From Aurelia coerulea (lineage: Eukaryota > Cnidaria > Scyphozoa > Semaeostomeae > Ulmaridae): a stretch of DNA of 64,000 bases. The notes below the pieces were generated by a model. It saw nothing but the letters and a program-made list of their open reading frames with translations. It had not been told where the DNA came from and searched no databases. Positions 1-64,000 of this stretch are shown piece by piece (the first letter of the stretch is position 1; each line of letters begins with the position of its first letter). The stretch lies in contig CM076956.1 in assembly GCA_039566865.1 (NCBI GenBank), positions 14,643,511 to 14,707,510 on the forward strand, read 5' to 3'. The translations under genes were made by a program, and so were the position numbers.

Positions 1-780
1 TCTGTAAAGAACATCATTTACAACGAAAATGTATCAAAAGAATGCAGACTGTGTGGAGAAGCGGATGAAACAATTGCACACATTGTTTCTGAGTGTCGAC
101 AGCTAGCACAAGTACAATATAAAGGCTGGAGACATGACAAGGTAGCTCAAATTGTCCACTGGAAGTTATGTCAAAAACTAGGATTAGACCATGGAGATAG
201 ATGGTACAACCATAAAGTAGAGAGTGTGATTGTGACAGAAGACTTTAGGTTATTATGGGATTTTCCCATACAGACAGATCATCGACTGGAGCATAACCGA
301 CCAGACATTGTGTTTGAAAACAAAAAGGATCGATCGTGTCTGCTGATTGACATATCCTGCCCCTTTGATACAAGAATTGAAAGAAAAGAAAAGGAAAAAA
401 TTGAGTTGTATCAAGACTTGAAGAGAGAGATCAAGAGGTTATGGAACGTGAGGGATGTTAAGATTGTACCAATAATCATTGGGGCTCTGGGTACCATTGG
501 AAAGAACTTTGAGAATTTGTTGAAGAAAATTGAAGTGGAGTGCAGCACAGAACTTTTACAAAAAGCGTGTCTGTTGGGAACTGCAAAGATCCTGAGAAAA
601 GTACTGGATACCTAAGGCCAAGGGACTTGACTTGCTATCCAGCAGTTAACCGGCAGTCAACATCAACGCCGAGTGAATATTGAACAATAATAATAACAAT
701 AATAATAACAATAATAATAACAATAATAATAGTACAATAATAGTAACAATAATAACAATAATAATAATACCAATAAATGA
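1..780 (+). mobile_element. 3' end of a LINE with zinc finger and restriction-like endonuclease
   Basis: The frame is open from base 1 to the stop at 613-615, so it is a C-terminal fragment cut by the window edge. Near residue 15 there is a C-x2-C-x7-H-x4-C zinc finger (CRLCGEADETIAHIVSEC). From about residue 95 come RPDIV and LLIDISCPFD, resembling the PD...D core of the restriction-like endonuclease of R2/NeSL-type non-LTR retrotransposons. In that family the domain nicks target DNA to prime reverse transcription. The stop is followed by a short 3' UTR and an (AAT/AAC)n tail at about 670-778, the usual end of such an element. The remainder should lie left of the window. The endonuclease call rests on motif order, not on an alignment; a degenerate second copy lies at 12690-13030. 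Confidence 0.7.
670..778 (+). repeat. (AAT/AAC)n microsatellite tail
   Basis: About 110 bases of AATAAT and AACAAT units directly follow the LINE 3' UTR, so this is best read as the element's 3' tail. Confidence 0.85.
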
Positions 781-924
781 TAATGGTATTCCCTTCTACT
801 GTAACAAACGAGGTAAATTCTTTGAAGCACCCAGTACATGACTTAATCTGGACGTGAAATAGCTTATCAACTTGAATATTTACTTGCTTATCTCTCAGTT
901 TTAGATTTAAACTTTCTTTTCTAG

Positions 925-3187
925 AATTGGTAGGAGGAAGACTACTATATTTTCGATGATAGTTGCCGGTGTATCATGTATTGTAGTATCGCTCATACCT
1001 CAAACCTCTGGAGTCACTGGCCGTAAAACAGGTTCGTAGAAAAAAATTTGCTCACTCACTAGATCAACTGAACGATAAATGAGACAAGCAGGTGTTCTTT
1101 CCAGGTGCTGTCCAGATTTTAATTCCATAAAGGTTGAAGCCTATGAAGAACTGCAGCAGGAATGGAATGTGTGACCAGAAATGAGACCATAATTAGAAAA
1201 CTTGGTTAGAAAATTTCCATAAAGGTTGAAGCCTATGAAGAACTGCAGCAGGAATGGAATGTGTGACCAGAAATGAGACCATAATTAGAAAACTTGGTCG
1301 GCCCATTATCAATGGCCTTATCAAATAAGAAACATTAAAAATGGTGTACAAGAGTCGGTAAACGACCAAGCTCCCACTTACCTTACAGAAATGTTTGTCA
1401 GACTGTCTGATTCATGCTAGAGAGAGAACTTCGCAATACGAAAACAGATTTGGCCGTTCCTCGTCGCAAATCGGCCTTCGGATAGAAGTGGATAGTGGGA
1501 ACATGGGCAATAATGCACCATTGATGTGGCCTTTATTATGATCAAAATTGTAGTTTTACCCACTGTGTTGTTTCTCTTCCACAAGATTGGAAGTAAAGCT
1601 TGATAATGTTGTTACTCCTTCATTCTTCTCTCGTCACAGCAAGGAATCAAATGCCGCCAATATTCAAATACATTTGAAACGGTTGGAGCTCCTACGCAGC
1701 GATACGTCCCATTTCAAACTTCCCCTTACAAGTTACGTGTAGTGCTATGTTCGTGTTCCCTGTTTTATGTTGCCATGAGGCAGTCATAGTTTTTTGCTCC
1801 AAATGGTATTGTAATAGTAGTAGGGTATAGTATTTTGTAAGTAGTGTAATTAAGTAATGTGTATTGTAAGTTTTTAGATTGAATGTAAAAAAAAAAAAAA
1901 AAAAAAAACCGTTTCAACTGTATTTGAATATTGGCAGCATTTGTGACGAGAGAAGAACGAAGGAGTAGCAACATTATCAAGCTTTACTTGCAATCTTATG
2001 GAAGAGAAACAACACAGTGAGTAAAAATACAATTTTGATCATAGTATAGGCCACATCAATGGTGCATTATTGCCCAGTGGGAAATGGACAGAAGTGGTAA
2101 GTGACCGTTACATTTTAGATGAGCTTATAGGTGACAAGCATTGACAACATTTCTACCCTACAGGTTGGACAGTTCTTCGGATAATGAATGGTTTACTTGG
2201 CAAATTCTGCATCTCAATTTCATTTGCATCTATCTACGTGTGGTCAGCAGAACTCTATCCAACTGTGACAAGGTATAAAATTACATCATTTTCATTTCAA
2301 AGATGAATATTCCTCTATAAATACATATTCTTAACAGTTTCTAGTACCAGATGACCTAAAGAAACTTCAGGAACAACATCACACATTGCTTCCAGAAAGC
2401 AGATGTTATTAACACAAACGAGGTAGCAGCTATAGATAACTGAAGGGTAAATTTTATTGTAGATTTGAACATTTCTACCATTGAACTATAAATTTGCTGA
2501 TATCATTGTCTTGATATACAGGGAGCCGTGACCTTTCAAACGGGGATTCTTTTTTTCTGACTCATCCGGTAGATTTCCCAAAATATATTTGAATTGTTTC
2601 ACAAAATGTTTACTGCAAGAGTAGGATGATTATTTCACTTTAAATGATAAATGTAGGATTTGAAATTTTCCTTAGCATCAAATTTGATAGCCTTCCAAGC
2701 CTTTCAACTGAACAGTGAAACGAAGCATTTGTCAATATCGCTTGATTTCAGAGAGTTATTGGCTTATTTCTTCAGTACTGCAAAAGATCTCTGTAAAAAT
2801 TCTTCGACGCCATCTTTAGTGCAATTGTGTATTAATCGAGTAACATATCATTTTGAAATGTTAAGAAATGCAAGCTGTATCTCTATTTATTTCAGAGGTG
2901 CTGGAATGGGCTATCTACAAATTGCTGCTCGAATTGGTTCAGCTCTTGCGCCATGGGTTGCTAAATGGCTTAAAGTTGTTCACATTATTCTACCGTATTC
3001 ACTAATGGGAGGATCAGCGTTTTTATGTGGCGTGCTGCTGCTATGGTTGCCAGAAACTGCAGATAAATCCACAGCAGAGACACTTGACGACCAGTTTTAC
3101 AAGAACCCTGATAAGTGCGAGATGACAGAAATCAGTGGCAATGTAGAAAAAAAGACACTCGCCGCTGATACTGAAGCAAAACTCTGA
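925..3187 (+). CDS. SLC22-type transporter gene A, three 3' exons
   Basis: Exons: 925-1031, 2164-2272 and 2896-3187 (stop 3185-3187), all with AG/GT borders. The first encodes an IGRRKTT helix start and a membrane segment. The second has WTVLRIMNG and ends with AELYPTVTR, the SLC22 signature before the last helices. The third encodes RGAGMGYLQIAARIG, a hydrophobic segment, LPETADKST and an acidic-basic cytosolic tail. Sizes (107, 109, 292 bp) and phases equal those of the last three exons of gene B. Such proteins are twelve-helix plasma-membrane carriers of organic cations, anions or zwitterions; the substrate cannot be read here. Upstream exons must lie left of the window, because the sequence before 925 is a LINE. 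An in-frame ATG at 2660 upstream of the last exon is intronic. The exon at 925 is nearly identical to its gene B counterpart, so A and B look like a recent pair. Confidence 0.85.
1123..1303. repeat. 92-bp tandem duplication in gene A intron
   Basis: A block starting TTCCATAAAGGTTGAAGCC occurs at 1123 and again at 1215 with almost no differences, so the second copy is young. No coding content is seen. Confidence 0.9.
1490..2095. repeat. Inverted repeat interrupted by a LINE 3' tail
   Basis: Arms at about 1490-1685 and 1905-2095 are reverse complements with scattered mismatches: GGGCAATAATGCACCATTG on the left returns inverted on the right. The loop holds LINE 3' UTR sequence and a poly-A run at 1888-1907. 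The right arm ends about 70 bp before the gene A exon at 2164. It may be a fold-back element or a duplicated and inverted intron segment. Confidence 0.8.
1768..1907 (+). mobile_element. LINE 3' UTR fragment with A tail
   Basis: The segment GCCATGAGGCAGTCATAG through TTTTTTGCTCC and a GTAGTA-rich stretch to an A run is shared with 30955-31092, 41090-41215 and 41515-41600. At the second and third of these it follows the C-terminus of a reverse transcriptase, which identifies it as a retroelement 3' UTR. Confidence 0.65.
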
Positions 3188-3574
3188 TTGGATGGGCATA
3201 AAATGTTTTTAACAGATGATTAGACAAATGGTTATGTAGCCTTCCTCCTGATTTAATGGCTTGAAGGGAACTTCAGGTATCTTGCTGCAATTCTGCTTTG
3301 GCCAAAGCTATATCAGCTATTGGCCAAAGCTAGAAAAGCTAACGGCCAAAGCTAGATAAGCTATGCTTTACTTTGGTCGTATAGGATACAGATCTTTTCA
3401 TATATACCTGCATTTAGTCCTGTATTCTATGAAAAAAATTGAATTGAATTTGGAATTTTCTATTTCTGGATCATTTTTCAAAATTATTGGGTCGTTTTCA
3501 TTTGAACCAGCTTTGAAATTTTGACGGAAGCAAATATACCTTTTATCTATTCTGCAAAGAATCAGAATCAAACA

Positions 3575-3966
3575 CCCGGGAGGGGGGGTACTTGGTCTAC
3601 GAAGTGCCGCTGGAAAATCTGAAAAGGCACCCTGTCCCGGAGTAAAATCCCTGAAAATGATACCCTGTCCCGGAGAAAAATTCTTGAGTTTCCTCATGCA
3701 AAATTGTAGACTGCCCGCCCCTGAAATTTGATAGAAATCACTCAGAAAATGTGGAAATGTTGCCATCCAAACGATTTAAATCACACTCGCGGAGTGCAAA
3801 TGGCTTACAACGACGTTACGGAGTCAATTATAGAAAGTATGGACCCTGTCATGGAGCCGATTGACAAGAGTGATACCCTGTCCCGGAGAAGGATTCCTGA
3901 AAATGATACCCTGTTCAGCGGCAATTCCCCGTACGGAAAAATATTTGAGTACACCCCCCCTCCGGG
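3575..3966. mobile_element. hAT-like MITE with 8-bp target duplication
   Basis: The ends are CCCGGGAGGGGGGGTAC and its inverted form CCTCCGGG. The perfect 8-bp direct repeat ATCAAACA lies at 3567-3574 and 3967-3974. The interior has repeated TACCCTGTCCCGGAGA motifs facing both ways. An 8-bp duplication with G-rich inverted ends fits a non-autonomous hAT element. The short ORFs inside do not look coding. Confidence 0.88.
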
Positions 3967-3999
3967 ATCAAACAACATTTGCTACGTTTTGTAGGTCTA

Positions 4000-4287
4000 G
4001 ACCTTTTAGCTATTCCACAAAAGAGCCTGGATAGACCGTTATTTTTATACCTTTTTTAAGTGAGGTTCGATCGAATTATCGAGTGGCGTTAGAGCTTCTA
4101 TCACTATTGTGCACATTCGAAAGTTCTACAGAATGCAGCAAAATATCGTTCGACTCACACTCTATTTTAGAATAGCTGAAAGGTCTGTAGTGAAAGAAGC
4201 TCTAACGCCACTCGATCGAACGTCACGTATACATGTGTATATGAATATCGCTCGATCCAGACTCTTTTTTAGAATGGCTAAAAGGTC
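4000..4287. mobile_element. TA-flanked MITE, GACCTTTTAGC family
   Basis: Inverted ends GACCTTTTAGCTATTC and its complement are flanked by TA. The interior holds a second palindrome around GAGTGGCGTTAGAGCTTC. Related copies lie at 30745-30912 and 61571-61736. A TA duplication suggests a Tc1/mariner-type non-autonomous element. Confidence 0.82.
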
Positions 4288-4577
4288 TATTGCTAAATCG
4301 TACCAGGAAAGCAACAGATTTCTGCTTACTGAAATATTATAAACCTCAATAACGATATTTTTCTTAAAGATATTTTGCAATCTAATTTAAAAATGGAGCA
4401 AAGGATTTGTCCAACTATTTTGATCCTCTGCTGAGACCATCAAATCAAAACGAAGAGTCAATAACCATTTCAAATATTTTGGAAAATTTGACCACAATCA
4501 TGGTCTGATAGATTTTTACTATGACAACTCGGATTCGATGTGAGTCCTAAATAGCTTTAGATATCTTGAACTTGATT

Positions 4578-5060
4578 AGGCTCGCCCCAAGTCTATCTCT
4601 CCAGTCCGCCATTCCAGCATTCCGTCAAGAGGGTGCCCTCTGGAGTCTGAACAGAATGATGGAATGGCGGATCCAGGGCCCGGGGGGGGGGGGGTACTTA
4701 GTATATTTGTCCGACGGGGATGTGCCGTTTTTAAGGGTATCGTTTTCACCAATTTTTTCTAGCACAGGGTATCAAAATAAGGCAATTTTTCTAGAGCAGG
4801 TTGTCAAAACATGTCAAAGGGGAATATTTTGCTAGATCGGGTCATTTTTCGGTCAAATTTCATGCTTTTGAATATACTTTTCACAAATTTTTTCCAGAAA
4901 AGGTTATCATTTTGAGTGAAAAATTCTGGAGCAGGGTAAAAAAAAAATTTTCGTGGGCACACCCCCGTACAAATTTAAATCAAATACCCCCTCCGGGATC
5001 CAGGGACTACCGAAAAGAGAACGGTAAGACGAACTGGAGAGATAGGCTTGGGGCAAATCT
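4578..5060. mobile_element. MITE with about 9-bp target duplication, CCCCAAGTC family
   Basis: The ends CTCGCCCCAAGTCTATCTC and inverted GATAGGCTTGGGGC are flanked by GAACTTGAT at 4568-4576 and 5062-5070. A 9-10-bp duplication is typical of Mutator-like elements. A second copy with a 10-bp duplication is at 60567-61187. This copy is split by the element at 4679-4997. Confidence 0.8.
4679..4997. mobile_element. hAT-like MITE nested in the previous MITE
   Basis: It belongs to the same general type as 3575-3966 (CCCGGGGGGG...CCCTCCGGG). Its perfect 8-bp duplication ATCCAGGG (4671-4678, 4998-5005) lies in the body of the host MITE, so it inserted later. Confidence 0.88.
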
Positions 5061-5463
5061 AGAACTTGATGCACAGGTTAATAAAAAAAGGTGCACGAAT
5101 TCCCAGAAATGCAAAGCCATTTTTAGACTTTGCAATATTTCTAAAAAGCAGATAAATGAGTTTTCATGATCGGAGATTTTTTTGTAATTTTGATGATTTT
5201 TCACACAAGGTGCAAGTTGTTGTTCTCATCCAGAATTTCTATGACAAAATTCGACCATGATTTCTTAAATGAATCTTTACAGATAAACTATGCTACCGAG
5301 CACATGTATGTACATTTCTATGATCTTTGTTTGCAATGTTGATTTACTGATATGAGTAAAAATCTATAGCTAGCATTTTACGAGACATTTTATACATAAT
5401 TTACGCAAGAAAAGGTGACTTGCAGTTCTTGTTTCTTCTATTCTCGACGCCTTTCGACTCTAT

Positions 5464-5658
5464 GCATGGGTAGTTAGACACTGCTGGTGTGCTTCTATGG
5501 AGGAGCGCTGGATAATATGTATCTGCGGAGGAAATTTTTTATAGCATTTTCGTTCTTTCGATATCTCCTCCGCAGTGCTATAAAACATTTCCTCCGCAGA
5601 TACATATTACCCAGTGCTCCTCCATAGAAGCACACCAGCAGTGTCTAATTACCCATGC
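5464..5658. mobile_element. Near-perfect 195-bp hairpin MITE
   Basis: Arms of about 85 bp starting GCATGGGTAGTTAGACAC and ending with the complement meet at a short loop near 5560. TCTGCGGAGGAAA marks the inner arm and recurs, degenerate, at 20550-20600. Confidence 0.85.
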
Positions 5659-5867
5659 TCTATGGTCATCATCAGGAGAATGAGTTTGTATGATGATATG
5701 CCCCTTCTATAGCTTTTTTAGTGGTTGCGTGATGTTAACGAGGTCACGTGATCTTATATCGAGCATGTCAAACATGTGTACACTTCAATTCAATTCAATT
5801 TCTTAATCATAACTTGCTACATTAATAATAGAAGCGTCGTGATGCCTTTGAAAACAACACATGAATT

Positions 5868-5916
<49 letters not shown>
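5868..5916 (+). repeat. (CAA)n microsatellite
   Basis: An uninterrupted run of CAA units. Confidence 0.97.
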
Positions 5917-5942
5917 AGACTAACCTAAGTATATGATATTAA

Positions 5943-6223
5943 AGGGGCTCCGTCGTCAAACAGTAAACAAATCCGTAAACTCGCACGTGCCGCCGACTAT
6001 CCATTGTTCATCCATTGTTTCTGGAGTTTGTCTGATGGCTTCACCCAAGCCACCAAAAAGCGACCGTTAAAAATCCAATTATATCCGAGCAATCGTAGAA
6101 GGTATCAATGCTTGGTTTAACAGCAACTTTCACTTTGAAAAAAATACGAAAATCCTGTGTGATATCACCTTTCAAAAAACTGCAAAAGCATCGTTTTGTT
6201 TACATTTTGACGACGGAGCCCCT
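5943..6223. mobile_element. TTAA-flanked MITE, AGGGGCTCCGTCGTC family
   Basis: The ends AGGGGCTCCGTCGTCAAAC and inverted GACGACGGAGCCCCT are flanked by TTAA on both sides, as for piggyBac or Kolobok relatives. A diverged piece lies at 38953-39230, just upstream of the last exon of gene C. Confidence 0.87.
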
Positions 6224-6317
6224 TTAACAGAACTGCAGAAACTACACGGACGTTAGAGTTTGAAAATCACTACATGCATAAACAGGACAGTTATTACTCT
6301 ATGGCACGAAAATAGTA

Positions 6318-6353
6318 CTGGGAATAAACACAGTTCCTACAAGGTAGGCGCCC
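6318..6353 (-). mobile_element. Solo end of a MITE
   Basis: GTTCCTACAAGGTAGGCGCC matches the right end of the complete element at 21040-21399; its partner end is missing here. Confidence 0.6.
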
Positions 6354-6504
6354 TTGCTTCGAGAACAGTTGTATTCATAGGTATCATGTTCTGCTCCTAA
6401 ATACAATATGGATACTTTTTATAAAATTTCATTGATAATTTACAAGACATGTTGCTGATTACAATACCTACAAACTACGCTACAATGCTAAGACGGCACC
6501 ACAG

Positions 6505-6550
6505 CACAGTGATCCAGAACAATAGAGCTAATAGAAGAAATACCAAAAAA
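6505..6550 (+). other. RSS-like left end, 23-bp spacer
   Basis: The heptamer CACAGTG (6505-6511) is followed by 23 bp and then the block AAGAAATACC with an A6 run (6535-6550). The right end carries the same block. In V(D)J signals a heptamer is followed by 12 or 23 bp and an A-rich nonamer. Calling this block a nonamer is inference from conservation and position. Confidence 0.6.
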
Positions 6551-7198
6551 TGAAGGTGCTTATTTCTGACCACTGATCATACCACTCCAAACTAGATACG
6601 TTGGCCATCAAAATAAAAGAAATTTCATTTAAATCGGACATGCGAGCCCAGAGAAAATCGGGGTCAAAGTTTGGTGAAATCTACAAGTGTCAATTTCATG
6701 GCAATTTTATCAAATCTTCCTCTAATTGGTTAATTAATGCCAAAATTCAAATTCTCATTTCTTGGCTCAGAAGTGTCCGATTTTTACGAAATCAACTTTA
6801 TTTAGTACATAAATATCCCAGCTTTCAACGGAATACCACCAAAAAGAAATATGGATTCTAATTTCACGCTTAAATGAACATGCTTAGGGGCAGCACAATT
6901 TTGGCATTTTTGGCATCAAAATGTGGAAATTTCAAGTTTACACTTGAAAAACTAAAAAGTGACTAAAAGTGACTCTACCAGACTCACTTTTTGTGGAAGT
7001 ACCACGTCTCAGCTGAAAATCTACCGAGGGGATCGTACAGAATCGTACAGAAAAAAGATTTATGCGCAATTAAAAAAGTTAAATGTACCTCTTGATTTTG
7101 AAGAAAAAGTCTGGCTTTTGTGTTGCTTTCTAAGCAACATTGAATGAAATGGAATTGTTGAAAGGAGCTGCCAGGGACTTCAATTCATATTGTGTGAA
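6505..7198 (+). repeat. Left terminal inverted repeat of the Transib-type element
   Basis: It matches 11770-11232 in reverse complement with few mismatches. There are two length differences: 10 extra bases near 6524-6533 and a 143-bp block at 6980-7122 present only here. The open frame across 6601-6861 is mirrored at 11684-11424 because the arms are near-identical; I see no evidence that it is a protein. Confidence 0.93.
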
Positions 7199-7583
7199 AG
7201 AGGCAAGCCGAGAACGCTTGGATAATATTCATTTGCTCCTGCGCAGAGGCATCTAAAGAAGCACTCGAGTCCAACAATATGCTACTTAAGTTCCTGATAT
7301 ACCTTGTTGTAACAATTTTACACAAAGTTTTTGTAACTGTCTTGCTTCCTGCAAGTATGACCCTGCTAGACACTGAATTGTTTTATGTTCCCTTCAAATT
7401 TGTGGATTCAGAGTTTACACAGTTGTTTGAGTTATTATGTTTTAGTGTTAAGTAAGAGTTTTGTATGCATCTTTTCTGATGTTAGTTTCAATGAGAGTCT
7501 CCCACGTGTGGTTCCTACTAAAAGATATAAAATAGGACACTTGGAATAATTTTTGTACTTGGTTGTATTCTTCTTCGTACATA

Positions 7584-9720
7584 ATGTCGCTTGAATTAAG
7601 TAATGGTGAAATATTAGATTTTTTGCTAAAAAATGACGTCAAAAATAGAAACGTTCAGAATAGCGTTAAATTTCGTCGCTTGGCAGAGAAATTTATGAAC
7701 GAATACAATATCAAAGCTGATTTAAGTATCACTCAACAATCGCTGAAAAAATTATATGAAGTAAAGCACAAAAGTGAGGAGTGGCTAAGATTTGTTCGCA
7801 AATTTGAATTGGTGGATTCAGAACCAGAATCAGAAGAGAGAAAAGAAAAAAAGCTTTCTGGTCGACCAAGCCTCACAATTTCTGATAATCCATGTAAGAA
7901 GGTTGAAAGTACCATTTTGAAAAGAAATTTAGCGCAGGTTGCAGCTTCAGCTGAGGAGCAGGGAATAAGTAAAGAAGAAATGCTAAGGAAGATGCTAGAT
8001 GAAGCGAAACGTTCAAGAGACTGGAACAAAGCAGCACTCTTTGATACTTACACAATTGCATCTGAAATTTCCATCGAGGAAATTACTGCACTACTCTATG
8101 TTGCCAATCTATCGCAGCGACAATATCAAATGTGTCGTAATTTGTTGAGCAGATATGGTGTTCGAAGCATTTCCACCAAGAAATCAAATTGATGATTTCA
8201 AGAACACTTTGTATCCGCGTGTCACAGTTGAACGCTTATCTGCATCTGTCAGTATTACTGATCTATATCACTCAACTCTTTGCAACATCATTTCGAGTGA
8301 ATCCCTCCAAAGTAAATTGATTGATACTCCGAATCATGCAAACATAGTCTTCATGGTGAAGGCTGGGCTTGATGGCTCTGGATCGCACAAAAAGCGTCAT
8401 CAACTCTCTGGCGATCACTTTGATGACACAATGTCAGGTTCCTCAGAAAATTTTCTTGGGGTCTTCATGACTCCAATGTCTATTTTGTGCAATTTAACGA
8501 CGAACCTGTTGTTTTGTGGAAAAATCCATTGCCAAATTCTATTTTTTACACAAGACCGATTCAACTCTTCAAGGCTAAGGAGACACAAAATTTTGTTGAG
8601 CAGATTTTTCTGAACTTGCAAAGCTCGATGGATTCTTTGGAAATTCCACATGAAATCGAAGGTTTGTCCCATAAATGCAGCATTGCCACCAAAGTAACTA
8701 TGATCGATGGGAAAATGATGGATATTCTACAGGGAGACTCTGGTGCATTTTGCCATTATTGTGACATAAAGAGAGATGATGCGAGTGATTTGTTGGTTTT
8801 GTTGGAATATGGTCCCGGTGGTATGCAAATAACAAAGACGATCGAGGAATGTTATAGGAGGTGGAGTCTTGTTGAGTCTGGTGATATTGCATACAATAAT
8901 CAATTACGAGCCAGTCAATGTCACAAGCCTCTTATTTCAAAATCTGGTTGTTTTTTTTGCAGTATTGCATCAGGAGCTTAGATCTTTAGATTTTTGTTTG
9001 AAAATCTTGTACCATTTGGTTGCTGGGCAAAAGATTTAGAGCGAGACAGATTCAGTTGTTAAGTCCCAGGTTGCAAGTGCAAAGGCCAGGGTTATCAGTC
9101 ACGTTAGAGCGTCTTGTGGTGGGTTGCTTTTGGATTCGCCAACGATGAGCAGTGGTAACACAAATGCTGGACCTGTTGCGAAAAGGTTTTTTGGTCTTGA
9201 AAACAGGGTTGCCATTTCAAGTTTGATTGAAGATGGCGAAGATAGAGAAAATTTCTCTATTCTCCTTGGGATGTTAAATGATTGTTTGTCAGTGGTTGAG
9301 AGCGTAGATGTTGGAAAAAAGGTTTTTGTTGAGGGCTTTAAAAATCACTGTTACGAAACTATGGTACATATAGTTGTTCATTTTCCCTGGGTATTCATAA
9401 CCCCCAGTGTTCACCAAATGCTAGCACACTGCTGGCAGTTGTTTGAGATGCAGGACGGAGGACCCATTGCTATTTGGTCTGAGAGTGGAGTTGAGGCATG
9501 GAACAAACATGTGCGCAATTTCCGTAGCGGAGCAGGATGTAGAGCGAGACAGACTTCTGTCCAAGCCAACATCCATGACATTTTCGTAAGAATGCTCATA
9601 ACATCAGCTCCGGTAATTGCGAAGGTGAGACAAGATCTGTTGACACAAAGACGACAGCCTTCTTCAGTTGCCCATGTTTCAAATGAGGAAGAATCGCTGA
9701 TTCAATCAATGTATGAATGA
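7584..9720 (+). pseudogene. RAG1/Transib-like transposase, broken
   Basis: The start is the ATG at 7584 (MSLELSNGE). Total length is about 710 codons, a normal Transib transposase size. Frame changes are needed near 8155-8165, near 8465-8485 and at the T8 run 8951-8958, and an in-frame TAG sits at 9037-9039. Matches to the RAG1 core in order: VKAGLDGSG (aspartate 8371-8373, RAG1 D600 position); NPLPNSIFYTRPIQLF; MIDGKM (8706-8708, D708 position by spacing); GAFCHYCDIKRDDAS with CxxC at 8751-8762; LHQEL..FCLKI; MSSGN..AKRFF (RAG1 MxGNFARKL); HQMLAH (9412-9429, the HxxxxH zinc pair); IWSESGVEAWNK with glutamate 9493-9495 (E962 position). So all catalytic and zinc-binding residues persist despite the breaks. 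The family cuts at the heptamer and joins ends with a 5-bp stagger. There is no N-terminal RING region. Confidence 0.9.
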
Positions 9721-9761
9721 AGTTTCATTGAAGGAAGAAAAGACGATTTGTTAAGATTCTA

Positions 9762-11020
9762 GAGGGTGTAGAAAGGGGGGTACCGCTAGTCACTAGTCAA
9801 GCAGTAAAGCGTCCAGTTAATCACTAGTCAAGACATTTGGTTTCAATTAGTCAAAATTTCCTTTGAAAGTGAAATTTCTGTTATGAACTCCTTCTATGCA
9901 AAAGTGTATGATGAATTGCACTAATTACCTTTGTCTGAATGGAAAATCAATCAAAGTTTCTTTTACGTTAACTCCGATTTTGTGGGTGCATCACCAGCTT
10001 TAAGAATTTGAGTGCCAAGCTGCGGGTGAAACTGTTATACATAAACACCTTATCTGTCCCCTTTTTCGATTAGAACATGACAGAAATGGCCTATGTATCA
10101 CAAGACCAGGCTTCCTGCTGACACCAGCATCAGACAGTTGTAGATCCCTGAGAACGGCGTAAAAAGTGACATTATATTGCATACAGCCAAAGATATGCAC
10201 GTCACAATTGGATTGCTTATTTCTTTGTCAGGAAGACCAGTTATTCTCCCAAAACGTTCCATCACCTTTGTCCCAAGATAGTGCCAAAATTGTATTGTAA
10301 TTGCGTTTGATAAAATACACTTTTTCCTCAGCCGAAAGCGTCAAGATAGAACCAGGTTGCTTACTACAGATAAGGTCGTTTTGTGTCCCTTGCTTGACCG
10401 AGAGGCATGGGTAACCCAAAATAATTTTGAATTGAACGTTCGGGTAGAAGTGCTTTCCTGAATGGAGGGAACTTAAACATGATATGTGTTACAACAGTTT
10501 TCTGGGCCCACTCTCGAGATATTTATGCTGAAGAAGGAAACAAGAAGAATTTAAAAAATCTCAGCCTACCATTGATCAGAGACGTAGGAACCGAGGGGGG
10601 CATTGGGGGCACGTGCTTCCCCAAAAATTTTGCAAAAAACAAAGAAATGCGCGTTTATTTTCAGGGAGTGCCCCTTTAACTCAATGAAAAAGTGCCCTTG
10701 AAGTGTCGTGCCCCCCCCCAAGTTTGAGATGCTTCCTACGTCCCTGCCACTGATTGTTTTTAAAAAGAATATTTTGTGTGTGGTAAAGTTAGTAGTTTTT
10801 CCATTCCTTTTGACATTCATTGCTGAAAAAACAGGGTTTGTGTTACTTCTGGCCTCTGTGCAAATGTACTTTTGACTAAATGCAGAGAAAAATAGGCTTA
10901 GTCAAAAGTCAACTACAGAATATAGTTAGTCATTAGTCTATGCTTTTGAACAAAATTAGTCATTAGTCAGTGTGCAAAACAGTCTGTTAGTCAGCTAGTC
11001 AAAACCCCTTCTACACCCTC
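9762..11020. mobile_element. hAT-like non-autonomous element nested in the Transib-type element
   Basis: The ends GAGGGTGTAGAAAGGGG and inverted CCCCTTCTACACCCTC are flanked by ATTCTA (9756-9761, 11021-11026); the repeat reads as ATTCTAGA if two left-end bases are counted. Both subterminal zones carry many TAGTCA/TAGTCAAAA motifs in opposite orientations, like the subterminal binding sites of hAT transposases. No transposase frame is present. Confidence 0.82.
10577..10746. mobile_element. 170-bp hAT MITE, third nesting level
   Basis: The ends CAGAGACGTAGGAA and inverted GCTTCCTACGTCCCTG are flanked by CCATTGAT and CCACTGAT (7 of 8 identical). C and G runs fill the interior. A relative with a perfect duplication is at 58691-58848. 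Confidence 0.85.
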
Positions 11021-11231
11021 ATTCTAGATCGTAGTCGTTTTATTAGTTCTCTAGATACAATATAGCTTAGCGGATACTGCATTTCATAATGAAGTTATCT
11101 TGGCCGTTATAGGTTGTAGACCTAACGCCATGTGAAGAAATGATAAAAAGAAGCAGTTTACATTGCTTTGTTATTTGACTCTGCGAAGGAGCAGTTTAAG
11201 ATTTCTATTTACATTTTACTCTTCAAATTTC

Positions 11232-11770
11232 CACAAAAGATGTATTGAAGTCACTAGCAGTTACTTTCAACAATTCCATTTAATTCCATGTTGCTTAGAA
11301 AGCAAGGTAGAGTCACTTTTAGTCACTTTTTAGTTTTTCAAGTGTAAACTTGAAATTTCCACATTTTGATGCCAAAAATGCCAAAATTGTGCTGCCCCTA
11401 AGCATGTTCATTTAAGCGTGAAATTAGAATCCATATTTCTTTTTGGTGGTATTCCGTTGAAAGCTGGGATATTTATGTACTAAATAAAGTTGATTTCGTA
11501 AAAATCGGACACTTCTGAGCCAAGAAATGAGAATTTGAATTTTGGTATTAATTAACCAATTAGAGGAAGATTTGATAAAATTGCCATGAAATTGACACTT
11601 GTAGATTTCACCAAACTTTGACCCCGATTTTCTCTGGACTCGCATGTCCGATTTAAATGAAATTTCTTTTATTTTGATGGACAACGTATCTAGTTTGGAA
11701 TAGTATGATCAGTGGTCAGAAATAAGCAATTTCATTTTTGGGTATTTCTTCCACTTGCTGGATCACTGTG
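11232..11770 (-). repeat. Right terminal inverted repeat of the Transib-type element
   Basis: A 539-bp reverse-complement copy of the left arm. Read inward it starts with the heptamer CACAGTG. It lacks the left arm's 143-bp block and 10 bases of the terminal spacer. Confidence 0.93.
11731..11770 (-). other. RSS-like right end, 13-bp spacer
   Basis: Read inward from 11770: CACAGTG, then 13 bp, then AAGAAATACCCAAAAATG. Compared with the left end exactly 10 bp are missing between heptamer and block, about one helical turn. Confidence 0.6.
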
Positions 11771-11844
11771 CACAGGGCAGGCATTTTTATGCAATAATAC
11801 ACATTAACTCGGAATGCTTTGGTTTCAGGGACATTATTCAATGC

Positions 11845-12184
11845 ACGTACTTTTTCATAAGAAACCGCTCGTAAGAAACGGTATGCTCAATTTTTCGAAA
11901 GTTAAGAAACAACCCTACCTGAATTTAGAAAGCTAAGAAACTTTTGTAATTTGCAGTATTGATGTTCCTATCACACTCAAAAATGTTTTGACAAGCAACT
12001 GTTTGGACATTGTTTTGAATGCGAATTATGTTATTTACTTGTTTTGAGATCTTTGAGATCAAAAGTGATTTCGGCATTAAAAATATAAGAAACACGTACG
12101 AAACTTTTGGTAGCAAAATGGTCCAAAAAGTTAAGAAACTGCCTACCAGCCCCGGACCTTAGTTTCTTGTAAAAAATACGTGTA
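11845..12184. mobile_element. MITE with TAAGAAAC subterminal repeats
   Basis: GCACGTACTTTTTCATAAG on the left and TTGTAAAAAATACGTG on the right are inverted, with repeated TAAGAAAC between. A 62-bp palindromic miniature of the same type lies at 51847-51908. Confidence 0.55.
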
Positions 12185-12244
12185 TTCCAAATCATTGGCT
12201 CCCAGATATACAAAGTATTTCTAATGAGGCCTGCCGCAGGAAAC

Positions 12245-12425
12245 GAGGGATGTGCCGTTCTTCAGGGTATTGTTTTCACCAATTTTATCTAGTACGGGTA
12301 TCTAAATAGGGTAATTTTTCTAGAGCTGGTTGGTTGTGAAAACATACCAAAAGGGGATCTTTTGTTAGATGGAGTCGTTGGTTAGTGCAAATTTTATGGT
12401 CAAGTCCCCCCCCCCCCCTCCAAGG
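12245..12425. mobile_element. Partial MITE related to 4679-4997
   Basis: GATGTGCCGTTCTTCAGGG, TTTTCACCAATTTT and TTTTTCTAGAGC follow the order seen in 4720-4800; a C-run end is at 12406-12419. The left terminus is absent. Confidence 0.6.
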
Positions 12426-12689
12426 ACACAGGTAGCAAAATACCATGTCTGCCCTGCGTCCATAAAAATTGTTGTAGCACAGATAAACTGTTTTCAAATG
12501 ACCCAACAACTTCGTAAAAGAGTAATGAGAGAATTCAAGACAAATGATTTTGTAAGTAGTTCTGAGTTTGTGTTAAGTTCAGTTGTTTAGTCTTTGACTT
12601 CTTATTGCTAAGTTCAATTTAGTTTTATCCGTTTTGCCAGTGTCTTTGTTAAACTTTGTAACTGCTCGTGTCTTTTTCTCAGGGTTGAT

Positions 12690-13030
12690 TTTGTTTCCTG
12701 CTTCATTTGCCACGATAGCGGATGACATCCAGTGGTCTTAGGTATCTTGGCATTACTTCTTTCCTCGATTTTCCTTTCATATCCAATATTTTCCGTATTA
12801 TTCTAGCTGTTCCAAGCAAACATGGTCTCTGCAACACGTCTACCATAAAATCCAATTATAATGTTTCTAACCATTTATCAAAGTTCTTTTTCACTGTCCC
12901 TAATGCTTCAATAACTAACGTCACTAACGTTATCACATCCACCTTCTTCGTTTTCTATATTCTTGCAATTTCATACTTTAAGTCATCGTAATGTGTGCAT
13001 TTCTCTTCTTCTTTTTTTCGATACGAGTAT
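12690..13030 (-). pseudogene. Degenerate C-terminus of the LINE seen at 1-615
   Basis: Read on the minus strand with stops ignored, the order LKYEIARI, KKVDVI, ALGTVKKNFDKW, CLLGTARIIRKILD parallels LKREIKRL, VKIVPI, ALGTIGKNFENL, CLLGTAKILRKVLD of the first element. Several stops make it dead. Confidence 0.65.
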
Positions 13031-13059
13031 CAAATGGGCAAGATGGGTCTGTTAACTTA

Positions 13060-14020
13060 TAAATTTTATCTTTCTTTTCAATTACAACTTAATCAACTCT
13101 CAACTTTTGCAGGGGTTTGTGCTTTTAGCTGTAAAGTTTTGGATCTTTCGTTGCAGTTGCGCTAACACATTCCTCTCTAGAATTCTCTAGAAATCAAAAT
13201 GTTCTACTTTTTACATCTTTGCGTAAACAACCTTGCTGTTTAGAATTTAGAGTTACTCCGCGTACAAAAGATGCACGAGAAAAGATCACAAAATGGAACG
13301 GAACGCTTCAAAAAATGTTTGCATGAGAACTAAAGCAAAGGCTGATTCACACTCAATGGAATTTTCCAAGCCGATTGGAAATCTATTGTTTACGAGAGAG
13401 ATGCTGTCAATTTGAATATAATATTGCGCGCGAAAGACCTTTTACTGTGTAATATTCCGTCCGCTCCGAAAACGAACATTCTAATGAGTAGAAATCAGCC
13501 TTAAATGTTTACACTATAACGGTACAGAACAAAACGTTTGAAAAATGTAGTCTTGATTCCAGTTTGGCGGACGAGCGAACGACGTGTAAACAGGATAGAA
13601 CAGGCCAATATCGTTCCGTTCTGTTCCGTTGTTCCATTCTTGTGTTAACGGGACCCAACGGGGGACAATATCAATGCATTTACTAAAAGAGAGCATTGCT
13701 AGATCTATAAGTGATTGTGCTTTTGCTCATTTGGGAGTTCAGCGCAACCCCCAGAAGAAAAATGGCCCACGCACAGAATTGATTGCATTCATGTCACCCA
13801 TGAGTTTTATTTAAAGCAAAGAAGAAATCATTGATTCATGGTGTTAAAAACTTGGGGTTGATTTGAGTTCTATTCAACTACGAGTCCCACTGGAGGATGT
13901 TTGGTATAAAGAGAGCCCAAAGTGAGGTCTAAAGGTTATGCAAAACAATACCATTGGTGATAAGCCGTGTTAAAGTAACATGGTTAAATTGAAACTTAAT
14001 CCGTTCTCTACAACACAACG
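13060..14020. other. Upstream region of gene B, no gene seen
   Basis: The stretch 13280-13660 has scattered GTTCCGTT/AACGGAAC motifs and a CACTCAATGGAATTTTCC segment like the MITE at 17029, so it is probably an old DNA-transposon remnant. I see no TATA box or initiator convincing enough to call a promoter for the ATG at 14023. Confidence 0.4.
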
Positions 14021-14022
14021 GC

Positions 14023-17000
14023 ATGGCAGCCCAACATGGAGGAGCTGTACCTAAGCTGCGAATTGACGAAATTTTGCCATACATCAATGAGTTCGGCAAA
14101 TTTCAAGTCGTATTCAATGCAATATTATGCTTGTTAAAAATCCCAACTGGAAATGCATTGATGATGCCCTACTTTACACACAAGGAGCCTCCATGGCGAT
14201 GCAAAACTGGTAACAATTCTAGTTGTAACCTAAATGGTACTTTCTCGCCCTCCAGCAAAGATTATTTATACAGATGCAGGATACCACGATCTGACTGGGA
14301 ATACACCCAAGGAAAAGAGTACTCAGTTGTAACTCAGGTTTGTAGACAAAGTTTTCTTGTGTACTTGTAGAGGGGTACTTCGGGGGGGTCCCAATACCGC
14401 AATACCGCACGAAAAAGACACAAAATACCGCAATACCGCACCAAAAGATAGCAAAATACCGCAAACGCTAGAAAACTAAAAACAATGCTGTTAATACAGT
14501 ATACCAGTCTGTAGCAGTTGATTCCGACCTAAATCCACCTTCCTTCATCAAAATTTGTAGTTTGGTCTATTAGATCGTAGCTAGATGTTTTGCAGACGAA
14601 AGTGTGACTTGAGAACGACGGGAAAAGATTCATTGATGCGAGGGGCATTTCACTACCAAAAAATCTCGTACACCTAAGGCAAAAATCCCTTTGTTTTCAA
14701 GGAAAATCCATTAAAAATCCGTAAAAATCCTTTTGTTCGGAAAAATCTCGTACGCTTTTCGAAGGAGTGAAATGCCCCTCGCATTGATGTGCTGTCAGTA
14801 AAATTGCATTGACGGCAGAAATTATGAATATATATACTGGGTGCGCCAAAATAAACTAGGCCCGTTTGGCCGGCCACAATAAATCGTACACTAGACCGAT
14901 TTTGAAAATTTATGACTTAATCTTTAGCAGAAAGCCTGAATTAGATTCTAGGACTTTTTGCAAATTTTTCTGTTCTCAGTTTTCAGAGCTAGAAGCGAGT
15001 TTCTTAAAATGTTCGTTTTCGAAAACACTGAGAACGATAAAAAACGTCGATCAAATCTTAAAAGACTCAACGCGAATGAACAAAGAGAAAAGTTTTTCAG
15101 GGTGATTTGAAGATTTAGTACGAACTCTCGTACAGCAGTTTACAACTGATCGATTTCTAAATCCCAAATTACCACGAACAAGTTCTCTCTTTGTCTATTC
15201 ATGTCGATTCTTTAGAAAACGTGATCGACATTTTTTGATCGTTTTCAGTGTTTTCGAAAGCTGAAATTTTAAGAAACTCGCTTCTAGCTCTAAAAGCTGA
15301 AAATGAAAAAAAATTGTAAAAAATCCTAGAGAATCTAATTCAGGCTTTTTGCCCCGTGTGCAGAGTATGGCATTTGCACACCGGAGATTTTAATAGGCTA
15401 TTCAAAATAAACAATAGAGAACAAAAGAAGTTTCTCCTTGCACACCGGAGATCTCGTCGAAAAGTACCATACTCTGCAGACTGGCTTTTTGCTAAAGATT
15501 AAGTCACAAATCTTCAAAATCGGTCCAGTGTACGATTTCTTGTGGCCTGCCAAAAAAAGTGCATAGTTTATTTGGGCGCACCCGGTAGAATATATCATTG
15601 TTTTGAATATCGATTCTGCTACATAAGGGCTGACTTTTTCGCGAATACGAGAAAATAAGTTTACTCTGGCTAACGCTTTTTTGTACACATTTCCAAATGT
15701 CGATGTTGGTTCAGATTGTTATCCAAATCTACACCAAGGTATTTGTATGATTTTTTCTCATGAATAGTTTGATTGTAGATTCTGATGTCCACGTTTGGCT
15801 GTTTGGACAACTTTTGATGTGATCCATGTAGCAGAAATTCAGTTTTACTTTCTTTCAAGCTGAGCAAGTTATTTTCATCAAGCCAGTCTGCAACTCTTTG
15901 CAGTTCATTGTTAGTTAAGTAAATGCTCTATTTCATTTGAGTTCTTTCTTGCACAATATAAAACAGTATCTTCGGCATTTAATATAATGCCAGCATCAGT
16001 GAACGGAAAATCGATGTCGTTGATTATCAGCCCAAAGAGAAGGGACCCCAGGATGGATCCTTGTGGAACATCACATGGAACCTTTTCTTCGCATGAGCTG
16101 TTGTTATCAAAGATTTCATATTGTTTCCTATTAAAGAAATAATCACCTATCCATTGTAATTCTACATCATCTATACCATAACTTGGCAATTTTTCCAGCA
16201 AGATTGCATGACGTACTGTGTCGAAGGCTTTACGGAGGTCAATATAGACAGCACCACGAAGTAGCCCTTTTTCAACGTTCTGTCTAAGCTTTTCTGATAG
16301 TAAGGTAACTGCATATGGCGTAGATCTCCCTTTTCTAAACCCAAACTGATGTGGGTACAACAGGCCATTCAATGCAAGGTACTGGGACAGTTGATTATAA
16401 ATGATCTTCTAGATAACTTTTGATAGAGCAGGAATTACCGTGATAGGCGTAATTTTCTTCAGATAGAAATGTTGCGTGCTCTCCTCCACAGGTACCTTTT
16501 CAAGGTTGAGCAGGTGGAGCAGGCACAAGGAGAGAGAGATAAGGGACCTCCCTCTCCTTCGTTTTTCTTTCCTCTATCAATTCGTCTCGAAGATGCTTGT
16601 TCTTCAACAGGAAAATGGCATTACATGAAGTTTGGATGTTAATTTTCGTACCGCATACCGCGCTGCGAAAGCACGATACCGCAATACAGCAAGTTTTTTC
16701 CGTCATTACCGCAATACCGCACAAAATTTACCCCCGATACCGCAATACCGCAAACCCCGAAGTACCCCTCCTTGTACAGCTCTGAGATCCAAAGGAAACG
16801 ACAGGATCCAGGAGACAAGGCGCGTATCAATCTCTAAAATTCTCATACACCTGAGGTAAAAATCCATTTGTTTTCAAGAGATGTTCGTAAAAAATTCCTG
16901 AAAATCCTGACAATCTCATACGCTCTGTCGAAAGAGTGATACACCCCTCATCGGGGGAAGCATAGCTATGTTGCTGTTTGTCCTTTAGTTTGCTTGATTC

Positions 17001-20000
17001 TACGAAGCATCAGACAAGGTCGCTTTAAGGCTAATTTCCAGTCAGTGGAGTTTTTTCCGAGCGGGCGGAGTTTTAGACAATAAGAGGTCGCTCAGCCGTA
17101 TTCAATTCCATAACGACATTTTCTCTCGCATGCAACAGAAATTCTGCCCGCTCGGAAAATTCCACTCCAAAATAGGTAAAATTCTTCCCAAGGGAAATAA
17201 ATTCTTCTAATATCATAAAATAAAATATCCTGCTGTAGTTCATTGTTTAAATTTTTCGTTCTTTCCAATGCATACCTCAAAAAAAATCGTGGCCATATTC
17301 ACCAATAATTTTTAATCTGTTACTCGTAGAGCTCTAACGTTTTGCGTGTTATATCTTACTAGCATTACATAAATGCAAACTTATATGTAAGATTTATACC
17401 TATTGCACTGCAAAACAAGCACAATATGTACCTCAAGTCAAAACACACAGAGAAACTCAGTGGTGGAAATTATAGAGAACTGAAGGGGCAACTCGTCCCC
17501 CCCCCCCATTTAAATAAAGTCGGAAATTTCGAAGGTGGGATCAAAACTGAAATGACGAAACACGTCACCGTCAAGAAGAAGACGTCTAAAAGCATATTCT
17601 AAACTGTTTATTCACTTCCATTTATTTTGAAAAACGAGAAGAAAGCTGTTGGGTTGTTTACGAAATAAAAAAAGGGGAGAGAGCCGAAAGAAAGAGAATA
17701 GCTAGAAATTAGCCGCAAAATAAGGACCAGAATAAAGGAACCGCCTATCCCTAGAGATGTTACAAATAACTTGCGGCTGTTGTGGCATGACTATGGTTGT
17801 GGCGTGAAGTAAATGTAAGACATGAGAAAACAAAGCGACGACAGAAACAAAAGTTATAGATCCCTGAACACGGCCTGAACCTCACTTGTATCTCGGGCAT
17901 TTTGGCAATAGAAGTACAACAGAATTTTCCTTTAGAATACAAATACGCCACTTTAAATTAACAGCCTCGTTTTGGAAATTGTTCAAAATTCTTTCATACA
18001 AAATTTTTGAGGAAGAATTCGGATTTAGCACTAAGCTTTAGCCTCATATCAAGTTTATATGTTGCTAGATGCTAACGATCGTAATGTTGATTTTATGGCG
18101 ATGTAAAGTGTGAAAACAATTGACATGGTCAAATCTCTTATACATTTTAAAAATGTACCATCGTCATAAACTCAACAACATCGCCTGCAATTTAAAGACA
18201 CGTAACAAGACTAAAGTTTGGGTGCTAAATTCGAATCTGAGCTCGAAATTTTCATGTAAACAATAGGAAGATATTTTTGATAAATTTCCAAAACGAGGCC
18301 GCTTTGAAGTGGTGTATTTTGCAAGTATGCAATCAACTTTAGAGGCTTTGCTCGGATTAAGTTGTTTGATTTTAATAGTACCTTTTCGGTGGTGACCTAT
18401 TTAGATTCATATTTGTTAAAACATCATATTAATTTTAATTTTGCAAGTAGTTGGATGGGCTTCGTATTTCTTGACAGATTCATTAATTGGATTAAGTTGC
18501 TTGATTTTGATAGCAACTTCTTCGATGGTGACGTTGCTAAATTCCATTTTGTTGAAAACATATTTTTATCATCTTAGAGTTTGCAAATTCTTGGATGAGC
18601 TTCTTATTTTTTAGCAGATTAATTAATGGATCTAGTATATCACACTTGTAGGAAGCGAATGTGAGTCATTTACAGAGGTCCCCAAACTATCTGTGATATT
18701 TGCGAAATACTGGTTGAAAATCTCTGCAATTTGAGAGTTCTGACTCAACATTTCTCCGTCTTCGATCAAAGAGATTGAAAAATCTACTTGCATTATGTCT
18801 GAAAAGAGTGGCTTTAAAGCCATCCAAAACTTATGATTGTGAGTAAAGCTTACCAAGGTCGATGTTCCTATAGTAGTCAATTTTGGCCTTATGTTGTAAT
18901 TTTACGCATTTGTTTTGTTCCTCTGATTTTTGAAAGCAATGAAATTTCCCCAACATTATTGTTGTTATACTTATTCCGCAGCTTAGTTCTATGCATGTTT
19001 TCTCCACGCAAAAACTTAGTCATGAAAGGCCCATCGTTTTCACGAATATACCTTTCTTAAAGGGGCAGTTAGACGTGACGCTGCGCGGGACATTTTCATT
19101 GTATTTTTATGAAAGGTGCTTAGGCGTAGGATCGACTCATCAATGGAGATTTTGAATGGGATTTTCGCACATTTCAATCCATCTCCATCGACGCTGTTCT
19201 AGACAATCTCAAGGATTTAATTGACAGATATTGTTCGTCTATGTCGATTTCACGTATTTGCAAAGTTATTTTGTTTATCACGAATTCCTGAAAGTTGAAA
19301 ACAGCAATCTTGCTGAAGGAACTTTGAAGCTGCGAAGAGATAATCTACAAGTCGAAGTTGGCAAGAAACTTACCAAAGAATATGGTTTTTGAGTCCGATT
19401 TATGATGCTTGGTGAAACCGAAAGGTGAATACAACCTTATCGAACACTCCTGGATTCATTGCTCAATTAATTTCGTCAGAATTACAGCGAACAAAGAGGT
19501 ACAGTAAACATGTTTTGGTATTTAGGCCTATACGAATTGGATTGTGACACGCAGAAATCTGCTACCCGCGTTTCGCGTCTGACTGCCCCTTTAATAGGTG
19601 CAAGGTTATTCACTACGCCCAATAAGTTGATTAGCCCCACCCCCTTGACAAACCCACCTTTTAAAAAGGTGGCAATCACAAGAGAAAAATCAGACAGTCC
19701 TGTTTCTATTGTGACAGTCTGTTGAAAAAGTCTTCTCTTATCTGGATCCGAACCACCAGCCTTGTTTGTATTGAAATGTCAGCTAATGCGAAAAAACAAA
19801 TGCAGATTTCGAGCAGTGCTGTTGAATAGGCCTATAACTTAGATACAGCAGAAGATGTTCAAGAGCAGTGAATGGAGGGGGCAAGGAGAAGCAGCCTCAA
19901 CCACTAACCTCAATGGGCCAAGTGGCCAAACTTCAATCGAAAAACCTGATAAATTCTTAGTATTAACCCTATCTGACATTGGGGGGGGGGGCGATTGTCT

Positions 20001-23000
20001 TCTCTTGTACTATAATTAGATAAGAAAAGATGGCTTCATTCATTTACTTCTGATATATTTTAGATTCAAAAAGATATTTTTTCTTAACAGTATGATCTAT
20101 TCTGTGGCCGTGAGCCATACAACTATCTTGCAACATCATTGGTCTTCCTTGGATGGGGTATTGGTGCATGGGTTCTTGGTTGGTTAACAGACAGGTAAAA
20201 ATATCACTGTGTTATTCGCTTCTGTCATTATTTGCTGTTGTTAGATAATGAATGGAAACCAATCGCTTCATAATTTTGTTAAGTGTGCTCTGTGAGATAA
20301 TACTAAGTCTTCTATGGTATTCATTGGATGGGGCATTGGCGTCTGGCCTGGGTGCTTGGTTGGATGACTGACAGGTGAAGAGATTCATCTTTACTACCAA
20401 AAAGTCTTGTCACTTTTGCAATTGCACCACAAACTGTTTTTAAAGATAAGGACGACTTGTCCCGAACAGCTCCTCATTAATCATTCCTGAATCCATGAGT
20501 AGTTAGCCCCCAGTCAGGGACCGCAGTTATACTTCACCATGTATGCTTCTGCGGAGGAAAGTTAATATTGCTCTACGGAGGAGATTTTGGAAGATTGAAC
20601 GAAAGGAAGAAATCGTTTCTTTTATTCCTTTTTATCTCTCTTGCTAGCTCCCCTAGGGCACCTCTGTAGCAGTAAGTCAATTTTCCTGGCAAAAACGTAA
20701 GGCTGCGGCAACCAAGCACAATTGCGGAATCTTACCACCTATTGTGAGACTGAGGCGTGTGTTACCTCGCTTGACCGGATCAAAGTGATTCAGGATCCTG
20801 GGCATGTAATTAATGCGAAAAATGAAAGTATCAGAATTGCACCAAACTCATGTTTCTAAAACGAAGATCATGAAAATTGAATAAGGGCAAGCCAAGAAAT
20901 CTTATGCCCTTGCTTTGCTAAGAAAGAAGCCTGAAGTACACTTTTTAGATATAACTTGAAATAATGCTTTCTCGGCACTAAATTGTTCGATTTGAAAAAC
21001 TTTGAAGCGGATCAACACTGTGCCAGTACAGCGCAAACCAAGGGCACCTACCTTGTAGGAAGTGTGTTTAATCCCAGTACTATACCCGTGACCAAGTACA
21101 CAGAGAAATTGGTGTCCTGTGACCCAGTCCTGTTAATCTGTGTATATCATTTTAGTTAAAAGGATTTTCAAATTCTAACTGTTAATGTTGAACAATCAAA
21201 AATCACGCTGTCTCGTTCCCTGTGGCCAGCTCGTATAACAGTTGATCTCGTATTACATCAACACCGGAATTTGAAACCACGAAGTTATTCATACGTCATC
21301 TTGACCTTGACATGATCGACTCTGTGTACTGGGTCACAGGACACCAATTATTCTACAGTACTGGGACTAAATACAGTTCCTACAAGGTAGGCGCCCTTGT
21401 GTAAACGAATTCTTAACAGTCCTTAATCCCTTCGTCCTCTTTCATAGTAGTATTGTCTCCATTTCCTCAATAGATTTGGTCGTAGAATGGTCATGTTAGT
21501 ATCGACAGTAGCAGTTATGGTATTCAATATCATCGGTGCATTCTCTCCAAGTCTCTGGATGTACGCTACGTTCCGATTTCTAACCGGTTTCTTTATCCCC
21601 GGCAATCTACTCAATTCTTATGTTGTCATTACTGAGTATGTCGGTCCTAAACTTCGCCCGTTATTTGGAAGATCACAATGGATAACTGCATGTCTCGGTA
21701 TTATCATCATGGGTGTCACTGCAATTTTTGTCAAATCATGGAAAATACTGACTATCACTGCAATGGCACCATATTTCGTCGTAATCTTGTTCTTCAGGTA
21801 AGCATCTCTTAGTTCTTCGACCATAACATGTGCATCAGTTTTTTCATAGTAATATATTGTGAGTGGGCTGGAAGTATTTCGAGCTACATAGAGCTAATTT
21901 AAGCCAACTATGCATGCCGCATCCAAGCACGGAAACCCTGGTTTAACGTTCCTTTCGAAGGATGGCGTGGTGAGTTGCGAGGTCAGGCCTTCGAGAGGTC
22001 ACCTATCGGGTGTTTCACCTCACTCGACCGAGCTTAACTTCAGTCATCTGACGGAAACTGTATGAGCCCCTTGGCCACTCACCCTGATACTTGATAAAGT
22101 AATTGTTAAATAAAGCCTTCGTTTTCTTTCTCATCGTCATTCTTCTCTCTGTTGTGATGTCTTCTCATCACCACCAAAATATTAGGCCCAAACAGAGAGA
22201 AGAATGACGATAAGAAAGGAAATGAAGGTTGTACATGACAATTACTTCATCAATTCTACCACCATACGTTGTAGCCTTTGGTGAAATCGTGCGAAGGTCG
22301 TTTTTGCGATTGTTTTATCAAATATTGAAAGATTGGACGCCAATGCTTGCTACCTGTGTTTTGAGAAATCTGGTAGATCCAATCTTAAGTTAGTTGACGA
22401 AGATGAAAGCTAGCAGAAGAGCTGGATATGAAAGGCTAGAAGTTGCCTATTTTATTGGATGAATTCGACAGGTGCGTGAATATTGTTTAGTTGTTGAACA
22501 ATAGCAACGAAGACATTTTCTTCGCCCTATTCAATAGATTACCTCCATTTAGCTCCCTTCATTCATTTTAAAGGATAATTCCGGGGTTTCTACAATTAAT
22601 GTCAAAAGCAATCTTACCAACTGCCAAACACCAATTGTGAGTTCATTCCAAGTTTCCAAGTTTTGAGATCTTTTTCTGTTGCAAATTCGTACGACATTCT
22701 TTGTAAGTTAAGCACAATGTCGTCGCCATTTTGTAAAAGTACCGATAAGGCTAGCCTCGGTTTGGAGGATCGATTGTGACGTCAGAAAGTACTTGAGAGT
22801 TTTGTGGGAAAACAGCCTCGTTCAGGTCGAAGGCAAAGTGAGCGAAATGACGTCATAGATAATGACGCAATTTCGCTCATTTCGCAGATTTAGCAGAAAG
22901 AAGAGAGAGAAGGTGAAAAAAAGTACTGCACACCATTCACAACATTGTAAGTTTCCTTTTATCAACAATTATTTCAGCCCCGGATTTGTCCTTTAAACAT

Positions 23001-26000
23001 TTCATTCAGGTATATTCCAGAATCCGTCAGATGGTTACAGCTGCAAGGGCGCACGGAAGAGGTCAAAGGGATATTGGAGAATATCGCACTGGTGAACAAG
23101 AAGAAGTTGCCAGAATTCGAACTCGCTGAGTTAAAACAAGAACAGACAGTGGGACTCACACACATTTTCGAGATCTTTAGACCAAAGAAAATTGCTATCC
23201 GGAGCCTGGTACAAGGATATATGTGGTATGGTTCACTTTTATTGTTGATCTGCTACTCAGTCCTGTCATTTGAGTTATAGGCAGATGCTTCCATGGCATC
23301 TTTCAGCATACATAGTGGTTGGGAATTTCCACTCCAGTCCCTAATAGTTCTTTCAGCGGTGAGCCAAACTTTTCTCACCAAAAGTGCCCTATTTAGGGCT
23401 AATTTCCAGTCAGTGGGATTTTCCGAGGGGGCGGAATTTTAGACTATAAAAGGTCGCTCAGCTGTTACTTCCTATTCAATTCCAGAGCGACATTTTCTCT
23501 CGCACACAATAGACATTCCACACAATTGGAAATTTCCACTGACTGGAAATTGGCCTTAAGAAAGAAGGTCGCCTGAATCCATGCATCCACATTCTCCTTC
23601 TTCTGGAAATTGGCATATTTGTTTGAAGCAAGGTTTTATAGCCGTGTGCCCTCCCTGCCGCAAACCCCAGGTATTGCCGTTGCACCCTGGCCTGGTTGCT
23701 TTCCTTGCTATCGAGGCTAGTCTTCCCATTGCTATAGACCTTCGGTTCGCGAGAAAGCTCTGCCGTTCTCTATCAAGTCTTATTTTTTCATCCTGCGGGG
23801 TGCTCACACAGCCTCCTCACTCGGAGAGGGTAGGGTAGCCGGTTATGCCGGCGACGCGACAGCCAGGCCATGCGGCAGGTTGTACTGGGTTACATGTTAC
23901 CAGTAGCAGGTTTAAAGGGGCAGTTGCATCAAAAGGTACAACGATAACAGTAGACAAGCCAATATCATCATTCAAATAAAAATTCCTTTATTGATTGGGT
24001 TAAAACGAAGGAAGCTGTGATTTCCCACCAGCTATTTGCTGCTAAGGCGAAGCAACTTGATTAACCGTGCTCGCCAAATCTGCCTTTATCTCAGCCATCA
24101 CTACAGCTATCAAAGTTTTGAGGGTGGGAACAAACTCTCTGATACTTAATTATCTAGAAGAAGTCTTTATTTTGTTCAGTTGTTTTTCCGATAACGCAGG
24201 AAAAACCTGTACAGGTGGAGGTGAAGTTGCAGTTTTCAGCTCCGAGCGCTGGGATCACAGAAGTAGCTCAGCGCTAATTGAGTCCGCGATCCCTTTTCAT
24301 GACGCTCAAATGGGGGGCTCTACTGGGTATCGAACCCTGTCCGCCTGATTGTTCTGCTGCAAGGTCAGAGGATTACACCACTGCGCCACAACACCTTCAA
24401 ATATGCAAGTATGTGGAGAAACACACTAGAACCGTGCAACTGCGCCCCATCAACACCCGACCTGCACTTGTCCTGCACCTGAACCTGAACCTGCACCTGA
24501 CCTGAACAGCATGCACTTGTAAGACTAATAGAGACTTGTAAAATGACCTTAGATAAACGGGGTATAGCAGCAGCACTACTCATGGACCTCTCAAAGGCTT
24601 TTGATTGCTTAAATCATGAGCTCTTGATTGCAAAATTAAGTGCTTATGGTTTCAGTGTGAGTGCATTGCGGTTGATCCATAGCTATCTCAGTGAAAGGAA
24701 GCAGAGGGTGAAGATAAATGGGTCTTTCAGTACGTGGAGAGAAACAGTAATTGGAGTGCCACAAGGTTCGGTCTTGGGGCCTCTGCTGTTTAACATATAC
24801 CTAAATTATCTCTTCATGTTTGTGAAAGACACTCAAATCTGCAACTATGCAGATGATACGACAATCTATGCCAGTGCTAACAACATTGAAAGTGTCATCA
24901 AAACATTAGAGAGTGATGCCCTTAAAATTACAAAATGGTTTCCAAACAACTGCATGAAGCTGAATGAGGACAAATGCCACCTAATGGTATTTGGAGACAA
25001 GAGTAACAATGTTTCCATAAATATCGGAAGTGTAACGATAAATGAGAGCACAGAAGAAAAGCTGCTGGGTGTGATTTTTGACAAAAAGCTCAGCTTCAAA
25101 CAGCAAGTAAAATCTCTTTGTAAGAAGGCTGGTCAAAAGCTACATGCTCTTTCAAGAATTTCTCATTTCCTTGATACTGAGCAGCTGAAACGAATAATGA
25201 AGGCATTTATCTTGTCCCAATTCAACTACTGTCCTCTTGTATGGATGTTCTGTGACAGAACATTGAACAATAAAATTAACCATATTCACGAACGGGCATT
25301 GCGAATAACTTACAAAGATATGAGAACAGATTTTGATACGATGTTACTGAGAGACAATTCGGTCCCACTCCACATAAGGAATTTACAATTGCTAATGACT
25401 GAAGTCTTTAAGACAAAATTGAGCCTTAATCCCAGCTTCATGAAGGACATTTTCGTTGAAAAACAGGTTTCTTATGGGTTAAGAGGCTGCCATAACCTAT
25501 CCTTGCCACAAGCACGCACTACGTGCTATGGCTTAGAGACAATATCGTTCCTTGGGTGTAGATTATGGCAGGCACTTCCCAATGACCTAAAACAGTCAGA
25601 TACTCTCTCCAGTTTCAAGAGGAAAATCACAACCTGGAGGGGAGAGGAATGTAATTGTAGAATATGCAGACCTTTCGTGGCACAGGTTGGGTTCTTGAGC
25701 TGATATTAAATTTTCTGCTGTATTTACCGAAAAAAAAAAAAAAAGTAAGAAAACATTGTAAATATTAAAAGCATTGTAAAAATCTGTAAAATGTATCTGT
25801 ATTTAATCATTCGGAATTTTATTTATTTTTTACTTTTTTCTTACAAATTTTACTTTTTTAGATAGTAGGCTTGAATTAGCTCTTAGTTATAGCTATTGTA
25901 TCTATATGTATATATGTCTTGTATGTATAAAGTGTACCGTTGAAGAGGGCCTAACCATTCGAAGAAAACAGGCATCAATTTGATCTTTTTGCGCTTTTTA

Positions 26001-29000
26001 TTCTTTATTTCAGTGCTGACTAGTTTCGCCCACTAGGGCATCTTCAGAGCAACTGATTTATTCAGAGTATCTACCTCTATTTATAGTGTATTGTCTGTCC
26101 ATATAAGGTTAATTAGTTTACAAGAATAATTTTGTCCTTATAAGGTAAAAATGTTCTTGTCGTATGTTGTTGTTGTTGTTAGCCTCGTTCTCGTTGTTTT
26201 CAGTTGAGTCGTTGTTGTCGTAGGGGTCGGTTCTCGTATCATGGTGTTGTATTTTGTGCTATGTCACTTGACGTCAGATTGTCTTTCGTCCATCGTTCTA
26301 CGAGCTTCGCTTTTCCAATTTCATTTTCGGTCCTTCTTTGCAAGTGGTTGATTCCGTGAATCTTAAGCCACCCCGGGTGTACCTTTTCGTTCTGTTCTGT
26401 TCGGTTCTTTTCAATGGCGTTGTTCGCAATGCGTTGTTTTCGTTTTGAAGTGTTGTTGTTATGATGTTTCTTGTCCTATGACGTCGGTTGTGTGTCTTCA
26501 TAGTCTTGCTGTTGTTGTTGTTGTTATGTGGTTTCTTACCGTTTTGTAGTGTGTCATTCGCAGTCAGATGTTTTCCCTGTGTTGTAAGGTCGGGTGATGG
26601 TGAGTTGCAGTTGTTGTTGTTGTTGTTGTTGTCGTACTTGTTGTAGTTGTTGTAGTTGTATTCTTTTGAAGCACTTCCTGAGTCTTTGTAGCGGGCCATT
26701 CGAGTCTGCGTCCAGACTAAATATTATATAGAGTGTACCGTTGAAGAGGGCCTAACCATTCGAAGAAAACAGGCATCAATTTGATCTTTTTGCGCTTTTT
26801 ATTCTTTATTTCAGTGCTGACTAGTTTCGCCCACTAGGGCATCTTCAGAGCAACTGATTTATTCAGAGTATCTACCTCTATTTATAGTGTATTGTCTGTC
26901 CATATAAGGTTAATTAATTTACAAGAATAATTTTGTCCTTATAAGGTAAAAATGTATGTTGTCCCTCTTCTCTGGATGTTGTCCCTCTTCTTCTCATCGT
27001 TCACTTTATATTGTCTTGTATGTAAATATATATATATGTAGGCCTACTTTAAATAAATTGATAATAATAATAATAATAATGACCTGACACTTCTTCATCG
27101 GTTGTTGATGTATTTTTACGTAAGATGTCATAGCTGTTTACCGTGTGCCTATTCTAAAACACTGTCATGATTCTTAATCATACACTTTGAGCAATGACAT
27201 TATATTTGATCATTGTTGTTTATTGTCGATTTTTCAGGTTTACAACTGGTCTTGTATACTTTGGCGTTTCATTTTCTACTGATGACCTTGGAGGTGACAT
27301 GTACAGAGATTTCATTCTTTCTGTTGTGGTTGATATACTTGGCAATATGACAGCAATATTTCTAAGTAACAAGTGAGTAAGCTCTGGTATCTTTTGCGAA
27401 TTTCCTATTTCAACTAGGAAGTTAAGCGCTCGCTTCGCTCGTGCTCTATAAGAGGAAGACACCTCATAATTAACGAGCGTACTTGTGGATAGAATGCCAA
27501 AAATTCTTATGATGCACCCATAAAACTGCTACAGCACAAAGTTTTGTGCAGTCTCTTATTAATAACTGTGTTAAGATATCCATTTTCAAAAGATGCTAGC
27601 CTGTTTGATTAATATATATAAATCTATACTTGAAAGGTACCCAAGTCCATGTACATGGCAAAAATGTTCAATGAAAGGACTCTTGATCAACTTTTTTTTT
27701 CTATTTCAATGATAAGTTATAGCTAAATGACAGTTCTTCTCCAAGCTCGAGGATTTTCGTTGTGCAAACCAACCCACACCATGAAATCCCATATGCTTCT
27801 TAATCTATCGGGTGAGAAGAAAAGTTAGGGGTTTTCAAACATTTTCTCAACTGCTTGGCGACCAAAAACAAACTATCAACTTAGAACATTTCTTGAATAT
27901 CAATGTTGGCCTGATTGGCTCTCAGTCCTAATTAGAACGTTTTTTTCCAGAATTGGAAGGAGAAAGACTACTATAGTTTCGATGATAGTTGCTGGTGTTT
28001 CATGTCTCTTTGTGTCGCTCATACCTCAAACCTCTGGAGCAACGGGCCGCAAAACAGGTTTGTAGAAAGAAGTTCACAAACTTGTCATATCACCTGAAAC
28101 GGTAATGCAGGGTGTCTTAAAAAATTGTTCGATCTCGATTAGATATAAGCAAAAAGTTGTATTTACCAGGCCTTTTTCAGTAATTCATTTTCAAGTGGGC
28201 TGGAAGTATTTCTAGCTACTTAGAGCAAATCTGGGCAATCTGACGCATCCAGGCACGGGACCCCTAGTTTAACGTCCCTTCCAAAGTACGGCGAGGTGAG
28301 TTGCAAGGTCAGGCCTCCGAGAGGACACCCATCCGGAGTTTGACCTCACTCGACCGAGCTTAACTTCAGTCATCACTGTATAAGCCGCTCGGCCACTCAC
28401 CCCATATGAATTCAATTTTAGACATATGAATCTTGCCAATCCGTGAAATAGTCACGGAGATGAAAGCTTTTGAAGTTCAAGTTTGTGCTAAAGCTGAAAC
28501 CAGAGGTTCTTTAATAGCAGTTATAGAGAGCGCATCATGCGTATGGGACAATGGTTTGCTTTTTTTCTAAACTTGACTTTAGAGAGACTTTTCGTCTCCG
28601 TCCCAATGTGACAAAGGCCCTGGGGACGAGGTTGCTGTGAACTTTTGGCTAATTCTTAATTTTAGATGGCAAGGATGCACCTAAAATTATAAGAAAAATC
28701 AGGAAAAAAGTTGAAGCCTCAGTAAGATGATGGAATTAAAATTTTACAAATTAGTAGCACAGGTGACCCTATACGGTCCTTCAAACGGTGTATACATTTT
28801 TCTGATTGACGCACCGGTATGACAGTTGTTTCACTGTAGATAATGTTTCACGAGAACCTTTCACTAGTTCAGAGGATTGGCTTGTTTATTGGGTTCATCT
28901 TAAGCTCGATAACCTAAACACGTTATTTTTCACTTAGAACTAGCAACAAATTATCTATTTTGCAGTTTGGACAGTACTTCGGATATTTAATGGTTTGCTT

Positions 29001-32000
29001 GGCAAATTTTGCATATCAATGTCATTTGCATCAATTTATGTATGGTCAGCAGAGCTCTACCCAACTATTACAAGGTATGTATGGTCCCAGATTGTTTAAA
29101 TAGGAATAAGATGCTTGAAATTAATGCGCCCTGGGGGATCTTAGATCTTCGTATATTCTTCTCGTCCAGGAAAGCCCTCCCAGGGAGCATATTTGAATAT
29201 GCTTAAAACCATCGTAATGCCTAAACTTATTGAACTAAAGTGATCTCCAAGAAAGCCATAGTTTATGAATGTCTGCTATATGGTATCAAGAAAAATTCAC
29301 TCTTATGCTATACAATGTAGAAAGTTGACGACGTCACACGACCAAATATGTTGCAATATAAAATACACTATCATTTCGAAAAATATGCAAGATTCCTAAA
29401 AAGTCCCAATGGTAGAATTACAATAAAGTAGGTAAAGTTTCTTTTTAAACAAGTCATTCAATTTAAAGGATTAGGTCATAGTACTTTATACAAACCTTTT
29501 TTAAAGATTTTGGAGCTATGCTAATCTGGGCAAAGTTTTCTTTCCAGGTCAACCAATCTCCACTTGCCTCTTCACAGGTACCGTAAATCCTCGAATAAGC
29601 TATCGGGGGTTTAATTTCAAAATGAAGTTTTGATATTGGGGGTGGAAAAATAGCGGACCATGGCACTCATTGGTCCCAGAAATTTGTTCAGGTGTCCTGA
29701 AATAAAACTTGAGGAATGAAAAGAATAAACGAAAAAGGACAAAGAAAGAAAAGCGAGAAAGAGGAGAAATTGGATCCTAATTGTGTTAAATCCTAAATGT
29801 TCTTTTCGCATGGCAAAGTAGGCCGTCAACAGATTTGATGCACAATATTGAATCAAGTTAAGCTGCTTCCAGAGCTTTCAAGACACTGCTTTTAACTCAG
29901 GAAGAATTCAGCCACCGGCTGTAGGAAACGCAGAATTAAGAAAAAGCTTTATGTATGGTACATCGAGTTATTCCTATCCTATTATATCGTTTCATTCGTG
30001 ATATATTGACTTGTTTTCCTTCTGTCTCTAGCTCTTCTCCGAAGGCGCCATTCTAATCCGATTGACGTGACCTCAAGGGCACTGGAGTAATTATGCCACT
30101 CAAGTGTGGCAAAATGAAACGGAAAATGGAAGAGTTTCCGTTTGAGTGGCATAATTACGCCAGGGCCCTTGACGTCACGTCAATCGGATTAGAATGGCAC
30201 CTTCGCAGGAGAGGTAGAGACAGAAGGAAAGCAGGTCGATACATCACGAACGAAATGATATATTAGCCTTGCGTTCCTTTGGCAATCAAAACAATCAAGA
30301 TTTCTTTCAAATTCAGCCAGCTGGACCCAGCTGGATCTAATTTGTTTCAAATGAAACAATGTTAAAATCTTAAACAATACAATCATGATTGTTTTGATTG
30401 CCAAAGAAACGCAAGGTAGGATAGGAATAACTCGATGTATATGGAGTTTTTCGCTGGTGTTTTTGCATTACTACGACCATTCAGATATATCGACCTTTCA
30501 AATGAAGTTTTGACGCAGCTTTTATTGTATGGTGATAAAGACCTCCCAAATGACGTCAACAGAAATATACTCGATTTAACTCTACAATACATCCACACAA
30601 GCGGTCGATTCAATTAAGATCACCGAAATCTAGCTAAATGCAACTCAACCACCATACCAAGTCCATATTCGTAAAGTCTCCTGTTCGCCGAGTCCTGTTC
30701 CTCTATTCTTTTGTTCTTTTGTTTGTAAGTAGCTTTTCGTAACACACCCTTTAGCTATTCTACAAAAGAGCCTGGATTGAGCGTCTTTCTTATACATTTC
30801 ATACGCGACTTTCGATTGAGTGGCGATAAAGCTTCTATCACTATTGCGTACATTCGAGAATTCCATTTGCAAAATATCGTTCAATCCTAATTCTTTTCTG
30901 AATAGCTAGGGGGCTTCTTATATATTTAGTTGTATTTTAGTTTATCTCCTTCATGTGATGGCCCTGGGGCAGTCATGATCTTTTGCTCCCCTTGGTATTG
31001 TTTCTGTAGTATTGTATGGTAGCTCGTTTGAAATCTTAGGTAATTCGTAAATTGTAAATTTTTAACATTGAATTTATAGAAAAAAAAAGATGTATCATAG
31101 ATAAAGCTTTTTCTAAATTCTGCGTTTCCTACCGCCCGTGTTGTGACTAGAGATGAATAATCAATTTCCAAAATCTGTCCTTCGTATTATATATCACAAC
31201 CTGTCACAAAGTGGATACTTTTTGGGCCACCTTGCTCTCTTTTGCAGAAATTTGTTCCAAGACTTTTATGGTCCAAGAAGTTGAGATATTTTTTCCAGCC
31301 CTGCAGCATTGAGACACGTTCACTTACTGATCATGTGCTTTGAATTCAACTTTAAAAGATGTCAGTTGGAGTTTAATCGAATGCCCCTCCAATCTAGAAT
31401 TCTCCAAACCCAGGTCTTTTTCTATTCTGGTGCAAAGACGCGGAACGAGATCCCATTGGGAATAAGGACGAGTTCCACGATTGCCACATTCAAAAGGAAA
31501 CTGAAGGAATTCCTGCAAAGTTGGCATCCTTCCCGAAGTACGATCCTTGGGAAGACCAGCAAATTTGTAGAATTTGAATATGTAAATAGATTTTCATCTG
31601 TAGCGATCTGATCAAATATTTCGAAAGATGAAAGACTCTTTAAATTGAATTTCTAAAATTTCTGGAATTTTGTCAACATCTTCACATTCATGTTATAAAA
31701 TTGATTTTAGTCTTATGCCGATATTCGTATAGCTCACTGTTATGTTGTCTAAGGATGAAATGAAAATAGGAATTTTTCTAGTATTGTTTATGGCAAAGGT
31801 GGGTCATAACCAGAAAACTTTAAATTCGTAGAACAATGATAATTAACAACTGGAAATATGTTCGAAACACATAAAAAAATAGGATGACGAGTTTAAACTG
31901 GTGCGCACTGTGTGGCCTATCATTCATGATCTAGCACATCAAATAAGTAAAGGTTAGCTACTTTGGTATTGTTATCCTACAAACCTTCTTCTCGTGATTT

Positions 32001-32299
32001 ATTTCAGAGGTGTTGGAATGGGCTACCTACAAGTTGCTGCTCGCCTTGGTGCAGCTCTTGCGCCATGGGTTGCTAAATGGCTGAAAGTCGTTCACATAAT
32101 TTTTCCCTATGCCCTAATGGGAGGATCAGCACTTCTATGTGGTGGGCTGATGCTATTGTTGCCAGAAACTGCAGATAAATCCACAATAGAGACACTGCAT
32201 GACCAGTTTTACGAAAATCCTCATGCCTGTGAGATGAAAGAAATCAATGGCAATGTGGAGGAGAGGAGATTCGATGCAAACAAAGAAGAAAAGGCCTGA
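14023..32299 (+). CDS. SLC22-type transporter gene B, complete, eight exons
   Basis: Exons: 14023-14337, 20091-20194, 21474-21797, 23010-23225, 27238-27372, 27951-28057, 28966-29074, 32008-32299. They sum to 1602 bp, 533 residues plus stop, the usual SLC22 size, and all phases join. The first exon gives MAAQHGGAVPKLR, helix 1, then a cysteine-rich external loop with N-glycosylation sites (NSS, NGT). Exon 2 has the motif GWLTDR that continues as FGRR (MFS signature). Exons 3-4 give EYVGPKLRPL and IPESVRWL (SLC22 ESPRWL-like) before the cytosolic loop. Exon 5 starts at a codon split as TG|G. Exon 7 ends AELYPTITR and exon 8 has LPETADKST. The exon 4 donor is GTATGG at 23226; using the later GT would break the frame. 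The family moves organic ions across the plasma membrane; substrate unknown. Introns hold most of the transposons listed here. Confidence 0.93.
14639..14781. mobile_element. MITE with perfect 8-bp target duplication
   Basis: The ends CGAGGGGCATTTCACT and its complement are flanked by CATTGATG (14631-14638, 14782-14789). The interior contains AAATCCNTT repeats both ways. A diverged relative is at 16826-16950. Confidence 0.88.
14837..15585. mobile_element. mariner-like fold-back element
   Basis: The ends CTGGGTGCGCCAAAATAAAC and inverted GTTTATTTGGGCGCACCCGG are flanked by TA. The arms stay complementary for over 200 bp (GCGAGTTTCTTAAAATG against CATTTTAAGAAACTCGC-like sequence). The right arm is split at 15355-15488 by a short insert bounded by two copies of GGCTTTTTGC and itself inverted (TTGCACACCGGAGAT). 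No transposase is present. Confidence 0.82.
15590..16480 (-). pseudogene. LINE reverse transcriptase fragment, broken
   Basis: Read on the minus strand from about 16480: YPHQFGFRKGRST, YIDLRKAFDTVRH, VPQGSILGSLLF and LNAEDTVLY, where the catalytic YADD box has changed to NAED. A frame change near 15900 leads to KYLGVDLDNNL and a further C-terminal segment to 15590. This is the order of a CR1/L2-type non-LTR reverse transcriptase. It is dead by frameshift and active-site change. Confidence 0.85.
17029..17175. mobile_element. TTAA-flanked MITE, GGCTAATTTCCAGTC family
   Basis: GGCTAATTTCCAGTCAGTGG follows a TTAA at 17025-17028. The inner GAGGTCGCTCAG and GACATTTTCTCTCGCA blocks match 23396-23555. 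The right end is degraded. Confidence 0.65.
17458..17640 (+). mobile_element. Truncated copy of the CAGTGGCGG hAT element
   Basis: CAGTGGTGGAAATTATAG, GAAGGTGGGAT and GTCACCGTCAAGAAGAAG follow in the same order as in 35297-35470. There is no right end. Confidence 0.65.
18320..19050 (-). pseudogene. LINE fragment between endonuclease and reverse transcriptase
   Basis: On the minus strand 18880-18632 reads KFWMALKPLFSD, SLIEDGEMLSQ, IAEIFNQYF, the linker typical of CR1/L2-type polyproteins. The adjoining 18320-18600 resembles 63360-63560 of the LINE near the window end. Stops and gaps make it inactive. Confidence 0.75.
19061..19590. mobile_element. TTAA-flanked element, AGGGGCAGTTAGACG family
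   Basis: The ends AGGGGCAGTTAGACG and inverted CGTCTGACTGCCCCT have TTAA at 19057-19060 and 19591-19594. A lone left end (AAAGGGGCAGTTGCATC) occurs near 23911. No transposase frame is seen in 530 bp. Confidence 0.85.
20308..20374 (+). pseudogene. Partial duplicate of gene B exon 2
   Basis: Starting 113 bp after the real exon 2, the sequence repeats its second half: GTATTCATTGGATGGGGCAT, then TGGGTGCTTGGTTGG, then GACTGACAG followed by a GTGAAG donor. Five extra bases (TGGCC) after GVW break the frame, and its first half is missing. It reads VFIGWGIGVW and, after the shift, WVLGWMTDR. It cannot replace exon 2 as it stands. Confidence 0.85.
21040..21399. mobile_element. MITE, AAGGGCACCTACCTTG family
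   Basis: GGGCACCTACCTTGTAGGAA and the inverted TTCCTACAAGGTAGGCGCC bound the element. Inner arms ATCCCAGTACT and TGGTGTCCTGTGACCCAG also pair. It ends 74 bp before gene B exon 3. Confidence 0.8.
21861..22085 (-). mobile_element. tRNA-derived SINE, second family
   Basis: On the minus strand it begins GTGAGTGGCCAAGGGGC, like the A box of a tRNA-Leu/Ser-type promoter, then a degenerate B-box region and GTTAAGCTCGGTCGAG. The 3' body ends TAGCTCGAAATACTTCC. The copy at 28194-28403 has the same layout and orientation. Confidence 0.7.
22572..22992. mobile_element. TTAA-flanked MITE next to a splice acceptor
   Basis: The ends AGGATAATTCCGGGG and inverted CCCCGGATTTGTCCT have TTAA at 22568-22571 and 22993-22996. 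It is the same family as 37204-37633 and 46183-46643, here in the opposite orientation to the first. Only 13 bases separate its right TTAA from gene B exon 4 (23010). Confidence 0.9.
23396..23555. mobile_element. MITE, GGCTAATTTCCAGTC family
   Basis: GGCTAATTTCCAGTCAGTGG and inverted CCACTGACTGGAAATTGGCC, with TTTA on the left and TTAA on the right. Inner segment ATAAAAGGTCGCTCAGC. Confidence 0.83.
23560..23890. other. GC-rich block of unknown origin
   Basis: Base composition is clearly richer in G and C than the flanks, and frames stay open on both strands for 60-85 codons (for example 23807-23556 minus). I recognise no domain. It may be a retroelement 5' region brought in with its neighbours. 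Confidence 0.35.
24213..24398 (-). mobile_element. tRNA-derived SINE, first family
   Basis: On the minus strand the 5' end GGTGTTGTGGCGCAGTGG holds an A box (24389-24378) and GGGTTCGATACCC (24337-24325) a near-perfect B box, at tRNA spacing. The 3' body runs through GCTCCGAGCGC... A second copy is at 37870-38066. Pol III transcription is expected for the family. Confidence 0.88.
24543..25703 (+). CDS. CR1/L2-type LINE reverse transcriptase, 5'-truncated, open
   Basis: 386 codons without a break, starting inside the catalytic domain. It shows LLMDLSKAFDCLNHELL (palm motif A), VPQGSVLGPLLF, CNYADDTTIY (catalytic YADD), the ECKCHLMVFG-like region NEDKCHLMVFG, LLGVIFDKKLSF and a C-terminal RLWQALPNDLKQ thumb. 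The endonuclease and RT N-terminus are missing, so this copy cannot move itself. The protein would copy its own RNA at a nicked chromosomal site. The 3' UTR resumes after an inserted element and ends in an (AAT)n tail at 27060-27081. It shares its family with the split LINE at 60180-63565. Confidence 0.93.
   Translation: MTLDKRGIAAALLMDLSKAFDCLNHELLIAKLSAYGFSVSALRLIHSYLSERKQRVKINGSFSTWRETVIGVPQGSVLGPLLFNIYLNYLFMFVKDTQICNYADDTTIYASANNIESVIKTLESDALKITKWFPNNCMKLNEDKCHLMVFGDKSNNVSINIGSVTINESTEEKLLGVIFDKKLSFKQQVKSLCKKAGQKLHALSRISHFLDTEQLKRIMKAFILSQFNYCPLVWMFCDRTLNNKINHIHERALRITYKDMRTDFDTMLLRDNSVPLHIRNLQLLMTEVFKTKLSLNPSFMKDIFVEKQVSYGLRGCHNLSLPQARTTCYGLETISFLGCRLWQALPNDLKQSDTLSSFKRKITTWRGEECNCRICRPFVAQVGFLS
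26013..26050 (-). ncRNA. Hammerhead-ribozyme-like motif, first repeat
   Basis: Minus strand: CTGAAGA, then GCCC-TAGT-GGGC as a hairpin, then GAAAC, followed by TAGTC. This is the order of the hammerhead core (CUGANGA, stem II, GAAA, cleavage triplet). An extra U between CTGAAGA and the stem departs from the textbook core. Activity is not shown. Confidence 0.45.
26814..26851 (-). ncRNA. Hammerhead-ribozyme-like motif, second repeat
   Basis: An identical copy of the motif at 26013-26050, 801 bp downstream, so a transcript across both would carry two potential cleavage sites. Confidence 0.45.
28194..28403 (-). mobile_element. tRNA-derived SINE, second family
   Basis: Minus strand 5' end GTGAGTGGCCGAGCGGCTTA matches a tRNA-Leu/Ser-like A box. 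GAGGTCAAACTCC stands at the B-box position. The 3' end is AGAAATACTTCCAGCCCACT. It lies between gene B exons 6 and 7. Confidence 0.75.
29395..29530 (-). mobile_element. One arm of the fold-back element seen at 47462-47997
   Basis: CCAATGGTAGAATTACAATAA, AAGTAGGTAAAGTTTCTTT and AAAGATTTTGGAGCTATGCT follow the order of 47885-47990. The opposite arm is missing. Confidence 0.6.
29958..30438. repeat. Two nested palindromes in gene B intron 7
   Basis: The outer arms begin TACATCGAGTTATTCCTATC (29958) and return inverted at 30416-30438. An inner palindrome 29977-30268 centres near 30120 (ATTCTAATCCGATTGACG in both arms). A separate palindrome at 30270-30415 (CCTTGCGTTCCTTTGGCAA) occupies the right arm, so it probably inserted there. 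Confidence 0.8.
30435..31092 (+). mobile_element. LINE 3' end: C-terminal ORF tail plus 3' UTR
   Basis: 30435-30617 encodes LLLYGDKDLPNDVNRNIL...YIHTSGRFN and stops. The fragment at 40790-40995 has LLMYGDKDLPDEVSRNIL in the same layout. The 3' UTR with GGGGCAGTCATGATCTTTTG follows at 30955 and ends in an A run. A MITE (30745-30912) sits in the UTR. Confidence 0.72.
30745..30912. mobile_element. Degraded MITE, GACCTTTTAGC family
   Basis: CCTTTAGCTATTCTACAAAA, GAGCCTGGATTGAGCG and AATAGCTAGG match the copies at 4000-4287 and 61571-61736. The terminal TA pair is lost. Confidence 0.65.
31260..31640 (+). pseudogene. LINE C-terminal fragment
   Basis: The frame 31309-31611 reads RMPLQSRILQTQVFFYSG, NEIPLGIRTSSTIATFKRKL, LKEFLQSWHP. 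This is the thumb/C-terminal signature (FYSGAKTWN-IP..., TFKRKLKEFL) of CR1/L2-like polyproteins. There is no catalytic domain. Confidence 0.75.
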
Positions 32300-32939
32300 C
32301 TGATCGTTTTCACTGCAACTCTGATTCGGTAACACTATAAAAGCTTATATGCTTCCTCGCCGCCTGGCGGGTGCAATTTCTATGGAAATTTGACACCGCC
32401 GCACGTTCATCGATGGTTTTTTTTTACTGAGAAAGGGGTATAAGTGAAGCAAAATCCTAGAACCTAGAATCTCAAAAAGGGGCATTTTTTGAAGACTCCT
32501 AGATTCTTCAAAAAAGGTATACTATCTCTTCTCGTATAAAGATGAACACAAAAAAGAAGGCGACTTTGAGTTTTTCACTCTCGTATATGTATATCAGAAG
32601 GTATCCCAAAAGCATTTAAATGCTGCTGAACTCGAGACCCTATAATACAGTGGATTTTACCTGACCAGAAAGCCATTTGATATCCTTAGCTTTATTGGAT
32701 TCAAATTTTTTCAAATAGAAAGGCAATGAATGGTAATAAAATGCAATGATTTCAAACCTTCTCTCAAAACCAATATTTGTACTGTAAACACTTTTGGGGC
32801 TCCGTGACACTCCTCTAAAGGGTCACAGAAAAGGGTATTCTATGAAGGGGTATGGGCGAGCGTGGCGTTCTTTTTACTATTGAAATGCACCCAACGGGCC
32901 TCACCGTATGCGATGACGCATGTGATATGATCTTTTATA

Positions 32940-33775
32940 CTTGGTGCGTCAACAAGGTACGGCGTTTGAAAAGCTACTGCTCCCTGAATATCAAAGCAAT
33001 GATAACAATAAATGACTTGCTTCACAACCAATATGCTCGATCAGGTTTAGAAATTTACCTGGCTTTAATCAGTCATTCCTTGCCGTGTCTATTGGAGATT
33101 TTCAGCAGAAAGTCCCATCCAAAATCTTGCAAAAATTGAAGGCAAACTGTCATGCATTCGATTGGATGATAATGAAATACGAAGAACAGGATATTTGAAT
33201 AGCTGGTGAACCTACTGACTTTCTACGACCGTAGAAAGTGAGAACGATTAGTTGTGTTGAGCTCTGACTTTGTTGAGCCCAATTAGATACGTGACAGACT
33301 GCCTTTAATGGAAACAGCGATGAACATTTCCTCTGTTTTCCTTCTTAACTATGATACTTACAAGTATTAGCACATGATATTCTCCTAGAAGAATGGATTT
33401 CCACATGACATGATATTCTCCTGGAGAATGGCATCATATTCTCCTTGGAGAATGAATTCCCTCCTAACTAATTCTCTTCTACCAATGGGAAAGACTTGTT
33501 CATCCTCCCAAGGGGAAAACACGTGTTAAAAGCACAGGTGAGTCATTTCTGCAAAGCAGATGATCGCTATTTTAAGGTCAATTTTGAAGGCTTCTCTTTG
33601 GGAAATCCTTTATATTTTCAGAAGAAAGAGGCCGATCTAAGGGGGATTTCAGCCAGAAAAACTCCTAAAATTGATTTAACACATTGGCTAATCAACCAGA
33701 TAAAAACAAATATTATTGCAGTGATAATCGGGGGACGGTAGCCTTTCAAACGCCGAGCATTTTGCATACTCAACA
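32940..33775. mobile_element. Fold-back element, GGTACGGCGTTTGA family, copy 1
   Basis: AACAAGGTACGGCGTTTGAA on the left pairs with TTTCAAACGCCG on the right. The inner segments (AATCAGTCATTCC, GATTTTCAGCAGAAAG, GATTTCAGCCAG) recur in order at 42060-42680. It lies just downstream of gene B. Confidence 0.65.
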
Positions 33776-33779
33776 CTTT

Positions 33780-34980
33780 TAACTCTTCATACTTTTTTTA
33801 CTCTGCCACTGCGTGTATGTAAATTTTTATGATCGTTTTATTTTGATGGTTAATTTCGATTCGTTTTCTTACATAGCGAACATCATATACATATGTTTAA
33901 AGTTTTAAAACCTGTTGTTCTCAAATCATCTGCCTGATTCCTAGAAAATGATAATACCTGTGTAGCTGACACATAAACTCTGATCAGGAAATTTAGTTTG
34001 TTAAAATCGGTCTAATGTAACGATTTTAGGCATTGTCCAAATTGATCCGCAGTCTTTAAGCCGTGACTTTGCTATATTCACGTGATATTTCATGTGATCA
34101 CTTTACCATGAAGCTCTAAAGGTAGCCCGGTCTAATATAAGCAGACTGATCAATTACTTGCGGTTGCGCTTCAAGAGCTGAACCCGAAGTCTCACAGCAG
34201 GCAGCCTCGTTGTGAATTTTAAATTCGAGTTTTGCATGTGATCAGTTAAATTCTACCAATCACAGTGCACTCTTCAAGGCTCTTCGTCAGCATCGTGTCA
34301 GCATATTTTGACAAGAGTGTATACGCGGCTGTACTTACAAGGACACATTGCCTTTAAGTATTTGGATAATGCAACTTTGAAAATTAGTTATTTAGCAACC
34401 GAATTCGGCTTCTGTTGTGCAGCGAGGAACAGCGGGGTATCGGCATGAAAGATCCAATTTTTCTGGACCATAGTCAATTTCAATTTCATGAATATATTCT
34501 CAGCTAAGCTACGAAAGATACAATAACGTTTACAAGTATGATTACATGAAAAACATCTATCTTACTAAGACTTAGGTTATAAAGCCCAGCTTTTGTCGCA
34601 CTAAACTTAATCGTTATTTAAGTCCGGCAAACAAGCGACGTATGACCCGGATTTTTCAATTAAGCTCGATACTGGTTAAACAAAAGTCATGGTGAAACTG
34701 ACAGAATGTATGAGAAATTTGATACTTTTTGGGCTGGATATGTAGTTTATTATACCAGAAATTCTGAAATCCATTCATAATTGGTTTCTTTGTCTTGGGA
34801 TTCAACTATGGCACATATTTGAAAAAATGCATAGTTATTAGATGACCCAAAAAAAGAAGTAAACCAAAGAAATCCTTTACACGAAATGAAGTGATCGACC
34901 CAATCTATAGTGATTCAAAATTTGTTTGGTAGCTAATCATCTAGGCTAAATCGTTACTGTTTCTGCTATTTTGATTGAGA
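33780..34980. other. Intergenic stretch between genes B and C, nothing recognised
   Basis: AT-rich sequence with no long frame, no clear inverted repeat and no match to the other repeat families here. Downstream of the gene B stop no single polyadenylation signal stands out. Confidence 0.5.
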
Positions 34981-35234
34981 TTGCAAATTGGCTTCTCTGA
35001 CTTGTTTATAGGTAGAGTGTGATTTTGATTCAAGTTTGTACCATAAAATTGTGATTTATCGGACAATGAACAGAGAATGGTTGATAGACGTCCTTGTGTC
35101 CTCAATACAATGACATGTCATGTCGTTTCAAGTTTGCACCCTAAAATTGGGAGTTATCAGACAATGAACACAGAACGGTTGATAAATGTACTTGCGTCCT
35201 CAAAAGAATGTGATTTCGATTCAAGTTTGTACAT

Positions 35235-36443
35235 GGGTATTGTGGACACGATTTGTGTCGCTCGTGTCCACAATACCTGGCGTAGATGTTATTAAACAGT
35301 GGCGGAAATTATGGGGGGGGGGTTGGAGGGGCAATTGCCCCTCAATTCGATAAGATTCGGAAGTTTCCTTAAAAGTCGGACATTTCGTAGGTGGGATTGA
35401 CACTGTACTGAAGAAATGAGTCACCGTCAAGAAGAAGACGAGTTTTTATATTGAAAGAGCAAACAAAATGCACAAGCTTAAAGAGGATATTCTAAAGTTT
35501 TTATTAACTTTCATTTATTAATAGCAGCATTTCGGCAAGATGTTGGAACTTTGGGAGAGGCATTCTGCCAATGTAAAGGTTGAAGTTCTCAAAAATTTTC
35601 CTGGACGCGACATTAACACAAACTATCAGCCAATTTTCAAAGTTTCCATGTTGGGGGCAGGCAAAACCTGAATTGCGAGAAGCGTTCTAAGAGAAAGTAG
35701 AGGCTCTTCGCGCAAAGTGTTTTGAGAACTGATTATTCATATAATAAAACATTCAAATTTGGCACTGGCAAACAATGGATCCAAGAGGTTCCTAAGCCCA
35801 AGTAAACTTTTTTACTCAAAAGATTTCCTGGGGATGTTACTCTAAAAAAATGTTACAACATAGTCAAAATTTCAATTCAGTACTGGCAAACATAGGGTCA
35901 TAAAAAGCATTCTAAGCAAAACAGTGGACGTTTCCTCACAAATTTTCCCGGGGGCTTGGCCCCCAGAGTCCTCGTAGCTATTGGGCCTGCCTAATACGTT
36001 CGTAATACATTCTTGCCTTTTTCTATCAACTGCTTAATGTAAATAGTTTTGAAATCTGATATACAATGACCTCAGCACATTTAAGGATCCTATCTATTTC
36101 AAGTCAAAGTCTTCCAGCGAAATGCCTGAGAACAAAAGCATTTCCTCCGACTCCGAAAATTTACGGCTGCCCCCGCCCCCCTCCACTCAAAAAGCTGAAT
36201 TTCCGCCACTGTTACTAAATGAATAAACGTAGTTTGTTACCTTGCTTGTCTTCATTTCGTGAGTATCTCTGAAATTTATCGCATGAGAGCTAGTTCCCAG
36301 ATCGTCGCAGCTCTCGAACGACTGGCGAAGCAAGAGAGCAGGAAATGAAGACAAGCAAGGTAACAAACTAAATTTATTCATTTCGTAACTTTTAGGCGAG
36401 GTATTGTGGACACGATCGACACAAATCGTGTCCACAATACCCA
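35235..36443. mobile_element. Inverted-repeat element with palindromic ends inside the satellite
   Basis: GGGTATTGTGGACACGATTT on the left returns inverted at 36423-36443. Each end is itself a palindrome around GACACGA...TCGTGTC. A further palindrome TTACCTTGCTTGTCTTCATT lies at 36238-36367. TTTG occurs on both flanks as a possible duplication. Confidence 0.75.
35297..36211. mobile_element. hAT-like element nested in the previous one
   Basis: The ends CAGTGGCGGAAATTATGG and inverted GAATTTCCGCCACTG are flanked by TTATTAAA and TTACTAAA (7 of 8). The 915 bp hold no transposase. A truncated copy is at 17458-17640. Confidence 0.85.
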
Positions 36444-37203
36444 TGCTTTGCACCCTAAAATTGGGAGTTACCAGACAATAAACAGAGAATGGTTGAAAGA
36501 TGTCCTTGTGTCCTCAATACAGTGATATTTCGATTCAAGTTTGTACCTTGAAACGATGGCATATCAAAAAATGAAGAGACAATGAACAGAAAATTATAAT
36601 ATGCTTGAAAATTACATGAAACAGAAAAAAATTTGGGACCTGTTATTAATTTGACTCGAGACAGGGCTGGAAGGAAAAGTAAAATATTCTACAAAAGTTT
36701 GGTAGCCCATCCATGATTTCAATTTCCTGGTACATACTCTGGAGGTTTTACGATTAAGGCGGATCTGCACTAAAGGTGGCTCACTACCGAAAATTTCAAG
36801 ATGACCAAAAAGCGATAAGGTGGCTCACTACTAAGTAAAAATTAGGTAAAAAAAAACTCGCTCGCTACCAATAAAATGTTCACACACTTGGTGTCCCATC
36901 GCTCATGGTACAACCTACGAAACACATTCTACTTTCATAGCCCGATTTATCTTCAGTTGACAGGAATTCCTTTATCATATCAACTCATAATATACTGTAG
37001 GCAACCAGGCCAAGAAAGAGAGAAAGAAGTAAGTGCAGAGGTAAACGGCAGAGCAGAAAGCTCTATTTTCCATACGTTTTACTGTTTCTGTAACAGCAAA
37101 TAAGAAAGTGCACTGATGCACCGATGTATCCACTGTTTGAACAACCATACAAGAAATTCTATGCAACCAATTTGTAAACTGTTAGCTTCATTGTCTCATT
37201 TAA

Positions 37204-37633
37204 AGGACAAGTCCGGGGTTGGAATAATTGTTGATAAAATGAAAGATTACAATGTTGTGAATGGTGTGTAGTAATTTTTTCCAACCTTCTCTCTCTTTTC
37301 TCTTCGAAATTGCGTATTTCAATCTGCGATATGAGCGAAATGACGTCCATATTTATGACGTAATTTCGCTCACTTGGCCTTGGACCTGAACGAGGCTCTT
37401 TTCCCGCAAAACTCTCAAGTACTTTCCGACGTCACAATCGATCCTCCTAACCGAGGCTAGCCTTATCGTGTCCTCTTACAAAATGGCGACGACATTGGGC
37501 CTAACTTGCGAAAATTTTTGTACCGATTTGCAACTGAAAGAGATCTCAAAACTTGAAAAGAACTCATAATTGGTGTTCGGCAGTTGGCAAGGTTGCTTTT
37601 TGACATTAATTGTAGAAACCCCGGACATGTCCT
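37204..37633. mobile_element. TTAA-flanked MITE, AGGACAAGTCCGGGG family
   Basis: AGGACAAGTCCGGGGTTG and inverted AACCCCGGACATGTCCT with TTAA on each side. It contains ATGACGTAATTTCGCTCA and CAAAATGGCGACGACATTG blocks shared with 22572-22992. Confidence 0.9.
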
Positions 37634-37869
37634 TTAACCTTTAACTTAGTTTTTGGGATTTTTCTCATAATTTGAGGCTCATCATTTCCCTCTGAGATCA
37701 GGATTTGGTTAAAAGTCTTATTTCTCAATTTTCCAAATCACAACAAAAAAGAAGGGTTGTTGACAATAATGTAAATGCTGACTTGTTGATGCTCAGCATA
37801 ATCAAAGTGGAAAGACCCACTCACTTGTAGCTTTAGTCAAAGCATATACGCATGGGAAGTTAGTTTTCG

Positions 37870-38066
37870 GGAATGGTGAAGGTGAAGGTGAAGTTGCGTT
37901 TTTCAGCGCCAAGCGCTGGGATCGCAGAAATAGAGCAGACCTAATCGAGTCCGCGACCCATGTCATGACGCTCAAGTGATGGGGTCCTACCGGGTATCGA
38001 ACCCACTCCGCCTGACTGTTCTAGCTGCAAAGTCAGAGGATTACACCACTGCGCCACAACACCTTC
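37870..38066 (-). mobile_element. tRNA-derived SINE, first family
   Basis: Minus strand: GTGGCGCAGTGG (38057-38046) as A box and GGGTTCGATACCC (38004-37992) as B box. Body as in 24213-24398. It lies between gene C and the MITE at 37204. Confidence 0.88.
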
Positions 38067-38649
38067 ACTTTATCATCGGAATTTATTATTGAGATTAAGA
38101 TAGTGCATTGTAAATCATGGTTCAGTTTCCAAATTAGGGTCGCCTCTTAGCCAGGCAGAGACAGCGGAATTGCAATTTTTCAAATAAGTTTTCTAAATTT
38201 CGTAGTGCGATTTTTGAAACAATGGACACATTCTGCGGACTCACCCGGGACATCAGTTAATTACAACAATTGATTACAAGTGTTGTGTGTAATCTTGCTT
38301 TAATACTTGCTATAATGTATACAAAATGATATAAGTTACACTGCCTTTTAAAGTGACGAAACAATTTATAGCCCAACAGAATGTTACACGTTGGCTTCAT
38401 GACCCTATGTCTTTCCTTCCTGCCACATATCCCGGCTCCAATTAATGACAGCTCCCTTATAAATTTGAAGATAAATCTTGTGAATTATGATCAAAAGCAT
38501 CAAATGCATTTCCATTGAGAATTACATTAAGATAGAAAATGTTTACATCTTTGCAGGTATAGAGTCGAAAATGTATATCCTTACTACTACATGAAAAGGA
38601 AAAAAATTAACATCTTTGAGATGAATGTTGAAAAAGTAATAATGAAACA

Positions 38650-41600
38650 TCAAACCGCTGCAATTCCTCCCATGTCCATCAGCTTTTCTGGTTTGCCATT
38701 ACTGTTCGCATTGAGCTGATCTTGAATGGTTTCTGACGTGTCTTTGTCGCATGTTTCAGGGAGCCATAGCAACAGAATACCGCACACAAATGATGATGCG
38801 CCCATAAGAGAGAATGGTAAAGCAATATGGACCACTCTTAATGCTTTTGCGACCCATGGAGCTAGTGCTGAGCCAATCCGAGCTGCAATCTGCACGTAAC
38901 CCATTCCAACACCTCTGACGAGATAAAAGCAAAACTTTGTGAATTAGCATCAAAGGAGCTCCGTCTCCAAATTTCGGTTGAAACGGTGAATTTTGAAGTT
39001 GTTTGATGGGTAATAGCACAAAGACGTCTACCTGTTTTTTATTATATGAAAGCATCATTTTGAAGATAGATCTTTGTACTTCACAGAGGAAAAATCCAAG
39101 CATTCATATCTCTTACGATTGCTTGGATATAAGTGGATTTCTAACGAGCATTTTTAGTGGCTTGGGTGAAGCCACCAAACAAACTGCAGAAAACAATGGA
39201 GAACGATGGTCACGTGTAGTGTTATCAGGGCGTTTGTGTAAGGTTAACATTAAAAGCTTGAATTTGCAGAGATAAATCTTGGCAGTGCATGATCGTCGAC
39301 GCTCTCAAGCTTGAAAATTTGCAGAGAGCAGAGAAATCTAAATTGAATACATTGAATTCACATCTAGATTCCATTCAATTGAAGCTGCACGCGCGCGGTG
39401 AACAATGGATAACCAAAGAAACAATGCTGTTTTTTAGCTTTCTCTTTGTTCTTTTTATAGACAAGCCTATCTCCCTACCTACCATCATCGCACACACGCT
39501 TTAAAGACCTTGTGCTCCCATTATCTTTTGTAGTCTCACAGTCAGTTTTATTCTGCATGGATCGCAGGCAGCCCCCTTCTTAGCCTTTACATTGACATTT
39601 CAGCTTTGAATATCGGTGGCGTACTTTTGTTCCACAGCCCCCTACAAGTCTAAACTTTTTTTGATTCACGAGTCACGCGGTACATTTTGGCAAACGCCGA
39701 TATATAATTTTGGGACATCGGGTATTCTTTAATAATAACATTGATACTCATATATAATAAAGAGGAACAGATAAATCTATTACCTTATAACTGTCGGGTA
39801 TAGCTCTGTTGACCAAATATATACACCATCAAAGGCTGTTGTGATGAAGAGCTTGCCAAGGGTTCCAAAGATAACACGAAGGGCAGTCAAAGCTGTGTGA
39901 AAAAGAATGTTCAAATTTTTTACCTAACATATGGTGCCGTCAACATGTATATAGATATTCCAATAATAACAATTCCACCTCAACTACACTCTGTCTCAAA
40001 GTTCTTGTCCCTCTTTTCGTCTTTCCTCCGAAATCAATACAAGTTATATAACGATTTTCAGAGAGCGATTAATCAAAAAGCAAAGCACAGATATAACTTG
40101 ATTTTGTTGAGAGCTTGAAAATTCAAGTGCAGAGTCTTGAGCGAATTTATCAAAGAACAGGATGTGTTCGTTTTCTTGGCAAGCAGGCGAATTCGTCAAC
40201 GCAAAAGTTTGGCACTGCAAGGGATGCAGCTCATTGCATTGGATATCTCATTGCAAAATACTGCAATATTTAAGGAAATTCGCGAGGATTTCTTTGAATT
40301 GGGAACGGAAAGGTATGAAAGAACTACGAATTCAATAATCAATACTGGTACAAAAATAAGGGTTTAATTCAATTCATATCAAAGATTTTATTTAGTTTTT
40401 CATCTTTGTACAATTCATGCACTACACGCAACGAGAGTATTTTTTTTTCAAAATAAGGGCGTGTGTGATCGGTAATCCAACCTGACAAATTCTGAAGAGA
40501 GTAGACTTTGCATAGATGGAAATATAGTTCCCAATAAAATACTAAAATCTTGAAACGGTAGGCTTCAAATTCACAACCAAGATTTGTTCATGAAAACGAG
40601 AATCTCGCAAAGTTCTGCCAAATCTATTGCCTTTTTGGACAGAAGGTTCAGAAAGCATTCCAAACGTACCAAACAAAGCGTTTGACGAATCTCGGAGTCA
40701 ATAAACCACAAAATCTTAGTCTACCAGGTCTACCATTTTTAGAATTAGCACCAACAACGTATACTTTTTGTTGCTGTCTGTCTGTTGACTTTCAACGACG
40801 AGATCTTCTCGCTGGAGACCTTGCATTAATACGACCATTTGGGCGCAGTAATCCTTCAAACGAGGTTTTAACGCATCTTTTAATGTATGGTGATAAAGAC
40901 CTCCCAGACGAAGTTAGTAGAAATATCCTTGAGTTAACTCTACTTTTTATCCATGAAACTGGACTGAATTCATTCAAATTTCTGATATTCGTCAAGCAAT
41001 TGCCAAGTCCCCCTATTTGTGGATCTTCCTTTGAAGTAGTAGTTACATGTAGTTTTCGCCTTATTTTTTTTTTTACCTTCTTCCTCGTGCCACGGGGTAG
41101 ACATGATATTTTGCTCCTCGTGGTATCGTCTTCGTAGTATTGTAGAGTATTTCATACGTAGTGTAATAAGTATCGTGTATTCTAAATTTTCAATTGATTA
41201 TATAAAAACAACAACGTATACCCAAACATGATAAATGACTAAACATACCAGTTCCTCTCTTTGGAATAACAGAGACGAGAATGCATGAAACACCTGCAAT
41301 CAACATTGGAATGAGGACAGTTTTCTTTCGTCCAATTCTAAAAAATAAAGAAGAATGTGAAGAGCATCAAATGTACATCCATAAAACTGGCCATTTTGAA
41401 TACAAATTTTGAACTCCGTTGTCAGTCACACAAACACCACGTCCCCTTCAGTAAATGTTCATCCTTTTCTGCAGCAGGTACGTGTAGTTTTGTGCACTCC
41501 TTCCCTTTTTCGTGTAATGGCCATGGGGAAGACACAGTTTTTGCTCCACGTAGTTTAAAGTAGCTTAGAAGCAGGGTAACTAATATTTTGTATAGATTGT

Positions 41601-44600
41601 ATCAAACAAATTAACATGAAATGATTCAATGATGAACAGTGGGATTAATACTCATATGTGGTGTATATTAGTTTGTTGGTGGTACGAGAACGTGCCGTTT
41701 TTCAAGGGTAAAATGTTACAGCAATATTTTTCAGATATTTTACGGAATTACGGGTACCGTTCTGGAGAAAGATTTGTAAAAGCATAGAAACTACAAGAAA
41801 TGCTTCGTAATTTGGAAAATTGTGGCACAGAATCTCATTAAATCTGATGAATTATGACTGTAAAATTCTTAAATTTTGCGGCATTATCGATACCAATATT
41901 TTGGCGAGATGACAGGTCTTCCTCAGACGATGGGTCAAGATAACCACCAGCCCCCTCCCCCCAAGTATAAATATGGAGAGTACCAGATGAGCATGAGACT
42001 ATTTATTCACAATGTCAGCTTGTGTCGAATGATTATCATATTGAGATACATGAACATACCGGGCGAGTCAATAATAAGGTCCGGCGTTTGAGAAAAGCTG
42101 CTCGACCTGACTATCGAAGCAATAATATTGAAAACTGTCTTGTTTATTCCCGATATGTCCAATTAGGTTCAGCAATTTACTCGGCTTTAGTCGGTCATTC
42201 CTCCCCGTCGATATGAGAGATTTTCTGCAGAAAGGTCCTTTGGAAACCTGCAAATAATGAAAACGACAAGCAAAATGTTCCTTTGTTTTGCTTCCTAGCA
42301 ATTTTGACACTTAATGCATTCATGTATTTTATGCTCTTGGGAGGACAAGTTATTCATACTAAGGGGAAGACTTTTTCATTCCCCTCAAGAGGACAGCACG
42401 TGCTAAAGCGTGCTCAAGTCATTGCTGTAAAGTAAAAATTTTTGGGAACCTTGCTCAGTGCTCACGATTTTAGATGTTTTTTAAGGTTTCTCGAAGGGAC
42501 CTCTTTTAGAAAATCCCTTGTGACTTCTGAACGGAGTAGCCGATTTCAGCCAGAAGAAATTCTAAAAGTAATTGAGCATGCTATGTATTCAATCAGATAT
42601 TGCAAAATATCATTGCTTATATATTCAGGAAGCAATTACCTCTTCAATGCCGGGCCTTATTTTGATTCACTCGGAATAACAACACATAAATATATACCTG
42701 TTTGCAAGATAGAAACACAATAAGGTTCCTGGAAAGCTGACAAGGGTTGAAAGAATGAAATCTCGATACATGCTGCCTCCAAGATCATCAGCAGCAAATG
42801 AGACTCCATAGTAAAGTAATCCGCAAACAATCCTGGAAAAAAGATTTAGCTTGAAATTACCATCGAGCTTGCTTCCAGGATTACAAAGGAAACGAGGATT
42901 TATGGATGTTAACACTGAAGCAGAATAAAAAATGTTGGCAGCTTGCATGATATAAAGGATTATCAATACATGCCAAAATCCGAGGTAAAAGCAAATAAAT
43001 GGAATTAAAAGTGTAGTTAACAACACGTGCGTGTGTGTAAGGTCGCTAGCGATTTCTGGCGATCCACTGAACATAAATTGTTCTAAGAACTTTCTGCAAT
43101 TGTCCAACCAGCTAGGACTGGTGATCCCCGCCGCTGTCACATTACGAGGTCTTCCACCGGCGACACCATCCATTACTGCTGCGTCCCACTAATTTCACCG
43201 TTACCCTGGTAGGCTTAGGGTAGGCCAACAAGCAAGAGAGGCCAACGAAGCATGGCTCTATGGTCTTCAACCTTAGGCCAAGGTCCTTAACCGACCCAAC
43301 CCGGTTACTGGTAATGAAGTCAAAGTTTTCATAATGAAGTTTTGTCCCTCCGATTCTATGCCAAATACAGAAACATGCTGCCGTGGACTATTAGATCAAT
43401 GCCTCTTTTGTGATATATGGAGCGTGCCCATCATTTCTAGTGCAAGGTATCCCTGGTCTATGACAAGACACCAGGCTAAACATTTTTTCAGGTAGATGGA
43501 ACTCTTACAATGTAAGATTATGGGGTTATTCTGTGAAAATACAATTCACTACAATTTGCGTAACGATAACGAATTTATTCAACCAAGGGTGAGATAAGTC
43601 AACAACAGAACAGAAAGCGTCCGAATTAAAGGTCCGCAGCTGCGGCAAACGTTACCACCAACGATATGGAATCCAGAATCTCTTTGTCAATTTAAAAATT
43701 AGAACGGAGAAAATTGTCCATGCAAATTATGCTGTACCTTATTCCAAGCTTGGGCTTCTTACGATAAATATTTTTGCCACATTTTTATTCCAAACTTGGG
43801 CCATTTAAGATATATTTATATAAATATATCCGTTTTATATTGTATACTTTGATCATTTGTAGGTAAAATATTGATCATTTGTAAATATTTTACCCACTAC
43901 TTTCTTGTGTAATATTGTATATGATTTGTTACGTTGGAATAATTAGCTACTGTCTTTATCTAGCTATCATATGTTGTAATCCAACGATAAATAAATTGAT
44001 AATAATAATAATTGTCTATAAATGTGGGAAGAAAATGGTAAATAGGGAAATTTTAAAGGGACTTTTCATTGGCAACCAAAATCATCTCTTGAATGATTTC
44101 TGTCTGAATAATGGAGGAGGTTTAAGGAAGGGAAGAGGCATATTGATCCATAGCTCTTTCTATACATACATTAGACTGAAAACACAAGAGTCAGTTTTGG
44201 GCTAGAGGGGAAGAAGATGGATGGTGGTTTTTAGCTTCCTTGATTGTGACACATAAAACTTCAAGTAAAAACCCGAACAAGCTCCGAGTAGGAACGAAAG
44301 CCTAAAAAATTCATGCATTAGAAAGGCTTTGGGATAAAAGATAAAAAACAATACCACGCATATCCCTGTATCAAACTTCTTACAGCAATCTTCTTTGGCG
44401 TGAACAAATATTGAAAGTGCTTTATTCCAATGCTTGCATCTAATTTCATGGAAACAATTTCAAAATTATCAGGAAGCTTTTTCTTGTTGACGATAGCGAT
44501 TCTCTCAAGAATTGCTCGTACCTCATCCGTTCTACCGTTGAGATTCAGCCATCTGGCTGACTCTGGAATGAACCTATGAGAAAAAGATGTGATTTAAACA

Positions 44601-47600
44601 TTTCTATGGATTTAAAGATAGAGTGAAGAAAATTTTAGAAATTAAATGGGCTCAAAGACTCTCTCAAAGGTAACTAATCAGGCTACTAAATACCACCTCT
44701 TTAAATTCTTAAAATTTTATAGATGCAGATTGATTCATATCACAATAAGAAAATGGCTTTAAATAACGGACTCGTGGCGTAGCACTTCTATTTATTCTCA
44801 TAGCGTAGCTCTTCCATTCTACTCATGACCTATTTGTCATTATTTCTATTCTTTGTATGCTTCTGCTTTTACCATTTCTCCCTCTTGCATCACCGCCATT
44901 CCTTTGTATTCGATCTCAGTCTTTCGAATCTACTCTTCCTTTAACTCTGGTTATACTAATCTCACTACACTTGATAACGAACTTAGCTCAAAATGTCGTG
45001 AAATTATCATACTCCGTTCAAAGTATATTTCATGATACTTTGTAATTGTTTAGATTCATAACTAAATGGACATACTTGAAAAATAGAAACGTCAGGATGA
45101 ACGGCGCTGAACAGCAAATTGTCAACATCTTCCAAGTTCTCACGAATGGGGCCAAGGAGCCTAGAAGCAATGCACTCAGAGCAACTGAGAATGATATTGT
45201 CAGTCCTACAAGTGGTCTTCTCACTGGCCCAACATATTCCGACATCAGCACAAATGGGTAGACGATATTTCCAGTGATGAAGAAGCCCATCATGAAACGT
45301 AGAACTATGTAGACAATGAGATTTGGCGAGAAAGCACTTGCCAACCCAAGCAGAATTACAGCTGATGAACCTCCAACTATTGTCTTCTTTCTTCCAAACC
45401 TGAAATAGAATATACAAGACCGTAAATTCGTTGATGAAAAGCCGAGTGGTAATTCATTTTAGTGTTGTACTTTGCTTCTGAATCAAGCAAGCGAAATCCA
45501 CCAGCCAAATCTTTAGATCCATCCTTTCGTTTTAAACTAATGAGTATTTTCAGGGGCTCTTCTTCTGTTTCTAGGTGCCCAGTTGGCCCCAAAAAGTATT
45601 GAGATAGTAAACGAACTTACTTATCTGTTGACCATCCAAGTACGACAGCACCAATCGCCCAAGATATGAATATCACTGAGGTTGCCAGATAATTATATGG
45701 CTCTCTGTCACAATACAGATCAAACTGTGGAAAAGGAGATGAGTAAGTTATTGGAAGTTGGATTGATTTTGGAAGTTGGATTGACTTTAACTTTTTTGCG
45801 ACCAGCACGAGCAGAGCCAATCAAATACAGTAAGGCCTTGCATTCAAGAAACCACGTTTTCACACCTTAGCCTAGAAGGTTTCTTATATCTATGATAATT
45901 TTCGGTTTTTAGGCTTAAAATATCTTTTTATTTTCTGGAAAGTCCTGAAAAAATAGGTTACAACAAAAAGGCGTTGTTCATAGTTAGATTAGCAATATGT
46001 GCATGTTATCGATGATTGTCAAGAACATCAAATAAAATTAGGTAACAATCTGTTAAATCAAAGACATCTTTGCAGCAATTTTCTAATGAGCCATGCATGC
46101 AGTGGAATACTCCCCAGACCGTCAGACCAGGACTTAGTGTTGATCAAAATACAAGAAACTTCATTTAGGGTATGAGCCTTAAAGGACAAGTCCGGGGTTG
46201 GTATGATTGATGATAAAATACAAGATAATACTGCTATGAATGATGTATGATACTTTTTTCCACTATTTTTCGCCTTCTCCTTGTGAAATTACGTATTCAA
46301 ATAAGCAGTTTGAGCGAAGTGACGTCATATCATGCAAGCGAAAACGAGGCTGTGTGATTGTTTTTTTGCCTCTTTATCGTAGCAAGCCTCTGTATCGTAT
46401 TCTCATGCCATATTCAATGCATGAGTACACGACAAAGAGGCTAGCAGCGATTAAGAGACGAAAAACAATCACACAGCCTCGTTTTCGCTTGCGTGATATG
46501 ACGTCACTTCGCTCAAATTGCTTATTTGAATACGTAATTTCACAAGGAGAAGGCGAAAAATAGTGGAAAAAAGTATCATACATCATTCATAGCAGTATTA
46601 TCTTGTATTTTATCATCAATCATACCAACCCCGGACTTGTCCTGAGTTGCTTATAAGTAGGGGGGCCAATTATTTTTCAGAAGCAGAAAAGTTCCTTTTT
46701 TGTGGTTTCTTAAATGTGGGGCCTTACTGTGTGCGCGAACAGAGCCAGCCAAGCCAGCATGAGCAAATACGCATGTTCAGACCATTGGTCGCGCAACCAG
46801 ATTCAATTCAAACAAATGGCAATTATTTGCGTGACTGCTTTCATTCATTTTATCAATATTCATACACGCTACTCCTTTCAGTCTATTAACAAATGATTTC
46901 AAAGGAGAAAAAAGAGAATAAGTACCGAATGTCCAAAAAAAAGTACTCCCGTTTCAAAATTCATCAACATTTGATTACATAGCCGATCTTCAATTTTCTT
47001 TTTTTGTCAAGTAGATCAAGGACCAAACTGTTTTCCAAGACATAGCTGATCTTGCAATTAGTTAAAAAAATAGCGAAGTTAGCTCGTTTTAGGGCCACCT
47101 GGTTTTGAATCATACTGCAAAAAAGCACTGATGATTGCCAGATCAATTTCTTTGTGCATGTAAAACTTCTAGTTTAGTCATAAATGATAGAAATAAATGC
47201 ACACTATCATTTGAGACTTCAATGATGATAAAAAATCTGAAAAATGTGACTCTAAGGCAAGATTGGGTATTTTGCTTAAAAACTATAGCTCAAAATTAGG
47301 TTTTTCAACGTGTAGTTTGTCTACCTTGCTACGCCAAAAGCAGACATTTTATCATCTGTGAATATTTTTGGGTCTTTGACAAAGCAATTCAAAAGACAAT
47401 TCTATTAAAGGTTTGATGATCAATCTCTGGTGATCTTTTAAACAGGAGTCCTTTTTTTGGGACACCCGAGCATAGGTTCCAAATCTTTAAATCGGCGTAA
47501 AAAGGTGGGTGTAAAATTGTATGACCTGTGTCTTTTAATTGAATTGCTTGAAAGAAACTTTGGCTATTTATCTATAATTCTACCGTTGGACTTTTCAGCA

Positions 47601-50600
47601 ATCTCCAATTCTTTCGAAATTACAGCGTATTTTATATTTCAACTCATTTGAGGATGTCACGTCATCAAATTTCTAAATCGTAAACCAGAAGAGTGACAGA
47701 TGTTTGCTTGCTATCACATTGTAGGCATTCATAAACTATGGTTTTCTTAAAATTTGTTTCATGTTTCATCGACAAAGTTAGAAATTACGATGGTTTTAAG
47801 ATTTTTTCAATATTTTTCTTGAATCCTTAGAAAAGAATAAAAACACTCTAATTCTGAAAATATTGAAATTTTTTGAAAAGTCCAACGGTAGAATTAAAGC
47901 AAAGTAGATAAAGTTTCTTTGGAGCCGTTCAGTTTAAAGAAATAGATCATATAATTTTACACCCACCTTTTTAAAGATTTGAAACCTATGCTGGACACCT
48001 GGTAGTAAACAACTTTAATATGCTGCTCTACCAAGGGTCGTGTTTGGGTCTTGTAGGTTCAAAAGCTTTTTTCCAAAATCTGTTTAAAACGAGCGATTGT
48101 TTCATGTTCTCGAATGTTGTCAGGGATATCATTCCAATTTTTGAAACAAGAGAAGTAGAAACTTCGCTTTGCATATTCTGAACTAACATTGGGAATTAGC
48201 AGATCTCCATGATTTCTTGTTCTATACTCTGAAATTGTGGATCTTCAGTGAACTTAAGGCGAAGATTTTCGGGACAAAGGTCATGCAGAATTTTATATGT
48301 CATGACTCTCCTTTGTCAAAGGAGAGCAAAGACTTTACATTGAGCCATTCAAATTCCAATCGTCCTTATACTTGGCGTCCACTATTAGTTTCTTTATCCT
48401 TGTTTGCAATCGTTGCAGTTGGGATAGTGTGGTGTTGGAAAAAGTACTCCAAACAATGTCGCCATAGCGTAGATGGCTTTCAAAGAGAGCTTTGTAGACT
48501 TGGTCAAGTTTCCTTTGCTGAAGGATGTTTTTCAGCTTTCTCAGGGAGCTCTAGCCCCCTTCCAGCTTGTTTTGCATAGTTTTCTACTGCTATTTCCAAT
48601 TAAGGCTTTCGTCGATGTTGATTCCTAAATATTTTGTCTTGTCAACCCTTTTGATAACTTCATTATTGAGGACAAGATCTGGCAAATCATCACCTACCCC
48701 ATTCTGTTGTTGCCTATGGCCAGCTTATAACCATATAGTCACTTTTGCTCGCATTCAAATGAGTCTATTAATCCTCATTCAGTTCGATATTTTTTCCATC
48801 TCTTTTTTCAAATCTGTTAGAAGTTCATTGAGGTTTTCTGACACGATATGCACACATGTATCATCGGCATACAAATTTGGGTTCATGCTTTCCAGACAGT
48901 TCGCAAAATCATCAATGTATAGTATCAAAAGAAAGGGTCCCAACCACGAGTCCTGCAGAATACCACACTTTATACTGCTTATGCTGAAACTAGTTCCATC
49001 AAATAATAGAACTGCTCCTTATTGGTTAGATAAGAAATGAACCAGCTGTGGAAAGTACCGTCGGCACCATACTCTCGTAGCTTTGATAATAATATTTTGT
49101 GGTCCACGGTATTGAATGCTATTTTAAGATCAATTTTAAGAAATAGCTGCTTATCATAGTTTCTAAGGCTACGCGTTTCGACAAAATTTTACTTGCTTAT
49201 CTACGAGTCGCTTTGCATTTCTTTCCTCATTGCAAAGATAAGGTAGTGATCCACCATCCCTAGCTTATAGCACGTTCGCTCTCATAATGTAATTTGGGCG
49301 ATATGCAGCAAAGTGATCTACTGTATGAGAGTCTTGGAAGTATGGGGTGCACCATATTTCTCTAGAACAGCTACCCTAGTATAGTCATATTTGCTGCTCA
49401 AATTGGAACTCGGAATAAATAGATTTCATGCTTTTGGTGCGTGTGTCAACTTATCTTATTTCAAAAAATGCTTAATGCAAATAAATAGCTTCTAAATATA
49501 TAAAATAAGAGAAGCTAATCAATTTCGAAAATATTTACAACTATACAACTATACAAATATACAATATAACTAATCTAATCAAAATGCCACACTGTTTCAA
49601 TGATACTTCTTTACAGATCTTTTATGCTAATTAATTTTGATCGATATTGTGTTTTTCAAATTGACATGCGTTGCAATTGCATTGCATTCCATTAAAAATG
49701 TGTATCTTTTGAGCAGACTTTATTTCATTCGGGAGTCCATTCCATAGTACCAAAATTCGTTTGATTAGGTCTATGATGTAACAGATCATGTGGATTTCTC
49801 TGAGAGCGACTCAGATTAGCAGATGTTAAATCACAGTTAAATCAAATTAAATCATTGATCAAAATAATCTCTTTATCCTATGCATCTATAGTTTTAATGC
49901 CGCAAAACTCTCCTTGTCATTGCCCTGCATGGGGGGTCTGTACCAACAAATGACTATAAAGCTTCTATAGTGTTTCGAGGGCCGGCCGAGTGTTTGGCCG
50001 GCCAAATATTTGGCCACTAGGCCTACCCGTTTACACGAGACCTGCCTAACCGGCCGAATAATTGGACGCTTAGCCGACCTTCACTCGGTCACCTGGGGAA
50101 GTGGCCTTCTTGCGAACTGAGCCGGTCAAATTCGTGGGCGGCCTCGTGTAAACGCTCTCAGCCGAACAAAAATTTGCATGGTACCACATCGAGGATGGAA
50201 TGCTTTGAATAGGAGGCCAATGAAATATGGTCGCCAGAGAAACTGGCGCCAAATCCCAGTCAGTTTATCGGTTCATTGCTAATGCGCATGCCCATAAACG
50301 ATGGCCGGCCTCGTGTGAACGCGAATGATACTAGCCAAATATTTGCACGGTACAGCTAAACGACCAAATATTTGGCCGGCCAAGTACTCGAGCGGCCCCG
50401 TGTAAAAACGCAGCCCAAATTCGTAAAAGTGGAAACTTACGTAAGTTGATTGGTGAAAAGCATGTGCCGCAGGGAATTATCCCCCAGCACTCAGCATCAG
50501 ATGCTCTCTCGTTACATAACAATGCGGGCTGGCTGGGAAAGCATCAAGTGGCTTCATCTCCGATTACATTGCAATGACTTCATGCCATACCTGGCTCCGA

Positions 50601-52728
50601 TCAAATGACATTTTTAGACCAATCATGAGACATTCATTTTGAAACACGAGGTGTCATTCCCACGAAGAGCCACTCTTATCTATAATATCTGTGAGCTTCG
50701 GTTTCATCCCGTGGTATACACTCTTTTTTTTTTATAAGAATACTATAAATTTTTTCCAGCCTCAATATTCTTAAGAAATTTTTCGTTTTGAGCCTTAACA
50801 TATTCTTAAAGTATTCTTATTTTTTCAAATCTGATATGGTTTCAGGGGAACATAGTTCAAAGAAGTGTCATATCATTATGAAGAAATGGTCGAACGAAAG
50901 ACAAATTTAAGCAATTGTAACAATAAGAATGTTATGAGCATCGCAAAACAGGCAACTGCTGGAAAATGAGACACAAATATACGAGCTGAGGCTGAGCAAT
51001 ATTCTTATAATATTCTTAAAATTTGGATGATTCTGAGCCTGAATATTCTTATAAACAATATTCTTATAAAAAAAAGAGTGTAGGGGGCATGCCATCAAAG
51101 CTTTAAAAACATGCCTTTGTACCATTTTCTTCGTACCAATTTTTCAAATAATGGCTTATTTGTTCTTTATACCAAAATCGTTAAAATCGATGCACTATAT
51201 ACCGAAGTTGGAAAAATCGATACCGTTCCTGATACCAAAATCGTGAAAAATGATACCTTTCCCGATGGCACGTCCCCAGTACCCAAAATATAGATAGTGC
51301 CTCCAGGGGTTTCGTAGCAGGACTGTTGTAAGGAAATATCTTATGGGGGCAGTGGACTTGTTGGCTTAATGCATTGGAGATTATGCCTTCCCATAAAAAT
51401 TTAATTCGGAGTTGTGAAAAGGCAGGTATTAAGTTTTTCGATGATCTTATATTTGCAGTTTTTGATTTTGATGTGCTTCAAGACTTTGCTTATGCTATTG
51501 TTTGGAGGCCAACGCTCTTGTTTGGAGGCGGATGCAAGTTCGAGCTTTTCAGATTAATATTTCTTTTCTCAGAGCAACAGTATCAACAAAATGGTATCTA
51601 TAAAGTTGACTATCGAGGAGCATTTTGAGACTGATCAGCCATTGATTAAAGTTAAATTCACACCACTATGGACCCAGACCAAGCTGTCCCATACTTTTTC
51701 TGGGACACCCAGTATATAACATCGAATTGCCAGGAATACGGGGCAGATGCATTTTTAAAGAAAAGGTGACGGGAGGACGGGGCAGTTGGTTTTTCTGCAA
51801 TAATTCTTTACCGGGTGAGACTCCTGTGCAAATACCTTTTCTTCTCCTACACGTATTTTTATAAGAAACTGCCCATTCTTAGTTTCTTATAAAAAAAAAA
51901 TACGTGTACTCAGTCAAAGCGACATATTCTCTTGTTAAGTCCGCTCGGAGAATTCCCCCCAAATGGAAATCAGCGTTGACACGCGGGCAGGGGGCAGGGA
52001 ATACACTCTTCTTTTTTTATAAGAATACTATAAATTTGTCCAGCCTCGTTATTCTTAAGAAATTTTCGTTTTGAGCCTGAACATATTCCTAGAGTATTCT
52101 TCCTATTTTGCAAAGCTTCCAAAGGAAATAGCCTCCATCGAATAGAAACCAAGCTTTTAAAAAAACGAGATGCGTCAGTCATGCGATTCTCTGTTATAAA
52201 CATCGCAAAACAGGCAACAGTTGAAAAAAATGAGACACAAATATGCGAGCTGAGGCTGAGCAATATTCCTACAATATTCTTAAAAATTGGATAATTCTGA
52301 GCCTGAATATTCTTATAAACATCATTCTTATAAAAAGAAAGGAGTGTAGTTTTCACATGTTCATTGCATATTTGCGCGACCTTTGCGCGATAAGTCGAGA
52401 AAAAGTCAGTTTCAACAATTCATACCTGTGTAACAATTGAATAGTCCTTTGCTTCTGTATATGCCCAATCAGATCTAGGCATTTGGCATCTTGCTTGGTA
52501 TGAGTTACTTGCCAGTGAAAATGTGCCATTAAGGAAACACGTGGAGCTGTTCGTAACACATTTCCATGGCGGATTATGCTGCGAGAAGTAAGGCAGGAAA
52601 ATTAGCATCATTCCAGGCATCAGCAGAATGCATAATGCGATGTCGAAAAGAATCTGAAATTTCCCAAATTCACCGACAAACTTTAACAATTCATCAAGTT
52701 TATACTGTTGCTTCGGTTGCGCCTCCAT
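38650..52728 (-). CDS. SLC22-type transporter gene C, complete, eight exons
   Basis: Minus-strand exons: 52728-52426, 45724-45621, 45399-45076, 44573-44355, 42832-42698, 41337-41249, 39892-39784, 38914-38650. They sum to 1548 bp, 515 residues plus stop. The start MEAQPKQQYKLDELL was chosen by its likeness to the gene B start; an in-frame ATG 93 bases upstream seems leader. Exon 1 gives GEFGKFQ, helix 1 and an external loop with NSS and NGT sites. Exon 2 ends GWSTDK and continues FGRKK. Exon 3 has SEYVGPVRRPL, exon 4 IPESARWL, exon 5 YYGVSFAADDLGG, exon 7 STELYPTVIR, exon 8 LPETCDKDTSET. Phases equal those of gene B. Exon 6 is 18 bp shorter and exon 4 is 3 bp longer. Predicted twelve-helix organic-ion carrier; substrate not inferable. 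It converges on gene B across about 6.3 kb. Confidence 0.93.
38953..39230. mobile_element. Diverged copy of the MITE at 5943-6223
   Basis: AAAGGAGCTCCGTCTCCAAA and GGCTTGGGTGAAGCCACCAA match that element in order. It starts about 40 bp from the last exon of gene C, inside intron 7. Confidence 0.55.
40790..41215 (+). mobile_element. LINE 3' end: C-terminal ORF tail plus 3' UTR
   Basis: The frame carries LALIRPFGRSNPSNEVLTHL, LLMYGDKDLPDEVSRNIL and IHETGLN, related to 30435-30617. The 3' UTR GGGGTAGACATGATATTTTG and an AAAACAACAAC tail follow. It sits in gene C intron 6, opposite in strand. Another UTR-only piece lies at 41515-41600. Confidence 0.7.
42060..42680. mobile_element. Fold-back element, GGTCCGGCGTTTGA family, copy 2
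   Basis: CAATAATAAGGTCCGGCG at 42069 pairs with GCCGGGCCTTATTTTG at 42650-42667. It shares internal blocks with 32940-33775. It ends about 18 bp from the gene C exon 5 donor (42697). Confidence 0.65.
43180..44340. other. Gene C intron 4, LINE tail only
   Basis: 43850-44010 is a plus-strand LINE 3' end (AATAAATTGATAATAATAAT at the tip, as in 27040-27081). The rest shows no recognisable gene. The minus frame 43173-42833 is open into exon 5, but its upstream part lacks transporter motifs and is taken as intron. Confidence 0.5.
46183..46643. mobile_element. Long near-perfect palindromic MITE in gene C intron 1
   Basis: AGGACAAGTCCGGGGTTGG to CCAACCCCGGACTTGTCCT, with arms of roughly 200 bp almost without mismatch, centred near 46412. 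TTAA is on the left; the right copy is lost (GAGT). The mirror reading frames on the two strands arise from the palindrome, not from a gene. Confidence 0.9.
46650..47455. other. Gene C intron 1, nothing recognised
   Basis: No frame with known motifs, no clear inverted repeat. Confidence 0.4.
47462..47997. mobile_element. Fold-back element of about 535 bp
   Basis: GACACCCGAGCATAGGTTCC pairs with AACCTATGCTGGACACC. Inner arms AAAGGTGGGTGTAAAATTGT and TACCGTTGGACTTTTCA also pair. One arm recurs at 29395-29530. Confidence 0.8.
48040..49240 (-). pseudogene. LINE reverse transcriptase to C-terminus, degraded
   Basis: Minus strand from 49240: LREYGADGTFHSWF, then YADDTCVHIV near 48870, and downstream NWNDIPDNIREHETIARFKQ near 48100. 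This order fits a CR1/L2-type polyprotein, but multiple frame changes and stops intervene. It inserted in gene C intron 1 in the gene's orientation. Confidence 0.78.
49680..49850 (-). pseudogene. LINE C-terminal scrap
   Basis: Minus strand reads LWNGLPNEIKSAQKIHIFN, a typical last segment of a non-LTR polyprotein. Nothing else of the element remains. Confidence 0.55.
49976..50412. mobile_element. GC-rich MITE with GGCCGGCCAAATATTTGG repeats
   Basis: Both ends contain GGCCGGCCAAATATTTGG facing inward plus CGTGTAAAC motifs (CCGTTTACACG inside the left, CCCGTGTAAAAACG on the right). A single related end may lie at 63885-63905. The duplication was not resolved. Confidence 0.6.
50719..51080. mobile_element. 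TA-flanked MITE, CACTCTTTTTTT family, copy 1
   Basis: CACTC plus a T run plus ATAAGAATA, mirrored at the right end by TATTCTTATAAA and GAGTG, with TA on both sides. TATTCTTA motifs repeat inside. Probably a Tc1/mariner derivative. Confidence 0.85.
51110..51310. mobile_element. Partial MITE with ATACCAAAATCG repeats
   Basis: Repeats of TACC-AAAATCGTTAAAATCG type and GGCACGTCCCCAGTACCC resemble the G/C-run MITE family (4679-4997) in inverted orientation. Ends not resolved. Confidence 0.45.
51847..51908. mobile_element. 62-bp palindromic mini-MITE
   Basis: TACACGTATTTTTATAAG and its complement surround CAAGAAACTGCCC-like arms with TAAGAAAC. Apparently a very short relative of 11845-12184. Confidence 0.65.
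52004..52346. mobile_element. TA-flanked MITE, CACTCTTTTTTT family, copy 2
   Basis: Same ends and internal order (CATCGCAAAACAGGCAAC, GAGCTGAGGCTGAGCAAT) as 50719-51080. It stops about 80 bp before the gene C exon 1 donor. Confidence 0.85.
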
Positions 52729-54808
52729 CTTCCTACAATTTGCGTAACAAATTACTGTAATGGAGTTGGTCACAGAACAAAAGAACAAAAGATTACTTGC
52801 TACAGTTATACTACAATACAATATTGTTATGGTAACGCGCTCATAGGATAAATACAGGGGTCATGTCATGTCATGAGAAACAATGTGATTCAAAATTTTT
52901 CATCAAAATCGGCTTTTCAAGTCATGTGATCAATCTCTTGATAAAACATCTTTTGATTTCTCTAACATATCTCGCGCCATGCAAAGTTGTGTCATTGCCA
53001 TGAATGCAAAAAGTAGCATAATACTGTAACTTCCCAAGAGTATGGTCACATGACTCGAAATGGGTATTGCTGAAAAGGTCCTGAAAATGGGATCTGCGAA
53101 CGGGGAACATGACTTACGGTCGGACGGGGATCTGCCGCCCAGTATGTTGTATCCATTTCATGGGAGATTTCGCCAAAACATTTTTGAACATGGAATATAT
53201 TTCTTAGAACACTTAATACGTCCAAGGGCTCGATTAGCCTTTGTCTTGACAGTATGTTCACACTGCTCCGTATTCGTTTTTATCCGTTTTCATATTGATT
53301 CGTTTTACCTGTTAACGAAAACGATGAAGCGTTCACATTGCTCCGCTCCGGATAAAAAAGAAAATGCTGATGTGAATTTGAATAGACGTTGTGCGTTATG
53401 TGTTTATCCTCGGGAGTCACGTGACCGAGGTGCAGTGAAGCCTTTCAGTTCGAAGGAAGCTGAAGTGAGTTGTGATGATGAATTGAGACTAAACGTACAC
53501 GAATTCGAATTGATGAATAGAACTTGACACATCAGGACAGATGTGAATTTTGGAACTGGACTTATGATTTGATTGTCGATTGAGATGTAATATAGCGTAT
53601 TACATGCTTTCAGCGTGTCAAATTTGCCAAGAATACCAAGTATTGTATTTATTCGTCACTTTGTTTATTAGTAACAGCAGTTTTTCAAATTGGGGGACTG
53701 GGCTCTAGTACCCCTGTCTAAAAATAGCATTTGGGGGCATATTTTGAAGTGGCTCTATATCCAATATTTTTCAGCTTGTCAAACTGCTTGTGTTCACCAA
53801 GTATCATGCTTTTATCACAACAATCTGCTGTACTATTGCTACTTATTCATAAACATGGATGACGTCATAAATGAATGATGACGTCATACCTATAAATCAA
53901 AAGTGAGCAAAAATTGTAAATCTATACATCATTCGAAAGCACTGACTGTGTGCTATTCAAATATGCAATTTGTTTGGCAGTAGTAGCTACGAGAAAAAAA
54001 TTACAGCGGTCATAAGTGCATTTTCTCGAAGTTGATGACGTCACCAAAAAAGTTGACTTTCGGTCAAAATTTTTTTTGGCCCATCTTGGATTTAAAATCT
54101 CCATAGTCAATTGAGTGAAAATACGAAATAAAATTTGAGGTTAGCCACTTTGCCAGTTTTTTTGAGAAAAAACCCTGTCTAATACTGATTTAGTGTACGA
54201 AAGGATATGTTGTAGATATAGGTATAAATTATTATTACTTCGTGCGATTCATTTAATGTTGCGAACTTCTGGGTTTGAAGCGCTCGCGCGTTCGTGCTGC
54301 ATACTTTATCCTGGTTGAGTTTATTTTGCAGCATGTTAGCCCAGAATTATTCTTGAATTTTATATCAAGTGCTATGAAAACGAGACCACCGCTCTCTTTG
54401 AAATTGAGAGTTTTAGCGCCAAATAACTACAAAGCATTACACTCCAAGCATGACACTAACTTTTAGTGAGTCAGCCGTGTTTGTTGGTGATACGAAGAGG
54501 CTAAGTTGAAAGCCTCGATGAATCTCCCAAAAAGGGCTCCAGATCGCAAGCGCAGTAACGATTTACGTCACTTACGTAATATGCAAATTAGCTTGACCGT
54601 TGAGAACAAGGGAAGAAACAAAAGCAGCGATGCGCATGACAACGTAAGCCCCAACGTCGGTTCGCTCCCAACAAAGCTGAAACACAATATATCAAAACAA
54701 TAGGGTCAGCACTTCATCTCCCCAACAAGTGTTGAGAGAAGTTGTTCAAATTGGCGCGTGCTAAGCATGTTGTTGAGTTGTTGTTGTTGTTGTTGACCTA
54801 TATCAGTC

Positions 54809-56101
54809 TTGCCTGTTTTAGCCAGGGTCTTTGAAAAGCTTATTTATAACCAACTGTACGATTATTTGAACAAAAACAAACATCTATTTTCTAACCAATC
54901 TGGCTTCAGAGCTTTACACTCTGTTGTCACTTGCCTCCTTAACAACACAGATGACTGGTATGTGAACATGGACAATGGCAGATACACTGCAAATATTTTC
55001 ATTGATCTCAAAAAAGCATTTGACACCGTAGATCATGACATTTTACTTGCTAAATTGAGGAAGTATGGTATTGATAATCTTGAACTTACTTGGTTTACGT
55101 CTTATCTAACCAATAGAAAGCAATTCTGCAAAGTAAATGGGGTAGGTTCCAAAACAGAAGATATTCGCTGTGGTGTGCCGCAGGGTTCTTGTCTTGGCCC
55201 TCTTTTGTTTCTGATTTATATCAATGATCTTCCGTTTTCTCTGAAGAAAGGTAAAGTGACCATGTACGCTGACGATACCAGTATTTCTTACTCTTCTTCG
55301 AGCTTAGTAGATATAAACCAAACTCTGAATAGTGAACTGAATGATTTGAAGCGATGGTTGCAGGGTAATAAACTTTCTTTGAATGTTTTAAAAACTCAAG
55401 CTTTGATTGTAGGTTCCCAGCCCAAAATTAAGAAAATTACCGACAAGGCTGTTGATCATCCACTATTTTTTATTGGTGACTCGCAGGTTGAAAATGTAGA
55501 CCGAACAAAGTATCTGGGTGTGATAATCGATAGAAATTTGGATTGGGAAGAACACGTTTACAATCTCCGTACTAAGGTTTCTCGTGCAATTGGATTTTTG
55601 AAATATTCCAGGAAATTTTTACCTCAAAACACGTTGAGTGCAATGTATAGGGGTATCGTCGAGCCCCATTTTCGGTTCTGTTGTTCGGTGTGGGGGTGCT
55701 GTGGGGTGACTAAACTGCAAACCCTGCAGAAGCTGCAAAATCGAGCAGCTAGGATTGTAACTAAAAGTCGATTTGATACGCCTGCTATGGCATTAATTCG
55801 CAGTTTAAATTGGCCTACTGTAAATGACATTATCAGAAGCGAAACAGCTACCACAATGTACAAATCGCTAAATGGTCTGGTCCCGGAGTACCTTTCAGAC
55901 TTGTTCGAAAAAAATTCTACTCGAAATGTCAGAAAACTGAGAAACACCGATACTGATCTCTCGTTACCATTACGAAAAACTAACAATGGGCAGAGGGCTA
56001 TATCTTTTCGTGGACCTAAGCTTTGGAATCAACTTGAACCTGATGCTAAACAGGCACCCTCCCTTGCCACTTTTAAGAGAATAATCAAAAACTTGCCTTA
56101 A
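54809..56101 (+). CDS. CR1/L2-type LINE reverse transcriptase, 5'-truncated, open
   Basis: 430 codons without a stop. It shows LARVFEKLIYNQL, NQSGFR, FIDLKKAFDTVDHDIL (motif A), VPQGSCLGPLLFLIYINDLP, TMYADDTSISY (catalytic YADD), KTQALIVGS, YLGVIIDRNLDW and the C-terminal RAISFRGPKLWNQL...TFKRIIKNLP. The catalytic domain is nearly whole and only the endonuclease half is absent, so it could not move on its own. Its 3' UTR ends with a GAAAT repeat tail at 56225-56262. It is a different family from the LINE at 24543 by sequence and tail. Confidence 0.93.
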   Translation: MPVLARVFEKLIYNQLYDYLNKNKHLFSNQSGFRALHSVVTCLLNNTDDWYVNMDNGRYTANIFIDLKKAFDTVDHDILLAKLRKYGIDNLELTWFTSYLTNRKQFCKVNGVGSKTEDIRCGVPQGSCLGPLLFLIYINDLPFSLKKGKVTMYADDTSISYSSSSLVDINQTLNSELNDLKRWLQGNKLSLNVLKTQALIVGSQPKIKKITDKAVDHPLFFIGDSQVENVDRTKYLGVIIDRNLDWEEHVYNLRTKVSRAIGFLKYSRKFLPQNTLSAMYRGIVEPHFRFCCSVWGCCGVTKLQTLQKLQNRAARIVTKSRFDTPAMALIRSLNWPTVNDIIRSETATTMYKSLNGLVPEYLSDLFEKNSTRNVRKLRNTDTDLSLPLRKTNNGQRAISFRGPKLWNQLEPDAKQAPSLATFKRIIKNLP

Positions 56102-56224
56102 CGAGAATTCTTTTATTTTTTTTTTTTGTTAACTATTGTATAGTGATCTTTTGAATTAGTAAATGTTTTGCCACGGCCCCCTGAAAAGCAGTTCATATGG
56201 ATTGACGGGGCTACCGTGCCTAAA

Positions 56225-56262
56225 TAAATAAAAATGAAATGAAAATGAAATGAAATGAAATT
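56225..56262 (+). repeat. (GAAAT)n LINE tail
   Basis: GAAAT units follow AATAAATAAAAAT at the end of the LINE 3' UTR. Confidence 0.85.
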
Positions 56263-57559
56263 GTTGTTAGCGTTTTCAAAAGTATCCGTATATGCGTTTT
56301 CGGTGTTCACACTGCGTTTTTGCGTTTTCGAAAGTCTCCGTTTTCAAAAGTCTCCGTTTTCAGGGTGAACGCAGGTTGAAAACGGATACTTTTTTATCCG
56401 TTTTTGATTACAAAGTCCTTTGTAATCGAAGAAGGGGCTTCGATGTCAGTCAGAAAGAAAGTAACCCACTTCCGTCACGCTCGTTAAAGCAATTGATTAA
56501 CGTTTATCTCTGCTAATTGGGACTGAAATAAAGAAAGCGCACAGAAAGCGCACACAAGACAGAAGTTTCTCGCGATCCGATAGAAAAATTTGACGTCGGC
56601 ATATTTCATCTTAGACAGATTTGACACCATAAGATGGATAAATCACCAAGATGTTTACCCTGACGCAATAACGAATTTAACCAGAATTGGCACGTTCTTG
56701 ACTTCATTAGCAGCTTAATTATGTTAAAACAATCGTTTCCTAGAACGAACTCATCATTAGCCACTTACTGATAGTATTCATTATGCAAATAAGTCAACTT
56801 TAGAGGATGATGTAACCGGCGGCCTGCACAGAGGCTAGCATTCGCAGCGTCACCAAAGGTAGAGGGGCCCCCCTCTACTACAGCCACAGATGCAAACGTT
56901 GCAGGTGAAGTTGAGAGGAAAGGTGCAGAATCCCAGCAAACAATGGCGCCATTGACTAGGGGAAGGCACATGATCACACTGAACCAAAACATTTTCATGC
57001 ATACGATTCTGCACAGAGGTTATCTTCGTGACCGCTTGCCCCAAATTAGACGCCCGCGAATAGCAACAATTGAAACGTTCTGTAGGGTTCTGCATAAGTA
57101 ATTTTGCGTTATGGTAAATCTCACATGACATCTAATTTGAGACAGATGCACCAATAGTTACATGCGCGAACTAAACAAACTAGGGGTAATGACTTTTGAT
57201 TTTTTGCGTATCATCCTCGCTTGATATAAAGATCAAAATATTGCTTTTCAGGCGATTCTTATCCTTATACAAGGGGCTTGATTTTCCATTGAAGACGACT
57301 TTAGCAGCAACACTCAACTCTCTGACTGTTGCTAAAAACAGCATCAACGATCTTTTGGAGTTGTGAAGAAATCAATATTCAGATATTCTTATGCTTGCTT
57401 AGCTCAGGACAGACTTTGTAATCATCCAAAAGGATCTTATGTTCAAATAAATACGGAGCAGTGTGAACTTAGTTGACGGTCTATCTGAACACCTGAGTAC
57501 TTTCCATCATTTCAATTTCCTGATCACGATTGAAAATTGTTTACGATTATCCAAGTATG

Positions 57560-58960
57560 ATATAATACGAGTCAGTCATGTTCCAGGCCAGTCACTCTGT
57601 ACATATTCATTTTTTTTAGTAGGATATCACGATCTACCCGGTCGAAAGCCTTCATCAAGTCAATGAAAATTAGACCAGTGTATTTTGCTTTATCCATATT
57701 CAGGCACCAATCATTGGTGCTAGCCAAAAGGGCTGCGGCAACCGAATGTAACAGTCCAAAACCAGACTGATGCTAATCGAGTAATTAATTTGCAACCAGG
57801 TATGCATAAAACCGATTAAAAATTAGTTTCTCAAATTGCCTAGATATGAAAGGAAGAACTGATATTGGCCTATAGTTCGACTTGTCGTCCCTTGCGCAAC
57901 CCTTGAATATGGGTGCAATACGCGCTATTTTCCAGTCCTCCGGAAATTTTCCTGTGAACAACGATTGATATTGTAAAAATCACATAAGGACCCGCCGACA
58001 ACTGGCAAAGCAATCTTCAAATAAAAAAAGCTCGCAATGCTAAATTTTCTCGCTGAGCTTATTCCCAATGCTGCAGAAGTACTCATTGATCGATGATTAT
58101 GGCGGCGAGGAACTTTTTACGAAGATGAATAGACGATTACGCTACAGAAGGTGACGAGGAACTTTATACCAAGATGCATTGCGTTCTTTAATCGAATTCC
58201 TATCGAGTCATTAAGGATTCGTAATTAGAACGCAAAAGTTCCTCGTCAGTCGTCACCTTCTTTAGCGTAATCGTCTATTGCTTTCTTTTCTCTAACTGTT
58301 TGCCTGTCTATAGCAAGATTAGGCACAACTGCTATGTTCCACTTTTTGTTGATAACTTGGTTGATGGTTTTCCAAGTTTTCTTCAGGTCACCTTGAAATT
58401 GCGTGATTTCTCAGAGAAATATTCACGTGTTTAGTCATGCAAATCAACAGGCCAAATAACTTGAAATTTAAGTCATTTGACCTGTTACGAATTTGCTTGT
58501 AGGATTCCATCAACAATTTTGAGTTGCTTTCATAGCTTGAGTTTTCAATTTATCTCTCGTTTTAGCTAATTTGAAATAATCAGCATAAAGGCGTGTATCT
58601 GACATATGTCTATTTAGAGTAGGTGCATGCTTTTGTAGAATGGGCACAAAAATGTGGGTCCATTTGCTTACTGTATCATCAATGTCTAAACAGGCCCGTA
58701 GGAAGCGGGGGGGGGCAGGGGGGCTCAAGCCCCCCCAATAATTTTGAAAACAATAGTGCTACGTCACACAATTTAATTAGATGTATTGTTCTCTCTTGTT
58801 TTAAGAACAATTGCCCCCCCCAATCCGAAGCTTCTTCCTACGGCCCTGTGTCTAAAGCATTAGCTACAAGTGCCTCACAATCAACCTCAGAGGGATCTGA
58901 GAGGAAAGCCATTTTACTAAATTTCTTCAATTCCATGTAACTGCTGCAACAACAAGATGT
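57560..58960 (-). pseudogene. LINE fragment, degraded, antisense
   Basis: The plus text ATCTACCCGGTCGAAAGC reads on the minus strand as IDLMKAFDRVD, the RT motif A region. Further along, 58728-58510 reads TRLYADYFKLAKTRDKLK, a segment between endonuclease and RT in this class. A hAT MITE (58691-58848) splits the latter. Many stops. Confidence 0.65.
58691..58848. mobile_element. 158-bp hAT MITE with perfect 8-bp duplication
   Basis: The ends CAGGCCCGTAGGAAGC and inverted TTCTTCCTACGGCCCTG are flanked by TGTCTAAA at 58683-58690 and 58849-58856. G and C runs flank the core. Same family as 10577-10746. Confidence 0.93.
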
Positions 58961-59662
58961 TCGTACAAAAAACCAGTGCTTTCTTCCTAAGAAATAATCA
59001 GAATTTCTCACAGGCATATCTCGAAATTAATGTATCTACACCATAGGAATCAACAATTTCCACGAGAGAAATAATGTTTCAAAAATAGACTTTTGGAAAT
59101 CCTTAACCATTACAAAAATCAAAGAAATGAGGACTATGATAATCTACAGTACGTAGCCCAAATAGGCTTAATGCAATGAACCTTATTTTTCTCTTCATAT
59201 CATGGATTCTTATCCTACGTCTTGACAATCACCTCCAAACCACAAAGAAATCATTTTCCTTCCGGTCCCTGAGCCAGCCTGAATTTTCCTATAATTCATT
59301 TTCTTTGTTGCAAGTTCTAGAGGGTGACAAGAAAAACCACAAATTTCTCGAAATCAAAAAGATTTTGCCGCGTGACACTATATTCATTTTGAGTACTTGA
59401 AACGCGTAGCTTGTCTTCCATTAGACCCTCCGAAAAAGGGACTTACTTTATGACAGATAAGTTTGGAAACAATATTTTGAAAGCTGGAATGGACTCGATA
59501 AACTCGAATCAGGCCATATCAGGCATAATCTTTCAGGCCCCACGGCCTACCAAGTTGTAAGTTATGTTTCCTTTCACAATGTAATGTATAACAGGTGGGG
59601 GACATTTAGTATCTACTGTTACCAGTAATAATAATAAAAGAAAGATACAATACTATATGCCA

Positions 59663-59915
59663 CTATAGTTTACAAAGTTCTTCCGTGGATATTGCCGAAG
59701 CATCATTGGCATCAAGTTGATCTTCAATCGTCTCGGCAGTCTTTTGATTGTTCGTTTCCGGTAGATATAGCAACAGAATAGCACATATGAAGGATGAACC
59801 ACCCATTAATGAGAAAGGCAAAACAATATGAACCCCTTGCAATGATTTTGCCACCCACGGTGCAAGTGCCGAACCAATGCGTGCTGCAATCTGCAAGTAG
59901 CCCATCCCAGCACCT
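59663..59915 (-). CDS. SLC22-type transporter gene D, last exon
   Basis: The minus-strand exon starts after TTTCAG at 59916 and encodes RGAGMGYLQIAARIGSALA, a membrane segment, LPETNNQKTAET and ends TEELCKL stop. Length is 253 bp (gene C: 265, gene B: 292) with the same phase. It is closest to gene C in the IQDQL/IEDQL tail. The preceding exon would be expected within a few kb, but 60000-64000 is transposon sequence, so the rest lies beyond the window or is lost. Whether D is a working gene cannot be judged from one exon. Confidence 0.8.
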
Positions 59916-60008
59916 CTGAAAGTAAAATTAAGAAGCAAATTGACATTACAATATTTTGATGTTTCACACGGCCCCAACAGAGAAGAAACTACGTAAAATG
60001 ACGCCAGC

Positions 60009-60009
60009 G

Positions 60010-60040
<31 letters not shown>

Positions 60041-60041
60041 T
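60009..60041 (+). repeat. (ATC)n microsatellite
   Basis: About ten ATC units, 95 bp upstream of the gene D exon; translated on the minus strand they give a methionine run with no meaning. Confidence 0.95.
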
Positions 60042-60566
60042 AATTTATTTACAAAGTAGGCTGAAACAAAACCATAGCTAAAATTACAGCTAATTAAGGC
60101 CTACTTATTTACAAAATTTACAATCTAATCTAAAAATAATATGTATATGTATAATTACAGTAATTTCACTAACTATCCTGTCATGAACCCAACCTGTTGT
60201 CTGTAGATTCTTTCAAACAAGCGCCTCCTATTTTGATGGATACTTCATTGTCTTTTGCACCGAAAATCATTAAATGGCATTTATCCTCATTTAGCTTCAT
60301 GAGATTGTTCGGAAACCACTCAGTTAACTTAAGGGCATCATTTTCTAAAGATCTAGTCTAAAACACCACACAGGTGAACACAAATGAACACAGGTGAACA
60401 CAAATGAACACAGATGAACACAGGTGAACACAGATGAACACAGGTGAACACAGGTGAACACAGGTGAACACAGGTGAATGCAGGTGAATACAAGTGAATA
60501 CGGATGAACACCGGCCAAATTGAAGATACTAGTAAGAACAAAAATGAACACAAGTCACTGCTGAAT

Positions 60567-61187
60567 AGACTTGCCCCAAGTCTATTTCTTCCGTCCGTCT
60601 ACCGTTCCCTTTACGGTAGTTCCTGGATCCGCCATTCCCTGGATCCGCCATTCCAACATTCCGTCCAAAGAGCTCGAGAGATATCTGGGTGGAATGTTGG
60701 AATGGCGGATCCAGGAAATGGCGGATCCAGGCTCTACAGTAGAAACCCGCATAAAAGAACCTGTTTTTATAAGAACCTAGAGGCTGAAATTCAATCTTTA
60801 AAACCCCCTGAATAAGAACCCCTAAGAGGCTGAAACTGGGAAAGGTTCTTATATAATAGCTTTAATGTAAATTATTAAAATGACAAGAATTTTTAGAATT
60901 CTTCACATCCTGATCAGACTTCTTCATTGGTACAAAAGATTTGTTCTCAAGAATTCTCAAGAAATCTCAAGAATTCTTGGGCTGGAAAACAGCGTTAATG
61001 TGTGCAAGGCCTGCTCGTATACAAGAACCTTTTTAAGAACCATACAGGCTGGAATTTAGAATAGCAGCCATTTAATTAAGAACCAATTCAGGCTGCCCAG
61101 AAAAAACCTAGGTTCTTTTATGCGGGTTTCTACTGTACCGCAAAGAGAACAGTAGACGGATGGAAGAGATAGACTTGGGGCAAGTCT
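60567..61187. mobile_element. MULE-like MITE with 10-bp duplication
   Basis: The ends AGACTTGCCCCAAGTCTA and inverted GACTTGGGGCAAGTCT are flanked by ACTGCTGAAT at 60557-60566 and 61188-61197. It includes tandem GGATCCGCCATTCC units. It is the second copy of 4578-5060. Confidence 0.88.
60737..61135. mobile_element. TA-flanked MITE nested in the MULE-like MITE
   Basis: CAGTAGAAACCCGCATAAAA and its complement, with TA on both sides. GAACCT/AGGTTC motifs are scattered within. Mariner-type by its duplication. Confidence 0.85.
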
Positions 61188-61570
61188 ACTGCTGAATGAA
61201 TGAGTCCTCAGCAAATGGGCTCCAAGTATCTTCTTTCATTCACTATTCAAAAATCTTCATCGCAGTGGTGCAGCCAAGCTACAGGTGTACAAGTGGGGGT
61301 TGTATGGGGGTTTCAGAAACCGTAAAACTGCCAAAATATTTTAGAAAAACCGCAAAAGCGCCTTTTAATTCACCAAAAAATGTCATATCATCTCTCAACA
61401 TCATAACATCATAACATCATAACGTCATAACATCTCTGCATACCTCACCTCGATTCTATGTTGGCCTCGTTATCGTTTTTGCGACCCAAAAACTAATGAG
61501 AGTGCCTCAAATCCGCTGGTAAATGAAAATTAGTGGAATTTTCCACAAAATGATATTGTACTGGATAATA

Positions 61571-61736
61571 GACCTTTTAGCTATTCTAAAAAAGAGCCTG
61601 GATCGAGCGTAATATTCATACATTTTATACGCGAGGTTCGATCGAGTGGCATCAGAGCTATTGTGCACTTTCGAAATTTAAATAAAATGTTAGAAAAATC
61701 GTTCGATTCTGATTCTTTTGAGAATAGCTAAAGGTC
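61571..61736. mobile_element. TA-flanked MITE, GACCTTTTAGC family
   Basis: GACCTTTTAGCTATTCTAAA and inverted AGAATAGCTAAAGGTC within TA. Third copy in the window, inside the minisatellite-ended element. Confidence 0.85.
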
Positions 61737-63569
61737 TATTATTCATTGCATTATCTTCTTTTCATTGGAAGTAAGATCTCAACAGCGATTTCCCTTTTGT
61801 CTTTGACACAACTCAACCTCTGTTCGAATTCATGACATGAGATAAGACAGAAAGTTAATTATGAATCATAAAAAAAAGTTATTGTAAACTGTTCACGCAT
61901 CATCATTCAGATTGAAAAGCTGTCTCTCAACGTCCAATGGCTCATAAAATTGCATTGTTTGGAATCACATGCAGCAAAAAACATGGACCCCATACTTTCA
62001 TCTCATCATCTAATAGCGTTAACCGTACCGTAGAAGCTCTATTAAGCCCCCTCTCTACAAAGCCCCTTCTCCAATAAGCCCTCCCCTTTCAGACATTATG
62101 TCAAATAAGCCCCACTCTCTAGCCCCCTGCCCCACTTATATAAAATTCCAGAGACTACCAAAGATGTTTCCATCTATTTAGCTAAACAAATTTGCATGTT
62201 ACTTTTCATCTGGTTTGGGATAAATGATAAGCCCCCAGGGCCGGAGCTTTTTACAGTATACCATACAGCTTCTTGGCATGGAATAAGATACAGAACTTGC
62301 CCAAATTTCTGCGATTCGTCTGATCATCAATCTCGTTTTCTAAATTCATATGAATTATTACAATAATACATGTTAAATCTACATGTATTTATTCTAGTTA
62401 TTCATTCTTGACCTGTTCTTTTTCTGAAAGACTCGCAACTTGTGTTCTTTCTTGTTCTTAACAGTAGCTTCATTTTGGCCGGTGCTCATCCGTATTCACC
62501 TGTATTCACCTGTGTTCACCTGTGTTCATCTGTGTTCATCTGTGTTCATCTGTGTTCATCTGTGTTCACCTGTGTTCATCTGTGTTCATCTGTGTTCATC
62601 TGTGTTCATCTGTGTTCATCTGTGTTCATCTGTGTTCATCTGTGTGGTGTTTTAGACTAGATCTTTTCTAAATGCGCAATTACATTATCGATTTTTGGAC
62701 CATACGCATAAATCGTTGTATCGTCTGCATAGTTACATATTTCGGTCTCCTCCAGGAACAGGAACAAGTCATTCAGGTATATGTTTAACAAGAGGACAGA
62801 ACCTTGCGGTACACCTAGGGTGGTCTTTGTCCACGTGCTGAATGAACCATTGACCTTTACCCTTTGTTTCCTGTCGACGAGATAGCTATGGATGAACTGC
62901 AATGCAGATCTACTGAAACCGTATGCATTCAATTTTGCAATCAATAATTCGTGATTTAGACAATCAAAGGCTTTCGAAAGGTCCGTCAGGACGGCCCCTG
63001 CGACGCCTCCGCTGTCCAACGACTTTTTGCAGGTTTCAACTAAACGTAGAAGTGCATGCTGTGTACCATAGCCCTCTCGAAATCCACAGAGGAGTGGAGA
63101 CAAGAAACATTGGACAAAGGGCAGCATTTGATCTTGCATCAACCTTTCGTATATCTTTGATGCCGATGGCAAAACTGTAATAGGTCGGTAGTTTTTCTTC
63201 GAAAAGGCATCCTCTTTTTTGAAGAGTGAGCTTAAATCTCCAGCTTTCAATTCTTTGGGAAAAGTACCCTTAGATAAACCAGAGTTGAATAAATTTCGAA
63301 TGGCAACAGAAAATACATCAGAATTTTCCTTCAGGATTTTTGCAGGGATGCAATCAACTGGAGAGGCTTTACTCTGATTAAGTTGGTTGATTTTGACAGC
63401 AACCTCTTCCATAGTGACCTCTCTGAACTCAAAATTGTTGGAAAGCATAGCTTGCTCATTTATTTTGCAAATACTTGGATGAGCTTCATATTTCTTAATA
63501 GATTTGTCAATGGGATCTAGTATATCACTTGTTGGCAGCAAAAGTGAGTCATTTTCAGAGAGCATTCTG

Positions 63570-64000
63570 ACTTAGGAAACGTTGGGCAACACAAGCTTTT
63601 TGAAACGATAAATCAAGAGTTTGAAGCCTAAGGAAGAAAATGTCACGTATTGCCTTATTTCAGGATCTGTTGCAGGGAGCAGTAGACTCAATACATGTCG
63701 AAGTTTCGCTTGTTGAATGACTGATACCGCTACAACTACAACTGGAGCGACAATAACAACATCAGTTCAATGAGCTGAGATCAGCGTAAGTTGAGGGTCC
63801 TTATGGAGTGACGCTAGGGAGCTGGGGGACTTAAAGCTTGACTTTTTGCGCATGCCTGCGTTTGCGTGCGTAGTTTCTGCTCTGTCGATGGCCCCGTGTA
63901 AACAGTTCTCTTGACTGATGGGTCTATTATGTAAAAAATAAAGAAAATTGAAACGAAAAATGAAAAACCAAGAGAAAAGGGGGCAGTTTGTGTGATTTGT
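63570..64000. other. Right edge, nothing recognised
   Basis: Upstream part of the minus-strand LINE region, then unassigned sequence; CCCCGTGTAAACAG at 63892 resembles the CGTGTAAAC motif of the MITE at 49976. No SLC22 exon is visible. Confidence 0.4.

Follow-up and report, generated by a model that had tools for sequence, protein, structure and literature searches.

A dead Transib copy with V(D)J-like heptamers and 12/22 tip asymmetry in the jellyfish Aurelia coerulea

Introduction

Relatives of Transib transposons underlie V(D)J recombination, the process that assembles vertebrate antibody genes. Transib chemistry proceeds by a nick at the heptamer, a hairpin closed on the flanking DNA, a blunt transposon end, and insertion with a 5-bp stagger. 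Subgroup I Transibs are characterized by asymmetric terminal inverted repeats (TIRs), an α11-α12 stretch, and a CTT1 tail, and their asymmetric ends are viewed as ancestral (PMC9435367); spacer lengths of Transibs are not stated in its main text. The TIRs of HzTransib are described as symmetric (PMC8289069) and its hairpin cleavage has been described (PMC6941560), while Drosophila Transib5 and Anopheles Transib2 and N1-N3 display a 12/23-like spacer asymmetry (Kapitonov and Jurka 2005, via PMC8355894), and asymmetric ends have been proposed to be functional in Transib transposition (PMC8355894). Published work also states that recognition of the 12/23 asymmetry of recombination signal sequences (RSSs) requires the complex of RAG1 with RAG2, RAG1 alone having no preference for 12/23 over 12/12 (PMC8355894), that amphioxus ProtoRAG prefers its own asymmetric ends (PMC8289069), and that Aurelia aurita carries RAG1L-RAG2L pairs (Martin et al. 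2020, PMC7204232). Both the asymmetry of Transib ends and a proposed role for it are thus already in the literature (PMC9435367; PMC8355894).

Anatomy of the element

The window, the whole 64,000-nucleotide stretch of Aurelia coerulea DNA analyzed here, contains a Transib copy that spans positions 6505-11770 (5,266 bp), as read from the sequence (Table 1). The left junction (6495-6517) reads GGCAC-CACAG-CACAGTGATCCAG and the right junction (11758-11780) reads CTGGATCACTGTG-CACAG-GGCAG. The original prediction of a CACAGTG and a CACTGTG heptamer at the two ends, bracketed by a perfect 5-bp duplication, is borne out letter for letter. The arms match over 454 bp at 97.6% identity, followed by a 77-bp inner block at 87%; the matching parts of the left arm are 6526-6979 and 7123-7199, and the intervening 6980-7122 has no counterpart on the right. 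This structure exceeds what chance would give, because the arms are long and nearly identical and because copies elsewhere stop at the same heptamer with 5-bp duplications of their own. The evidence supports a dead transposon of the Transib superfamily whose heptamers resemble those of V(D)J recombination. A transposon-like element with a 6-bp duplication is nested a short way past the stop codon of the transposase gene. Neither this insertion nor the length of the terminal repeats had been pointed out at first.

Table 1. Features of the Transib copy and its nested insertion (window coordinates)
Feature	Position	Strand	Basis or remark
Left target-site duplication CACAG	6500..6504	.	sequence; equals 11771-11775
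Left heptamer CACAGTG, letters equal to the RSS consensus heptamer	6505..6511	+	sequence
Left terminal inverted repeat arm	6505..7199	+	
Long spacer, AT-rich, 22 bp (21 bp in other families read)	6512..6533	+	
Conserved box GAAGAAATACC, inner end of long spacer	6534..6544	+	
Transposase pseudogene, ~710 aa	7584..9720	+	frame switches near 8160, 8485, 8952; stop at 9037-9039
GRP motif and helical region, in register with RAG1 nonamer-binding domain (weak likeness)	7845..8060	+	alignment
Catalytic Asp 1 (D263)	8371..8373	+	alignment
Catalytic Asp 2 (D374)	8706..8708	+	alignment
CxxC zinc ligands (CHYC)	8751..8762	+	alignment; C389 (8751-8753), C392 (8760-8762)
HxxxxH zinc ligands	9412..9429	+	alignment; H609 (9412-9414), H614 (9427-9429)
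Catalytic Glu (E636)	9493..9495	+	alignment
Left duplication ATTCTA of nested insertion	9756..9761	.	sequence
Nested second element, 16-bp terminal inverted repeats GAGGGTGTAGAAAGGG / CCCCTTCTACACCCTC	9762..11020	.	repeat comparison, sequence
Right duplication ATTCTA of nested insertion	11021..11026	.	sequence
Right terminal inverted repeat arm	11229..11770	-	
Conserved box GAAGAAATACC, inner end of short spacer	11741..11751	-	
Short spacer, 12 bp	11752..11763	-	
Right heptamer CACAGTG (+ strand: CACTGTG)	11764..11770	-	
Right target-site duplication CACAG	11771..11775	.	sequence

Elsewhere in the window, long open frames at 24501-25703, 54797-56101, and 62657-63571 contain YADD and VPQGS motifs, which we take to be typical of LINE reverse transcriptases. 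Two inverted 10-bp tandem arrays (60368-60511 and 62482-62645) lie ~2 kb apart, are 91% complementary over 188 bp, and are perhaps the ends of another element. Rfam returned no matches in the window at gathering thresholds.

Transposase remnant

Read through its three frame switches and one stop, the gene yields ~710 residues. Alignment with HzTransib, BbRAG1L, and RAG1, from which the positions of the DDE triad and zinc ligands were assigned, upholds the predicted remnant with the RAG1-core order of D, D, E and CxxC/HxxxxH in broken frames. The GRP motif sits where the RAG1 nonamer-binding domain starts, a likeness that is in register but weak taken alone. A stretch that lies between CxxC and HxxxxH in this clade partly matches, in the alignment, the RAG2-binding α11-α12 of RAG1L and is missing in HzTransib.

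The CTT1 tail (Cx2Cx3GHx4C) is absent from the window copy and from all thirteen own-genome rows, several of which are partial, and is likewise missing from the proteins P0003, P0005, P0006, P0014, and P0016. Relatives from elsewhere (P0018-P0023 and P0025), several of them outgroup proteins, have a C-terminal Cx2Cx3GH knuckle resembling the RAG1L CTT: the CTT1-like tail matches a regular expression in P0018, P0019, P0023, and P0025 and is visible in P0020-P0022, and the expected fourth ligand is not Cys in P0018, P0021, P0022, and P0025.

Copies and lineages in the genome

We searched the 574-Mb genome (294 contigs) for other copies. With a 347-bp query taken from one end, there were 242 first-look candidates, and all 40 that were scored matched; the transposase search gave 1,026 candidates, of which 63 were scored, with 71 matches. 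Among the transposase matches listed, open frames of 612-742 residues run without an inner stop at no fewer than 11 places. At least ten related transposase lineages are present, and the ten compared are 53-72% identical to one another. A high-copy family, whose arms are 68-71% identical to those of L025, returned 425 candidates for its long-spacer end, and the 40 that were scored all match, starting at the very first base. The element had been called uncommon for an invertebrate; in this genome it is not rare. Other copies share the same termini and, in most of those read, have 5-bp duplications: among 21 non-redundant elements read at both tips, 15 have a perfect one (the window copy and 14 others) and six do not.

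Most of the ~2.3-kb non-autonomous relatives among L041-L053 are near-palindromes (arms 95-97% identical over ~900 bp) built from arms and pieces of the transposase gene. The 677-bp copies L054 and L060 may be duplicates of one insertion, because their duplications agree in the same orientation. Five 653-residue Transib frames that closely resemble one another (L027-L031) are spaced ~167-318 kb apart on contig C1 (42.6-43.5 Mb). Four of them are free of inner stops and the fifth has one; the two frames read both finish in ...WNKCRDTPP and miss the C-terminal part. This array is perhaps a segmental duplication and possibly a retained gene. The EukProt protein P0011 (Seg5140.1/GoldUCD) is 100% identical to own-genome locus L038 over 524 residues. 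Pattern matches occur in prokaryote genome contigs and viral contigs, but tblastn found no relative there.

Classification and alternative origins

The transposase matches HzTransib (E-value 3.8e-28), BbRAG1L (1.6e-8), and RAG1 (9e-5) as a single sequence, and a profile of 11 relatives sharpens these values to 8.5e-48, 9.9e-21, and 5.7e-15. The outcomes named at the outset as refuting the label, namely no significant profile match to RAG1/Transib or copies with other termini and no 5-bp duplication, are both contradicted by the data. HzTransib is also the best match in the PDB, ahead of RAG1L and RAG1, the fold matches resting on VIA-align against Foldseek's top chains. The original label of a RAG1/Transib-type element therefore holds for the Transib superfamily and fails for proximity to RAG1 or the RAG-like (RAGL) elements, since the E-values lie nearer HzTransib. 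A homologous transposase with D, D, E and CxxC/HxxxxH, a 5-bp duplication, and repeats that begin with CAC define the Transib assignment. Judged by sequence, the element belongs to the Transib superfamily and not to the RAG1L-RAG2L elements; by analogy with HzTransib, its once-active form would have moved by hairpin-forming cut-and-paste transposition.

Two other origins have to be weighed. The element could be a ProtoRAG-like RAGL transposon that has lost its RAG2L gene, as the RAG1L-RAG2L pairs reported from Aurelia aurita (PMC7204232) and the stretch in the position of the RAG2-binding α11-α12 might suggest. We rejected this reading, which we regard as very improbable, because HzTransib is far closer by sequence and because there is no room for RAG2L: the intact relatives L022 and L025 have ~0.5 and 0.7 kb, respectively, beyond arms and transposase gene. 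Besides its transposase fragments, the window element has no open reading frame longer than 111 aa. The missing CTT1 knuckle also speaks against a RAGL origin, as does a tree that sets the clade apart from RAG1 and BbRAG1L, although this tree is midpoint-rooted, has long branches and partial RAG sequences, and is not decisive alone. The near-palindromic form of the ~2.3-kb copies could, in turn, hint at a long palindrome that arose by chance or as a foldback artefact and only resembles a transposon. This is the least credible origin, and we give it practically no weight: separate sites with their own 5-bp duplications already refute it, the CAC boundaries are sharp, and a related transposase gene lies between the tips of autonomous copies. 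Assignment to the Transib superfamily is the reading we carry forward.

Spacer asymmetry across families

We defined the spacer as the distance from the heptamer to the conserved box, its end being set by the box and not by a nonamer. The nonamer ACAAAAACC is not recognizable; the best stretch by eye, AGAAATACC, agrees at 7/9 positions with an offset of 2 bp, and several other families have AGG or TTG where the nonamer has ACC. The label '12/23 RSS' is therefore not applied to these ends. The short spacer is 12 bp in nine of nine tips from different families, and the long spacer is 21 bp in eight of nine families and 22 bp (within ±1 of 23) in the window family.

Both tips were read in 21 non-redundant elements, 15 belonging to the window family and six to other lineages, and 20 of these combine a short with a long spacer. 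The pair count draws on 20 regions, from which L049, L051, L055, L056, L058, and L059 were dropped for having fewer than two tips, and on 20 transposase loci, six of which gave both tips, L017 and L019 repeating L047 and L054. Only L057 departs from the pattern: both its spacers are 12 bp, its right arm is rearranged, and it lacks a duplication. An element extending over 13.7 kb on contig C21 has spacers of 21 and 12 bp and the duplication CCTAG, and the near-palindromic 2.3-kb copies are still 12/22. Match coordinates identify 19 further pairs (one of the window family, 18 of the high-copy family), all of the short/long class; one of the 18, also read at both tips, has spacers of 21 and 12 bp and flanks that are not a matching duplication. 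In total, 40 of 41 elements among the matches listed, in seven families, pair a 12-bp end with one of the 21/22-bp class, a count that is a sample of the copies and in which coordinate-based pairs give the spacer class and not the exact length. The 12/22 tip asymmetry is a more informative feature than the heptamers and duplication first noticed.

Homogenized arms and conserved tips

In six families, the two arms of one element are 94-100% identical over the 400 bp past the box; in L022 they are 99.8% identical over 552 bp, starting just inside the differing spacers. Between families, the same 400-bp arm bodies are 55-68% identical, equal to shuffled sequence (59-67%), apart from short patches of up to ~170 bp that do align. 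This contrast means that arms were homogenized in each lineage after the lineages parted. The tips remain alike between families (short, 71-89%; long, 68-85%). The polarity of the ends relative to the gene varies: the window copy, L022/L036, and L038 carry the long end upstream, and L025, L026, and L032 carry it downstream. Such flips would follow without selection from recombination between the long inverted arms, which preserves one end of each kind.

The tip asymmetry looks selected, having survived while the arms were homogenized. The asymmetry could instead be inherited baggage in an ordinary Transib, with ends that differ by descent, a transposase indifferent to them, and gene conversion that stops before the tips. 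We consider this unlikely, yet it deserves a hearing: HzTransib is reported to be active with symmetric ends (PMC8289069; PMC6941560), conversion tracts could end at the spacer, and the copies of a family may derive from few masters. Against it, not one of the six families whose arms are alike from the box inward has turned symmetric, polarity relative to the gene has flipped with one of each end retained, and the short/long pairing recurs in nearly every pair among the matches listed.

Proposed mechanism and significance

The window element is probably a dead autonomous Transib with bipartite ends, whose transposase paired a short with a long end in synapsis without RAG2. This explanation starts from superfamily membership, tips, duplications, catalytic residues, and the asymmetry across families, all of which the data show. 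Its chemistry, borrowed from HzTransib and RAG, would run as follows. A single, once-intact DDE transposase would bind both ends, nick 5′ of the CAC of each heptamer, and close hairpins on the flanks; the excised element would then insert with a 5-bp stagger, preferring targets with C as the first base and, often, G as the last. Both ends would be bipartite, each composed of the heptamer plus ATCCAG and then an AT-rich box, with 12 or 21/22 bp between. The synaptic complex would hold one end of each kind, with spacers that differ by about one helical turn, in a RAG-12RSS/23RSS-like manner, and the boxes would be gripped by a domain that contains GRP and resembles the nonamer-binding domain of RAG1. 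The spacer difference of 9-10 bp is about one turn; it is 11 bp in 12/23 and 9 bp in AanRAGL.

A stronger proposal, which we advance tentatively and with more doubt than conviction, is that a RAG2- and CTT1-free jellyfish Transib clade obeys a strict 12/21-22 pairing rule read by the NBD-like domain. If so, the essentials of 12/23 (bipartite ends, a one-turn difference, and one of each) exist without RAG2, and the rule is either an ancestral Transib trait or evolved in parallel with that of vertebrate RAG once the CTT1 knuckle had been lost. A Transib that favors short/long pairs would show that such a rule does not need RAG2, which bears on the origin of the 12/23 rule. That asymmetric tips persist on homogenized arms indicates, on evolutionary grounds, that a Transib has some use for asymmetry. 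This one genome holds multi-copy lineages with ends that differ by one turn, some open frames, both polarities, and no RAG2 in the elements examined, so the pairing rule is directly testable in a one-protein system. In the open-licence papers, mostly screened by listing, we came across neither an account of 12/21-22 ends in Transibs of jellyfish nor one of the contrast between arms and tips; the census, this contrast, the polarity flips, and the clade without a CTT1 knuckle seem to be new.

Comparison with known systems

The jellyfish elements share asymmetric TIRs and a stretch in the position of α11-α12 with the Subgroup I Transibs of Tao et al. (2022; PMC9435367), and their GRP motif lies in a region that may correspond to the NBD-like domain of that subgroup, but the window clade is devoid of the CTT1 tail and has arms of several hundred bp. 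HzTransib of Helicoverpa zea (PDB 6pqn, 6pqx) has the same DDE core, zinc ligands, fold, and 5-bp duplications (the last common to Transibs generally); it differs in sequence, with 28% identity over 440 aligned positions, and has no α11-α12 stretch in the alignment. Transib5, Transib2, and N1-N3 are insect elements with spacers of 12 or 23 ±1 bp, as reported in PMC8355894, in contrast to 12/21 or 12/22 in the jellyfish. ProtoRAG/RAGL and AanRAGL share CAC tips and 5-bp duplications, and asymmetric ends are found in ProtoRAG (27/31) and in AanRAGL (4/13 between elements, which makes the ends differ by 9 bp, like those of most jellyfish families); unlike the jellyfish elements, they encode RAG2L, and their transposase is a RAG1L. 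Compared with the 12RSS and 23RSS of V(D)J recombination, the jellyfish ends have no recognizable nonamer, a long spacer of 21/22 and not 23 bp, and no RAG2, but they share the heptamer CACAGTG, the 12-bp short spacer, and a difference of about one turn between the spacer lengths.
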